From Planctomycetales bacterium (GTDB taxonomy: Bacteria > Planctomycetota > Planctomycetia > Planctomycetales > Planctomycetaceae): DNA of 46,071 nt. Of this stretch, positions 1 through 46,071 are shown piece after piece (position 1 is the first letter of the stretch; every line of letters starts with the position of its first letter). The notes beneath the pieces were generated by a model that saw only the letters and a list, made by a program, of their open reading frames with translations, had not been told where the DNA came from and did not search any database. The translations under genes and the position numbers were made by a program. The stretch lies in contig JAPLOA010000110.1 in assembly GCA_026400835.1 (NCBI GenBank), positions 1 through 46,071 of the forward strand, read 5' to 3'.

Positions 1-861
1 TGAAACCGGATCGTACACCGCACCGGGATTCGCCGCGAGAGCACTGTCTCTTGCAGCCGTGGCGGACGAGATCGCTGCAGCGCGTATTCCTGCAGCGCCC
101 GTCGGACCTGCACCAGTAGAAAGTTCAAAAGCAGTTGTTGCCGCGTTCTTCGCGGCCGTATACGTTGCCGTGGCCAATTGAGATGCGGTGTTGAACGTGA
201 CTTCGGCAGCGGCGGAACCGGAATCGAAAATTGCTTCGGCTGCGTCCATGGCCGTATTGAAAGTGGATGTCGCGGTCGCCGTCGCTTGAGTCAGCGTCGA
301 GTTCAGCCCTTCGAGCGCATCGTCATAGGCACCGTTGGCGGTTGTGATCGTGGTCGTCAAGGCCCCATTTGCGGCTTCAACGGACGAAGTGTAAGTGGAG
401 TTGAGTTGAGCCCCGGCGCCAGTCAGCGTTGCTGCATTCGCGGCGTCGGAATCCTGTTGGATTTGCTGGACACTCTGCATTCCCGTGTTGAACGCCGTTT
501 CTGCTCCCGATATTGATGTCTGCAACGTCGTTGTCGCACCTTCGATCGCGGAGCTCAGTGTTGCCTGCGTCTGAGCAGTCGACGTCTGAAATGTTGATTG
601 CAGTCCATTTGAGGCTGTTTGAGCGGTCGACAATGCTGTCGTGAATGCTTGTTGCGCGTTCGCTGCTGCCGTTTCTGCGTTGGCCGATTCCGTTGCGACA
701 TCGACCTGACTATTCGCACCAGTACCGTCAAGCAGTACGCGTTCCTCCAGTCGCTCCAAACCAGCCACATGCCCCCCCCTGGCTATTTTCCGACGGCGGT
801 GAGTCCGCGAGGTCCCGAAGCACTGCTTAACAAAACCCTCCAGCGAGACGAATGGTGGCAT
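1..861 (-). CDS. Ala/Thr-rich surface-type protein, N-terminal part (3' end outside window)
   Basis: The frame is open from an ATG at 861 to the window edge (287 codons, no stop), so the protein is truncated by the window. AGGAAA lies about 7 bases before the ATG, and an in-frame TGA lies further upstream at 894-892. The N-terminus is basic (HRRRK at residues 21-25), followed by LERLEERVLLDG at 35-46, the E-x-R-x-LL motif found near the start of many large planctomycete exported proteins. The rest is low-complexity Ala/Thr/Ser/Gln sequence with recurring FNT elements (FNTGM, FNTAM, FNTAS) and A-x-x-A spacing, suggesting an elongated helical or fibrous structure. No enzymatic domain is visible. 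A role as a surface or adhesin-like protein is inferred only from the motif and composition. Confidence 0.75.
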   Translation of the reverse strand, partial: MPPFVSLEGFVKQCFGTSRTHRRRKIARGGHVAGLERLEERVLLDGTGANSQVDVATESANAETAAANAQQAFTTALSTAQTASNGLQSTFQTSTAQTQATLSSAIEGATTTLQTSISGAETAFNTGMQSVQQIQQDSDAANAATLTGAGAQLNSTYTSSVEAANGALTTTITTANGAYDDALEGLNSTLTQATATATSTFNTAMDAAEAIFDSGSAAAEVTFNTASQLATATYTAAKNAATTAFELSTGAGPTGAAGIRAAAISSATAARDSALAANPGAVYDPVS

Positions 862-1226
862 CGGCGGCTTTCCTGAAATGAACTGGGGCTAGTCAAGGGT
901 GTATACACGCTGCGTGTTACGTGGCTTGCTCGCCCATAGTCAGTAGCGGGTGATCGACTGGGAAGTCTGATTCTGATGATTTTGCTGATGAAGCTGGTTA
1001 CTCTATCGCTCGCAGGCCGATGTTGAACTTCAGGGCTAACAGTCGTTGCAGGACGACCAGTGTGACGCTGATGGCAAATTCGGCGAACACTGCTTTGGCA
1101 AAGATCTCGCAAAACGAATCGCAGCCCTCCGGCTGTCTTCGGCGTTGCGCTGACTCATGATAAATTCCGCCAAAGTGCCATTCGTGCCTGACACCTGTTC
1201 CATGCTGGCTTTTTTTGGCGGATTCC
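862..1226. other. Intergenic region between divergent genes
   Basis: This 365-bp stretch separates the minus-strand surface protein from the plus-strand Rrf2 regulator, so it should hold both promoters. It contains the 10-bp palindrome GTGTATACAC at 899-908, about 40 bases upstream of the surface-protein start. At 1181-1195 a 15-mer (GGTGTCAGGCACGAA on the minus strand) recurs exactly at 21482-21496. The minus strand between about 998 and 1228 is open in two frames, but neither product matches a family I recognise, so I do not call a gene. Confidence 0.4.
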
Positions 1227-1664
1227 ATGTTTTCTCAGACTGTCGAGTATGCATTGCGAGCCGTCGTGCATCTGGCGATGAAATCTCCGCAACCGCAGAA
1301 GACCGCGGAGATCGCTGAAGCTACTCAGGTCCCACCTGCTTATCTGTCCAAGGTTCTGCAGGGCCTGAAGGAGAAAGGCGTCGTACGTCTGCAACGTGGA
1401 ATAGGCGGCGGCGTGGCGCTGGCTCATCAACCGGACCAGCTCACAATTCTGGATATCGTGAACGCTGTCGATCCGATCAAAAGGATTACGACCTGTCCCC
1501 TCGATCTTAAGTCTCACGGCACTCGACTCTGCGCACTGCATTTCCGAATGGATCAGGCGCTGATGTCGATGGAGACGGCGTTCCGGTCCACAACCCTGGC
1601 TGAACTGTTACAGGATGCCAATCCCAGCGTTCCGCTGTGTGATCAGATTGCGGCTAAGTCGTAG
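1227..1664 (+). CDS. Rrf2/BadM-family transcriptional regulator
   Basis: This 145-residue protein matches the Rrf2 family (IscR, NsrR, RirA, CymR) in length and pattern. It has an N-terminal winged helix beginning MFSQTVEYALRAVVHLA, a recognition segment around PPAYLSKVLQGLKEKG (36-51) and the wing RGIGGG (57-62). Many members sense redox state or nitric oxide through an Fe-S cluster held by three Cys spaced C-x5-C-x5-C. Here Cys90 and Cys102 are present, but the middle position is Ser96; His97 and His105 are nearby. The cluster may therefore be held differently or be absent. I prefer the ATG at 1227 over an in-frame TTG at 1215, because the family usually starts directly with this helix. Its 3' end overlaps the convergent response-regulator gene by 22 bp. 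No target operon is evident. Confidence 0.85.
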   Translation: MFSQTVEYALRAVVHLAMKSPQPQKTAEIAEATQVPPAYLSKVLQGLKEKGVVRLQRGIGGGVALAHQPDQLTILDIVNAVDPIKRITTCPLDLKSHGTRLCALHFRMDQALMSMETAFRSTTLAELLQDANPSVPLCDQIAAKS

Positions 1665-2047
1665 GCTGTTGTCAGCGCTGTGGCGACCGTTTCAACGAGC
1701 TGCCGTCGTGGAACCGGCTTCTTCAGAACGGAAAAAGCCTGAGCATCCTGGGCATCTCGACAGACGACTTCGCTGGTGTCCGACGTAATCAGGATACAGG
1801 GTCGAACAATATCCAGCCGCTTCATGGCTCGCAGCGTTTCGATCCCCGTCAATAACCGCATGTGCATGTCGAGCAGCACGATGTCGATCCGGCGGCTTTG
1901 TACGACTTCCAGGGCTTCTTCACCGGATTCCGCTTCATGAAGGACGAGAAACGGACGGTCTTCCAGGACTTCTCTGAGGACCGAGCGAAAGGACGGATTA
2001 TCGTCCGTAATCAGCAGCTGAAACTGTTTTTCGACCAGAGCAACCAT
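1643..2047 (-). CDS. Single-domain response regulator (CheY-like receiver)
   Basis: This 134-residue protein is a stand-alone receiver domain with no output domain. The acidic pocket is Asp15-Asp16, the phospho-acceptor is Asp60 in VLLDM, the switch Thr is Thr88 in ILITS, and the conserved Lys-Pro is Lys110-Pro111. It should be phosphorylated by a histidine kinase and act by protein contact or as a phosphorelay intermediate. No kinase gene is in the window, so the partner is unknown. AGGTT lies about 8 bases before the ATG. The gene may be translationally coupled to a possible 50-codon ORF ending 3 bases upstream. It converges on the Rrf2 gene with a 22-bp 3' overlap. Confidence 0.85.
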   Translation of the reverse strand: MVALVEKQFQLLITDDNPSFRSVLREVLEDRPFLVLHEAESGEEALEVVQSRRIDIVLLDMHMRLLTGIETLRAMKRLDIVRPCILITSDTSEVVCRDAQDAQAFSVLKKPVPRRQLVETVATALTTAYDLAAI

Positions 2048-2050
2048 GAT

Positions 2051-2203
2051 TCAAGTAACCTGAAACTGGGAGTACGTCTGCGAGATTGCATCCTGCAGCT
2101 TGAGACGAACAATTCCACCCGAGCCCGCACTATCCAAAGGATCGCCACTTTTTTCCAGTCTGAACTCCTGACGGACCGCCTTTTTTCCTGACTGCCGAAA
2201 CAC
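2051..2203 (-). CDS. Possible 50-residue ORF upstream of the response regulator
   Basis: A GTG at 2203 opens a 50-codon frame that ends at TGA 2053-2051, three bases before the response-regulator ATG at 2047. The predicted peptide starts MFRQSGKKAVRQEFRLEKSG and is basic, then Gln-rich. A purine-rich GCAGG stretch precedes the GTG. Codon choice looks like that of neighbouring genes. I recognise no homologue. It could be a real small protein, a leader peptide that couples translation, or chance. The close spacing to the regulator is the main argument in its favour. Confidence 0.3.
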   Translation of the reverse strand: MFRQSGKKAVRQEFRLEKSGDPLDSAGSGGIVRLKLQDAISQTYSQFQVT

Positions 2204-2223
2204 GGCCCTGCCTGCTGTCTATC

Positions 2224-2274
2224 CCCGTCGGCGGAGCGACGGGTGTACGGTACACCTGTCGCTCCGCCGACGGG
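2224..2274. terminator. Long perfect hairpin at the 3' end of the TPR peptidase gene
   Basis: A 17-bp perfect inverted repeat (2224-2240 with 2258-2274) encloses a second 7-bp perfect pair (GGTGTAC with GTACACC, 2242-2248 and 2250-2256). It begins one base beyond the TGA of the minus-strand TPR gene. There is no good U-tract, so termination may rely on stem strength, or the element may be a member of the dispersed palindrome set seen in this window. Confidence 0.6.
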
Positions 2275-2275
2275 A

Positions 2276-4837
2276 TCATTTCGCTGGCTCGGAAGCTGTC
2301 TCCTCCCGTTTCAGCTCCAACAACAGCGTGTGGGCGTCGCGGAATCTGGGGGCCTGCTCTAATGCCAGCAGAACATGACGGCGAGACTGGGCCGTATCGC
2401 TCTCTTTCAACATTCGAGCGATTCGATAATGCAGCCGCGGTGCGTCATCCGACTGCAGCTCCAAAAGGCTCGACAATTGAGCCACCGCAACTTCGTTCTG
2501 CTTCAGAGTTTCGGCGGCGGCCAACGTCTTCTGGATCGCGGCGATCTGGAACGGATCGATCCCAAAGATCATCTGGCCCTGCTCAACAACACGTTCCAAC
2601 TGCTTTGCTTCATGACAGAGATCATGCAATCGCATCGCAGCTTCCAAATCGTCGGCTGTCCGAGCCAGATGCTCTGCCAGGACCGCGGATTCCTGCTCGT
2701 TGTCACCTCGTTTCCGATAAACATCTGCCAGCAATCTTCGAGGGCCATTTGTACTGACGTCGCCGGGAACCTGTTCCACTAACTTCTTCAGGGCGATTTC
2801 TGCCTCATCCAGTTTGTTGTCCTGCAGAAGTAATGAAGCCTGAGTCATCAATCCTGAAAAGCTTGAAGGATGCGTTTCCAGAAACAATTTCACGCTTTCC
2901 AGATCCGTCGGCTTTGCTTCTGCAAACGCTTCCTTTGAAAAATCGACGCCCGCAGCCCAGCCTTTAGCCTGCTCGGTCAGAAAGCTTCGAAACGATGTCT
3001 CCAGGGCTTCTAAACCTCCCGTATGGCGATCGAGCGCGTCGTTGATCTGAACTCCCGTATTGAGATCGTTCAGTACGGCATTCAGAGCTGCCGGGCCGTG
3101 GGTCTGAACGATGTGTTCCACGACCATGGATGATTCGTAGTACGCGAAGTTCATGTCTTCGCCGCTCTTCGCCGTCAGGAACGCACTGCTGAGCTGGCTG
3201 ACAGGAGTAATCTTATCGCCCAGAATTCGATCGCGAAAATCGTGGTTCATGTGCTGGCCCCAGCGTATATCAGCTCGACGCTCTTCGAAGACCGAAATGC
3301 CTTCGCTCAGCCACCGGGGAATCTTATTGCCGGTCTTTTGCAGAGTAATCACGTGACAGAATTCATGCCACAAGACAGATTCCCAGCTCGTCGGATGATC
3401 GCGTCGTGAAGCCGGACTGTTGGCCGTTACAACCTTGCCGAAGCAAACTCCGAGAAACCCTGAGACATCCGGGATTCCGAACGTTCGCACCGCGAAATCG
3501 TCGGCCCGCGAATAAATCTCAACCATCACTGGCAGCTCTGGTTCGAACTCATAACGCGGCACCAATTCCTTCCAGGAATCTTCCAGCAGAGACAGTACTC
3601 TTTGGCCGTAAACAGCGGCTTCGTGCTTTTCCATACGTACCTGAAAATGTGGGCTGGTGAGTGTCGTGAAGCGGCCCAAACTATCCTTCAATTGCAACAG
3701 ATTGAAGAGCGTCGTGTCGTAACCATCCTTGTCGTGAGCCTGCTCCGCCAATTGCCAGCCTTCGGCTTCCTGCCCCAGTCGAAGCAGATCCTGAGCCAGT
3801 TGGACTCGGGCCGCATTAAATTCCGGATCCAGTTCCAGAGCACTCCGCTGTGCGGCCGCACCTTCGGTGAATCGGTACTTTTGGGACAACTTTCGGCCAA
3901 TCAAGTGGTCGACTTTGGGATTCACGGCAGAGAACTTTAATGCCTCGGCCCGACTTTGAGCGGCAGCGTCTGCGTTGTTGCGCAGCTGATGAATTACGGT
4001 CTGCAGCGCGTGGGCTTCGGGCAAATGTAGATTCACGGCCAACATCCGGCGAATGGTTTCTTCGGCTCCGGAGTAGTCTTCCGAATCGATCTGTCGCTCC
4101 GCCGCGCGCTGCATAGCGCCGACATGATGAGGATTCAGTTCGAGCGTTTTCTGAAGCAACTGGGCCGACTGCTCGCTGTCTGCTGAGCTGATCGCCTGCG
4201 ACAGCAGAAACTGAATGTCGGCGTTCGTTTCGAACTCCTTCGCGGCAGGCGTCATCAGTTCTGCAGCGAAAGCCACATCTCCTTTGTCGAGGGCCAGTCG
4301 TCCGGCTGCCAGAAATCCATCAGGTCGATTGGAGTAGTTCTTTCTGGCGCGTTCGAAGAAGCCTTCCTGAACGGCCTTTGCGTCGGCTCCAAGTGCGATC
4401 GCAACCCAGCCGATCGCGGCCAGATCGTCCGCGTCGGTGTATCTCCACGATGCCGTTGCAACCTGCTTTTCTACTTCCATCAAGGCGGCGGCCGCTTGTT
4501 CTTTTTTGCCGTTGGCCAGAGCACATTCATACTCCAGATGCCGCAGTCGAGCACTCCAGGCGTATCTTTCGATGCCAGCCATGACCGTTGCGAGTGCTTC
4601 AGGATACTTTCCGAGAGCCAGTTCGCTCTGAGCTTTGAGGATTGGCCATTCCTCGCCGTAGCTTTTCTCTTCAATCGCCTTTGTCGTCGCGGCGAGGCAT
4701 TCGGCATATTTTCCGGACGCCATCATGGCCTGGCAATCCGCGACCGTGTCGGCGGCAAAGGCGTCATTGGCACCAGGGCCAACACCGAAAATCATCACGG
4801 CTGCAGCTAGAAAACAACGTACCGAACGTGAGCCCAT
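2276..4837 (-). CDS. Secreted TPR-repeat gluzincin metallopeptidase (MA-like)
   Basis: This 853-residue protein has a signal peptide (hydrophobic residues 8-28, likely cut near AFAAD). Helical TPR-like repeats follow up to about residue 385, then a peptidase domain. HEFCH at 491-495 is a zinc-binding HExxH motif, and Glu512 in RWLSEG fits the third ligand of gluzincins. More TPR-like repeats occupy the C-terminal 250 residues. The pattern matches peptidase-MA-like proteins of planctomycetes, probably acting in the cell envelope; the substrate is unknown. The ATG at 4837 is preferred over an upstream in-frame start at 4948 because AAGGTG precedes it and the signal peptide follows directly. The longer start would also run through an inverted repeat. 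A strong hairpin follows the stop codon. Confidence 0.8.
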   Translation of the reverse strand: MGSRSVRCFLAAAVMIFGVGPGANDAFAADTVADCQAMMASGKYAECLAATTKAIEEKSYGEEWPILKAQSELALGKYPEALATVMAGIERYAWSARLRHLEYECALANGKKEQAAAALMEVEKQVATASWRYTDADDLAAIGWVAIALGADAKAVQEGFFERARKNYSNRPDGFLAAGRLALDKGDVAFAAELMTPAAKEFETNADIQFLLSQAISSADSEQSAQLLQKTLELNPHHVGAMQRAAERQIDSEDYSGAEETIRRMLAVNLHLPEAHALQTVIHQLRNNADAAAQSRAEALKFSAVNPKVDHLIGRKLSQKYRFTEGAAAQRSALELDPEFNAARVQLAQDLLRLGQEAEGWQLAEQAHDKDGYDTTLFNLLQLKDSLGRFTTLTSPHFQVRMEKHEAAVYGQRVLSLLEDSWKELVPRYEFEPELPVMVEIYSRADDFAVRTFGIPDVSGFLGVCFGKVVTANSPASRRDHPTSWESVLWHEFCHVITLQKTGNKIPRWLSEGISVFEERRADIRWGQHMNHDFRDRILGDKITPVSQLSSAFLTAKSGEDMNFAYYESSMVVEHIVQTHGPAALNAVLNDLNTGVQINDALDRHTGGLEALETSFRSFLTEQAKGWAAGVDFSKEAFAEAKPTDLESVKLFLETHPSSFSGLMTQASLLLQDNKLDEAEIALKKLVEQVPGDVSTNGPRRLLADVYRKRGDNEQESAVLAEHLARTADDLEAAMRLHDLCHEAKQLERVVEQGQMIFGIDPFQIAAIQKTLAAAETLKQNEVAVAQLSSLLELQSDDAPRLHYRIARMLKESDTAQSRRHVLLALEQAPRFRDAHTLLLELKREETASEPAK

Positions 4838-4896
4838 AAGGCACCTTATTCCCTTTTCGTTGAGTCTTGACCGGGTGGCTGAACTCTCGGCGATTC

Positions 4897-4961
4897 TCTT
4901 TGCGTCCTGGCGACTTTGCGTGACGAAAATCGTTTCACGCGAAGACACTAAGGCGCAAAGG
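4897..4961. repeat. Imperfect inverted repeat with CTTTGCGT elements
   Basis: CTTTGCGT-type arms at about 4897-4922 and 4935-4961 pair at roughly 19 of 26 positions around a short loop (CGAAAATCGTTT). The inner stem TTTGCGTGA/TCACGCGAA is strongest. It lies between two minus-strand genes, upstream of the TPR peptidase start. Words of the CTTTGCGTC type recur as intergenic repeats in many bacterial genomes, so this is probably a dispersed repeat and not an operator. Confidence 0.5.
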
Positions 4962-5083
4962 GAAAAAGAAACAGCCTTCGCGATACGCCGTGGCAGTTTG
5001 GCTCGCTACGCTTATACTCGCGAAAACTCTCCTCCTTCAAAACCAAATTCACCGAAACTTGTTGCCGGCGGATGATCCGGCGA

Positions 5084-6064
5084 TCAGCCCTCTCGCCGTT
5101 TCTCGGGAGTCTGCTGAATGTAACGCAGGAAGGCCGTTATTTCCTTAGGCAGTGGCGAATTGAATCGCAACATTTCGCAGGAGGTTGGGTGCACAAAAGC
5201 CAGCGTCGAAGCATGCAAAGCGAGACGTTTATGCGGCCACGGGATCTCTTTCCATAAGTGTGACCGATAACGCGAATCTCCCAGAACCGGGTGACCTTCC
5301 TCGGCAAAATGCACGCGGATTTGATTTCTTCGTCCGGTTTCCAATTGAACCGTGACGTGAGTTACCGCTGGTGATTGAGCCGTGCGAGGGTAATTGCGGA
5401 CGACCTGATAATGAGTAACGGCCAGTTCACCGTCTTCTTCATCTTCGGTTGAAAACCGATTCAGATTCTTTGATGTGGCCAAATACGTTCGGAACTCGCC
5501 CTGTTGTTTTACGACATGACCGGTCACGATCGCATCATACTGGCGTTCCGGTTTTCGCTGGGAAAACTGGGACTGCACAGCATCCGCCATTTCTTTCGTC
5601 TTTCCGAACACCAGCAGACCAGAAACGCCTCGATCCAGCCGATGCACCAGGAACGCGCCACGACCTCGTCCTTCGTGCCGAATGTGTTCGTTGACTCGAT
5701 AGATCAGTGTATGCGGCTCCCGGCCATCTGTGGGCACCGTCAACAGATCGGCCGATTTGTCGACGATGATGATCTCACGATCTTCATAGACGATCGTAAA
5801 TCCTCGGTGTCGTGTCACCTGAGGTCGACGTTTGGGTGAATAGCGTCGGTTTTCTTCAAAGCGGACTCGCACCTGGTCGCCCGCCGCCAGCTTTCTCCCT
5901 GGATCAATCTCCAGAGCGCCGTTGAGCATGACGCAATCGTGATCAAACAATCCCGTCACATGCGACCGAGATCCTCCGGCCAGTTCCTGCACACAGCGAT
6001 CGGCTCGCGCATCAATGAACGGCGAATCAGCTTCGAGTTGAAGTTCACGAATCAAAAACGGCAC
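5084..6064 (-). CDS. RluA-family pseudouridine synthase
   Basis: This 326-residue protein isomerises uridine to pseudouridine in rRNA or tRNA. An S4-like RNA-binding segment covers roughly residues 15-70. The RluA catalytic core follows, with FLVHRLDRGVSGLLVF; Asp144 in HRLD is the expected catalytic residue. The C-terminal motif LETGRRNQIRVHFA is also typical of RluA/RluC/RluD enzymes. The exact target site cannot be read from sequence. The start is a GTG at 6064 with only a weak ribosome site. The last codons run close to the inverted repeat upstream of the TPR gene, and the two genes share orientation across a gap of about 250 bp. Confidence 0.9.
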   Translation of the reverse strand: MPFLIRELQLEADSPFIDARADRCVQELAGGSRSHVTGLFDHDCVMLNGALEIDPGRKLAAGDQVRVRFEENRRYSPKRRPQVTRHRGFTIVYEDREIIIVDKSADLLTVPTDGREPHTLIYRVNEHIRHEGRGRGAFLVHRLDRGVSGLLVFGKTKEMADAVQSQFSQRKPERQYDAIVTGHVVKQQGEFRTYLATSKNLNRFSTEDEEDGELAVTHYQVVRNYPRTAQSPAVTHVTVQLETGRRNQIRVHFAEEGHPVLGDSRYRSHLWKEIPWPHKRLALHASTLAFVHPTSCEMLRFNSPLPKEITAFLRYIQQTPEKRREG

Positions 6065-6282
6065 GCAGAAACTTTCAGGGTAGTGTTTTCAAATCTTTCG
6101 CCTGCGTATCGTATGCGACGAATGTGCGAATCCTCCGGGTTTGCGGCCTGTTTACCACTGTTTTTAGGCTCTTTTGTTGCTCTTCCGAAGAATGCTCGTC
6201 TTGACCCGGGGAGCCTTTTTCCTGCATGATCAAACTTGGCCGGATCTGCGTCCCTGCTGAGTGTTCAGAAAGCCAATCCACC

Positions 6283-9200
6283 ATGAAGCCCAGACGACGA
6301 CGATCTCTGGCCAGAGCTCTACCCTGCTGGATTGCTTCAGCCAATGGGGCCTCTGCAGCCACGGAAACGCTCGAAGACCGATCGCTGCTTAGTAACCTGG
6401 CCATCGCTAACGCTTTTTTAGTCGATGGAAACAACAGCCGCATCAGCAACCCGTTGCTGGGTGAACAGGTGGAAATCCGCAGTCTTTACTCCACCAGCGG
6501 GCTTTCTGACTCGTCGTCCTATGCGATTCGGTTTATTGTCGATGGCATCGCGGTCGACAAAACCGACCTGACATTTGGCGCCGGGAGTGCCGTAGCGACC
6601 GAAAACTGGTTCGCCGACATGTTCCATGGTTATGCCGAAGCTGGCAGCCATTCTGTTCAGGTCATTCTGGATCCGTTCAATCAGGTCGCCGAAACCAACG
6701 AAGCTGATAACTCGCTGACATTCTCATACGCTCCCGTTCGAGCCACGAATCTGCCTCAGAGGCTGAGTCCCGTCGTTCAGGGAACTGCCGGTGTCGACTG
6801 GCGAGTGATGAACTTCGCTGATCTGGATCCCCGACCCGGCTTCCTGCGAGATCATCGCGGCGGCAAGTTTACTTACGATACTCCGACGTTTGGACACGAC
6901 GCACTCGACATCGGACTGGCCGATTTTTCTGCGGCTGATGAAGGGATGCCGGTTCTTGCCGCGGCCGATGGGATCGTAGAAGCCGTCAACGACGGAGCCT
7001 TTGACCGCAATAAGAGCTTTGCCTATCCAGAGCCACCCGCCAACTATGTCATCATCAATCTTGGTGACGGCTGGCGAGCCAAATACTGGCATCTGCGAAG
7101 AGATTCCGTTTCAGTGAAGGTCGGCGATTCCATTGCCGCCGGTGATTTTCTGGGCTGGACTGGCAGTTCAGGCTTTTCCACCGGACCCCATGTCCACTTT
7201 GAGCTGACTTACAAGAACCATCCGGTTGAAACGATGCTGGATCCTGCGACATTCTGGGTAACGCCGCCTCAATATCCGGCGGATTATCGCCACGTGATCA
7301 AATCGGGATTCTCCAGCGGTGTCCCGACCGCTTCCGAGTGGGCTGAACAACCTCAGGACATTCGCTCATTCAAGCCTGGCAACCGCCTTTCGTTCTGGGT
7401 GATTGCCGGAGCGATGATGCCGGGTGATACTCGTACCGTCCGCCTCCAGCGGGCCGATGGCAGTCTGTTTCTGGATCAAACGAGTAACCCGGGGAGTACT
7501 TTCTTTCAGGTTTCTCAATGGGCTTATACAGTCACTCTTCCCATGACCGACGTTCTGGGAACATGGACTGCGACATGGCTTCAGAATGGTATCGAGCTGA
7601 CTCGACAGACCTTCACGGTTTCGAACATCGGGGTTCCGGAACTCCGAGTTGAACTCAGCAGCGAACTCATCCCGTGCGGTCGATTTACGCCGATCGACTT
7701 CGGCAGTTCTGTGCCTGGCTCCGCCGGGCAGCTTCGAACTTTTGATATTCGCAACTTTGGCTCTGCGTTGCTTTCACTGAATTCAGTCACGGTACCGACC
7801 GGTTATGAAATCGTGAGTTATCCTGCGACTGTTCTGCAGCCCGGTCAGTCCACGACGTTGACGGTTCGCCTCTCAACCACGGCTCAAGGATACTTTGCTG
7901 GTGAATTGCGTTTAGCGACCAATGATCCTGATGAGTCGCTGTACCGTATCTGGCTGGAGGGAATAGTCGCACCAGCCGGCGTTGGCACATTGATTCCCGG
8001 GCTGTCGGTACGAAAAGCGGCCGAAGGATCGAAGTTCTTTGCGAATGTGCGTCGGACTGGAAATCTGACCTCGGCACTGACGGTTTCGCTGTTGGCTGAT
8101 AAGACGGAACTTATTGTACCGTCAACAGTTACGATCCCGACCGGAGCAACGTTCGTTAACTTTGAAGTCCAGGCCGTTCAGGATCTGACGACAGACGGTG
8201 AACAGCGAGTATCGTTGACGGCTTCTGCTGCCGGGCTGCGATCCGGAGAAAATGAAGTTCACATTCTGGATGCTGTTCCGGACATTCGAGTCCCCGCTTC
8301 ACCCAATATGATTGGTCCAACGAAAAGCGTTCTGAATAATCCTGTAACGGTCTCCTGGACGCCCGTTTCGAATGCCTCCAGCTACGATGTCCGTGTCGAT
8401 TTTCTGTCCGGAAAAAAGCCCAATTTGGTCCGATCAACGGTGACACTGACTTCTCTTTCACTCGGCGGATTTCGTGAACTGGGGCGTTATCGCGTCTTGG
8501 TGCGAGCGAACCTTAGCAGCGGTGGTTCGACCGCATTCAGCTCAGGTCATCTCATTCGAGTCGACAGTCCGATCGTGTTGAACCCGTTGGCTGAGGTTCA
8601 GCTGACTCCTCGTCCGGTGCTTTTCTGGAGCGAGGTACCGACGGCCGTTAGATACGAAGTCCAGATCGAGGACATCCTCCGGCTGAAATACTTCGTGGCC
8701 TCTTCCTACAGCAACAACTCAACCAGCCTGACATTTCCTAACCCTCTGCCGATGGGTATGTACGAAGTCAGAGTTCGCGCGATTGACGCCCTGAATGAGA
8801 AGACATCATGGTCACCAGCGGTTTCATTCACTGTGGTCCCTGTCCCGTCACCAAGCCTGACTCCGCTGTCGACTTTCTACAGGACTCCTGCCCTCAGATG
8901 GTCGCCAGTATCCGGTGCTCGAAGTTATGATGTTGTGCTTCGCGATCAGAAAACCGGTAAAACAATTTATCAGGCTTCTGAAGTGAGGTGGACTGTCTGG
9001 ACAACTCCGGCAAGTCTGCCCGTTGGAAATTACACTTGGCAGGTCCGTGCTTCTGCTGAGTATGACGTTCACAGTGCCTGGAGCACTGCTCGCAACCTAA
9101 CTATCGGTGGCCAGCCGCAAATGCTGACTCCCCTGAACACTGCTGGGGGACGTGTCACTTTTCGTTGGGATCCCGTGCAGTTCGCTGATCGTTATGAACT

Positions 9201-9381
9201 GCGAGTTGTCAGGGAATCGGCTTTGCAGACGGATGTCCTGCGCGTGAGCACAATCCAGGGAACTGCTAAAGAGTTCACTCGAACACTTCCTGTCGGAGCT
9301 TATCGTGTTTGGCTACGTGCTTTCAGCCGCTCTGGAGAAGCAAGTGCCTGGAGTTTCGCTGTTCGCTTTGGCGTAAGCTAA
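6283..9381 (+). CDS. Large exported protein with M23 peptidase and FN3-like repeats
   Basis: From the ATG at 6283 this is 1032 residues; an upstream in-frame ATG at 6226 would add 19. The basic N-terminus leads to LEDRSLLS (30-37), the planctomycete E-x-R-x-LL-S motif. A CARDB-like segment (about 39-150) follows, then an M23/LytM peptidase domain (about 200-310). Its zinc residues are visible: His205 and Asp209 in GHDALD, His270 in YWHL, and His303-Val-His305. An Ig-like segment of the ASH/DUF1573 type covers about 480-580. A Calx-beta-like part and at least three or four FN3-like repeats (PVSNASSYDVRV, PVSGARSYDVVL, PVQFADRYELRV) follow. M23 enzymes usually cut peptide crosslinks in peptidoglycan, so a cell-wall or surface role is likely. 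Its 3' end overlaps lpxK by 4 bp, head-on. Confidence 0.8.
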   Translation: MKPRRRRSLARALPCWIASANGASAATETLEDRSLLSNLAIANAFLVDGNNSRISNPLLGEQVEIRSLYSTSGLSDSSSYAIRFIVDGIAVDKTDLTFGAGSAVATENWFADMFHGYAEAGSHSVQVILDPFNQVAETNEADNSLTFSYAPVRATNLPQRLSPVVQGTAGVDWRVMNFADLDPRPGFLRDHRGGKFTYDTPTFGHDALDIGLADFSAADEGMPVLAAADGIVEAVNDGAFDRNKSFAYPEPPANYVIINLGDGWRAKYWHLRRDSVSVKVGDSIAAGDFLGWTGSSGFSTGPHVHFELTYKNHPVETMLDPATFWVTPPQYPADYRHVIKSGFSSGVPTASEWAEQPQDIRSFKPGNRLSFWVIAGAMMPGDTRTVRLQRADGSLFLDQTSNPGSTFFQVSQWAYTVTLPMTDVLGTWTATWLQNGIELTRQTFTVSNIGVPELRVELSSELIPCGRFTPIDFGSSVPGSAGQLRTFDIRNFGSALLSLNSVTVPTGYEIVSYPATVLQPGQSTTLTVRLSTTAQGYFAGELRLATNDPDESLYRIWLEGIVAPAGVGTLIPGLSVRKAAEGSKFFANVRRTGNLTSALTVSLLADKTELIVPSTVTIPTGATFVNFEVQAVQDLTTDGEQRVSLTASAAGLRSGENEVHILDAVPDIRVPASPNMIGPTKSVLNNPVTVSWTPVSNASSYDVRVDFLSGKKPNLVRSTVTLTSLSLGGFRELGRYRVLVRANLSSGGSTAFSSGHLIRVDSPIVLNPLAEVQLTPRPVLFWSEVPTAVRYEVQIEDILRLKYFVASSYSNNSTSLTFPNPLPMGMYEVRVRAIDALNEKTSWSPAVSFTVVPVPSPSLTPLSTFYRTPALRWSPVSGARSYDVVLRDQKTGKTIYQASEVRWTVWTTPASLPVGNYTWQVRASAEYDVHSAWSTARNLTIGGQPQMLTPLNTAGGRVTFRWDPVQFADRYELRVVRESALQTDVLRVSTIQGTAKEFTRTLPVGAYRVWLRAFSRSGEASAWSFAVRFGVS

Positions 9382-10439
9382 CCCGGAGTTCTGTCGCTGG
9401 ATGCCTCAAACAACACGCTTTCCAGTAGTGTACGATGCTTCGGATCCGGGAAGACGGCTGCGATTTCCAAAGCCAGAAACGAACTTTCGGCCGGGATTTT
9501 CACCAAATCTTTGACTGTCATGATGACACGATGAATGCCCCGGGATGCGGCTCGCTCGGCGATTTCTGTGAAGTCCTCGCTCGTGTAATGATGGTGGTCA
9601 GGGAACCACTGAGTGGCCTCAACACGCAGGCCGGCTTTTCGACAGGTGTCGGCAAATGCTTCGGGATTTCCTATGCCGCTGACCAACATCACGGGTTGAT
9701 CGCTGAGTTCTTCCACGGTAGATCGACGACCGTGGCCATCGATCAGGCCAGAGGGACGAAACTCGACTCGGCCAATTCGATCGGTCAGTATGGGCACGAT
9801 CTTTCGAACTCGCCCTTCGATCACTGCAAGCTCTGATTCAGCGACCATGTCCGATCGAGTTATCAAAACCAAGTCCGCTCGTTTCAGAGCTGTCAGGGGT
9901 TCTCGCAACAATCCTCGCGGCAGCAAATGGTCATATCCAAACGGATTTGTGGCATCGATCAGCACGATGTCCAGCTCCCGATGAAGCTGCCGATGTTGAT
10001 AGCCATCATCCATCACGATGGTGTCGATGTCCGAGGTGCTAATCAGTTTGCGAGCCGCCTCGTATCGCGATGAGTTCTGTTCATGAGGAACTCCGGGACA
10101 GAGCCGTTCCAGTACTCGCTTTTCGTCATTGGCCTGCCCGTCCACTGAGCGATAACCACGGCTGATGATTCCGGGGATGCCACCCTGTTGTTGCAGGATC
10201 TGCACGACCAGAGCCACGACCGGCGTCTTTCCGGTTCCTCCTGTGGTGAGATTTCCCACACTGATCACCGGGGCGTTGACTCGACGAGGCTTACGAATTC
10301 CCGAATCGAATCCTGCGTTTCGCAGTCCGATGGCCGCGCGATAAACGGGCTCCAGAATCGTGAGTCCAAGCCGACCAATTCCTGCAAGAATGCCGTGCGT
10401 CTTTCCGCTGATCAGATTGAGGAAGACTTGTTCGTTCAA
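9378..10439 (-). CDS. lpxK: Tetraacyldisaccharide 4'-kinase (lipid A synthesis)
   Basis: LpxK phosphorylates the 4' position of the lipid A precursor, the sixth step of the Raetz pathway, at the inner membrane. The 353-residue length fits the family. Visible are the hydrophobic N-terminal anchor (18-38), the Walker A loop GNLTTGGTGKTP (62-73) and the motif DDGYQHR (144-150) that holds catalytic Asp residues. Its presence implies a lipid-A-containing outer membrane. The start is a TTG at 10439 with a poor ribosome site; no ATG lies near the family's usual N-terminus. No other lpx gene is in the window. It converges with the M23 protein gene, overlapping by 4 bp. Confidence 0.93.
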   Translation of the reverse strand: MNEQVFLNLISGKTHGILAGIGRLGLTILEPVYRAAIGLRNAGFDSGIRKPRRVNAPVISVGNLTTGGTGKTPVVALVVQILQQQGGIPGIISRGYRSVDGQANDEKRVLERLCPGVPHEQNSSRYEAARKLISTSDIDTIVMDDGYQHRQLHRELDIVLIDATNPFGYDHLLPRGLLREPLTALKRADLVLITRSDMVAESELAVIEGRVRKIVPILTDRIGRVEFRPSGLIDGHGRRSTVEELSDQPVMLVSGIGNPEAFADTCRKAGLRVEATQWFPDHHHYTSEDFTEIAERAASRGIHRVIMTVKDLVKIPAESSFLALEIAAVFPDPKHRTLLESVLFEASSDRTPG

Positions 10440-10744
10440 GCGGCGGAACTCGATATTTTGAGCGTTTCTGTTGGGCTATTTGTCGGGGAATGTTAGTGCT
10501 GGCGGTTTACTTGAGCCAGTATCCTGTCCGCTACATGACTCCTGCACTTTTCACGGCGCTGGTAGATTCTCTGTCATCTTTGGCCCATTCTGTCGGTTTC
10601 CGCCGGTTTTTCCCTGCTTTCACCCTGCCCTGGGCACCGATGCGATCTTGATCTTGCTGCTTTTTCCGGGTGAAAGTCGTTATCATCTGGACTACGATAA
10701 CCGGGCTGCTGATTTTATGCTCCCGTTATTCCGCTCGGATCTTC
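10440..10744. other. Intergenic region between divergent lpxK and ABC transporter genes
   Basis: About 305 bp between divergent starts, so promoters for both directions are expected here. I see no clear promoter pair, operator or hairpin. An in-frame extension of the ATPase gene reaches back to 10670, but that reading adds a hydrophobic stretch atypical of the family. Confidence 0.3.
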
Positions 10745-11563
10745 ATGCCGTCTCCTCCCTCAGCTTCCGAAAAACCATCCCCCGCATTTTCCCTGCGCGA
10801 TCTTGAGTTACGGTTTAACGGTGCGGAACGAGCGGTCTTCCAGAATCTCTGTTTGGATGTCGTTCAGGGAGAATTCCTGTCCATCGTCGGTCCTTCCGGT
10901 TGCGGCAAATCCACTCTGCTGAAGATGCTGGCGGGTTTGCTGATGCCAACCGGCGGAGAACTGAATCGGCACTCGACCTCCGCGGAGTCCTCACGCCGAA
11001 TCGGTTTTGTTTTTCAACACCCGACACTTCTCCCCTGGAGAACCGCGGCTGAGAATCTGAAGTTGCCGCTTGAACTCGGCCCAGACGCTGGCTCAAGACA
11101 ATTGTCGCAAACAGAGTGCGAAGATTTGCTGCTGCAAGTGGGACTGACTGCGGCCGATGCTGACAAACGACCGTCTGAGCTGTCTGGTGGCATGCAAATG
11201 CGATTATCTCTGGCCCGTGCTCTCGCGACTGGCCCGGATATTCTGCTTCTTGATGAACCTTTTGCCGCCGTTGATGACCTGCTGCGATTGCGACTTCAGG
11301 AAGATGTTCGAGGGCTGTACGAGAAAAAGAATCTGACCACGATCCTGGTGACTCATAATCTGCATGAGGCGGTTTTTATGAGCGATCGAGTCATCGTTCT
11401 TGGTGGTTCACCGTCACGCGTTGTCGACACCATCCCGATCTCCGGGCCAAGGTCACGTACGGCTGAATTTCGTCAGTCTTCAGCGTTTTTCGACGATCTG
11501 CGATTGGTCACCGCTGCTCTGTTCAGAACTCCACTCAGCGGAAAGGAGGTCGAACATGCGTGA
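10745..11563 (+). CDS. ABC transporter ATP-binding protein, nitrate/sulfonate/taurine (SsuB/TauB) type
   Basis: This 272-residue protein (from the ATG at 10745) powers import by a nitrate/sulfonate/taurine-type ABC transporter at the inner membrane. Walker A is GPSGCGKST (49-57). Then come the Q-loop VFQHPTLLPW, the signature LSGGMQMR, Walker B ILLLDEPF and the switch His in VTHNLHEA. LLPWRTA and DEPFAAVDDLLR are typical of the SsuB/TauB/NrtD group. The stop overlaps the permease start by 8 bp, indicating translational coupling. No periplasmic binding protein is found in the window, so the substrate cannot be assigned. Confidence 0.9.
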   Translation: MPSPPSASEKPSPAFSLRDLELRFNGAERAVFQNLCLDVVQGEFLSIVGPSGCGKSTLLKMLAGLLMPTGGELNRHSTSAESSRRIGFVFQHPTLLPWRTAAENLKLPLELGPDAGSRQLSQTECEDLLLQVGLTAADADKRPSELSGGMQMRLSLARALATGPDILLLDEPFAAVDDLLRLRLQEDVRGLYEKKNLTTILVTHNLHEAVFMSDRVIVLGGSPSRVVDTIPISGPRSRTAEFRQSSAFFDDLRLVTAALFRTPLSGKEVEHA

Positions 11564-12308
11564 AATTCTTGTTTTCGTTTTGCTTGTCATCGTCTGGCAA
11601 TTGACCGTCTGGCTGGGAAATATTCACCCGGTCCTTTTCCCGGGGCCCGCCGCTGTGGCGACGGCTGCGTGGAAACTTCGGATCGATTTGCTTGAAGCGA
11701 CTTTCCGAACAGCACTGGCTGCTTTTACGGGTTTGTCGATCAGTGTGATCGTGGGCACTCTGTCCGCATTTGTGTTTTCTCAGTCAACGATGATTCGACG
11801 TGCTCTGTATCCATATGCGGTGCTGCTACAAACGATCCCGATCATTGCGATTGCTCCTATCGTTATTGTCTCGTTCGGGCGAGGATTCTTCAGCATTGCC
11901 TTGGTATCGTCCGTGATCAGCCTCTTCCCGATCATCACGAATACCACGACCGGATTGCTCCAGATCGATCCGAACCTGTTGGATCTTTTCCGTCTGAACG
12001 GTGCTACGCGTTTGCAGACGTTGCTGAAGCTGCGAGTACCCTGTTCATTGCCGTTTCTTTTCTCTGGCATCCGCATCGCCAGCGGTTCCGCCATTGTTGG
12101 TGCGATTGTCGGGGAGTTCTTTGTTGGCTCCGGACAGCCGGGCCTTGGATCGATGATTCAGCGAAAATCTGCGTCGTTGGACATGGCTGAACTTTATGCC
12201 ACCGTATTGACCTCCACCGCGCTGGGTACCCTGGCTTTTGCGGCTGTTAGTCTTCTCGGTGAAACACTTCTGCGACGACGCTTTGGCATGAGTCTCGGCG
12301 GACGGTAG
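11556..12308 (+). CDS. ABC transporter permease, SsuC/TauC type
   Basis: This 250-residue inner-membrane protein has six hydrophobic segments and the cytoplasmic EAA-type loop around RLNGATRLQTLLKLRVP, which docks with the ATPase. It is the partner of the ATP-binding gene just upstream. A strong ribosome site (AAAGGAGG, 11540-11547) precedes the ATG at 11556 and decides this start over longer frames that open at 11400. No solute-binding gene follows; the next gene is on the opposite strand and unrelated. The transporter may use a binding protein encoded elsewhere. Confidence 0.88.
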   Translation: MREILVFVLLVIVWQLTVWLGNIHPVLFPGPAAVATAAWKLRIDLLEATFRTALAAFTGLSISVIVGTLSAFVFSQSTMIRRALYPYAVLLQTIPIIAIAPIVIVSFGRGFFSIALVSSVISLFPIITNTTTGLLQIDPNLLDLFRLNGATRLQTLLKLRVPCSLPFLFSGIRIASGSAIVGAIVGEFFVGSGQPGLGSMIQRKSASLDMAELYATVLTSTALGTLAFAAVSLLGETLLRRRFGMSLGGR

Positions 12309-12366
12309 CGTCGCTTGTTTTGTCTGGATCAGAGATCTGGTGGATTCATCTTTACCCACTCAAAAA

Positions 12367-13977
12367 CTACTTCTTGCGGAAAACATACAGCACCGGTGAT
12401 TCGTCGTTATCGACTGCTCCCGGAATCACCTCCGTGGAAAATGACGGTCCCTGATGACGCTGACTCCATTCTTCCACTGCCCTTGCCTCCTCCTGCCCTC
12501 CCAAATGTCCGCGATAGGCGACTACTGTCATCACCCCGCCTGATTTAAGCAGACTTACTCCTGCGGCGATCGCCTCCGTTGTTGTCGAAGCTGATGTGGT
12601 TCGCTGTTTATCTCCACCTGGAAGATAGCCAAGGTTAAACATGATCGCCCCAAAGACTTCCGAGGATTGCTGGAGCGACGTCAGCACCTTTCCGTGATCT
12701 CCCTGATGCAAGATCACGTTTGAGCAGGAAGCTATCTCCAATCGTGTTCGCGTTGACTGAATCGCTTCGGCCTGAATGTCGATCGCAAGAACTCGCCCCG
12801 TTGGCCCTGTGGAAGTCGACAGGAACACCGTGTCATGTCCATTCCCGGCCGTTGCATCAACTACTGTGTCGCCTAAACGCACCGCTCGTCGAACGATACT
12901 ATGGGCCAGTTTTGTCAGAGATACGGCCTTTGCACCCGTCGCCCGATTTTCCTGCCCCTTCGTTTCCGATTTCAATGCCATAAGTCTTAAAAGTTGCTGA
13001 ACCGTTGTCGGCGCCATCAAAGACGCTTTTGAACCCATACCATTCATAATCGCGACGTGCGGATATCTTGCATGACGAGCCGCTATCGGTCGTCGCGTTC
13101 TCATGCCGGCTCTGATCGCCGAATACTGCCCGATGACTCGATAGCTCTCGCTTGTCATCTCTTTCAGCCCTCGCAAAAGCGCGTCTCGGCCACTCTGTGT
13201 CTCATTCTGGTCGAGGTTTTCGCGGTCGTAGGTGGCTCCCAGAAGATATTCGTTTGCTGAGCTGTCCTCTCTCTGATCCGTCGCCGGAGCCAGCCATAAG
13301 CCCCGATGAACCACTTCACTCGTCGTCCGACCCGGGATGTCCAGCCTCAGGATCTCCCCACGGGCCGGTGCATCCGGGATCCCTGGAAACCATGGATTCT
13401 CTTCAGGTTGATATCCCTGACAAAAGAATAACTCTTCGCCCGTTAGTCCTTTTTTCCTGATCTGTACGCCATGCTCTGTGACCTCGATGTCATTGGCTAG
13501 ATCCAGATCCACCTCATGAAAACCACCTTTTGCTGTTAAGAAAGCTCGAGTCACCTCAAGGAACTCGGTCACTCGCAGTCGAGCAGCTCGCAGCATTCGA
13601 AATCCCTTCACCGCGCCGTTTTCATCGCTGATCAGTTCGATCTCACTGCGATGATTTTCATAGCGTTCGTTGAGAAAGAAGTCTCTCTCGATGTCATCCT
13701 GAAAGTACCGAACTGCCGGCTCTTCTTTGAACAGTGACGCTCCTGTTTCTCTCTCTACTCGGCTATAGAACTCTTTTGCCACCGTAAGGCTTTCGTCAAA
13801 GTCGCCCGCTTTCGACAATCTTCGACCTGTAAAAGGTGTGATCAAACCCGCTGCGATGCGAGATGCGGTGATTTTCCTGCCCCGATCAAGAACATGAACC
13901 GTCTTGTCTTCCCAACGAAGCGACCAGGCCAGTACCGAACCAGCGATGCCCTGCCCTATGATCAGGCTTGTTGTCAT
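12367..13977 (-). CDS. Fusion of FAD-dependent oxidase (DAO/MnmC(o)-like) and MnmM/YtqB-like methyltransferase
   Basis: This 536-residue protein joins two enzymes. Residues 1-335 form a DAO-fold flavoprotein, with the dinucleotide motif GQGIAG (8-13) and the late motif MRTRRPIAARH plus NGMGSKASLMAP (311-323). Residues 345-536 form a class I SAM methyltransferase of the YtqB family, with DATAGNGHD (374-382), FNLGYLPGGDK (447-457) and YRGHLGG (488-494). YtqB is now known as MnmM, which methylates nm5U34 to mnm5U34 in tRNA. A DAO-fold oxidase (MnmC(o) or MnmL) makes nm5U34 from cmnm5U34. The fusion could therefore do both steps, like E. coli MnmC but with an unrelated methyltransferase and reversed domain order. 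GGAG sits 8 bases before the ATG at 13977, which settles the start against a TTG at 13983. Function is inferred. Confidence 0.8.
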   Translation of the reverse strand: MTTSLIIGQGIAGSVLAWSLRWEDKTVHVLDRGRKITASRIAAGLITPFTGRRLSKAGDFDESLTVAKEFYSRVERETGASLFKEEPAVRYFQDDIERDFFLNERYENHRSEIELISDENGAVKGFRMLRAARLRVTEFLEVTRAFLTAKGGFHEVDLDLANDIEVTEHGVQIRKKGLTGEELFFCQGYQPEENPWFPGIPDAPARGEILRLDIPGRTTSEVVHRGLWLAPATDQREDSSANEYLLGATYDRENLDQNETQSGRDALLRGLKEMTSESYRVIGQYSAIRAGMRTRRPIAARHARYPHVAIMNGMGSKASLMAPTTVQQLLRLMALKSETKGQENRATGAKAVSLTKLAHSIVRRAVRLGDTVVDATAGNGHDTVFLSTSTGPTGRVLAIDIQAEAIQSTRTRLEIASCSNVILHQGDHGKVLTSLQQSSEVFGAIMFNLGYLPGGDKQRTTSASTTTEAIAAGVSLLKSGGVMTVVAYRGHLGGQEEARAVEEWSQRHQGPSFSTEVIPGAVDNDESPVLYVFRKK

Positions 13978-14150
13978 CTGCAAGGCTCCTCTGTTTCCGC
14001 TTTGAGTTCATTGATCACCCCTAATGATCTCACTGAGACTGAGTTTTCTTTCTGTTTCATTGTTTTTCCCTCGTGGTTCAGTCTATTCTGACACCGTGTT
14101 CCCGTGCTTTTCACACTCGCTTTTCGGCCTTCTGCCAAAGGTTCCCGCCT

Positions 14151-15479
14151 ATGTCGTCTCATTCCTCCCGGAATCGTCGCTCGTTTTTGAAGACCACTGC
14201 CGCTGGCTCCGCCGCCGCTCTTTCGTCTTCATTGTTTGTGTCTGAAGCGTCAGCCAAAGCTTCTCTCAGCCCTCTTGAGAAACTCAATATCGCGTGCATC
14301 GGAACCGCCAATCGTGCGGCTGAGGATGTTAACGGGGTCATGAGTGAAAACATCGTCGCCATTGTCGACGTTGACTCAAACTACCTCAACAAAGCGAAAG
14401 CGATGTTAACTGAGAAAAACAAGCTCGAACCTCGCACCTACGCTGACTATCGCGAGATGATCGAAAAAGAAGGTGAGAAGATTGACGCTGTCGTCATTGG
14501 CACCGCCGATCATCATCACGCTCCTGCGTCTATCCGAGCCATTCGCGCTGGCAAACATGTTTACTGCGAAAAGCCTCTCACGCACACTGTCTTTGAAGCT
14601 CGCCTGATCGCTACTGAAGCCAAAAAGCGTGGCTTGGCGACTCAGCTTGGCACTCAGATTCACGCGGAAAACAACTATCGCCGAGTTGTCGAGATCATTC
14701 GGGCCGGTGTCATTGGCGATGTGACGGAAGTTCACGTATGGGTCGGAAAGGGCTGGGGCGGCGGTGAACGTCCTGCGAAGGCCGATCCGGTTCCTGCCAG
14801 CCTGAACTGGAATCTGTGGCTTGGTCCAGCTCCTGAGCGTCCCTACGCCGACGGACAGTACCATCCGGCCAACTGGCGTCGCTGGTGGGATTTCGGTCAG
14901 GGCACACTGGGCGATATGGCCTGCCATTACATGGACCTGCCATTCTGGGCTCTTGATCTGAAGCACCCAGTCCGTTGCGAAGCGGAAGGCCCGAAAGTTC
15001 ACCCGGAAACCTGTCCACTCGGACTGATCGTGAAGTACGACTTCCCGGCCCGTGGTTCTATGCCAGCTCTCAAACTGACCTGGTACGACGGCGATCTTAT
15101 TCCGAAGAAGGTTGCCGGCCAGCCAGTTCCGGCAAACGGCGTCATGTTTGTCGGTAAGAACGGTTCACTGTTCTCCGACTACAGCCGCTATCGCTTGTTC
15201 CCGGCTGACAAGTTTACCGACTTCAAGCCACCAGCTGAGTCGATCCCAAATTCGATTGGCCATCACGCGGAATGGATCAAAGCCTGCAAGGACGGTTCAC
15301 CAACCACCTGCAACTTTGATTACTCTGGTGCTCTGACCGAAACTGTGTTGCTCGGCAACGTGGCCTATCGCACTGGCAAGGCGATCGAGTGGGACGCTGA
15401 GAACCTTGTGGCAACGAATGTTCCGGAGGCTGCCAAGCTGATCACGAAGGAATATCGAGCAGGTTGGGAAGTTGTCTGA
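14151..15479 (+). CDS. Tat-exported Gfo/Idh/MocA-family oxidoreductase
   Basis: This 442-residue protein has a twin-arginine signal (RNRRSFLK at 8-15, then a hydrophobic Ala/Ser stretch), so it should be folded in the cytoplasm with its NAD(P) cofactor and then exported. The nucleotide-binding start is LNIACIGTANRA. GKHVYCEKPLTH carries the E-K-P motif typical of the family. The C-terminal beta-sheet domain includes the WNLWLGPAPERPY and RRWWDFG motifs common to planctomycete members. These proteins typically oxidise or reduce sugars or cyclitols; the substrate is unknown. I chose the ATG at 14151 because the Tat signal begins there. A strong intrinsic terminator follows at 15513. Confidence 0.9.
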   Translation: MSSHSSRNRRSFLKTTAAGSAAALSSSLFVSEASAKASLSPLEKLNIACIGTANRAAEDVNGVMSENIVAIVDVDSNYLNKAKAMLTEKNKLEPRTYADYREMIEKEGEKIDAVVIGTADHHHAPASIRAIRAGKHVYCEKPLTHTVFEARLIATEAKKRGLATQLGTQIHAENNYRRVVEIIRAGVIGDVTEVHVWVGKGWGGGERPAKADPVPASLNWNLWLGPAPERPYADGQYHPANWRRWWDFGQGTLGDMACHYMDLPFWALDLKHPVRCEAEGPKVHPETCPLGLIVKYDFPARGSMPALKLTWYDGDLIPKKVAGQPVPANGVMFVGKNGSLFSDYSRYRLFPADKFTDFKPPAESIPNSIGHHAEWIKACKDGSPTTCNFDYSGALTETVLLGNVAYRTGKAIEWDAENLVATNVPEAAKLITKEYRAGWEVV

Positions 15480-15512
15480 TCTGTTCAGAGCGAAGATCAT
15501 TTGATCCAAAGG

Positions 15513-15546
15513 AATCCCGGTTGAGTCACATCAACCGGGATTTTTT
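15513..15546 (+). terminator. Intrinsic terminator after the Gfo/Idh/MocA gene
   Basis: A 12-bp perfect stem (AATCCCGGTTGA, 15513-15524, pairing with 15531-15542) around a 6-base loop, followed by a T-run. It lies 33 bases after the stop codon of the oxidoreductase. Confidence 0.9.
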
Positions 15547-15887
15547 GTGGCTTTGCGTTTGTGTTTGTAAAAGGATTTAAAAGATAAAAGTATCAGTAAT
15601 AACAGCGATAAAAAATGTTGATAACTCATCAGTAGAAGATCGTAAACCCTTTATTTGAATAGAGTTACGCGATATCGACAGAAGTGAACAAGTGGTGGCA
15701 AAGAACCGGAACTGGCGTGGGAATCTGGCGGACAATCACTTCACGCATCAACAGCTGCTTTGATTCAGGCAAAAGCATCGTTGGCAGACCAACCAACACG
15801 GGAACAGCTCAGAAGAAAGTTATCAACAAACTATCAACAACCGGAGAGGGTCAAGAAGCCGGTCACGGCAATACAACAAGGGGAGAA
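15547..15887. other. AT-rich intergenic region with DnaA-box-like 9-mers
   Basis: This region lies between a terminator and the 3' end of the convergent LRR gene. An A+T-rich run covers about 15565-15665. Three 9-mers one or two bases from the DnaA-box consensus TTATNCACA are present: TTATCAACA on the minus strand at 15616-15624, TTATCAACA at 15820-15828 and CTATCAACA at 15831-15839. I find no convincing gene. Confidence 0.35.
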
Positions 15888-16985
15888 TTATTCCGCCTCA
15901 ACATACTCGGTCTGAATGGCGGTACTTGGCAGGTTCTTTTTGAGTTCAGCGACGGCCGTTTCACTGGCACCGAGGGCAGTTCGAGTGACCTTGAGATCCT
16001 TCAAAGTCTTCAGATGAAACAGAGACGCAGTTCCAGCTTCAGTGACTTGCGTTGATCCGATGTGAAGGAATGTCAGAGACTTCATGTCCTTCAGCAACAC
16101 CAGGCCACCGTCAGCCAGCTTGCTGTTGTCCAGATTGAGCCACTCCAGTTTGGTCAGAGGAGCCAACTGAATGGCCCCGGCATCGGTGATCTGAACTCGC
16201 CACAAATTGAGCTTCTTGAGATTTTTCAATTTGGCCAGGTGTGTCATCCCCTCATCAGAGATCAGCGAGTCTTCACTCAGATCGATCTCTTCCAGTGTTT
16301 TGCAGCCAGATAACGCTTCAAGACCGGCGTCACTCACCTGAGTACGAGCCAGACGCAGCTTTCGAATCTTCGGATGCTTTGCTATCAATTTGCAGGTGTC
16401 GTCATCAACAACAGTCCCGGCCAGATAAAGTTCCTCAAGCTCTGAAAGACCCGCCAGAGCCTCCAAGCCGGGAGTGCCAATCCACAGGTCGTCCAGTGCT
16501 AAAACCTTTAAAGACTTACAGGCGGCCAGAAGTTTCAGACCTTCGTCACTGATGGTGGTCTTACCGCTCTTTCCGGAGAATCGAAGAGCACGAAGGCCGG
16601 TGAAATGAGCCAGCAACTCAGCCGACTTGTCGGATAATTCGCAACCACGTACATCCAGACTGACCAGTTTCGGAACCGCTTTCTCCAGCGCCGTGAGGGT
16701 CTCATCGCTGAGGTCAGACTCCGAAAGATTCAATGTTCGCAAAGAAAGCAATTTGGCGAGTAGACCGACGATTTCCGGCGTGACTTCCAGCTTCGCAAGA
16801 CTCACATCGACAGCCGCTCCGGAATCATCCGTCTTGACAACGGCTTTCGCGTCGCCAAGAGCTTTGATCGCAGATGTTTCGGCTTCACTGATCGGAGGAA
16901 GTGCAGGTTTCTGAGCAGGCTTTTCTCCACAGCCAGCAAGGAGAACCAGAAATACAGACGGGAGAAAATACCGAGTAGACAGCAC
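15888..16985 (-). CDS. Leucine-rich-repeat lipoprotein
   Basis: This 365-residue protein starts with a lipoprotein signal: a short hydrophobic stretch and the lipobox LLAGC, with Cys19 as the likely lipidated residue. A Pro-rich linker follows, then about ten leucine-rich repeats of the form LxxLxLxxTxVxDxGLxxL (for example LEELYLAGTVVDDDTCKLI and LEWLNLDNSKLADGGLVLL). LRR proteins mostly bind other proteins; no partner is indicated. The start is a GTG at 16985 with GGGAG seven bases upstream. It stands alone on this strand and converges with the oxidoreductase gene across a 345-bp AT-rich gap. Confidence 0.88.
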   Translation of the reverse strand: MLSTRYFLPSVFLVLLAGCGEKPAQKPALPPISEAETSAIKALGDAKAVVKTDDSGAAVDVSLAKLEVTPEIVGLLAKLLSLRTLNLSESDLSDETLTALEKAVPKLVSLDVRGCELSDKSAELLAHFTGLRALRFSGKSGKTTISDEGLKLLAACKSLKVLALDDLWIGTPGLEALAGLSELEELYLAGTVVDDDTCKLIAKHPKIRKLRLARTQVSDAGLEALSGCKTLEEIDLSEDSLISDEGMTHLAKLKNLKKLNLWRVQITDAGAIQLAPLTKLEWLNLDNSKLADGGLVLLKDMKSLTFLHIGSTQVTEAGTASLFHLKTLKDLKVTRTALGASETAVAELKKNLPSTAIQTEYVEAE

Positions 16986-17208
16986 AGGAAGGCTCCCAAA
17001 GAAACAAAAGACCGGGCAACAAGTTCGGCGATCATAACGACCAAACGACCGATCCGCAGCCGAACAAAGGGCTACCTCAGCAATCGCAGTGCCGGAGAGA
17101 AAGTTGTCAGAACAGAGTCGCTAGTCGAAGGACGAAGACCCCTCAGAAACATACGATTTCTGATAACCGACAGGAGTGGCTCAACTCTCAGAAAGGATAA
17201 CGAGTCTG

Positions 17209-19365
17209 ATGCGAAAACTATTGTTCATGGGACTTCTATCCACCTTGCTCATTTCACCAGCAAAGGCCGACGAATGGCCAGCATTGCCTGACAAAGACGG
17301 AGCAGTCGAAATCCCAGCTCAGGAATGGTCACTTCGTCCGGGTCCTCGAAAGATTCGCATCCTGATTCACTTTCCGGACGGAACGAAGGAAAGTGTTCAA
17401 CAGGACACCGGACTGATGCTGACGCTGCACAACTGGGGGGGAACTGATTGTGTCGGCACCGCGTCTCCAGCGGTAGTGGCCCGAAAGCTGAATGTGGTTG
17501 CGATCTGCGTCAACTACTTGCAGAGCGGACAGGTAGATTCGATTCAGGGGCCGGAGCCCTATGATTTCGGATACCTGCAGGGACTTGATGCTTTGCGTGC
17601 CCTCTGGTTGGTCCGCAGCGGTTTGCAGGAGCAGAACATCGGCTACAACGATCGTCGCATCTATTCCACAGGAGGGTCCGGCGGCGGCAATGTGACGCTC
17701 ATGGCCAATAAACTCGCACCGCGAACCTTCGCGAGTGTTATTGACATGTGCGGCATGAAAAAGCTGTCCGATGATATCGCCTTTAATCTGCCGGGCGGAA
17801 GTGATCTGAATGCTCGCTGGAGTCAGGATAGCACAAACCCGTTTTACCTTTCGCTCGACGCACAGGAGCTCAGATTCGTTGGGAATCCGGATCATCTCCG
17901 TGAGATGAAACGGCTTGATACCGAGTCGCAGATCGTCGTCATCCACGGCGTGGATGATAAGACATGTCCTTTTTCGGATGCTCAGGAGATGGTGGCGTTG
18001 ATGCAGGCAGGAGGCCTGAAGGTCAAACCCATCTTCGTTGATCAGCCGATAATTGATGGCGAGACCTACAAATCAACGGGACATTCATTGGGCGATCGAA
18101 CACGAATTGTTCTGGAACAAGCGGGTGTTGTGAACGATCTGTCGACACTCAGCGATGTGTCACTTCCCCTTCGAAGTCAGGAACAAACCGACTTCGATCA
18201 CAAAGACGTGATTCGCTATCGAACATCCTCCGGAGCATTCCTGATAGACTACCGTCAGGGTTTTCCGGTCGGCCATTTTGAAGCAGAGACTTCTCTTCCG
18301 GAATATCCGGATCATCAGGATCTGACATACCGAATTGATTCAACTGGTCAACGGGCTGAAGTTAAACACGCTGCCGACTGGGAGCATCGCCGCGATCACA
18401 TACGCAGACATCTGGAACGGATCACCGGAAAGTATCCTTCGCCGCTCAAACGAGTTCCGCTGAATCCGATGATCTCTGAAGAAGTCACACTCAATCCTCC
18501 AGAGGTGAGTCGCCCACTACTGAGGCGAAAGCTGACGTATCAGCCGGACGCTGAGAGTCGCGTACCAGCCTATGTCTTCATTCCGCTCCCCGTAGGCTCA
18601 GAGGGCGAAAAAGACCGCGAAAAGAATCCAGCGACCACAAGAATCCCTTATCCCGCTGTGTTGTGTCTGCAACAAACAACATCGGCAGGAAAAGATGAGC
18701 CAGCCGGTCTGCAGGGCGACCCGGACATGAAATATGCGATTGAGCTGGCTGAGGCGGGATTCGTCACGATCGCGCCCGACTATCCTTCATTCGGCGAATA
18801 CACGCATGATTTTGATGCCGATCAGTACCAAAGCGGCACGATGAAAGCGATCTGGGATAATTCCCGAGCCATCGATCTGCTCGAAACGATGTCCGAAGTG
18901 GACCGCACCAGAATCGGCTGCATCGGTCATTCTTTGGGCGGCCACAATGCCATTTTCACGGCGATGTTTGAGCCGAGAATTCAGGCGATCGTGTCCAGTT
19001 GCGGATTCACGAGTCTCTCAGAGGACGACCTTCCCAGTTGGACGGGTCCTCGCTACATGCCTTTGATCGCGACCTCGTTTGAAAATGACATCCGGAAAAT
19101 GCCGGTCGACTTTCATGAGTTGATCGCGGCTCTCGCCCCGCGGCCGTTTCTCGCCTGCTACGCAGAAAAGGATGATGATTTTTCAGCGTCCGGTGTTCGC
19201 CATGTGGTGCAACAGGCCGAGCCGGTCTACAAGCTCTACAATAGCGAGACGCTCTTGCAATCCTTCGGAATTGAAGCGGGCCACTCATTTCCCAAAGTGT
19301 CGCGAGAGCGAGCTTATCAATTTCTCGCCGAACACTTACAGCACCAACCGAGACCGAGCAAATGA
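17209..19365 (+). CDS. Secreted tandem alpha/beta-hydrolase protein (DUF2920-like plus dienelactone-hydrolase-like)
   Basis: This 718-residue protein has a signal peptide (MRKLLFMGLLSTLLISPAKA). It carries two alpha/beta-hydrolase domains. The first resembles DUF2920: its nucleophile elbow is GGSGGGN and possible acid and base residues lie in HGVDDKTCPF and STGHSLGD. The second resembles dienelactone hydrolases and acetyl xylan esterases: elbow GHSLGG, acid in AEKDDDFS, and His in EAGHSFP. Ester hydrolysis of an extracellular compound is likely; the substrate is unknown. The ATG at 17209 is preferred over an in-frame GTG at 17176 because the signal peptide starts there. The stop overlaps the start of the pterin dehydratase gene by 4 bp. 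Confidence 0.8.
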   Translation: MRKLLFMGLLSTLLISPAKADEWPALPDKDGAVEIPAQEWSLRPGPRKIRILIHFPDGTKESVQQDTGLMLTLHNWGGTDCVGTASPAVVARKLNVVAICVNYLQSGQVDSIQGPEPYDFGYLQGLDALRALWLVRSGLQEQNIGYNDRRIYSTGGSGGGNVTLMANKLAPRTFASVIDMCGMKKLSDDIAFNLPGGSDLNARWSQDSTNPFYLSLDAQELRFVGNPDHLREMKRLDTESQIVVIHGVDDKTCPFSDAQEMVALMQAGGLKVKPIFVDQPIIDGETYKSTGHSLGDRTRIVLEQAGVVNDLSTLSDVSLPLRSQEQTDFDHKDVIRYRTSSGAFLIDYRQGFPVGHFEAETSLPEYPDHQDLTYRIDSTGQRAEVKHAADWEHRRDHIRRHLERITGKYPSPLKRVPLNPMISEEVTLNPPEVSRPLLRRKLTYQPDAESRVPAYVFIPLPVGSEGEKDREKNPATTRIPYPAVLCLQQTTSAGKDEPAGLQGDPDMKYAIELAEAGFVTIAPDYPSFGEYTHDFDADQYQSGTMKAIWDNSRAIDLLETMSEVDRTRIGCIGHSLGGHNAIFTAMFEPRIQAIVSSCGFTSLSEDDLPSWTGPRYMPLIATSFENDIRKMPVDFHELIAALAPRPFLACYAEKDDDFSASGVRHVVQQAEPVYKLYNSETLLQSFGIEAGHSFPKVSRERAYQFLAEHLQHQPRPSK

Positions 19366-19736
19366 CCGAACCAGAATCACAGCCCCTCACTGCCGCGACA
19401 TTGTGTACTACCCGCTGTGTGCCTTGCGAGGGCGGCGTGCCTCGAATGACGCCGAAGGAAGCAGAAGAGCAACTCAAAGAACTACCCGGATGGGAATTGC
19501 TCACCGGTCCGGATCGAATCAAAAAGAACTGGACGGTCAAAAACTTCCTCGCCGGCCTTGAGTTCTTTCAAAGCGTCGCCGCCGTTGCCGAGGCTGAGGC
19601 CCATCATCCCGATCTGCATTTGGTCGGCTATCGGAATCTCTCGATCGAAATCTGGACTCATGCAATTCAGGGGTTGTCATTGAATGACTTCATCCTTGCT
19701 GCCAGGATTGATCAACTTCCCATCCGACTCAAATAA
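19362..19736 (+). CDS. phhB: 4a-hydroxytetrahydrobiopterin dehydratase (PCD/DCoH family)
   Basis: Pterin-4a-carbinolamine dehydratase regenerates the pterin cofactor of aromatic amino acid hydroxylases by removing water from 4a-hydroxytetrahydrobiopterin. This 124-residue protein has the conserved CVPCEGGVP segment (19-27), AHHPDLH with the catalytic His pair, and the end motif THAIQGLSLNDFILAARID. Length fits the family. The ATG overlaps the stop of the upstream hydrolase gene by 4 bp. No aromatic amino acid hydroxylase is in the window, and planctomycete PCDs are also proposed to serve molybdopterin metabolism, so the cellular role is uncertain. An internal ATG at 19446 would lose the Cys motif. 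Confidence 0.92.
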   Translation: MTEPESQPLTAATLCTTRCVPCEGGVPRMTPKEAEEQLKELPGWELLTGPDRIKKNWTVKNFLAGLEFFQSVAAVAEAEAHHPDLHLVGYRNLSIEIWTHAIQGLSLNDFILAARIDQLPIRLK

Positions 19737-19745
19737 GGAATTCCC

Positions 19746-21020
19746 GTGGCCCGCTTCCCCCGAATGTGCAACATTATCCAGCGATTCGAGACACCTCGTG
19801 TGGCGGATATCCCCGGCGAGATTCGTGCTCAGATGGAATCGCTTCGCCTGACGGAAAAGATTCGACCCGGGCAGAGTGTCGCAATTCCGGCTGGCAGTCG
19901 CGGTATTACCAATATTGCTCTGATTCTGCGGGAGATTGCAGCCTATTTCACATCGATCGGAGCAGCCCCGTTTCTTGTCCCCGCGATGGGCAGCCATGGC
20001 GGAGGAACGGCCGAAGGCCAGGTCAAGATGCTGGCCAGCCTGGGCATCACGGAAGAATTCGTCAAAGTCCCGATTCGAGCGACCATGGAAACTCGAATTG
20101 TCGCGCAGACATCCAACGGCATGCCCGTGCATTTCGACCGATTCGCTTCCGAAGCTGACCACGTGTTCGTTGTCGGGCGAGTCAAACCGCACACAAAATT
20201 CGTCGGTCCGGTCGAATCCGGTCTGCACAAAATGATGCTGATCGGCCTCGGAAAACACGAGGGTGCAAAGATTTACCATAAGGGTATTTTGACGATCAGC
20301 TTTCCGGAAATCATCGCCTCAGTTGCCGAACGAGTGTTGGATGTTTGTCGGGTCAGCGGCGGGATGGCGATTCTCGAAAATGCCGAAGACGAAACCGCCC
20401 TCCTGGAAGCCGTGCGTCCCGAAGAATTCGGAACGCGAGAGCCCGAATTGCTGAAGCTGGCTAATCAATGGCTGCCACGGCTGCCGTTTGACGAGATCGA
20501 TCTTCTGATCGTCGACCGCATGGGCAAAAACATCAGTGGCGTCGGGATGGATGCAAATACCATTGGACGGAAGTTCATCGATCACGCGGCGACTGACAAG
20601 GACCTCGTGCGATGCCGACGCATCATGGTGCGTTCATTGACGAAGGAAACCTATGGCAACGCGACAGGAATTGGTCTGGCCGAGTATACGACACAGCGGT
20701 GCGTGGATCAGATTGATCATGAGATAACTCGAATCAACTGCGTCACAGGCAATCATCCGGAAGCGGCGATGATCCCTGTGACGTTGCCGAATGATGCGTT
20801 AGCGGTCGAGACCGCTCTGCAGACGATCGGAATGGTCGAACCGGAGAACGCTCGAGTCGTCCAGATCTCGGACACATTGCATCTGACCAAAGTCCGAGTG
20901 TCAGAAGCCTACTTCGATCAGGTCCGTGCCAGCAGTCATCTCAGCTTTGACGGGGAACCGTTTGACTTCCCGGTTGGTGAAGACGGTTGGATGATCGACG
21001 TGGACAAGGAGCATCATTGA
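19746..21020 (+). CDS. LarA-like protein (DUF2088 family)
   Basis: This 424-residue protein has the LarA N-terminal fold (DUF2088), the family of nickel-pincer-dependent lactate racemase and related 2-hydroxyacid racemases or epimerases. Supporting segments are PAMGSHGGGTAEGQ and VKPHTKFVGPVESGLHKMMLIGLGK, which contain the conserved His and Lys residues of this group. It lacks clear match to the full C-terminal half of LarA, and no larB, larC or larE maturation gene is nearby, so cofactor use is uncertain. The GTG start at 19746 has AAGGAA five bases upstream. It probably forms one transcription unit with the two genes before it. A 29-bp palindrome lies after its stop. Confidence 0.75.
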   Translation: MARFPRMCNIIQRFETPRVADIPGEIRAQMESLRLTEKIRPGQSVAIPAGSRGITNIALILREIAAYFTSIGAAPFLVPAMGSHGGGTAEGQVKMLASLGITEEFVKVPIRATMETRIVAQTSNGMPVHFDRFASEADHVFVVGRVKPHTKFVGPVESGLHKMMLIGLGKHEGAKIYHKGILTISFPEIIASVAERVLDVCRVSGGMAILENAEDETALLEAVRPEEFGTREPELLKLANQWLPRLPFDEIDLLIVDRMGKNISGVGMDANTIGRKFIDHAATDKDLVRCRRIMVRSLTKETYGNATGIGLAEYTTQRCVDQIDHEITRINCVTGNHPEAAMIPVTLPNDALAVETALQTIGMVEPENARVVQISDTLHLTKVRVSEAYFDQVRASSHLSFDGEPFDFPVGEDGWMIDVDKEHH

Positions 21021-21055
21021 GCCCCGGTTCTTGAACTTCGCCATTTAGACATTTT

Positions 21056-21121
21056 CGTTTAACGGCGAGCCGCAGGCGTAGGCGAATTCAGGCGCCTACG
21101 CCTGCGGCTCGCCGTTAAACG
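21056..21121. repeat. 29-bp perfect palindrome between convergent genes
   Basis: Arms at 21056-21084 and 21093-21121 are perfectly complementary over 29 bases, with an 8-base loop. The arms contain AGCCGCAGGCG, matching the AGCCNNAGGCG core of other palindromes in this window. It lies between the 3' ends of the LarA-like gene and the histone-like gene and could terminate transcription from the left. Confidence 0.85.
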
Positions 21122-21154
21122 ATCAAATCAACAGCCCGGCTAACGCCCGGCGGT

Positions 21155-21198
21155 AAACAAAAAAACGGCTGAGCTGCCGGAAGGCGACTCAGCCGTTT
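21155..21198 (-). terminator. Intrinsic terminator of the histone-like gene
   Basis: An 11-bp perfect stem (AAACGGCTGAG at 21163-21173 with 21188-21198) is followed on the minus strand by a run of seven T (A-run on the plus strand at about 21159-21165). It lies 32 bases after the minus-strand stop codon. Confidence 0.85.
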
Positions 21199-21230
21199 CG
21201 TGTTTTCTGTGCTGGAAAGTACCAGTCAGA

Positions 21231-21425
21231 CTACTTTCCCTTAGCAGCTGGCTTCTTAGCAACTGGAGCCTTTGCAGGCTTAGCAGCGCCGGTCTTAGCC
21301 TTGGTTGACTTGGCGGCACCAGTCTTTGCCTTTGTTGACTTTGGTGCAGCTGGCTTTGCAGCGGCTGTCTTTGCCTTGGTTGACTTTGCTGCAGTTGTCT
21401 TTGCTGCGGTGCTCTTTGCGGCCAT
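21231..21425 (-). CDS. Histone-H1-like Lys/Ala-rich DNA-binding peptide
   Basis: This 64-residue protein is almost entirely Lys, Ala, Thr and Pro, in a repeating pattern such as KSTKAKTGAAKSTKAKTGAA. It resembles the C-terminal tail of eukaryotic histone H1 and bacterial proteins like chlamydial Hc1, which bind and compact DNA. It should be highly basic and unfolded alone. GGAGG is only two bases before the ATG at 21431 but eight bases before the ATG at 21425, so the second is the better start. It has its own intrinsic terminator, implying a separate, probably well-expressed transcript. Function is inferred from composition only. Confidence 0.75.
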   Translation of the reverse strand: MAAKSTAAKTTAAKSTKAKTAAAKPAAPKSTKAKTGAAKSTKAKTGAAKPAKAPVAKKPAAKGK

Positions 21426-21810
21426 TACCATTTCCTCCGTGAGGATTCTTTGACACCGATGAAATTTGCAGGATGTCCGCCGGTGTCAGGCACGAACAAC
21501 CGCGAGTACTTTTAGGTTGCGGTGGGGCCAAAAAAGACCCACCTGTGACAACCTTCAGGGGTTATAGATGAGTTAAGTCGATTGCGTCAAGCAGAAATCC
21601 CTGGACGCCAAGGCGTTCCTGACTTCAACCTGTCGCTAAGTTGGCGAACGTTGTCATCTCGTGAACGACAACAGCAGAGTTGCTCAGACAGCTTTTGTGT
21701 GTGAGTCATCACATCGATAATCACTCTTCCGCCCCCTCACGTCATCGCCGCACACATTGTGCAGAGGCCCTTCCTTTTGGTGAGATTATCGGGGCTCAGG
21801 ATATCGCGTC

Positions 21811-21838
21811 TTGACGCAGGCAGACCGGCAGATAAACT
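21811..21838 (+). promoter_or_regulatory. Putative sigma-70-type promoter of the metal-uptake operon
   Basis: TTGACG (21811-21816) and TAAACT (21833-21838) are separated by 16 bases. A start site around 21845 would place the palindromic operator just downstream, in a position suited to repression. Confidence 0.4.
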
Positions 21839-21851
21839 GCACTTAACGATT

Positions 21852-21867
21852 TGTAGCCTATGCTACA
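21852..21867. promoter_or_regulatory. Palindromic candidate operator of the metal-uptake operon
   Basis: TGTAGC-CTAT-GCTACA is a perfect 6-bp inverted repeat with a 4-base centre. A further half-site GGTAGC begins at 21871. It sits between the putative promoter and the first gene, 32 bases before the ATG at 21899. The shape is typical of dimeric metal-responsive repressors of the DtxR/MntR or Fur type. Confidence 0.5.
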
Positions 21868-21898
21868 TCCGGTAGCGAAGAAAAAGGAAGCTGGAGTT

Positions 21899-22957
21899 AT
21901 GCAGAAGTGGCTGCTCAACGCTGACGCAGTAGCGTTTCGCATGGCAAATCGACATTCGTCATTTTTTTTCCGGATTTTCCTGCCTTTGCTGGTGCTGTTC
22001 ACCGGTTGTCAGAACGGCGACCCTTCAACTGCACCAACCGAAAACAGTCCATCGAGCAACGGTGGACGACTGAAAGTTGTGGCCACCGTCGGCATGGTTG
22101 CTGACATCGTTGGAGAGATTGGCGGCGAAAGGATCGAGCTGGCTCAGCTCATGGGTCCGGGGGTCGATCCACATCTGTACAAGGCCACTCGAGATGACGT
22201 ACAGCAGATCATGACCGCCGATCTCGTCTTCACCAATGGCCTGATGCTGGAAGGTCGACTTGAAGACACCTTCAATCGCATCGCGCAGAAAAAGCCGGTT
22301 TTCGCGATGACCAGAGATTTACCGCAGGATCTTCTCCTGAAACCCGATGGTGCCGGCGATCACCCGGATCCGCATGTCTGGATGGATGTTGCCGCATGGG
22401 CCAATTGTCTCGATGTGATCACCGAAGGACTCAGCAAGTCACTGCCTGACCATGCCACGGAGTTTCAATCTCGCGCTGTTGCATATCGTAAGAGTCTTCA
22501 GGCTCTGCATGAGTACGGCCTATCTGCGATCGGATCCATTCCGGAATCCAGTCGAGTACTCGTGACGTCGCACGATGCTTTCAACTACTTCGGCCGAGCT
22601 TATAATCTTGAAGTACTTGGCGTTCAAGGACTGTCGACAGAATCCGAAGCCGGGTTGCAGCGAATCAATGAACTGGTTGATCTGCTGGTTGAGCGCAAGG
22701 TACCTGCTGTCTTCGTAGAAAGCAGCGTGCCTCAAAAGAACATTCTGGCCCTGATCGATGGCGCGAAGTCTCGCGGACACGAGGTGAAGATTGGCGGCGA
22801 GCTGTTCTCTGATGCGATGGGAGCCGCAGGCACCTATGAGGGTACTTACCTCGGAATGCTCGACCACAATATTACGATGGTCGCCAGAGCTCTCGGCGGA
22901 ACCGCCCCGGAACGCGGCCTTTCCGGCAGACTGGCGTTGCCAAAGGGTCAGCCATGA
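21899..22957 (+). CDS. Metal ABC transporter substrate-binding lipoprotein (cluster 9, Mn/Fe type)
   Basis: This protein captures divalent metal outside the inner membrane for the transporter encoded next. From the ATG at 21899 it has 352 residues; a later ATG at 21941 would give a more compact signal peptide. The lipobox LFTGC marks a lipoprotein. The family's four metal ligands can be placed: His in GVDPHLYKAT, His in DPHVWMD, Glu in GLSTESEAG and Asp in LFSDAMG. His-His-Glu-Asp is the set found in Mn- or Fe-binding members such as PsaA; zinc members usually have a third His and a His-rich loop, absent here. AAGGAAG and GGAG lie before the start. Its stop overlaps the ATPase start by 4 bp. 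Confidence 0.9.
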   Translation: MQKWLLNADAVAFRMANRHSSFFFRIFLPLLVLFTGCQNGDPSTAPTENSPSSNGGRLKVVATVGMVADIVGEIGGERIELAQLMGPGVDPHLYKATRDDVQQIMTADLVFTNGLMLEGRLEDTFNRIAQKKPVFAMTRDLPQDLLLKPDGAGDHPDPHVWMDVAAWANCLDVITEGLSKSLPDHATEFQSRAVAYRKSLQALHEYGLSAIGSIPESSRVLVTSHDAFNYFGRAYNLEVLGVQGLSTESEAGLQRINELVDLLVERKVPAVFVESSVPQKNILALIDGAKSRGHEVKIGGELFSDAMGAAGTYEGTYLGMLDHNITMVARALGGTAPERGLSGRLALPKGQP

Positions 22958-23748
22958 GCGGATCGATCACCCAGCCGCCTGATAATTCGTTGCCACTTTC
23001 CGTCAGAGATCTCACAGTCGCCTGGTACCGCAAGCCGGTGATCTGGGACGTTGGTCTCGATGTCTCACCTGGGCAACTGGTCGGCGTGATCGGCCCCAAC
23101 GGAGCCGGGAAAAGCACATTTCTGAAGGCCATTATGGATCTCGTCCCGCGGGCTTCGGGGCGAATCGAGATTTTTGGCCAGTCTTATAAACGCAGCCGTC
23201 ATCGAGTTGGCTACGTTCCTCAGCGCGAAAGTGTGGACTGGGATTTTCCCGTCAGCGTGCTGGATGTCGTGACCATGGGGCTTTACGGGAAAATCGGCTG
23301 GTGCATGCCGGTCCGTCGACATCATCGTGAGGCTGCTCTAAGAGCACTCGAACGCGTCGGAATCGGCGAGTTTGCCAATCGACAGATCAGCCAGTTATCC
23401 GGTGGCCAGCAGCAACGCACATTCCTCGCCCGCGCGCTAGTGCAGGATGCGGACCTGTATCTGATGGATGAACCATTCGCGGCCGTTGATGCCGCGACCG
23501 AAAAAGCCATCGTCCAGATTCTGCGCGAGATGAAGCAGGCTGGTAAAACCGCAATTGTGATTCATCATGATCTGCACACAGTCCCGGAATATTTCGATTC
23601 GGTGGTGCTGTTGAACATGCGAGTTGTCGCGAGTGGTCCGACGGACGTCGTGTTTACTCGGGATAACCTTGAGAAAACCTATGGCGGCCGTCTGACGCTT
23701 CTGGACGAAGCTACCGAAGCGATGCGGCGTCGGGAGCGGACGCTGTGA
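22954..23748 (+). CDS. Metal ABC transporter ATP-binding protein
   Basis: This 264-residue ATPase drives metal import. Walker A is GPNGAGKST, the Q-loop lies in VGYVPQRESVDWDFPVSVLDVV (typical of Mn/Zn/Fe family ATPases), the signature is LSGGQQQR, Walker B is LYLMDEPF and the switch His is in VIHHDLH. The ATG shares 4 bp (ATGA) with the end of the binding-protein gene, and its own end overlaps the next start by 4 bp (GTGA), so the operon is translationally coupled. Confidence 0.95.
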   Translation: MSGSITQPPDNSLPLSVRDLTVAWYRKPVIWDVGLDVSPGQLVGVIGPNGAGKSTFLKAIMDLVPRASGRIEIFGQSYKRSRHRVGYVPQRESVDWDFPVSVLDVVTMGLYGKIGWCMPVRRHHREAALRALERVGIGEFANRQISQLSGGQQQRTFLARALVQDADLYLMDEPFAAVDAATEKAIVQILREMKQAGKTAIVIHHDLHTVPEYFDSVVLLNMRVVASGPTDVVFTRDNLEKTYGGRLTLLDEATEAMRRRERTL

Positions 23749-25148
23749 GAACTCTCGCTGCTCTCCATAGCATTCTCGCATTCGCATCATCATCGTTGAC
23801 GGATCTTTCCATTCGCTGGCCCACGTGGCCGGAATGGAAACGCGTGTTGTTCCTGCAGGACTATAACACGCGAGTCGTCATGCTCGGCACGATGTTGCTG
23901 GGCCTCGCTGCTGGCATGGTCGGCAGCTTCACCTTGCTCCGCCGCCGCGCACTAATGGGCGATGCACTCAGTCACGCGACGTTGCCTGGCGTCGGCCTGG
24001 CGTTTCTGATAGCTCCCAGCCTGGGCTTGGCAGAAAAGTCTTTGCCGGTTCTTTTGACTGGCGCGGCCCTGAGCGGTATTGCCGGAGTCGTTGCGATTCT
24101 CTACGTTCGCAATCTGACGCGACTGAAAGAGGATGCGGCGCTGGGAATTGTTCTGAGCGTCTTTTTCGGTGCCGGGATAGCCATCCTGTCGATCGCTCAA
24201 CAGTCCGTGGGACATTCGGCCGGGCTGGAGTCTTTTATCTATGGTAAGCCCGCGTCGATGATTGAATCGGACCGGCTTCTGATCGGATGCTCCGGAGTTC
24301 TGACGCTGCTCATCATGGGCGTCTTGTTTAAAGAGCTCACTCTGCTGTGTTTCGATGAAGGTTTCGCGGCGTCTCGCGGATACCCCGTGCTGCTGCTGGA
24401 CCTGGTGCTTATGGGGCTGGTCGTGATTGTCACCATCATCGGACTGCAGGCCGTCGGTCTGGTGCTGATGATCGCCCTGCTCGTCATCCCGGCCGCGGCC
24501 TCTCGCTTCTGGACGCAGAATCTGAAGCAGATGATTCTGATTTCTGCAGCCATCGGCGGAGCGGGCGGTTTTGTCGGAGCCGCGATGAGTGCGTTATTCA
24601 GAAATCTTCCCGCCGGTGCGATGATTGTCCTGGTCTGTAGCGCGTTGTTCTTTATCAGCATGATGTTTGGGACGGAGCGCGGTCTTGTTGTGAGATCGCT
24701 GCGGCGTCGAGATCTGAATCGTAGTGTTGATCACCAGCATCTTCTGCGTGGGCTGTTCGAGCTGCAGGAAATACGCGGACCCAAAGCTGGAATCCCCTTT
24801 TCTGAATTGCAGACCCTGCGAAGCTGGTCGTCATACCGTCTTCTAAAAGAGATCGAACGATGTCGGCGACGAGGTCTGGTCTTTCGAGACAGTGATCAGA
24901 ATCTGTCGCTCACCAGTTCCGGCGTTGTTGAGGCGTCTCGGCTGGTTCATGAACATCGGCTCTGGGAACTGTATTTGATCACTCATGCGGACGTCGCACC
25001 GGGACGAGTCGACCAAAGTGCGGATGCGATCGAGCATGTGCTCGAACCCGAGTTAATCGCACAGCTTGAGGAACTTCTGCTGCAGAGGCGTCGAGTTCAA
25101 GGAATTGCGCCCAGCCCGCACCCCGTTGATGCGGAGCAAGCGTCATGA
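23745..25148 (+). CDS. Metal ABC transporter permease fused to a DtxR/MntR-like domain (first copy)
   Basis: This 467-residue protein begins with an ABC-3-type permease (about residues 40-310, with eight or so hydrophobic segments and the motifs LMGDALSHATLPG and VGLVLMIALLVIPAA). A soluble tail follows (about 325-450): a winged-helix-like segment, then a part that resembles the metal-binding and dimerisation domain of DtxR/MntR repressors (LVHEHRLWELYL, then AIEHVL). Aligned by eye with DtxR, ligand positions H79, E83, E105 and H106 correspond to His404, Glu408, Glu430 and His431. H98 and C102 are replaced by Asp423 and Asp427. The tail may sense cytoplasmic metal and gate transport, or bind DNA. 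The GTG start overlaps the ATPase gene by 4 bp. Confidence 0.88.
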   Translation: MRTLAALHSILAFASSSLTDLSIRWPTWPEWKRVLFLQDYNTRVVMLGTMLLGLAAGMVGSFTLLRRRALMGDALSHATLPGVGLAFLIAPSLGLAEKSLPVLLTGAALSGIAGVVAILYVRNLTRLKEDAALGIVLSVFFGAGIAILSIAQQSVGHSAGLESFIYGKPASMIESDRLLIGCSGVLTLLIMGVLFKELTLLCFDEGFAASRGYPVLLLDLVLMGLVVIVTIIGLQAVGLVLMIALLVIPAAASRFWTQNLKQMILISAAIGGAGGFVGAAMSALFRNLPAGAMIVLVCSALFFISMMFGTERGLVVRSLRRRDLNRSVDHQHLLRGLFELQEIRGPKAGIPFSELQTLRSWSSYRLLKEIERCRRRGLVFRDSDQNLSLTSSGVVEASRLVHEHRLWELYLITHADVAPGRVDQSADAIEHVLEPELIAQLEELLLQRRRVQGIAPSPHPVDAEQAS

Positions 25149-26461
25149 GCGCGCTCAGCAATTGGTCGTGGGACTACGATGGCTGGATCGTGCTGGCCGG
25201 AATTCTCTGCGCCATTGCAGCATCGCTGCCGGGAAATTTTCTGCTGCTCCGCCGGATGAGTCTGCTGGGCGATGCAATCAGTCATGCGATTCTCCCCGGT
25301 CTGGCGGTCGCTTTCTTGATCACTGGCAGCCGCTCAAGCCTTCCGATGTTTCTCGGAGCCGTAGTGGTTGGGCTGTTGACCGCCGTCTTCACCGAATGGA
25401 TTCGCAACTTCGGAGAAGTCGACGAAGGCGCGTCAATGGGCGTCGTGTTCACCACGCTCTTCGCTTTGGGATTGGTGATGATTGTTCAGGCGGCCGACCA
25501 TGTGGATCTCGATCCGGGCTGTGTGCTTTACGGATCGCTGGAGACCACCACCTTCGACATGGTGGAGGTTGCCGGAATGGAAATACCACGTGTGGTATTG
25601 GTCTTGTCCGCAGTGACTGCGATGAATCTTCTGGTCGTTGTGCTCTTTTTCAAAGAGCTGAAACTCAGTGCGTTTGACCCGGCTCTGGCCACGACCTGCG
25701 GCATCAGTGCCAGGCTCATGCATTATCTGTTGATGATCATTGTGGCCGTGACAGCCGTCGCCAGTTTTGAGTCCGTCGGCAATATTCTCGTGGTGGCCAT
25801 GTTTGTAGTGCCGCCAGCGACCGCGTTCCTTCTGACCGAACGATTACGATCGATGATCATCGTCAGTGCTCTGATCGCCGCTTTGTCAGCGACTTTGGGG
25901 CATGTTTCCGCAATCGTTGTGCCGAGCTGGTTTGGTTATCGAAGCACCAGCACTTCAGGAATGATGGCTCTCTGTGCCGGCATTCTGTTTTTTGTCATTT
26001 CGTTGTTGGGACCACAGCATGGAGTTTTGATCCGGATCCTGCGTCGTCAGCGGTTGTCGCGGAGAATTCTTTCCGAGGACCTGATTGCTCTGCTGTACCG
26101 GATGGACGAAAGAAAGTCGGGTGTCGTTGCGTCGATCGACCAACTACGAGCAGCCCTGCTCTCCAGTGGCTTTATGAGTTCTCTGCTGATGAAACAGCAT
26201 GCACGAAAAGGCCATGTCATCGCCACAGAGAACGGCTATCAGCTGACAGACTCAGGTCGCCGACTTGGAGCCGAATTGGTTCGTTCGCACCGGCTCTGGG
26301 AACAGTATCTGGTGTCAGAAGGCGGCGTGGCTGTCGATCGAATCCACGGCCAGGCTGAGCAATTGGAACACTTCACCGGCCGCGAATTGAGAGACCGTCT
26401 GCAACAGGAAACCTCCGCCCCCGTTCTCGATCCTCACGGCAGCCCAATCCCGCCGGAGTAG
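25145..26461 (+). CDS. Metal ABC transporter permease fused to a DtxR/MntR-like domain (second copy)
   Basis: This 438-residue protein is a paralogue of the preceding permease: an ABC-3 membrane domain (about 15-295, with LLGDAISHAILPG), then a DtxR-like tail (about 305-420). Its tail keeps the whole ligand pattern better: His382, Glu386, His401, Glu405, Glu408 and His409 line up by eye with DtxR H79, E83, H98, C102, E105 and H106. Glu in the C102 position is what Mn-selective MntR proteins have. The two permeases probably form a heterodimer served by the one ATPase. The ATG overlaps the previous stop by 4 bp. No separate DtxR/MntR gene is in the window. No clear terminator follows. Confidence 0.88.
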   Translation: MSALSNWSWDYDGWIVLAGILCAIAASLPGNFLLLRRMSLLGDAISHAILPGLAVAFLITGSRSSLPMFLGAVVVGLLTAVFTEWIRNFGEVDEGASMGVVFTTLFALGLVMIVQAADHVDLDPGCVLYGSLETTTFDMVEVAGMEIPRVVLVLSAVTAMNLLVVVLFFKELKLSAFDPALATTCGISARLMHYLLMIIVAVTAVASFESVGNILVVAMFVVPPATAFLLTERLRSMIIVSALIAALSATLGHVSAIVVPSWFGYRSTSTSGMMALCAGILFFVISLLGPQHGVLIRILRRQRLSRRILSEDLIALLYRMDERKSGVVASIDQLRAALLSSGFMSSLLMKQHARKGHVIATENGYQLTDSGRRLGAELVRSHRLWEQYLVSEGGVAVDRIHGQAEQLEHFTGRELRDRLQQETSAPVLDPHGSPIPPE

Positions 26462-26709
26462 CGAGAGGATCGTGCTGAGCAGTCGCGATTGATAGTCAAA
26501 GTAGGTGCTTTCTGCCGGAAAGGATTTTCACCGTAAGGCGAACTCTGTGTGCAATTGACGGCAGGATTTGGGCCACGTTCTTAGGTTGATGTGCACACAA
26601 GTCGCGGCAAGCCGCGAAGTCCTGTCCGGCAGCCAGGACCTACCGAAGTCTGTCTCAGATCATTAAGCTGCTGAATGGACAGGCTCCGCAATTTTAACGA
26701 GGTTAACTC

Positions 26710-27267
26710 ATGTCTCGCGACGATGATTTGAAACTGCTGCATCAGTACGTTCAAAACGAAAGTCTCATTCGTCACATGCTGGCGGTCGAAGCCGCAGTGC
26801 GAGCCTATGCGGTGAAGTTTGAAGAAGACGTAGACAAGTGGGCGACCGTTGGACTTTTGCATGACTTCGACTACGAACGCTGGCCGAATCCTCCGGATCA
26901 CCCGCTTCAGGGAGCTGTGATCCTGCGACAGAATGGCTATCCGGACGACGTGATCTATGCGATCAAGTCGCACGCCGATTATCTGACCGACTGTCCGCGA
27001 ATCTCACGGCTCGATAAAACCCTGTATGCCTGTGATGAACTCAGTGGATTCATTGTCGCCTGTGCGTTGATGCGGCCAGAACGACTCAAAGGGATGGAAC
27101 CCAAAAGCGTTCGCAAAAAGATGAAACAGGCATCCTTTGCTGCGGCTGTGAATCGCGACGACATCATTCGCGGCGCGGCAGATCTGGGAGTGGATCTCGA
27201 TGAGCACATCGCATTCGTGATCGCGGCACTGCAGCCGACTGCCGCAGAGTTGGGGCTGCAGGCGTAG
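26710..27267 (+). CDS. HD-domain metal-dependent hydrolase
   Basis: This 185-residue protein matches HD-superfamily hydrolases, which cleave phosphate esters with bound metal. The ligand set His22, His51-Asp52 (in LLHDFDYERWP) and Asp109 (in YACDELSGF) can be placed; HPLQG at 64-68 and the following helix are also typical. It corresponds to the small stand-alone HD proteins often annotated HDIG-domain proteins; the substrate is unknown. GAGG lies eight bases before the ATG. It stands alone on this strand after the metal operon, across a gap of 248 bp. Confidence 0.85.
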   Translation: MSRDDDLKLLHQYVQNESLIRHMLAVEAAVRAYAVKFEEDVDKWATVGLLHDFDYERWPNPPDHPLQGAVILRQNGYPDDVIYAIKSHADYLTDCPRISRLDKTLYACDELSGFIVACALMRPERLKGMEPKSVRKKMKQASFAAAVNRDDIIRGAADLGVDLDEHIAFVIAALQPTAAELGLQA

Positions 27268-27288
27268 CATTCAGAGGGATCGTGTTTC

Positions 27289-27363
27289 GTAGGCCGGAAC
27301 GAACAACATGAGTTCCGGCTTCTCAGCACGGTGCCGGAACTTGCTCCGCTCGGTCCAGCCTAC
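27289..27363. repeat. Imperfect palindrome at the 3' end of the HD gene
   Basis: Outer arms of 14 bases (GTAGGCCGGAACGA, 27289-27302, with 27350-27363) pair with two mismatches. Inside, CCGGAAC (27294-27300) can alternatively pair with GTTCCGG (27312-27318). It lies between two convergent genes and belongs with the other intergenic palindromes here, though it lacks the AGCCNNAGGCG core. Confidence 0.6.
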
Positions 27364-27400
27364 TTTCAATAGCAGGCGTACGGGATTGTCACCGACGATT

Positions 27401-28843
27401 TCAGGGCGCCGACAACTTCTTCAGGATGTTGCGAGTGATCTGTTCGACCACGGCGTCACCGCCACGCAGGCCGTGAGCCCAGTCGGTAGAACCACATGTG
27501 AAGACAGTACCGCCATCAGTGCGAATACCAAGACACGCCGCGCCGATTCGACCCTGTTCCCACTGGTCATACCACTCGCAGTCGTCCGGAGCCCATCGAG
27601 CCTGACACGTAGCCAGAACCTCAAACGATTTCGGCGTCCCGTCGCGATGAGTCGGCGAAGGAAGGCCGTCCTTCCATTGCAGCTCACAACCGTCACATTC
27701 GTAACCAACGACCGTATGCTGGCCGCCAAAGCTGTCGCCGGGCTTCAGATTTGTATCGGCAAACAGCCAGTGATCGGGGCGATGAACCGTGAACGCTCCG
27801 CTGCCGTCCATGAACTGGCCGTGGCTCTTGTGATATCCGCCAAACAGGAAGCCGACACCCGTCAGAAGATTCTCGGGACGCTTCACCAAGTGGTGGCTCC
27901 ATGTGGTCGTCAGCAAACTATGGTCGTCAGTCTTGAACACCGGGTCGAGATTAAACGCCTGTTTGTAACAGGTCAGAGCCTGTCCGTTCTCTTCGGGACG
28001 AACCTGCCAGCAGCACGTGTTCCCGCTGAAGAAGGCGACGTTCCCACCCTTCGCGATCCAGGCTTCCAGCCGATCCCGCATCCCGGCGGACCAATACTCG
28101 TCATGGCCAACACTCAGGACCAGAGAATAGTGTTCGAGTAGTTCCGGCCGCTGCTCCAGATCGAGATTCGAGCAATAGTCGATCACGAAGCCGTTTGATT
28201 CTGCCCAGGCGACAAACGGCTGCTCCCAGTTGGGAAACAGACTGCTTTGAGGTCGCTGAAAGGACACTCGATGCCCCTGCAGGTTGGCTCGACCATGGTA
28301 AGCGTACAGGCTGCTGCCGCCCCAGTTGTTGTAAGCGTTGTAAGTGTTCGTGGCGAGCTGAAGCAGGATCTTCACGTTGCCCGCGAAGTTCGACGGCCGC
28401 ACAATAAACCACGATTCCATTTCGGCCGTGCGGCGGTTACGAGCGACAAACTTGCCGCCTCCGTCGGTCACTTTAAATGTGGCGGTGTAGTACCCGGACT
28501 TCCATTCGGCCGGAACCGGCATCGAAAAGCTGATTGGCCAGCCACAGCCATTGGCGCTGGCATGTTCAGGAATCGGATGAGCTCCGCCGCCGGGGATGCC
28601 GGACTTCTGAAAAACTACCTCGCGTTTGGCACCGATGCGGGCAATCTCCAGGCTGTATTCGGCCGCCGTCGTGGACGTGTGAAAGGCCAGATCTTCTTTG
28701 GCCGCGACGCTCGTCCGATCCGGATACGCTTCGATGAACAGGCTCGGAGGCAAGTCTGATTGAGCAACTGCGCGGGATCCGGCCAACAGCAGCATCGCGA
28801 GGGTCAACAGGAATCTGATTGAATGCAACAAGGGAACTCTCAT
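27401..28843 (-). CDS. Secreted N,N-dimethylformamidase-large-subunit-like protein
   Basis: This 480-residue protein has a signal peptide (MRVPLLHSIRFLLTLAMLLLAG, cut near AVAQ). It resembles the large (beta) subunit of N,N-dimethylformamidase, with an Ig-like first part and a C-terminal domain containing NNWGGSSLYAYHGR and SVGHDEYWSAGMRDRLEAW. DMFase is an iron-dependent amidohydrolase in its full form; whether this relative keeps activity or what it cuts is not known. No small-subunit gene is adjacent. The frame is open further upstream to 29203, but the signal peptide places the start at 28843. It is followed by an intergenic palindrome. Confidence 0.75.
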   Translation of the reverse strand: MRVPLLHSIRFLLTLAMLLLAGSRAVAQSDLPPSLFIEAYPDRTSVAAKEDLAFHTSTTAAEYSLEIARIGAKREVVFQKSGIPGGGAHPIPEHASANGCGWPISFSMPVPAEWKSGYYTATFKVTDGGGKFVARNRRTAEMESWFIVRPSNFAGNVKILLQLATNTYNAYNNWGGSSLYAYHGRANLQGHRVSFQRPQSSLFPNWEQPFVAWAESNGFVIDYCSNLDLEQRPELLEHYSLVLSVGHDEYWSAGMRDRLEAWIAKGGNVAFFSGNTCCWQVRPEENGQALTCYKQAFNLDPVFKTDDHSLLTTTWSHHLVKRPENLLTGVGFLFGGYHKSHGQFMDGSGAFTVHRPDHWLFADTNLKPGDSFGGQHTVVGYECDGCELQWKDGLPSPTHRDGTPKSFEVLATCQARWAPDDCEWYDQWEQGRIGAACLGIRTDGGTVFTCGSTDWAHGLRGGDAVVEQITRNILKKLSAP

Positions 28844-28968
28844 AGCCAGACTTTCGATTTCAGAGCGAGGATCCCGAAGCGAGCGGCTCGATCGGAAACG
28901 GTTGCTCATTCCTATTCGAGCCTCGGTGATCCTCTTCGCTGGCACCGTCAGGGTCAAGTGCTCGGCCG

Positions 28969-29478
28969 TTATCGAGCCTTCGGTGCAGGATCTGTCATCG
29001 CCACGATCGCAATGAGCGGCGTGACGATGCAACCCAGCAGCGTCGCGAAAGTGACTTTGGCGAACAGGAACCACGGCGTCGAGACAGTCTCGGCGCCAAA
29101 GAGAGCCCACCCCGCCATCACGGGGCCGATCAATGAGATCAGACCGGTCAGACCAAACTTCGTGGCTCGCCAGATCAGGCCTCCTCGAAAGAAGCGAACC
29201 CACGGTCCGGTGACATCAACGGTGAGTGCGGAGGCTTCACCCCGAGACACCTGACCTCGAACGATAGGCGTTGCAATCAGACACGTGATCGCCGGAAGCA
29301 AGTAGCAGGCGCCTAGAAAATCGGTGACCGCTCCCTTGTCGAGAACCCAGACCGTGACGGTTGCCTGCTGGCGAAAAGTGATCCAGCCAATACCAAACGT
29401 GATGGTGGCATTGATGAAAATCGGGATGACCACCTGCCCGATCAGCAAATAGCGAATAACGTCGGGCGGCAATTTCAT
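28969..29478 (-). CDS. Small multi-span membrane protein, unknown function
   Basis: From the ATG at 29478 (GGGA about 6 bases upstream) this is 169 residues with four hydrophobic segments: near the N-terminus (LLIGQVVIPIFINATITFG), the middle (LGACYLLPAITCLIA) and two in the C-terminal half. I recognise no family. It lies upstream of and on the same strand as the dimethylformamidase-like gene (gap 125 bp), and is divergent from a Transgly_assoc-type protein 163 bp away. The frame stays open to 29847, but the extra N-terminal part lacks hydrophobic or familiar features. Confidence 0.6.
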   Translation of the reverse strand: MKLPPDVIRYLLIGQVVIPIFINATITFGIGWITFRQQATVTVWVLDKGAVTDFLGACYLLPAITCLIATPIVRGQVSRGEASALTVDVTGPWVRFFRGGLIWRATKFGLTGLISLIGPVMAGWALFGAETVSTPWFLFAKVTFATLLGCIVTPLIAIVAMTDPAPKAR

Positions 29479-29641
29479 CGGTATCCCGCAGGAAAGGAGC
29501 ATTTCAGGTCGACGGTGACCGGCAACAACTGCCGAAAGTTCTCCGATTCTACGGACAGTCCGGGAAGATGAGTTTTCGGACTGCGTGGAATCGGACAAGT
29601 ATGCCGAAAAGAGAAGAGAGGAGAAAGCAGGAGTCCTATTC

Positions 29642-30040
29642 ATGACAGAAGCTGAATTCGTCGAAGTCTTACGCACCAGCGTGAATGAGCTTCTGCGCTG
29701 GGTTGGCTTTGGCACCCTGACCGGACTTGCCGCCAAGGCTGTGATGCCGGGCCGCGATCCGGGTGGCGCCGTGGCGACCATGCTGACGGGCATCGGCGGC
29801 AGCGTGATCGGATGCGGAACCGTGCTGTTCTTCTGGCGCGACGCCACAGTGGATCCGATCAGTGTGAAGGGATTCTTCGCGGCTGTCTTCGGTGCATTTA
29901 CGCTGCTGTTCTTCTATCGCCTGCTGGCCGGATCGTTTCTCAAAGAAACCGACGACGGCGAAGATCGCTGGATGCATAAGCTCCGCCGCCGGTCCAAACG
30001 TCGTCAGGTGGTTGAAGACATCATGCGGGATGCCGCGTGA
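29642..30040 (+). CDS. Small membrane protein of the GlsB/YeaQ/YmgE (Transgly_assoc) type
   Basis: This 132-residue protein has hydrophobic segments with the pattern GFGTLTGLAAKAVMPGRDPG and MLTGIGGSVIG, which resembles the Transgly_assoc family (GlsB/YeaQ/YmgE). It ends with a basic cytoplasmic tail (KLRRRSKRR). Family members are linked to stress responses but their biochemistry is unclear. The ATG at 29642 lies after a purine-rich stretch. It converges with the beta-propeller gene, leaving only 12 bp between stops. Confidence 0.7.
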   Translation: MTEAEFVEVLRTSVNELLRWVGFGTLTGLAAKAVMPGRDPGGAVATMLTGIGGSVIGCGTVLFFWRDATVDPISVKGFFAAVFGAFTLLFFYRLLAGSFLKETDDGEDRWMHKLRRRSKRRQVVEDIMRDAA

Positions 30041-30052
30041 ACCTGAGCAGCC

Positions 30053-31525
30053 CTATTCTTCCGGGATGTAGTGCAGAGTGTAATACGCAGAAGAATGCAG
30101 CAGAGGCTTTCCGGCCTTTGACTTCATCGCGTCCGCATGAAGTTCATGCACATGACCCCGCTGCAGACCATCCAACTTCAGCCGAACCGACAGCCCGTCC
30201 TCAGCGACAGCGACTTCCCTAACCCCTGGCGTCGTGTGATCGACTTCCGGACTGCCATACGACGACTGAAAGATGTAGCAGTAGGTTTGCAACTTCCACG
30301 TGTCCGGCTTGCGAGCGATCTCGGCATCAACAGGCTCTGTGAACGTCAGCTCGAAACCGTCCGGCTTGGCACGCATCTCGTGAATCTCAAACGGCACCTT
30401 CCCGGTCCAGCGCAGGCGCTCGAGCGAGAACGGTTTTGTTCCGCGAGAGCCCCAGCCACGATTTGTGCCGCCGACGAACATCGAACCGTCGTCCATCATT
30501 CGCAGTGCCAGTGTGCCGGAGCCGATGCCTTCACGAAACGGGAAACACGCCCCCTGATAGTGTCCATCAACTTTCTCTATGAAGCATCGCATCACCGTGC
30601 TGTGAGTCACGTCGCCCACGAACATCTGATTCTTGAACGGACCGAACTTTCCACCGCTCACATCACACGCGATCCCGCTCGCGCTTTGGCCCATCTTCTG
30701 ATAGGGGAAGAGGATGACAGGTGGCTCATACTCCGGAATCTTGTCCGCCTCTACGACGATGCGGCTTCCGCTTTCGGGTTCCTTCGGAGCCGACTTTGCT
30801 CCGCCTTCGGTCTTTGAGAACCAGCGATTACCTCCCGGATGGCCCTGAAACGAACCGGGACGCAGCCATTTCAGGCTACTTGTGCCATTCCACGGGCCTT
30901 GATTATCTGTGTAGAAAACGTCGCCTTCGGCGTTGAAGGCGATACCACCAGGTGAGCGAATTCCGCTGCAGGTCGGAATCATCTTACCGTTCGGATCGAT
31001 CCGGACCGCCCAGCCTCGCCATGGGCAGTCGCTGCCAAACGAACCCGTCAGACACAGCACGACCCAAATGTTCCCGTCCTTGTCGAACGGTGAACCAAAG
31101 GCGTACTCGTGATAGTCACCGTTGATCCCCCAGTTGTCGCTGAAGGTTTCGATTTCATCGGCCAGACCATCATCATCTGTATCACGCAGCCGAGTCACCT
31201 CTCCGCGCTGCGTGGCATAGAGCCAGCCGTCTTTGAATGTCAGCCCCAGCACTTCATGAAGACCCTGCGCAAACAATTCGTAGGTGGCTTTCGAGGGATC
31301 TTCATCCAAAGGATTTGTGACGCGGTAGATGTCACCACGGCGAGTTGAAACAGCAAGCGTCCCATCGGGAAGAGGTTCAATCGCTCCGGCTTCGAGCACG
31401 ATTCCTTTTGGAATCGTGAAGCGAGCTAATGGATAATAGTCGTCCTCGGTGGGAACCGTAGTCTGAGCAACAACAATGGCCTGCAGAAGAACAACAGCGA
31501 GGCAGGAGAACAGGAAATGTTTCAT
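30053..31525 (-). CDS. Secreted beta-propeller protein (sorbosone-dehydrogenase/NHL-like)
   Basis: This 490-residue protein has a signal peptide ([21 protein letters not shown]). Repeats such as [37 protein letters not shown] and [10 protein letters not shown] form a beta-propeller like those of PQQ-linked sugar dehydrogenases and the planctomycete DUF7133 group. The C-terminal part (about 390-490) is a separate beta domain. No haem motif is visible. It follows the pentahaem cytochrome gene by 67 bp on the same strand, so the two probably form an operon, and electron transfer between them is a reasonable inference. The substrate is unknown. Confidence 0.8.
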
Positions 31526-31592
31526 GGTGATAACCTGGACGCGGTGGGCGATGGCAAGACTTGTAGGAAACTGAAATATCAGAGCAGAAGAG

Positions 31593-34421
31593 TTACCAGG
31601 TCATGATGATCCGGACAGTTGCTGTTTGGCCAGCGGTGACGGTCATCGGGATTAACAGCTCCCGGCGATTATTGATCGTCCGCACGACGGGCTCTTTGCC
31701 CGCAATCTGAAAGCGAACGCCATCGACGATCACGGCGCCATCACTCTCTTCTGCGTTCTGGCCGCTGGCGATTCGCAGCCACGCATTCTCCAGCTTGTTG
31801 GCGGGTGCCACAGTGACGGTTCGCTGCAGCCCGTTATCCGGACTGGTCTCGAACGGCAAGATAGAGTCTGTCACCGTTGCTTCATTCCAGCGGTACTTGA
31901 ACGTCGGAACGCCCACTTTGTCCAAAGAGTAGCCCTTGAACGCGAAGCCGTTTTCGCGTGGATTCCCATCGGGCCATGCACCATCCAGTGATTCCAGTGA
32001 AGCCAGAGGCGGCCCGGCGGGAAGCGTCATCACATGATCTCCCAGCGGGACCTGATTGCCGGGACCACGATCGACCCAGTGCTTTGAGGCGTCAATGAAG
32101 GCGCCATGCCAGATCAATCGTGGAGTCATGTGTTCCGCGTCCCAGGCAAAATGAGCCTTCGCAGCGAATCCCACGGCGATGCCGCGAGGAGACAGGCCTT
32201 CCAGAAAGTTGCGATAGAGAATCGGACGGTCGCCAGGCATGAGTTCGATCGCCTGACGCTGCAATCCGCTGGGCACCTTGGCGTTTTTGCCATCCAGAAG
32301 ATAGGTCCAAATGGCTTCGATCTGAACATCCGAATCGCCGTTCAGAATATGCGGCACCACAGAACGACCCTTCGGCCATGCAGCCGGCATGCGAGTCCCG
32401 CTGCGATACTTCTGTGGATCCAGCAGATACCGACGAAACCACTCTCGACGCAGGCGGCGAGTCATGGTTGTCATATCCAGTGACTGAATTCCGGTCGCGG
32501 CATACTTGTCGAACGTGTGGCACTTGATGCAGGACAGCGCCTGATCACCAATCATCAGACGGGCATCGGCTTTGATACGATGCTCGGGTTCCGGAAAAGT
32601 GACCGGTTTGTCTTCGCCGAGTGCATCTGTCGAAGCAAACAGGGTGACTAGCGATCCCGTTTGGCTGGCGCCGAATTTGGGCATACGAGTCGCCATGTAA
32701 GGTCTGTCCTTGGCGCCTTCGTTCAGAATCGTTTTCAGCCAATTCTCATTCAGCTTATCCCCCGCGCCGTCGAGCGAAGGTGGAATTCGTCCTTCGTCGC
32801 CCATCTCGGGAATGCTTCCCACGAACAGATGATTCATCGGCTCAGAAACACCTCCCAGCGAACCTCGGGTGTGGCAGGCATAGCAATTTAGTGTCAGCAA
32901 CGTGTCATGAATGGCTTTGGCAGCCAGAGCAGGATCGTCTGATGTTTTGCCAGCGTCTGGTGATTGCCGAACGGCCTCCAGTGCGGCTGTGATATCGGTT
33001 CTTTGCTGTTCTGTCAGAGCAAACGCCGGGATATTGTCTGCTGGCTTTTCGGCAAGGCATCCTCCGGATGTTTTCATGGCTGTGAACACAGGAGCTTTCC
33101 CGGTCCACGCCAACTTCTTATCTCCATCGCCATGCTGATGGCAGGCGGCACAGCCCAGAGATTGAAACGCCTGTCGACCTTTCTCGACCAGCTCTGGAGA
33201 AGTCGCTGGCACAGCTGTGGTTTCTGCGGCGCGAGGATCCTTAGTCAGAGTGACCAGTCCTGCAAGAGGCTGGCGCGGCAACTCCGGGCCTTCAATTTCG
33301 ACCGCAAGTTCTTCCTGCCCGTGGTACTCGAAATACTCCACAACGAGTTCATACGCACCCGCTTTGTATTCGGCCTCCCCGTCGCGGAATCCGCCAGGGT
33401 GGATGCCATCGTTATCAACAACAACTTCGCCATTGATCAGCAATCGAGCACCGTCATCAGAGCTCAGATGGAAGCGATAACGTCCGTCTTTGGGCAGGTG
33501 CACAAAGCCGCTGAATCGCAAAGCGAACAGTTCGTCCTTCGGGGAGACACCCACGGAAAAGTCAGTGGTTTTGCCTGATGAGACGGCTTTCAATTGTGTG
33601 AAATCCGGAAGCTTCTGCCAGTCACCTTCAAAGTACTGGAAGTTGATATTCGGTTCGACGTCGACATCCTTCAGCAGATAGCTGGCAATATCGCGAGCTT
33701 CCTCAGGAGTCAGATTCAACGCTGGCATTCGGCCGGATGGACGCACAGCATGAGGATCTCTAAGAAAGTTGATCAGGCTTGAGAGGCTGTATTTCTGTTC
33801 CAGCTTTCCTAAAGGCATCGCGAAAGCAGGACGAGTCCACTTCGTCTCGCGCTTTTCGTCAGCATCTTCCTCGTCCTCTTCGGTGACCTGCCCGGCAGAG
33901 ATCCCCCGACGAATCTGGTCGATCACGGTGTTGTCTCGACGATCTGAATGGCATGCTGCACATCCCACTTTGTGAAACAGCTCTTCACCTCGGCGGACAG
34001 CATCGACGCCGACCGCAGTGGCTCGCCATGCCGAACCCTGCGTCAGGAACGCCGTGATCGCATCAACGGTCGTCGGATCAGTTTTCAAGTGTGTGAGGCG
34101 CGGCATCGCAGAACCTGGCTTCTCCACCTGGGGATCTGCCAGGAACCTTTTCAGATACTCCGCACTGGACCGTTCGCCAACCTGTGTCAGGATGGGCGCT
34201 TGTCGAGGTGGCACGGGTCGATCGAAAAGTTTTCCATGGCACGACTGACAGTTCAGCTCAGAGATCAGGAGCGATCCTGCTTCAACACTTGTCAGCTTCT
34301 CAGCTCGAAAGCGCTCGTAGCCTGGGACAATGACGTGTTGGTCTGCAGCCTGACTCAGCGTGGACAAAGATGCTATTACAGAACACAGAGCAAATCGGAC
34401 AGAAAGATGGCGGGACATCAT
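31593..34421 (-). CDS. Secreted multihaem c-type cytochrome with PA14 domain
   Basis: This 942-residue protein has a signal peptide (to about SQAA, residue 26) and five CxxCH haem sites: CQSCH (58-62), CAACH (154-158), CAACH (424-428), CYACH (513-517) and CIKCH (631-635). Between the second and third lies a PA14-like domain (about 260-385; [20 protein letters not shown]), which in other proteins binds sugars. The C-terminal 250 residues are a haem-free beta-rich region. The architecture matches large planctomycete exported cytochromes thought to act in periplasmic oxidation of carbohydrates. The ATG at 34421 is one of two adjacent ATGs; a longer frame to 34493 adds no signal features. The beta-propeller gene lies 67 bp downstream. 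Confidence 0.85.
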
Positions 34422-34808
34422 GGTCAGTGTCTCAAAGCAGTTCGGCAGAAAAGTGGAGGAAGGAATCTTGCAGAACGTGGCTCGGGAAAGCAACGCAGTG
34501 GGAAGGCACTTTGAGCCTGAGGCGCTAGCCGATTCGTTCTGTCCTTTCGATTCGCTCTGCCGGTTTGGCTAGCGCCTCAGGCTCAGAGTGGGTGCCAAAA
34601 GGAGTGTCGTCATTCTGACGTATTCCGAGCGCAAGTGACGACAGCGAGCGATCAGCCAGCTTGAGGCGAAGTCGCAAAACACGCCTGTTTTCGTCCGGAA
34701 TCAGTCGGACCGGAAATTGGCACAGGAAATGAATTATCAGAGGAACGGCATCAATGAACGGATGCTAATATCCAAGTCACCCCCTGCTCAAGACGGAAGG
34801 ACACTGCC
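34422..34808. other. Divergent intergenic region with palindrome
   Basis: This 387-bp region separates the cytochrome gene (minus) from a secreted Cys-rich protein gene (plus). It contains the 18-bp palindrome described separately. GGAAGGA lies about 8 bases before the ATG at 34809. No other gene or clear operator is visible. Confidence 0.4.
34514..34585. repeat. 18-bp perfect palindrome, AGCCNNAGGCG family
   Basis: GAGCCTGAGGCGCTAGCC at 34514-34531 pairs perfectly with 34568-34585, around a 36-base loop that itself repeats CGATTCG. A diverged version of the same arms is found at 35836-35888. Confidence 0.8.
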
Positions 34809-35684
34809 ATGAAGACATCCGTAATTCGCGGCCTGGGATTAATGGGCCTGCTGTTGTTAACAAACTCAACGACCAGAGCGAATGACCTGGTCGATTTCTT
34901 AAATGCCCTGAACGGAAACTCGCATCATCGCAACGCTTCACCAGCGATTCAGCCAGTTGGGCATCATGATCATGATGGACGTGACATGCATGGTTCCGGA
35001 TATCGTGGCCATGAAATGACCGGACGAGACGTCTACAAACGCAATATGCAGGTGGCTGACCGCGACATGAATTATCTGGGTTACTCACAGAACCAAGGGA
35101 ACTATGGTCGACCCGGCTATGGTGACTTTGATCAGAATCGAGTGAATCTGAGGGACGAAAGTTACGGCCGATCAGGTCGCAGCCACTACTCCGGCCGCTC
35201 CGGTGCTCATATCAGCTTTCGTGTCAGCTCGAATCAGAACCCGGCCTATGGCCAACCGATCTACATTCCGTCACAGGATACTGTTCAGCCTTTGCCACCT
35301 GTTCAGGAACTGCCGCCAGTCCAGTCTTATCCGGTGAATCCTGGCTACCCAGTAGCTCCCGGCTATCAGACAGCTCCAGTGTTCCCTCATCAGATTGGAG
35401 AGATCGTTGACTGCCGGGTACCTTTGGCAACCTGTGTCCGAGTTGAAGATGAGTGCAACATTGCTCCGAACGCTGTGCCTGTCATCGTCGCCGTTCGAGA
35501 CCCCGGAATGTGTGAGCATGACGTCGTGGAAAGAATAGTCTTCGTTCAAGTTTGTGTGCCTCCATGTCCCCCTCGATGCATCCACATCTCACCTTGCCAT
35601 ACACGAGTGACGATGGATTTTGGAACGTATGAAGTCGACATCAAATCAAAGAATGGCATGATCGTGGTTGACTACGACAACTAA
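34809..35684 (+). CDS. Secreted Cys- and Pro-rich protein, unknown function
   Basis: This 291-residue protein has a signal peptide (MKTSVIRGLGLMGLLLLTNS, cut near TRAN). A His/Gly/Tyr-rich middle follows, then a Pro-rich stretch (QPLPPVQELPPVQSYPVNPG). The C-terminal 100 residues contain about nine Cys (for example VCVPPCPPRC), likely disulfide-bonded or metal-binding. I recognise no family, though the Cys-rich tail with a closing DFGTYEVDIKSKNGMIVVDYDN-like beta strand pattern suggests a small folded domain. GGAAGGA precedes the ATG. Three hairpins follow the stop codon. Confidence 0.75.
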   Translation: MKTSVIRGLGLMGLLLLTNSTTRANDLVDFLNALNGNSHHRNASPAIQPVGHHDHDGRDMHGSGYRGHEMTGRDVYKRNMQVADRDMNYLGYSQNQGNYGRPGYGDFDQNRVNLRDESYGRSGRSHYSGRSGAHISFRVSSNQNPAYGQPIYIPSQDTVQPLPPVQELPPVQSYPVNPGYPVAPGYQTAPVFPHQIGEIVDCRVPLATCVRVEDECNIAPNAVPVIVAVRDPGMCEHDVVERIVFVQVCVPPCPPRCIHISPCHTRVTMDFGTYEVDIKSKNGMIVVDYDN

Positions 35685-35733
35685 GGCTGCAATCAAGGCG
35701 ACAACAACAGAATCGCCAATCGCCAATATCCTT

Positions 35734-35760
35734 CATGGTCAGTCGGGTGACCTGACCATG
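35734..35760. repeat. 9-bp perfect inverted repeat
   Basis: CATGGTCAG (35734-35742) pairs with CTGACCATG (35752-35760) around a 9-base loop. It lies 50 bases after the stop of the Cys-rich protein gene. Confidence 0.6.
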
Positions 35761-35770
35761 AAACCACTCG

Positions 35771-35801
35771 CGGGTGCCGAGGTCTCAGACTTCGGCACCC
35801 G
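35771..35801 (+). terminator. Terminator-like hairpin
   Basis: CGGGTGCCGA (35771-35780) pairs with TCGGCACCCG (35792-35801), followed by TTTCGGTTTT. It probably ends transcription of the Cys-rich protein gene. Confidence 0.6.
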
Positions 35802-35835
35802 TTTCGGTTTTGAGGCAGCCGAAAGTAAGAACTCT

Positions 35836-35888
35836 GAGCCTGAGGCCCTGGCCGAATCGACAGAAAAATCGGCGAGCGCCTCAGCCTC
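35836..35888. repeat. Diverged palindrome, AGCCNNAGGCG family
   Basis: Arms at 35836-35853 and 35871-35888 pair at 15 of 18 positions and closely resemble the arms of the palindrome at 34514-34585. Confidence 0.65.
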
Positions 35889-36075
35889 AAGTCCATGGGA
35901 CGAGCAATATGTTTGTTTCTGCCTGCCCACTTAATCGCTACATTGATCACAGTCGTTGTCGCATGTCTGACGGGACCGCGGATTCCCTGCTCAATCCCAA
36001 TCGGTCTTTGCCGCATATGCCAGGCTTTTGGTAGTTCGCTCTCCCTGAAGTTCATCAAAGCGGAAGGCCTGCACC

Positions 36076-36480
36076 ATGGATACGCTCAACCGAAACATCA
36101 CTATTGGCGTTGGCGTCGTTCTGGCAGCGTTGTTTGTTCTTGCTGGCGGTGGTAGACGTCAGCCTGAGCCCATCAATGATCCCTGGTTTCGACAGGCGGT
36201 TCTGGAAAACAGTCATCCCGTAGTTGTGAAGTTCGGAGCCGACTGGTGTGGCCCTTGTCGTGGAATGGATGCAGCCATCGACGACCTTGAGCCCCGATTC
36301 TCAGCCCGCGCGAAGTTTCTGAAGATCGATATCGATAAGCGCCCCGAGCTATTCACTCACTATCGATCCGGAAACGGGATTCCTCAAATCATGATCTTCA
36401 AAGATGGCCGGATCATCGCTCAGAAGCGAGGTTTCGGCGGTGAAGAAGGTCTGAAGCAGTGGCTGGAATCCAGCCTGTAA
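36076..36480 (+). CDS. Membrane-anchored thioredoxin-fold protein
   Basis: This 134-residue protein has one N-terminal membrane anchor (about 8-25), then a thioredoxin domain. The active site is WCGPC (57-61) and the cis-proline is Pro103 in GIPQ. The anchor places the domain on the outer side of the inner membrane, where it would reduce disulfides or assist cytochrome c maturation, both plausible given the many CxxCH proteins nearby. No partner such as DsbD is in the window. It lies between two palindromic elements and converges with the DUF1501 gene. Confidence 0.9.
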   Translation: MDTLNRNITIGVGVVLAALFVLAGGGRRQPEPINDPWFRQAVLENSHPVVVKFGADWCGPCRGMDAAIDDLEPRFSARAKFLKIDIDKRPELFTHYRSGNGIPQIMIFKDGRIIAQKRGFGGEEGLKQWLESSL

Positions 36481-36503
36481 CTGCAAGCGGAGTTCGCCGT
36501 TGA

Positions 36504-36556
36504 CCGCCCAGCCGGAGGCGCCGGCCATAAAAAAGCCGGCGCTTCCGGCTGGGCGG
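36504..36556. terminator. 22-bp near-perfect palindrome between convergent genes
   Basis: Arms at 36504-36525 and 36535-36556 match at 21 of 22 positions; the 9-base loop is CATAAAAAA. The arms contain AGCCGGAGGCG, the core shared with other palindromes here. Position 24 bases after the thioredoxin stop suggests termination, possibly in both directions. Confidence 0.75.
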
Positions 36557-36649
36557 CAAGCATGGACGTGGAACTCAGCAAACGAACAACGTGAGCGACT
36601 CCCTCGGTATCGGGTCGTCTGGCCACCCGAGTCAAGGGCCGTGCCTTTG

Positions 36650-38122
36650 TCACGCAATGATGTCCTGTATCGGGCTGCCGAAATCAATCTCCAGACGTTT
36701 CTGTCCGGGGAACTCCAGACGATGACTGTCCAGACCGAGTTGATGCAGCAACGTCGCGTGAATGTCGGTTACATAGTGTCGATGCTCAACCGCGTGAAAC
36801 CCAATCTCGTCGGTCGCACCGTGTACGACACCTCGCTTTAGCCCGCCGCCAGCCATCCAGACTGAGAATCCATAAGGATGATGGTCACGGCCATCGGACC
36901 GCTCTGCTCCCGGAGTTCGCCCAAACTCGGTCGCCCAGACAACCAGAGTCTCCTCCAGCAGCCCTCGCTGCTTCAGATCTTTCAATAGCCCCGCGATCGG
37001 TTTATCGACTGCTTTGCAACGCGTCGAATGGTTCTTCAACAGCTCACTGTGGGCATCCCAGCCGTCGTCGTAAATTTGCACGAACCGAACACCACGTTCG
37101 ACCAGTCTCCGAGCCGCCAGACTGAAGCGTCCGACGCGCTCCGTTGTAGCTTCATTCAGACCATACAGTTCCTGAGTGTGTTGTGTTTCATCGCTGAGCC
37201 GAACAACCTCGGGCACCGACATTTGCATCCGAAACGCCAGTTCATAGCTGCGAATGCGGGCTCGCATTGCCGGATCATCGGGATACTGCGCACCGGCAAT
37301 CCCGTGCAGCTCATTCAGCAGATCCAGTTGATCGCGTCGCTCAGCCAATGACACGCTGGCTCCGGGTGTTCCGAACGGCAGAGGGTTTGCCGGATCGAGC
37401 ACCATGTTCACGCCCGAATGTTCCGGGCCCAGATAACTTGCACTATGGGCTCCGACACCTCCGCAACAGTCACCCGGGCCGCCTTCCATCACCACAAACT
37501 GCGGCAGATTGTCATTCAAAGAGCCCAGCCCATAATGAACCCAGGATCCGATTGAAGGATGAAAGCCGTCGAAGATATGTCGCCCCGTATGAAACTGCAG
37601 TTGAGCTGCGTGGTCGTTGTCCGTGGTCCACATTGATCGGACGACCGCGATGTCATCAATGCAGTCGCCCACGTGAGGCCACCAGTCACTGACTTCGATC
37701 CCGCTTTGACCTCGGCGACAAAAGCCAATCTGCGTGGGATAAAGCTGAGCCATCAACGCGCGAGGAGTACCAGCGAAGTCTCTGACGTTCTTGCGATAGT
37801 AAGGTGAGTCCAGCACCGAAGATCGAAACGGCGACTCATCAATCGTCAGTCCGGAATACTTGTCGATGGCCGGCTTTGGATCAAAGCTCTCCAGATGGCT
37901 GGTACCGCCCAGCATAAAGAACCAGATCACGCTTTTTGCTTTCGGAGCAAATTGCTCACGAACGTTCTCGGCGATCGCTTGTGCAGCAGCGTTGCGATGT
38001 GCGTCCGACTCAGCCGCACGGGTGATGCCGTCGCGAGCCAGCATCGAGCCCAGCGCGAGGCCGGTGAAGCCCATGCCCATGTCGGAAAGAAAATGTCGCC
38101 GAGAGTGTTGTTGATATTGCAT
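36650..38122 (-). CDS. DUF1501-family Tat-exported protein
   Basis: This 490-residue protein begins with a twin-arginine signal ([10 protein letters not shown], then a hydrophobic stretch) and continues as a DUF1501 domain, related to sulfatase-like metallo-phosphatases. Typical segments are [41 protein letters not shown] and [24 protein letters not shown]1501 genes occur next to DUF1553 genes in planctomycetes in many copies and are suspected to act in degradation of complex polysaccharides, but biochemistry is unproven. GAGG lies six bases before the ATG. The DUF1553 gene is 8 bp upstream, so the two share a transcript. Confidence 0.92.
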
Positions 38123-38130
38123 GGAAGGCC

Positions 38131-41100
38131 TCAGCGGATCGTGACAAAATCATTGTGACTGAACAGAACGTGAACCAGATTCTCGCGGGCTCTTAGCCAC
38201 GCTTCTTTCGCGGCGGGTCGACTGGACGTTTGCCCGCCTGCCGGAAACATTTTGAGGTCCGAACGTGCGATCGTGGCCATCGTGCGATCCAGAAACGTCA
38301 GGCAGCTTTCCAGCTCGGTCGTTGTTGGTTGTCGAGTCAGCAGATTCTCAAACGCTGTCGTAAGAAAGGCCAGCCTGGTCTCACGGCTGTCGCCCTCCCC
38401 TGCGGCGGTGCTCCATTCTTCAGCCAGTTGACGTGCCAGATCCAGCGTCAGGCTGCTGTTCATCAGCGCCAGAGCCTGTTGCGGGACCACGCTCTCCTGA
38501 CGACGATAGCACTCGTTGGGATTCGCCGCATCGAATGTCTCAAGGAAGCCGGACTTCTCATTCGGAGTGCTGCGAAAATACAGACTGCGACGAAAGTTGG
38601 ATAACGATTCCGTCTCTGGAATCTCGGGGCCTCCCGAGGAACAATCCAGTTTGCCGGAAACGGACAGCACGGAATCTCGGACCACTTCCGATTCCATGCG
38701 TCTGGAATTTATTCGCCAAAGAAATCGATTCGTTGGATCGACCGTACTGTTGTTCGTGAGGACGTCCGTTTCTGGCCCTGTGGCCGATGTTTGCCGATAG
38801 ACTGAAGACAGGACAATCATCCGATGGATTGGTTTCATCCGCCATTCCTGGCGAACCAGTTCTGTCGCCAGCCAGTCCAGAAGTTCGGGATGCGAAGGAC
38901 GTTGGCCGTTCAGTCCGAAGTTGGCCACAGACGGCACCAGCGCTTCGCCAAAATGTCGCAGCCAGATGTGATTGACAGCGATACGTGATGCTCGAGGATT
39001 CTGCGGGCCAACGATCCAGCGTGCGAGAGCAAGGCGTCGGCCGGTTGAGGTAGAAGGAAAAGCCGGCCCGAGCGCAGTATACGTTTCATCAGCCTTTTCG
39101 ATCGCACTGATGGCATCCGCCAATTTTGCTTTTGCTTCCGTCAGCTTCTTTTCAGCGTCGGTCAATGAAGGTTTTGGATCTGTGACTGCTTTGTCCGTGC
39201 TGGACGAAACGTTCGCCAGGGCCAGCAAATGTTCGGCCGCGAGCACTTCGGCCGCAACTTTGGCCGCCGTAACTTCTCGTTCGGCTCGGCTGGCAGCTCG
39301 GCTCTTCTCCTGGACGTCTTCTGCAGGCTCGTCAGAATATCTGGCTCGCTCAGCTGTCAGCTGTGCCATCAGCAACTGTTTCTGCTTTTCAGCGATTACA
39401 AGTTGCTGTTCGGCAACTTTGACATTGTGCAGTGCCGTTTGCTCGGCGAGCTGAAGTTCGGTCAGACTGGGGACCAGTTCCCGAATGTCGACCTCCAGAA
39501 ATTCGGCCGAGCCACTATGAACCCATAGAGCAAACTTACCCTCGCGTCTCGCCTCCGGGATCACGTAGTCCAGTTTGTGCTCGCCATTCAGCTTAAGTTG
39601 AAGCAGTTGCTCTCGCACGGTGATTTCAACCACCGTTTCGTCGCCCACGGTCAGCTTTGTTCGAACGATCCCTGCCGCAGGATAAAACTGCTGACCGTCT
39701 TTGCGATGAAAGGCCTGGACAGACTGCGACGAATCACCTGTCGCAGTATACACGTCCTGGGAGTTTCCGTTATCGATGTAGTCGAAACTGAAACCCACCG
39801 AACGAATCGATCCAGGTTGCAATGTGCGGTAACGAACGCGAGCCTGGAAATTCCTGGGATGAATCACGTCGGCCACGATTGTCGAAAAGTTTCCGACTGA
39901 CGATTCAATAAGGCGGCCGTCCTTCCAGTCCCACTTCCCCGACACGACCTTCCACGTTTCTGTGCGCGTCGTGAACTGATCATGAAGTACTGGTTCGGCG
40001 TCCGTGATCGCTTCACCCGACGCCCCGGACAACTTCTGTTCCGCCAGCCGGGCTCCGAATGCCGTCAGTGCCTGTTGAGCATTCTTCGCTTCGGCCTCAG
40101 TCGTGCGAATCTTCTCTGCTGCCAGAGCAATCTCCGATTCGGCATTCTTCACGAGACCCTCGGCCACCGCCGCCCGTAGATGAGGCTGCCACGCGTCGGC
40201 TGAAAGTGCGACGGTCTGAATATCTTCCGTCATCGATCCAAGGGCCTTGGGGACGGCTGGTAGCATCAGTCGAGACTGATCCGGATAGCGATTGTCGCCC
40301 CGCTCAAAGACATACGTTTTGGCGTCCAGCTCTTTGTCATAAACCCGTGCGACCCCTTCACGCAACACCGCACCAAGAGTTGCGTCCTTTTCGGTTTCCT
40401 GTGAGCCACTGATCGGGTCCGTGCGGACATCATGCGGTTCAAAGAACGCGCGAAAGTGGTAGTAGTCTTCGTGGGTAATCGGGTCAAACTTGTGATCGTG
40501 GCAGCGAGCACACTTCATGGTCAGCCCAAGGAACGCCTGACTGGTATGTTCGACGGTATCAAACATCCAGACGTTGCGGTCGAACTTGTACCAGTTCCGA
40601 CCAAGGTAACCGGTGGCACGGAGAATACTCGGATCGGCCGGAGCCAGCTCATCACCAGCCAGCATCTCCATGACCATCCGGTCATACGGCTTGTCTTCAT
40701 TCAGTGATTCAACAATCCAGTCCCGCCAGCGCCAGATATGTCGTTGGCTGTAACGAATTTCATTGATGCTGCGACTGCCATACCAGTCGCTGTACCGCCA
40801 GACATCCATCCAATGCCGTCCCCAGCGCTGGCCGTACTCCGGCCGGGCGAGAAGTCTGTCGACGACGGCGTTATAAGCACTTTCGGAATGATCGTTCAGA
40901 AAGTTATGTAGCTCGGTTTGCGTCGGAGGAATTCCGATCAGGTCGAGATAGACTCTGCGAAGCCACACCTCGCGTGGCGCATCCGGCGATGGCTTTAGCC
41001 CTCGAGACTCATGCTGGGCTGCGATAAACGCGTCGATTGGGCTTCGAATCCAATCGCCGTTTTTTACACTTGGTACGTCGGGTGTAATTGGGCTCTGATA

Positions 41101-41529
41101 CGACCAATAGTGAGTCGGGTCTTCCGGGATCTTTTCGTCCTGCGGAGAACTTGCACCCGCATCGATCCAATCTCTCAGCAGCTCAATCTGTTCGTTCGTC
41201 AGCTTCTCCCCCTGACCTTCCGGTGGCATTCGCTGGCTGCTGTCAGTGGCTGAAACTCTCTGGATCAGCAGACTGGTGTCACTTTGCCCCGGTTCAATCG
41301 CAGCACCGCTCTCGCCGCCTTTGCGAATCAATGAGCCGTGATCGAGACGCAGCCCGGAACTCTGTCGAATCGCCCCATGACACGCGGCGCACTTGTTGAG
41401 CAGCAGTGGCTTGATGACTCGCTCATAGTTGACATCGGCGGATGGCCTTAATTCATCGCCTCGTGCAGAACTAAAGCCGGCCCACATAAAGCTGAGCACA
41501 CAGGCAGTTGCAATCAAACAGCGCAGCAT
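38131..41529 (-). CDS. Exported DUF1549/DUF1553 protein with planctomycete cytochrome domain
   Basis: This protein of 1132 residues (from the ATG at 41529) has a signal peptide (to about ARGDEL) and a PSCyt1-type cytochrome domain with CAACH at 47-51 and RMPPEGQG, typical of the haem-binding domain. DUF1549 (PSCyt2) follows with [12 protein letters not shown] and [17 protein letters not shown], then DUF1553 at the C-terminus ([28 protein letters not shown]). Between them, about residues 440-800, lie two coiled-coil stretches around a LamG/concanavalin-like beta domain ([18 protein letters not shown]), which is often a sugar-binding fold. The frame is open upstream to 41637. It is cotranscribed with DUF1501. 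A role in extracellular polysaccharide metabolism is inferred. Confidence 0.9.
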
Positions 41530-41662
41530 GCCGGAGACTTTCTGTCTGGAACGGCGGGAGTGAATCAGGGCAGGATGTGGTGGAAAGCCCGCTGACCAGC
41601 TTAACATCCGCGCCAGCAAAGAAAACACCAGGTTCACTCAAGGCCGTTCAAAGGCAGCAAAA

Positions 41663-42949
41663 TCAGATTGCTCGCAATACCGCCGCTGCACTCTGGCCCA
41701 TCGCGGTTCGATTGACCGTGATGGCGGTACGGTTGCTCAGTCGAGTCGCCTCACCACGAGCCACATTCAGGCGGCAGCGCGGATCGGGAATCTCGTAATT
41801 CAGGGTGGCCGGAATGTAGCCGTTCTTCAGGGACAGCAATGTGCCGGCCAGTTCGACAGCGCCCGCACCTGCATCGAAGTGCCCTACATAGCTCTTCAAG
41901 GCAGTGACAGGGATCTTCAGAGCAAGATCACCGAACACGCGGTGATAGGCACGGGCTTCGACGATATCGTCCGGCTGAGTGCTCTTGCCCTGGGCATTGA
42001 TGTGACCAAGCTCTGATGCCAAAATACCAGCACCGTCAATGGCCGACTGCATCGCTCGTACAAGACCCAGACCGGCTGATTCATTGGCCAGTCCCTTACC
42101 ATCACACCCAGCGCCAACGCCCAGCACTTCGGCGTAGATATTGGCACCACGGCGGACCGCGTGCTCATAGCTTTCAACAACGAAGGACGCAGCGCCTTCA
42201 CCGACGACTGTTCCATCGCGTTCAAAGTCGAACGGTCGACACGCGCGTGACGGATCGTCGTTGCGGCGTGACAAACCCTCGAAGCGATGGAACTTCGCAA
42301 TATCAACGGGATGAATGTTTGAGCTACAGGCTCCGACGATCATCGCATCTGCCCTGCCCGCTTCGATGACTCGAACAGCTTCGGACAAAGCCAGAATGGC
42401 GGACGCATCACGGCAAGTAATCGTATTGTTCGGGCCACAAGCATTGTGGTCGATGGAAACATGGCTGGCCGGCATGTTCGGGAGCTGACGCAGTAACCAA
42501 AGAGGAGCAATGCTGGCGAGCGCTTCCGGACCCCATTTATCGGGATCAAATCCACCTTCGGTTCGGCAAACTTCGACAGCGGCCGCCAGTTCTGATGGGT
42601 GGCAGGTCATACGACCAGCCCCAAAGACGACTCCAAAGCGGTCCGGATCAATCCAGCCAGAAGAAACCTGAGCATCTTTCACTGCAAGGCCGGATGAGGC
42701 TACGCCCAGCTGAATGTCTCGACACATGACCTTCACGAACTTTTTATCGCGAAGGAAGTTTACAGGGTTGAAATCGCGGACTTCGGCACCAAAAGCGGAG
42801 GGCAGGCCGTCTGACGGCATAGACTGCAGAAAGTCGATGCCAGTCCGGTTGTTCACCAAACTGTCCCAGAAGCGATCGTTCCCGATACCAATTGGAGAAA
42901 CAACCCCAACGCCCGTTACAACGACGCGAGTCCCATTGCGCCCAGCCAT
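41663..42949 (-). CDS. Beta-ketoacyl synthase (KAS II-like) with altered active site
   Basis: This 428-residue protein has the fold of condensing enzymes that extend fatty-acid or polyketide chains on acyl carrier protein. The nucleophile Cys171 lies in DHNACGPNN. The second catalytic His (FabF His303; usually NAHGTST) is Gln320 here, in NAQGKST. The third, His357, is kept in SYVGHFDAGAG, as is Lys352. A Cys-Gln-His triad is unusual and could weaken the decarboxylation step or allow another function. GAGG lies before the ATG. No acyl carrier protein or other fatty-acid gene is in the window; the DUF1553 gene downstream is on the same strand but probably unrelated. Confidence 0.88.
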   Translation of the reverse strand: MAGRNGTRVVVTGVGVVSPIGIGNDRFWDSLVNNRTGIDFLQSMPSDGLPSAFGAEVRDFNPVNFLRDKKFVKVMCRDIQLGVASSGLAVKDAQVSSGWIDPDRFGVVFGAGRMTCHPSELAAAVEVCRTEGGFDPDKWGPEALASIAPLWLLRQLPNMPASHVSIDHNACGPNNTITCRDASAILALSEAVRVIEAGRADAMIVGACSSNIHPVDIAKFHRFEGLSRRNDDPSRACRPFDFERDGTVVGEGAASFVVESYEHAVRRGANIYAEVLGVGAGCDGKGLANESAGLGLVRAMQSAIDGAGILASELGHINAQGKSTQPDDIVEARAYHRVFGDLALKIPVTALKSYVGHFDAGAGAVELAGTLLSLKNGYIPATLNYEIPDPRCRLNVARGEATRLSNRTAITVNRTAMGQSAAAVLRAI

Positions 42950-43393
42950 GGAAACGCCTCAATCTGAAGCCATCCGCACGACTCAATCGCACAGAAAGCC
43001 CGACCCATCTTGGTACATCGGAGACTTCCGTTCCGATGAAAGATCGACCTGTATTCCCCACGAATTTCAGGCAATCCCGTCGTTAAATGGTCTGCTCCAT
43101 CCCTCCGTTATCGGCGCTTTGCCCCCGCAAAAAGCCAATTCAGGATTTCACACACCATTCACATAAGAGTGTTTTCGGACGCAAAGCCTCCCCGCTCCAG
43201 CATCCTGCACTCTTCCTCAACGTTGATTACACGCCGATTCGGACATTCTGTCAAGTCGTTCATGGCCACGATATCGAGACCGAGACAAAGAAATACTAAA
43301 CAAAATGCCAGTATTCTGCGCGCAAAAGATCCGGGCATAAGCGATGAATCACTTATGACCGGATCCTAGTGTTCAGGAGAATACTTGTAGCAC
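42950..43393. other. Intergenic region upstream of the ketoacyl synthase gene
   Basis: This 444-bp region lies between the ketoacyl synthase start and the 3' end of the acidic-repeat gene, both minus strand. It contains the terminator of the latter (43328-43365) and presumably the synthase promoter. Weak open frames in both strands show no family resemblance. Confidence 0.4.
43328..43365 (-). terminator. Terminator-like hairpin after the acidic-repeat gene
   Basis: GATCCGGGCATAAG (43328-43341) pairs with CTTATGACCGGATC (43352-43365) at 13 of 14 positions. On the minus strand TTTT follows. It lies 28 bases after the stop of the acidic-repeat protein gene. Confidence 0.65.
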
Positions 43394-45082
43394 TTAGCCA
43401 GCAAAGCCGCTCATCGCGAACTCAGACATAAACTCGTCGATCGACCGACCGTAGGTCGCTCGTGATGCGACCATGACAGGCTGCTGTGGAGCTTCAACCG
43501 AGCCGACAGACTCTTCTGTTTCGACCGGAGCATCTTCAGTTGCTGGCGCTTCTAAAGACGGTTCTTCGTCCTGCTCGTCTTCGAAGATTGGAGTCAACTC
43601 ACCAACCGTTGCATCTGGACTGTCAGAGCTGGAGTCAATCAAGTCACCGAATTCGAAATCGAGTCCGGAGGAAGCAGTAGCTACAACTTCAGAAACCAGT
43701 GGTTCGATATCCGACACGGCTGGAGCCAAAGTCGTAACCAACAGTTCTTCCTCTTCCACGAAGAGCGGAGTAAAACCACTGCCGTTAACTGGAATCGCCA
43801 ACGTCGGAGTCACGACAACTGGTAGCGAAGTGGGTTGATTAACCACAACAGGCACGTTCACTGCCGGAGTTGCCACAGGAGTTGAAATCGTAACCGGCCC
43901 CATCACAGACGGAGTCGAATCGGTCGAAGGTGCTCCCGAGGTCACCGAGAAAACCTTAACAGGCTGGTCCCCACCCGCGTAGTCGCGGAAATTCATCCCG
44001 TAATAGTCCCGCCAGGGAATTTCAACACCGTCTACAACAATAAAGTGGTCCAGAAAGACAACGGGATCTTCTTCGATCCTTTCGCCTTCTTCAACGACGA
44101 CTTCTTCGTCAACGACGACTTCTCCGTCAACGACGACTTCTCCGTCACCTACTATGCCACGATAGGCCCAGGAAGGATCGTAGTCTTCCATCGTTGTGAT
44201 GTCGAAATGTTCTTCTTCAACGACTTCCGGCTTCTCTTCGCCGTCAACGACGTCTTCAGTCACTTCTGTAACATCTTCCGGCACGCCAGTGACAAATGAC
44301 CGATACGCCCATGATGGATCGTAGTCTTCCGGAGTTGTCACATTGACAAACTCTTCATCAACCACAACTTCTTCAACGACATCATTCAGAACCACTTCGT
44401 CTTTAGCAACGCCGCAGGTGAAGGCTAAATCGTCAACGACTTCTCCACTGGGCGCTCCAAACGAGCGGATAACCCACGATGGATCAAAGTCTTCAAAAGT
44501 CACTTCGACAGGCTCTTCACTATCGACTGCGACTTCATCGATCAGCAGGCCATCACAGACGGCGACTTCTGGATCGCCACCTTCAGATGACACAAAGCTG
44601 TAGAGCATCAGAGAAGGGTCGACGACTTCATTGGTGATATCGACCTCGCCGAATTCGGACTCTGCCCCATCACCTTTGTAGACGGGATAGTCTTCACAGG
44701 CGATGAGCTGCTGATCAACATCACCGCCACCGTCGAATGGCATGAAGCTGTAGAACATCAAAGACGGATCGACAACTTCGTTCTCATCGCCGTCACCCAG
44801 ATCTTCAAAGACTTCGCCTTCGATCATCGGCAACATCGTGCAGATCGCGAGTTCAGGAAGAAACTCGCCATCTTCTGGGGCTTCCAGGGTTGCTTCGAAG
44901 TCGACAACTTCTTCGGAGTCAGTGGCTTCAATATCTTCAATGACAACGGCGTCGGCATCCACAGCTGGCAGGCAAAGCCCGTCAGCACTGAGCAGAGCAC
45001 GCGTTTCACAGACTTCGGCGGCTCCCGAAAAAATCGGGGCGTCAAGCTTTCGGCGACCTGCTTTTCGCTTCTTAAAGGTCAT
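43394..45082 (-). CDS. Acidic repeat protein with planctomycete E-x-R-x-LL-S motif
   Basis: This 562-residue protein has a basic start (FKKRKAGRRK) followed by CETRALLSADG (25-35), the motif shared with two other large proteins in the window. The remainder is very acidic (long runs of Glu, Asp and Val). About five repeats of some 50 residues occur between residues 80 and 320: each carries DPS (105, 155, 200, 255, 302) followed by an aromatic-SF segment, and the first ones also a conserved Cys (81, 129, 176, 223). Examples are VVDPSLMFYSF and YDPSWAYRSF. The last 150 residues are rich in Thr, Pro and Val. No catalytic domain is visible. A cell-surface structural role is likely but unproven. 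AGGGAT precedes the ATG. Confidence 0.85.
   Translation of the reverse strand: MTFKKRKAGRRKLDAPIFSGAAEVCETRALLSADGLCLPAVDADAVVIEDIEATDSEEVVDFEATLEAPEDGEFLPELAICTMLPMIEGEVFEDLGDGDENEVVDPSLMFYSFMPFDGGGDVDQQLIACEDYPVYKGDGAESEFGEVDITNEVVDPSLMLYSFVSSEGGDPEVAVCDGLLIDEVAVDSEEPVEVTFEDFDPSWVIRSFGAPSGEVVDDLAFTCGVAKDEVVLNDVVEEVVVDEEFVNVTTPEDYDPSWAYRSFVTGVPEDVTEVTEDVVDGEEKPEVVEEEHFDITTMEDYDPSWAYRGIVGDGEVVVDGEVVVDEEVVVEEGERIEEDPVVFLDHFIVVDGVEIPWRDYYGMNFRDYAGGDQPVKVFSVTSGAPSTDSTPSVMGPVTISTPVATPAVNVPVVVNQPTSLPVVVTPTLAIPVNGSGFTPLFVEEEELLVTTLAPAVSDIEPLVSEVVATASSGLDFEFGDLIDSSSDSPDATVGELTPIFEDEQDEEPSLEAPATEDAPVETEESVGSVEAPQQPVMVASRATYGRSIDEFMSEFAMSGFAG
44092..44145. repeat. Three tandem 18-bp repeats inside the acidic-repeat gene
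   Basis: CAACGACGACTTCTCCGT-type units occur three times in a row (44092-44109, 44110-44127, 44128-44145), the first with one T for C change. They encode a repeated six-residue unit of the type GEVVVD. Such repeats can gain or lose copies by slippage without shifting the frame. Confidence 0.8.
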
Positions 45083-45672
45083 TTCTTTGATCCCTAAACT
45101 TCAACGACATCTATTCCGCTCGCGGGAGCGAAGTTGTTTATTGCCAAGACGATTAACGCCCGGGAAGTACTCCGCTGACAACCAGCACAAAGCCGGAATG
45201 GGCAGCATCATGGCATCCCTGGGAGCGCTGAATCAATCACAAAACCAAGCGTTTACGTCATTTACAGCGGATCATCGGAGGTTGGTTTTGAGTAATTCAG
45301 GCAGAATTTTCTGAAAGTCAGGGTCCCGGGGAGCCCGTTTCAGACTTTTCTGCTTTAGTCATCGTTAAGTAGGGACTTCGGAAAGCCTTTTTTCCGAAAG
45401 ATCGTCCGTTTTGAGGCTCGGGGCGGAGTGAAGGAGGGCTGCTGTCACGATTTTGCGGGCTAAGCGGCCAGATTCGCTTTTGGCGGTGCGCCGACGCGGG
45501 AAATGCCGTAGCGATGAAGTCGCTGGTCTCAGGAATCCTCCCGGAATATTCGCTCCATGCGAAGTTTCGCGCAGCGGAGGTTGTCTGGGAAATCCGCAAT
45601 CGAAGGCTGAGGGGCTTGCAATGGAGCTGATCCATTGAATAATCCGGCGTTGCGTTTTCCGCCGCGTCAAAC
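45083..45672. other. Intergenic region between acidic-repeat gene and SRP RNA
   Basis: This 590-bp region has no convincing gene; open frames at about 45318-45751 (minus) and elsewhere lack family features or ribosome sites. One hairpin is visible: TTCGGAAA (45377-45384) with TTTCCGAA (45391-45398), loop of six. The left part holds the promoter region of the acidic-repeat gene; the right part should hold the SRP RNA promoter. Confidence 0.4.
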
Positions 45673-45788
45673 GGGGGCGAAACGCTGTCTCCAATCGCGG
45701 CGGGTCCAGCCTAACCGGGTCAGGTCCGAGAGGAAGCAGCCCTGCGGTCACGGTACTCGGGTGCGTGCGGAGACAGCGTTCTGCCCCC
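45673..45788 (+). ncRNA. ffs: Signal recognition particle RNA, small bacterial type
   Basis: This RNA forms the scaffold of the bacterial SRP with Ffh. The conserved core GGTCAGGTCC, a GAGA tetraloop (45728-45731) and GGAAGCAGCC are present. The ends close with GGGGGC (45673-45678) pairing with GCCCCC (45783-45788), and a perfect 12-bp stem AACGCTGTCTCC (45681-45692) with 45769-45780. The length of about 116 bases fits the small form without an Alu domain. Exact ends are estimated from the pairing. Confidence 0.92.
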
Positions 45789-45858
45789 TTTGCGTTGATG
45801 GCCGGGTTTTGTCCACGATTTGAATTGCCTGATCCTCTTACAGTCGCCGCACTGGTGA

Positions 45859-45887
45859 TTGCGACCCTCGATTTTTCTTGTTAGAGT
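45859..45887 (+). promoter_or_regulatory. Putative promoter of tRNA-Pro
   Basis: TTGCGA (45859-45864) and TAGAGT (45882-45887) are separated by 17 bases, which would start transcription a few bases before the tRNA. Confidence 0.3.
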
Positions 45888-45897
45888 CATATTCACT

Positions 45898-45972
45898 CGG
45901 GAATTAGCGCAGCCTGGCTAGCGCGCTTGGCTGGGGGCCAAGAGGTCGCAGGTTCAAATCCTGTATTCCCGA
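45898..45972 (+). tRNA. tRNA-Pro (anticodon GGG)
   Basis: The cloverleaf is complete. The acceptor stem is CGGGAAT (45898-45904) with ATTCCCG (45965-45971) and A as discriminator. The anticodon stem CTTGG/CCAAG encloses the loop CTGGGGG, giving anticodon GGG. The T arm GCAGG-TTCAAAT-CCTGT has the usual TTC. CCA is not encoded and must be added after transcription. Confidence 0.97.
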
Positions 45973-45986
45973 CTTAAAGTCGTAAT

Positions 45987-46021
45987 GGCTCGCCAAACTC
46001 ATGGGGATGGCGAGCCTTTTT
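45987..46021 (+). terminator. Intrinsic terminator after tRNA-Pro
   Basis: GGCTCGCC (45987-45994) pairs with GGCGAGCC (46009-46016), followed by five T. Confidence 0.85.
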
Positions 46022-46071
46022 CGTTAATGAGGCAAGGAGTTAGTCGTCTTGACTGGTTCAAACGTCGACTG

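What the first reader, a model, noticed from the sequence alone, without database searches (positions are those of the whole stretch)
12367..13977. FAD oxidase fused to an MnmM-like methyltransferase: a possible convergent MnmC
Seen: residues 1-335 look like a DAO-fold flavoprotein (GQGIAG) and residues 345-536 carry the YtqB/MnmM motifs DATAGNGHD and FNLGYLPGGDK. Known: E. coli MnmC joins a methyltransferase and a DAO-fold oxidase that together turn cmnm5U34 into mnm5U34 in tRNA, while Bacillus uses separate proteins (MnmL and MnmM) for the same steps. Inferred: this fusion does the same two steps with the non-homologous MnmM methyltransferase and reversed domain order. If right, the gene fusion itself links a DAO-family oxidase to MnmM and shows an independent origin of the bifunctional enzyme.
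Basis: partly seen in the sequence, partly recalled or inferred. Interest (0 to 1): 0.75.

Follow-up and report, generated by a model that had tools for sequence, protein, structure and literature searches.

The report
Fused two-step tRNA wobble-modification enzyme
This planctomycete gene joins a flavin-dependent oxidase to a tRNA methylase in one protein that very probably finishes a chemical mark on transfer RNA, a job E. coli does with a different methylase, and the oxidase half looks like the missing enzyme for this step in several bacterial groups.

Summary
Confirmed and strengthened. The gene lies on the minus strand, 12367-13977. Residues 356-537 are MnmM (NCBIfam equivalog, 169 bits, cut-off 135; six of seven important residues mapped are kept, K11 is His). 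Residues 1-338 are a DAO-fold oxidase below the MnmC(o) and ThiO cut-offs, in its own clade ("DAOx"), probably sister to MnmC(o) (94/84). Of 170 genomes of the family, 101 carry MnmM and all 101 carry DAOx; 67 lack both. Of 104 DAOx genes, 54 are fused to MnmM and 38 lie beside it. None of the 170 has MnmL above cut-off, and MnmC/MnmD methylase hits are only marginal; 156 have MnmG. DAOx-MnmM pairs recur in Verrucomicrobiota, Hyphomicrobiales and Methylococcales, while most Bacteroidota genomes tested pair DAOx with MnmD: 23 MnmM, 15 MnmD, no convincing case of both, 12 neither, of 50. DAOx is the best candidate for the MnmC(o)-like enzyme that the MnmM discovery paper called unknown. The oxidase is probably not convergent; the methylase partner and the fusion are independent of E. 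coli MnmC. MnmL (radical SAM, recalled) is not a homologue. Activity is untested, and the MnmL paper, which may mention fusions, could not be read.

The parts
12367..13983 (-). Whole fused gene, DAO oxidase-MnmM (538 aa from TTG; 536 aa from the likelier ATG at 13977)
   Evidence: the ORF listing; start context and unbroken same-genus homologues
12970..13983 (-). N-terminal DAO-fold FAD oxidase domain (DAOx), residues 1-338
13939..13956 (-). FAD-binding GQGIAG motif, residues 10-15
   Evidence: sequence; G10, Q11, G12 and G15 invariant in the 35-row alignment A3
13111..13113 (-). Arg291, aligned with E. coli MnmC Arg567 and with the substrate-carboxylate Arg of glycine oxidase (the latter role recalled)
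   Evidence: alignment: Arg in all 34 DAOx, 5 MnmC(o) and 5 ThiO rows
13024..13035 (-). GSKA, residues 317-320, equivalent of MnmC GSRG (616-619 in E. coli)
   Evidence: alignment; ThiO rows have F-R-x-G there; Ala320 is Gly in 31 of 34 DAOx rows
12919..12969 (-). Interdomain linker, residues 339-355
   Evidence: low confidence 340-352 in the AF2 model; dN below dS in same-genus comparison, few sites
12373..12918 (-). C-terminal MnmM methyltransferase domain, residues 356-537
12832..12858 (-). SAM motif DATAGNGHD, residues 376-384 (D384 = MnmM D34)
   Evidence: mapping; role of D34 from PMC9976899 passages
12607..12639 (-). FNLGYLPGGDK, residues 449-459 (N450, Y453, K459 = MnmM N101, Y104, K110)
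   Evidence: mapping; roles from PMC9976899 passages
12505..12516 (-). YRGH, residues 490-493 (Y490, H493 = MnmM Y141, H144)
   Evidence: mapping; roles from PMC9976899 passages

Best explanation
The protein is a bifunctional tRNA wobble-uridine enzyme, a functional counterpart of MnmC built from different parts. MnmE/MnmG make cmnm5(s2)U34, which is an N-substituted glycine. The N-terminal DAO domain (DAOx) oxidises the glycine C-N bond with FAD, releasing glyoxylate and leaving nm5(s2)U34. The C-terminal MnmM domain then methylates the amine with SAM, giving mnm5(s2)U34. Shown here: the domain identities, conserved active-site residues, near-perfect co-occurrence and gene fusion, absence of the known alternatives, and presence of MnmG. 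Inferred: the oxidase substrate and product, and the reaction order. DAOx is most likely a sister lineage of MnmC(o) that pairs with MnmM (fused or as neighbouring genes) in Planctomycetota, Verrucomicrobiota, Hyphomicrobiales and Methylococcales, and mostly with MnmD in Bacteroidota.
For: MnmM equivalog over cut-off; MnmM residues D34, N101, Y104, K110, Y141, H144 kept. Family survey: 101 of 101 MnmM genomes have DAOx, 67 of 170 have neither. Of 104 DAOx genes 54 are fused and 38 adjacent. MnmL over cut-off in 0 of 170. MnmC/MnmD methylase PF05430: 8 of 170, nominally over Pfam's 22-bit cut-off at 21.6-26.9 bits but partial; the one in a short frame (G187) is spermidine-synthase-like. MnmG in 156 of 170. 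The same pairing occurs in other phyla: MnmM in the fetched stretch in 41 of 80 named loci. Partner swap among 50 genomes: 23 MnmM, 15 strong MnmD, none with both; 9 of 9 of those MnmD that I scanned are over the MnmC2 equivalog cut-off (186-213 bits against 136). The fold is closest to glycine oxidase, CmiS2, MnmC and iminodiacetate oxidase. Conserved Arg291 and the MnmC-like GS(K/R) motif. DAOx+MnmC(o) branch 94/84. A separate ThiO is present in the same genome (L201, 275 bits), so the DAO half is not needed for thiamin. PMC9976899 section 23 (read) says the MnmC(o)-like enzyme of MnmM organisms was unknown and that mnmC(o) is absent from Bacteroides and alpha-Proteobacteria.
Against: No biochemical test. 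The DAO half scores below the MnmC(o) cut-off (31 against 174 bits) and higher on ThiO (55 bits, cut-off 251); glycine oxidases also rank slightly above MnmC in fold. Joining DAOx with ThiO is not rejected (p-AU 0.070). Of the 8 MnmC(o)-half residues that PMC3648344 lists as conserved and that I mapped, the window keeps 4 (G271, G273, G518, R567) and differs at 4: G287 is Asp, G578 is Ala, G619 (listed as FAD binding) is Ala, R653 has no counterpart. Most DAOx relatives have Gly at the first three. Of 50 genomes tested, 12 have DAOx but neither MnmM nor MnmD: 4 planctomycete records (Singulisphaera, Isosphaera, Gemmata types), 5 Bacteroidota and 3 others. Two Bacteroidota-titled genomes (L124, L187) have MnmM instead of MnmD. 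Two family genomes have DAOx without MnmM (G168, G291; incomplete or fragmented). Two MnmM genomes in another family of the phylum (G071, G107) have neither DAOx nor MnmL over cut-off. MnmM residue K11 is His361 here. MnmE and MnmA were not searched in the genome.
Confidence: 0.85

Rival explanations
1. The DAO half is a glycine oxidase (ThiO-like) or another small-amine oxidase, and the fusion to MnmM serves a different purpose, such as supplying a metabolite.
For: ThiO is the best-scoring equivalog for the window's DAO half (55 bits), and glycine oxidases are the top fold matches.
Against: It is far below the ThiO cut-off of 251 bits; a genuine ThiO is present elsewhere in the genome (275 bits). 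ThiO groups with other DAO enzymes, away from DAOx (not firmly). Co-occurrence with MnmM is 101 of 101. A free-metabolite oxidase does not explain the swap between MnmM and MnmD.
Confidence: 0.07
2. MnmM works as in Bacillus, on nm5U made by another route (ammonium-dependent MnmEG or an unseen oxidase), and the DAO half modifies or demodifies some other base or group on the same tRNA.
For: G071 and G107 have MnmM without DAOx or MnmL over cut-off, so a third source of nm5U may exist. PMC9976899 passages describe the ammonium route.
Against: The first twelve rows of the fold comparison are glycine oxidases, CmiS2, MnmC and iminodiacetate oxidase, which oxidise glycine or N-substituted glycines (substrates partly recalled), and that is what cmnm5U is; no known U34 pathway needs a second flavin amine oxidase (recalled).
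Confidence: 0.06
3. The fusion has lost one activity: the DAO half or MnmM half is a remnant or a structural domain.
For: The window's gene has Ala320 where 31 of 34 DAOx rows have Gly, and Ala302 where 30 of 34 have Gly; both are Gly in all five MnmC rows.
Against: dN/dS is about 0.15-0.19 in both domains between same-genus genomes; FAD motif, Arg291 and the six MnmM residues are intact.
Confidence: 0.02

Closest known systems
E. coli MnmC (MnmC(m)-MnmC(o) bifunctional enzyme)
   Same: A DAO-fold FAD oxidase and a SAM methylase in one chain; very probably the same two steps on U34; shared Arg (567/291) and GS(R/K) motif; probable sister clade for the oxidase.
   Different: The methylase is MnmM, not MnmC(m); domain order is reversed (oxidase first); the oxidase forms its own clade below the MnmC(o) cut-off and lacks the insert of about 26 columns before the GSRG motif seen in the five MnmC rows.
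Bacillus subtilis MnmM (YtqB)
   Different: Stand-alone in Bacillus, working with MnmL (radical SAM, recalled) instead of a flavin oxidase; K11 is His here.
Glycine oxidase ThiO
   Same: Same fold, conserved Arg, and chemistry expected to be analogous (glycine C-N oxidation).
   Different: Far below the ThiO cut-off; separate clade; a true ThiO is encoded elsewhere in this genome.
MnmD (stand-alone MnmC(m)-type methylase of Bacteroidota and others)
   Same: Its genomes carry the same DAOx oxidase: 15 of the 50 DAOx genomes tested have it.
   Different: [quoted passage not shown] no convincing case of MnmD and MnmM in one genome in this set.

Membership tests
MnmM (tRNA nm5U34 methyltransferase) | NCBIfam equivalog NF053511 above its cut-off of 135 bits | tested here: met
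   169.4 bits, residues 356-537
MnmM (tRNA nm5U34 methyltransferase) | Catalytic/tRNA-contact residues D34, N101, Y104, K110, Y141, H144 (PMC9976899) | tested here: met
   D384, N450, Y453, K459, Y490, H493
MnmM (tRNA nm5U34 methyltransferase) | K11, U33 contact (PMC9976899) | tested here: not met
   His361 aligned at K11. His also appears in the aligned C. thermocellum (3eey) and S. mutans (3lby) proteins, so this is taken as variation within the family
MnmM (tRNA nm5U34 methyltransferase) | Methylates nm5U34 of tRNA | not testable with these tools
   needs enzymology
MnmC (bifunctional) | MnmC(m) methylase domain PF05430 | tested here: not met
   not among the Pfam hits of the protein; 0 matches in the whole genome G000
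MnmC (bifunctional) | MnmC(o) domain TIGR03197 above its cut-off of 174 bits | tested here: not met
   31 bits for the window's oxidase half; 54-92 bits for six DAOx relatives
MnmC (bifunctional) | Conserved MnmC(o)-half residues listed in PMC3648344 (G271, G273, G287, G518, R567, G578, G619, R653) | tested here: inconclusive
   4 of 8 kept in the window (G271, G273, G518, R567); G287, G578, G619 replaced, R653 without counterpart
MnmC (bifunctional) | Oxidase half in one clade with MnmC(o) | tested here: inconclusive
   DAOx+MnmC(o) branch 94/84; alternatives p-AU 0.070 and 0.057
MnmC (bifunctional) | Converts cmnm5U34 to mnm5U34 | not testable with these tools
   needs enzymology
Glycine oxidase ThiO | TIGR02352 above its cut-off of 250.8 bits | tested here: not met
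   55.4 bits
Glycine oxidase ThiO | Sits with thiamin genes | tested here: not met
   the nearest neighbours are LpxK, ABC transporter genes and a Gfo/Idh oxidoreductase
MnmL-MnmM pathway | MnmL (taken as TIGR01212 family, recalled) in the genome | tested here: not met
   best 46.7 bits against a cut-off of 180 in G000; 0 of 170 family genomes over cut-off

The most novel reading that the evidence does not exclude
DAOx is a general, partner-swapping cmnm5U oxidase: the so far unassigned MnmC(o)-like enzyme of bacteria in at least four phyla, working with MnmM in Planctomycetota, Verrucomicrobiota, Hyphomicrobiales and Methylococcales and with MnmD in most Bacteroidota, and repeatedly fused to MnmM to re-create a bifunctional MnmC with a non-homologous methylase.
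Probability: 0.7. Interest if true: 0.8.

Novelty: new variant of a known kind. Interest (0 to 1): 0.72.

Why it matters
The paper that found MnmM stated that the oxidase acting before it was unknown, and that organisms with an orphan mnmC(m), such as Bacteroides and alpha-Proteobacteria, are likely to have an unidentified MnmC(o)-like enzyme (PMC9976899 section 23). For Gram-positive bacteria MnmL has since been proposed (recalled; MnmL is listed in a table of PMC12548931, passage). The fusion and the co-occurrence data name one gene family for many of the other groups and make it testable with a single complementation. It also gives a clean case of a two-step tRNA pathway assembled more than once from an oxidase and interchangeable methylases.

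Tried and rejected
Plasmid collection searched with DAOx: no match. The weak phylum hit in G071 (77.6 bits) was fetched and is ThiO-like, not DAOx. Marginal PF05430 hits: the three in short frames (G187, G356, G357) were fetched and are spermidine-synthase-like or unassigned, 19-21 bits or no hit on the MnmC2 equivalog (cut-off 136); the ten in frames of 500 or more residues (7, 3) were not fetched. A 783-aa frame around DAOx in L146 looked like another fusion, but its first ~430 residues read as a spurious high-GC frame. An adjacent third methylase in DAOx-only loci was looked for by eye in the ORF lists of L118, L119, L121, L134, L138, L146, L158, L160 and L179; none was recognised, and these ORFs were not scanned against Pfam. 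In the fold search a family that is not listed is not excluded.

Literature: searches for MnmM+MnmC, MnmL, YtqB+fusion/FAD, mnm5s2U/YtqA, MnmC+Planctomycet, cmnm5+FAD-dependent oxidoreductase+Bacteroidetes, MnmM/YtqB and the title of the MnmL paper gave no listed paper that describes this fusion or this oxidase; the lists were capped (20 of 38,934, 30 of 154, 20 of 21, 20 of 45). PMC9976899: passages and section 23. PMC3648344, PMC12548931, PMC10965804: passages. The MnmL paper (Jaroch et al., doi 10.1128/jb.00452-23, PMC11025329) is not held; I recall that its abstract mentions fusion proteins, so part of this may already be in print.

Full report
OBSERVATION. The gene is real and lies on the minus strand of the window, 12367-13983 by the mechanical ORF (TTG, 538 aa). 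Residue numbers below count from the TTG. The two halves are a DAO-fold FAD oxidase (Pfam DAO, 57.5 bits, residues 7-326) and MnmM (NCBIfam NF053511, 169.4 bits against a cut-off of 135, residues 356-537). Two same-genus genomes carry the same unbroken fusion. Nei-Gojobori distances give dN 0.11-0.14 and dS 0.58-0.84 in the two domains, and dN 0.07-0.12 with dS 0.42-0.56 in the short linker. Flanking genes (LpxK, an ABC transporter ATPase and permease, a Gfo/Idh oxidoreductase) give no functional hint. The window is a contig of a 7.58 Mb genome. Its family contains genomes that match named Gimesia, Schlesneria and Thalassoglobus records (same contig coordinates for G178/L113, G286/L111 and G300/L151), so the family set and the named set below overlap in part.

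PHYLOGENY. With 52 sequences (34 DAOx, 5 MnmC(o), 7 labelled ThiO of which 3 were confirmed by profile, 6 other DAO) DAOx is one clade (100/100). DAOx plus MnmC(o) stand together against all others with 94/84, just under the firm threshold. Holding DAOx with ThiO, or MnmC(o) with ThiO, costs 17.8 and 18.4 log units, p-AU 0.070 and 0.057. One of the seven, a Vibrio plasmid protein that I had labelled ThiO without testing it, fell with other DAO enzymes. A smaller tree also separated DAOx, MnmC(o) and ThiO. I read the oxidase as a probable sister lineage of MnmC(o), so the word convergent fits the methylase and the fusion rather than the oxidase.

CO-OCCURRENCE IN THE FAMILY. I searched 170 genomes of the window's family with a DAOx profile and with MnmM. 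Accepting DAOx hits down to E 3e-40 (the next is 7e-11) and MnmM hits over the cut-off gives 103 DAOx genomes and 101 MnmM genomes. 101 have both, 2 have DAOx only (G168, G291), 0 have MnmM only, 67 have neither. Fisher p is 1e-45, although genomes are related and the p-value overstates independence. Near-complete genomes G273, G183 and G154 (96-99%) lack both while most sister genomes of the same genera have both. Of 104 DAOx genes, 54 share one open frame with MnmM, 38 lie directly upstream on the same strand (gap between the two matches -9 to 156 bases), and 12 are apart, at a contig edge or without MnmM. In three adjacent pairs looked at first (L003, L004, L006) the two genes overlap by 4 to 13 bases.

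ALTERNATIVES IN THE FAMILY. MnmL (taken as TIGR01212, recalled) over cut-off: 0 of 170. MnmC(m)/MnmD (PF05430): 8 of 170, all nominally over Pfam's 22-bit cut-off but partial and at 21.6-26.9 bits; seven lie inside frames of 500 or more residues and were not fetched, and the eighth (G187, 299 residues) is spermidine-synthase-like. MnmG: 156 of 170 at E 1e-100 or better, including G000; most of the 14 misses are fragmented or incomplete. MnmE and MnmA were not searched.

PHYLUM. Among 149 genomes, MnmM over cut-off occurs in 9. The five in the window's family have DAOx. Of the other four, G017 and G058 have MnmL over cut-off (277 and 306 bits) and no DAOx, so the two oxidase types replace each other there. 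G071 and G107 have neither; their DAO hits are weak and the best, in G071, is ThiO-like. These two are real exceptions.

OTHER PHYLA. In 41 of these 80 an MnmM lies in the fetched stretch: 6 fused and 35 downstream, of which two are further off (L163 372 bases, L170 1.8 kb) and one is a partial match (L125). Their titles are planctomycete, Verrucomicrobia/Akkermansiaceae, Hyphomicrobiales and other Alphaproteobacteria, and Methylobacter/Methylococcaceae. I then searched 50 of the 80 genomes: all 39 without MnmM in the stretch and 11 with it. MnmM is present in 23 (12 of the 39 and the 11; 22 over cut-off, G316 in two fragments), strong MnmD (E 4e-18 or better) in 15 of the 39 (14 with Bacteroidota-type titles and one UBP8), neither in 12. 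Nine of these MnmD were scanned and all nine pass the MnmC2 equivalog cut-off (186-213 bits against 136). No genome has MnmM and strong MnmD. Five MnmM genomes have marginal PF05430 hits (21.6-23.5 bits); the two in short frames (G356, G357) score 19 bits or nothing on the MnmC2 equivalog, the three in long frames were not fetched. The 21 Bacteroidota-titled genomes of the 50 divide into 14 MnmD, 2 MnmM (L124, L187) and 5 neither. Because these are mostly draft genomes, absence is weak evidence, but two methylases that exclude each other beside a constant oxidase are what a partner swap predicts.

FUSION HISTORY. On a quick tree of 115 DAOx sequences (21 fused, 54 adjacent, 40 other) the fused state needs at least 8 changes, 4 of them forced by well-supported branches. 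Fusion and fission have thus happened repeatedly, as one would expect of two products that act in sequence.

MECHANISM. MnmEG makes cmnm5(s2)U34. DAOx oxidises the glycine nitrogen-carbon bond, hydrolysis releases glyoxylate, and nm5(s2)U34 results; MnmM methylates the amine with SAM. PMC3648344 passages describe the same chemistry for MnmC(o), its structural kinship with glycine oxidase, and a 45 Angstrom gap between the two active sites of E. coli MnmC, so physical channelling is not required. The substrate, product and order of steps are inferred here.

KNOWN OR NEW. The methylase is a member of MnmM. The protein is not a member of MnmC (no MnmC(m), below the MnmC(o) cut-off), yet it very probably works like MnmC. 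PMC9976899 section 23 states that the MnmC(o)-like enzyme of MnmM organisms was unknown and that mnmC(o) is absent from Bacteroides and alpha-Proteobacteria. None of my eight literature searches (four with capped lists) listed a description of this fusion or oxidase. The MnmL paper, which I recall mentions fusion proteins, is not held, so priority is uncertain.

Noticed in passing
G071 and G107 (L008, L010, L220): Two genomes of another planctomycete family carry MnmM over cut-off but neither MnmL over cut-off nor the DAO oxidase, so a third source of nm5U, or a third oxidase, may exist.
   Followed up: partly
L118, L119, L121, L146: Isosphaera-, Singulisphaera- and Gemmata-type planctomycetes have the DAO oxidase without MnmM or MnmD in the genome search; no methylase was recognised beside it by eye.
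   Followed up: partly
G271: C209 54020-55621 and C169 6474-8081: One same-genus genome holds two fused copies, either a duplication or mixed strains in a draft genome.
   Followed up: no
window 6226-9381 (+): A 1051-aa protein joining CARDB, an M23 peptidase domain and DUF1573.
   Followed up: no
window 10670-12308 (+): ABC transporter ATPase and permease genes; no substrate-binding protein was looked for.
   Followed up: no
window 17176-19365 (+): A 729-aa protein with two alpha/beta-hydrolase-like regions (DUF2920 match at 212-312, Peptidase_S9 match at 524-718).
   Followed up: no
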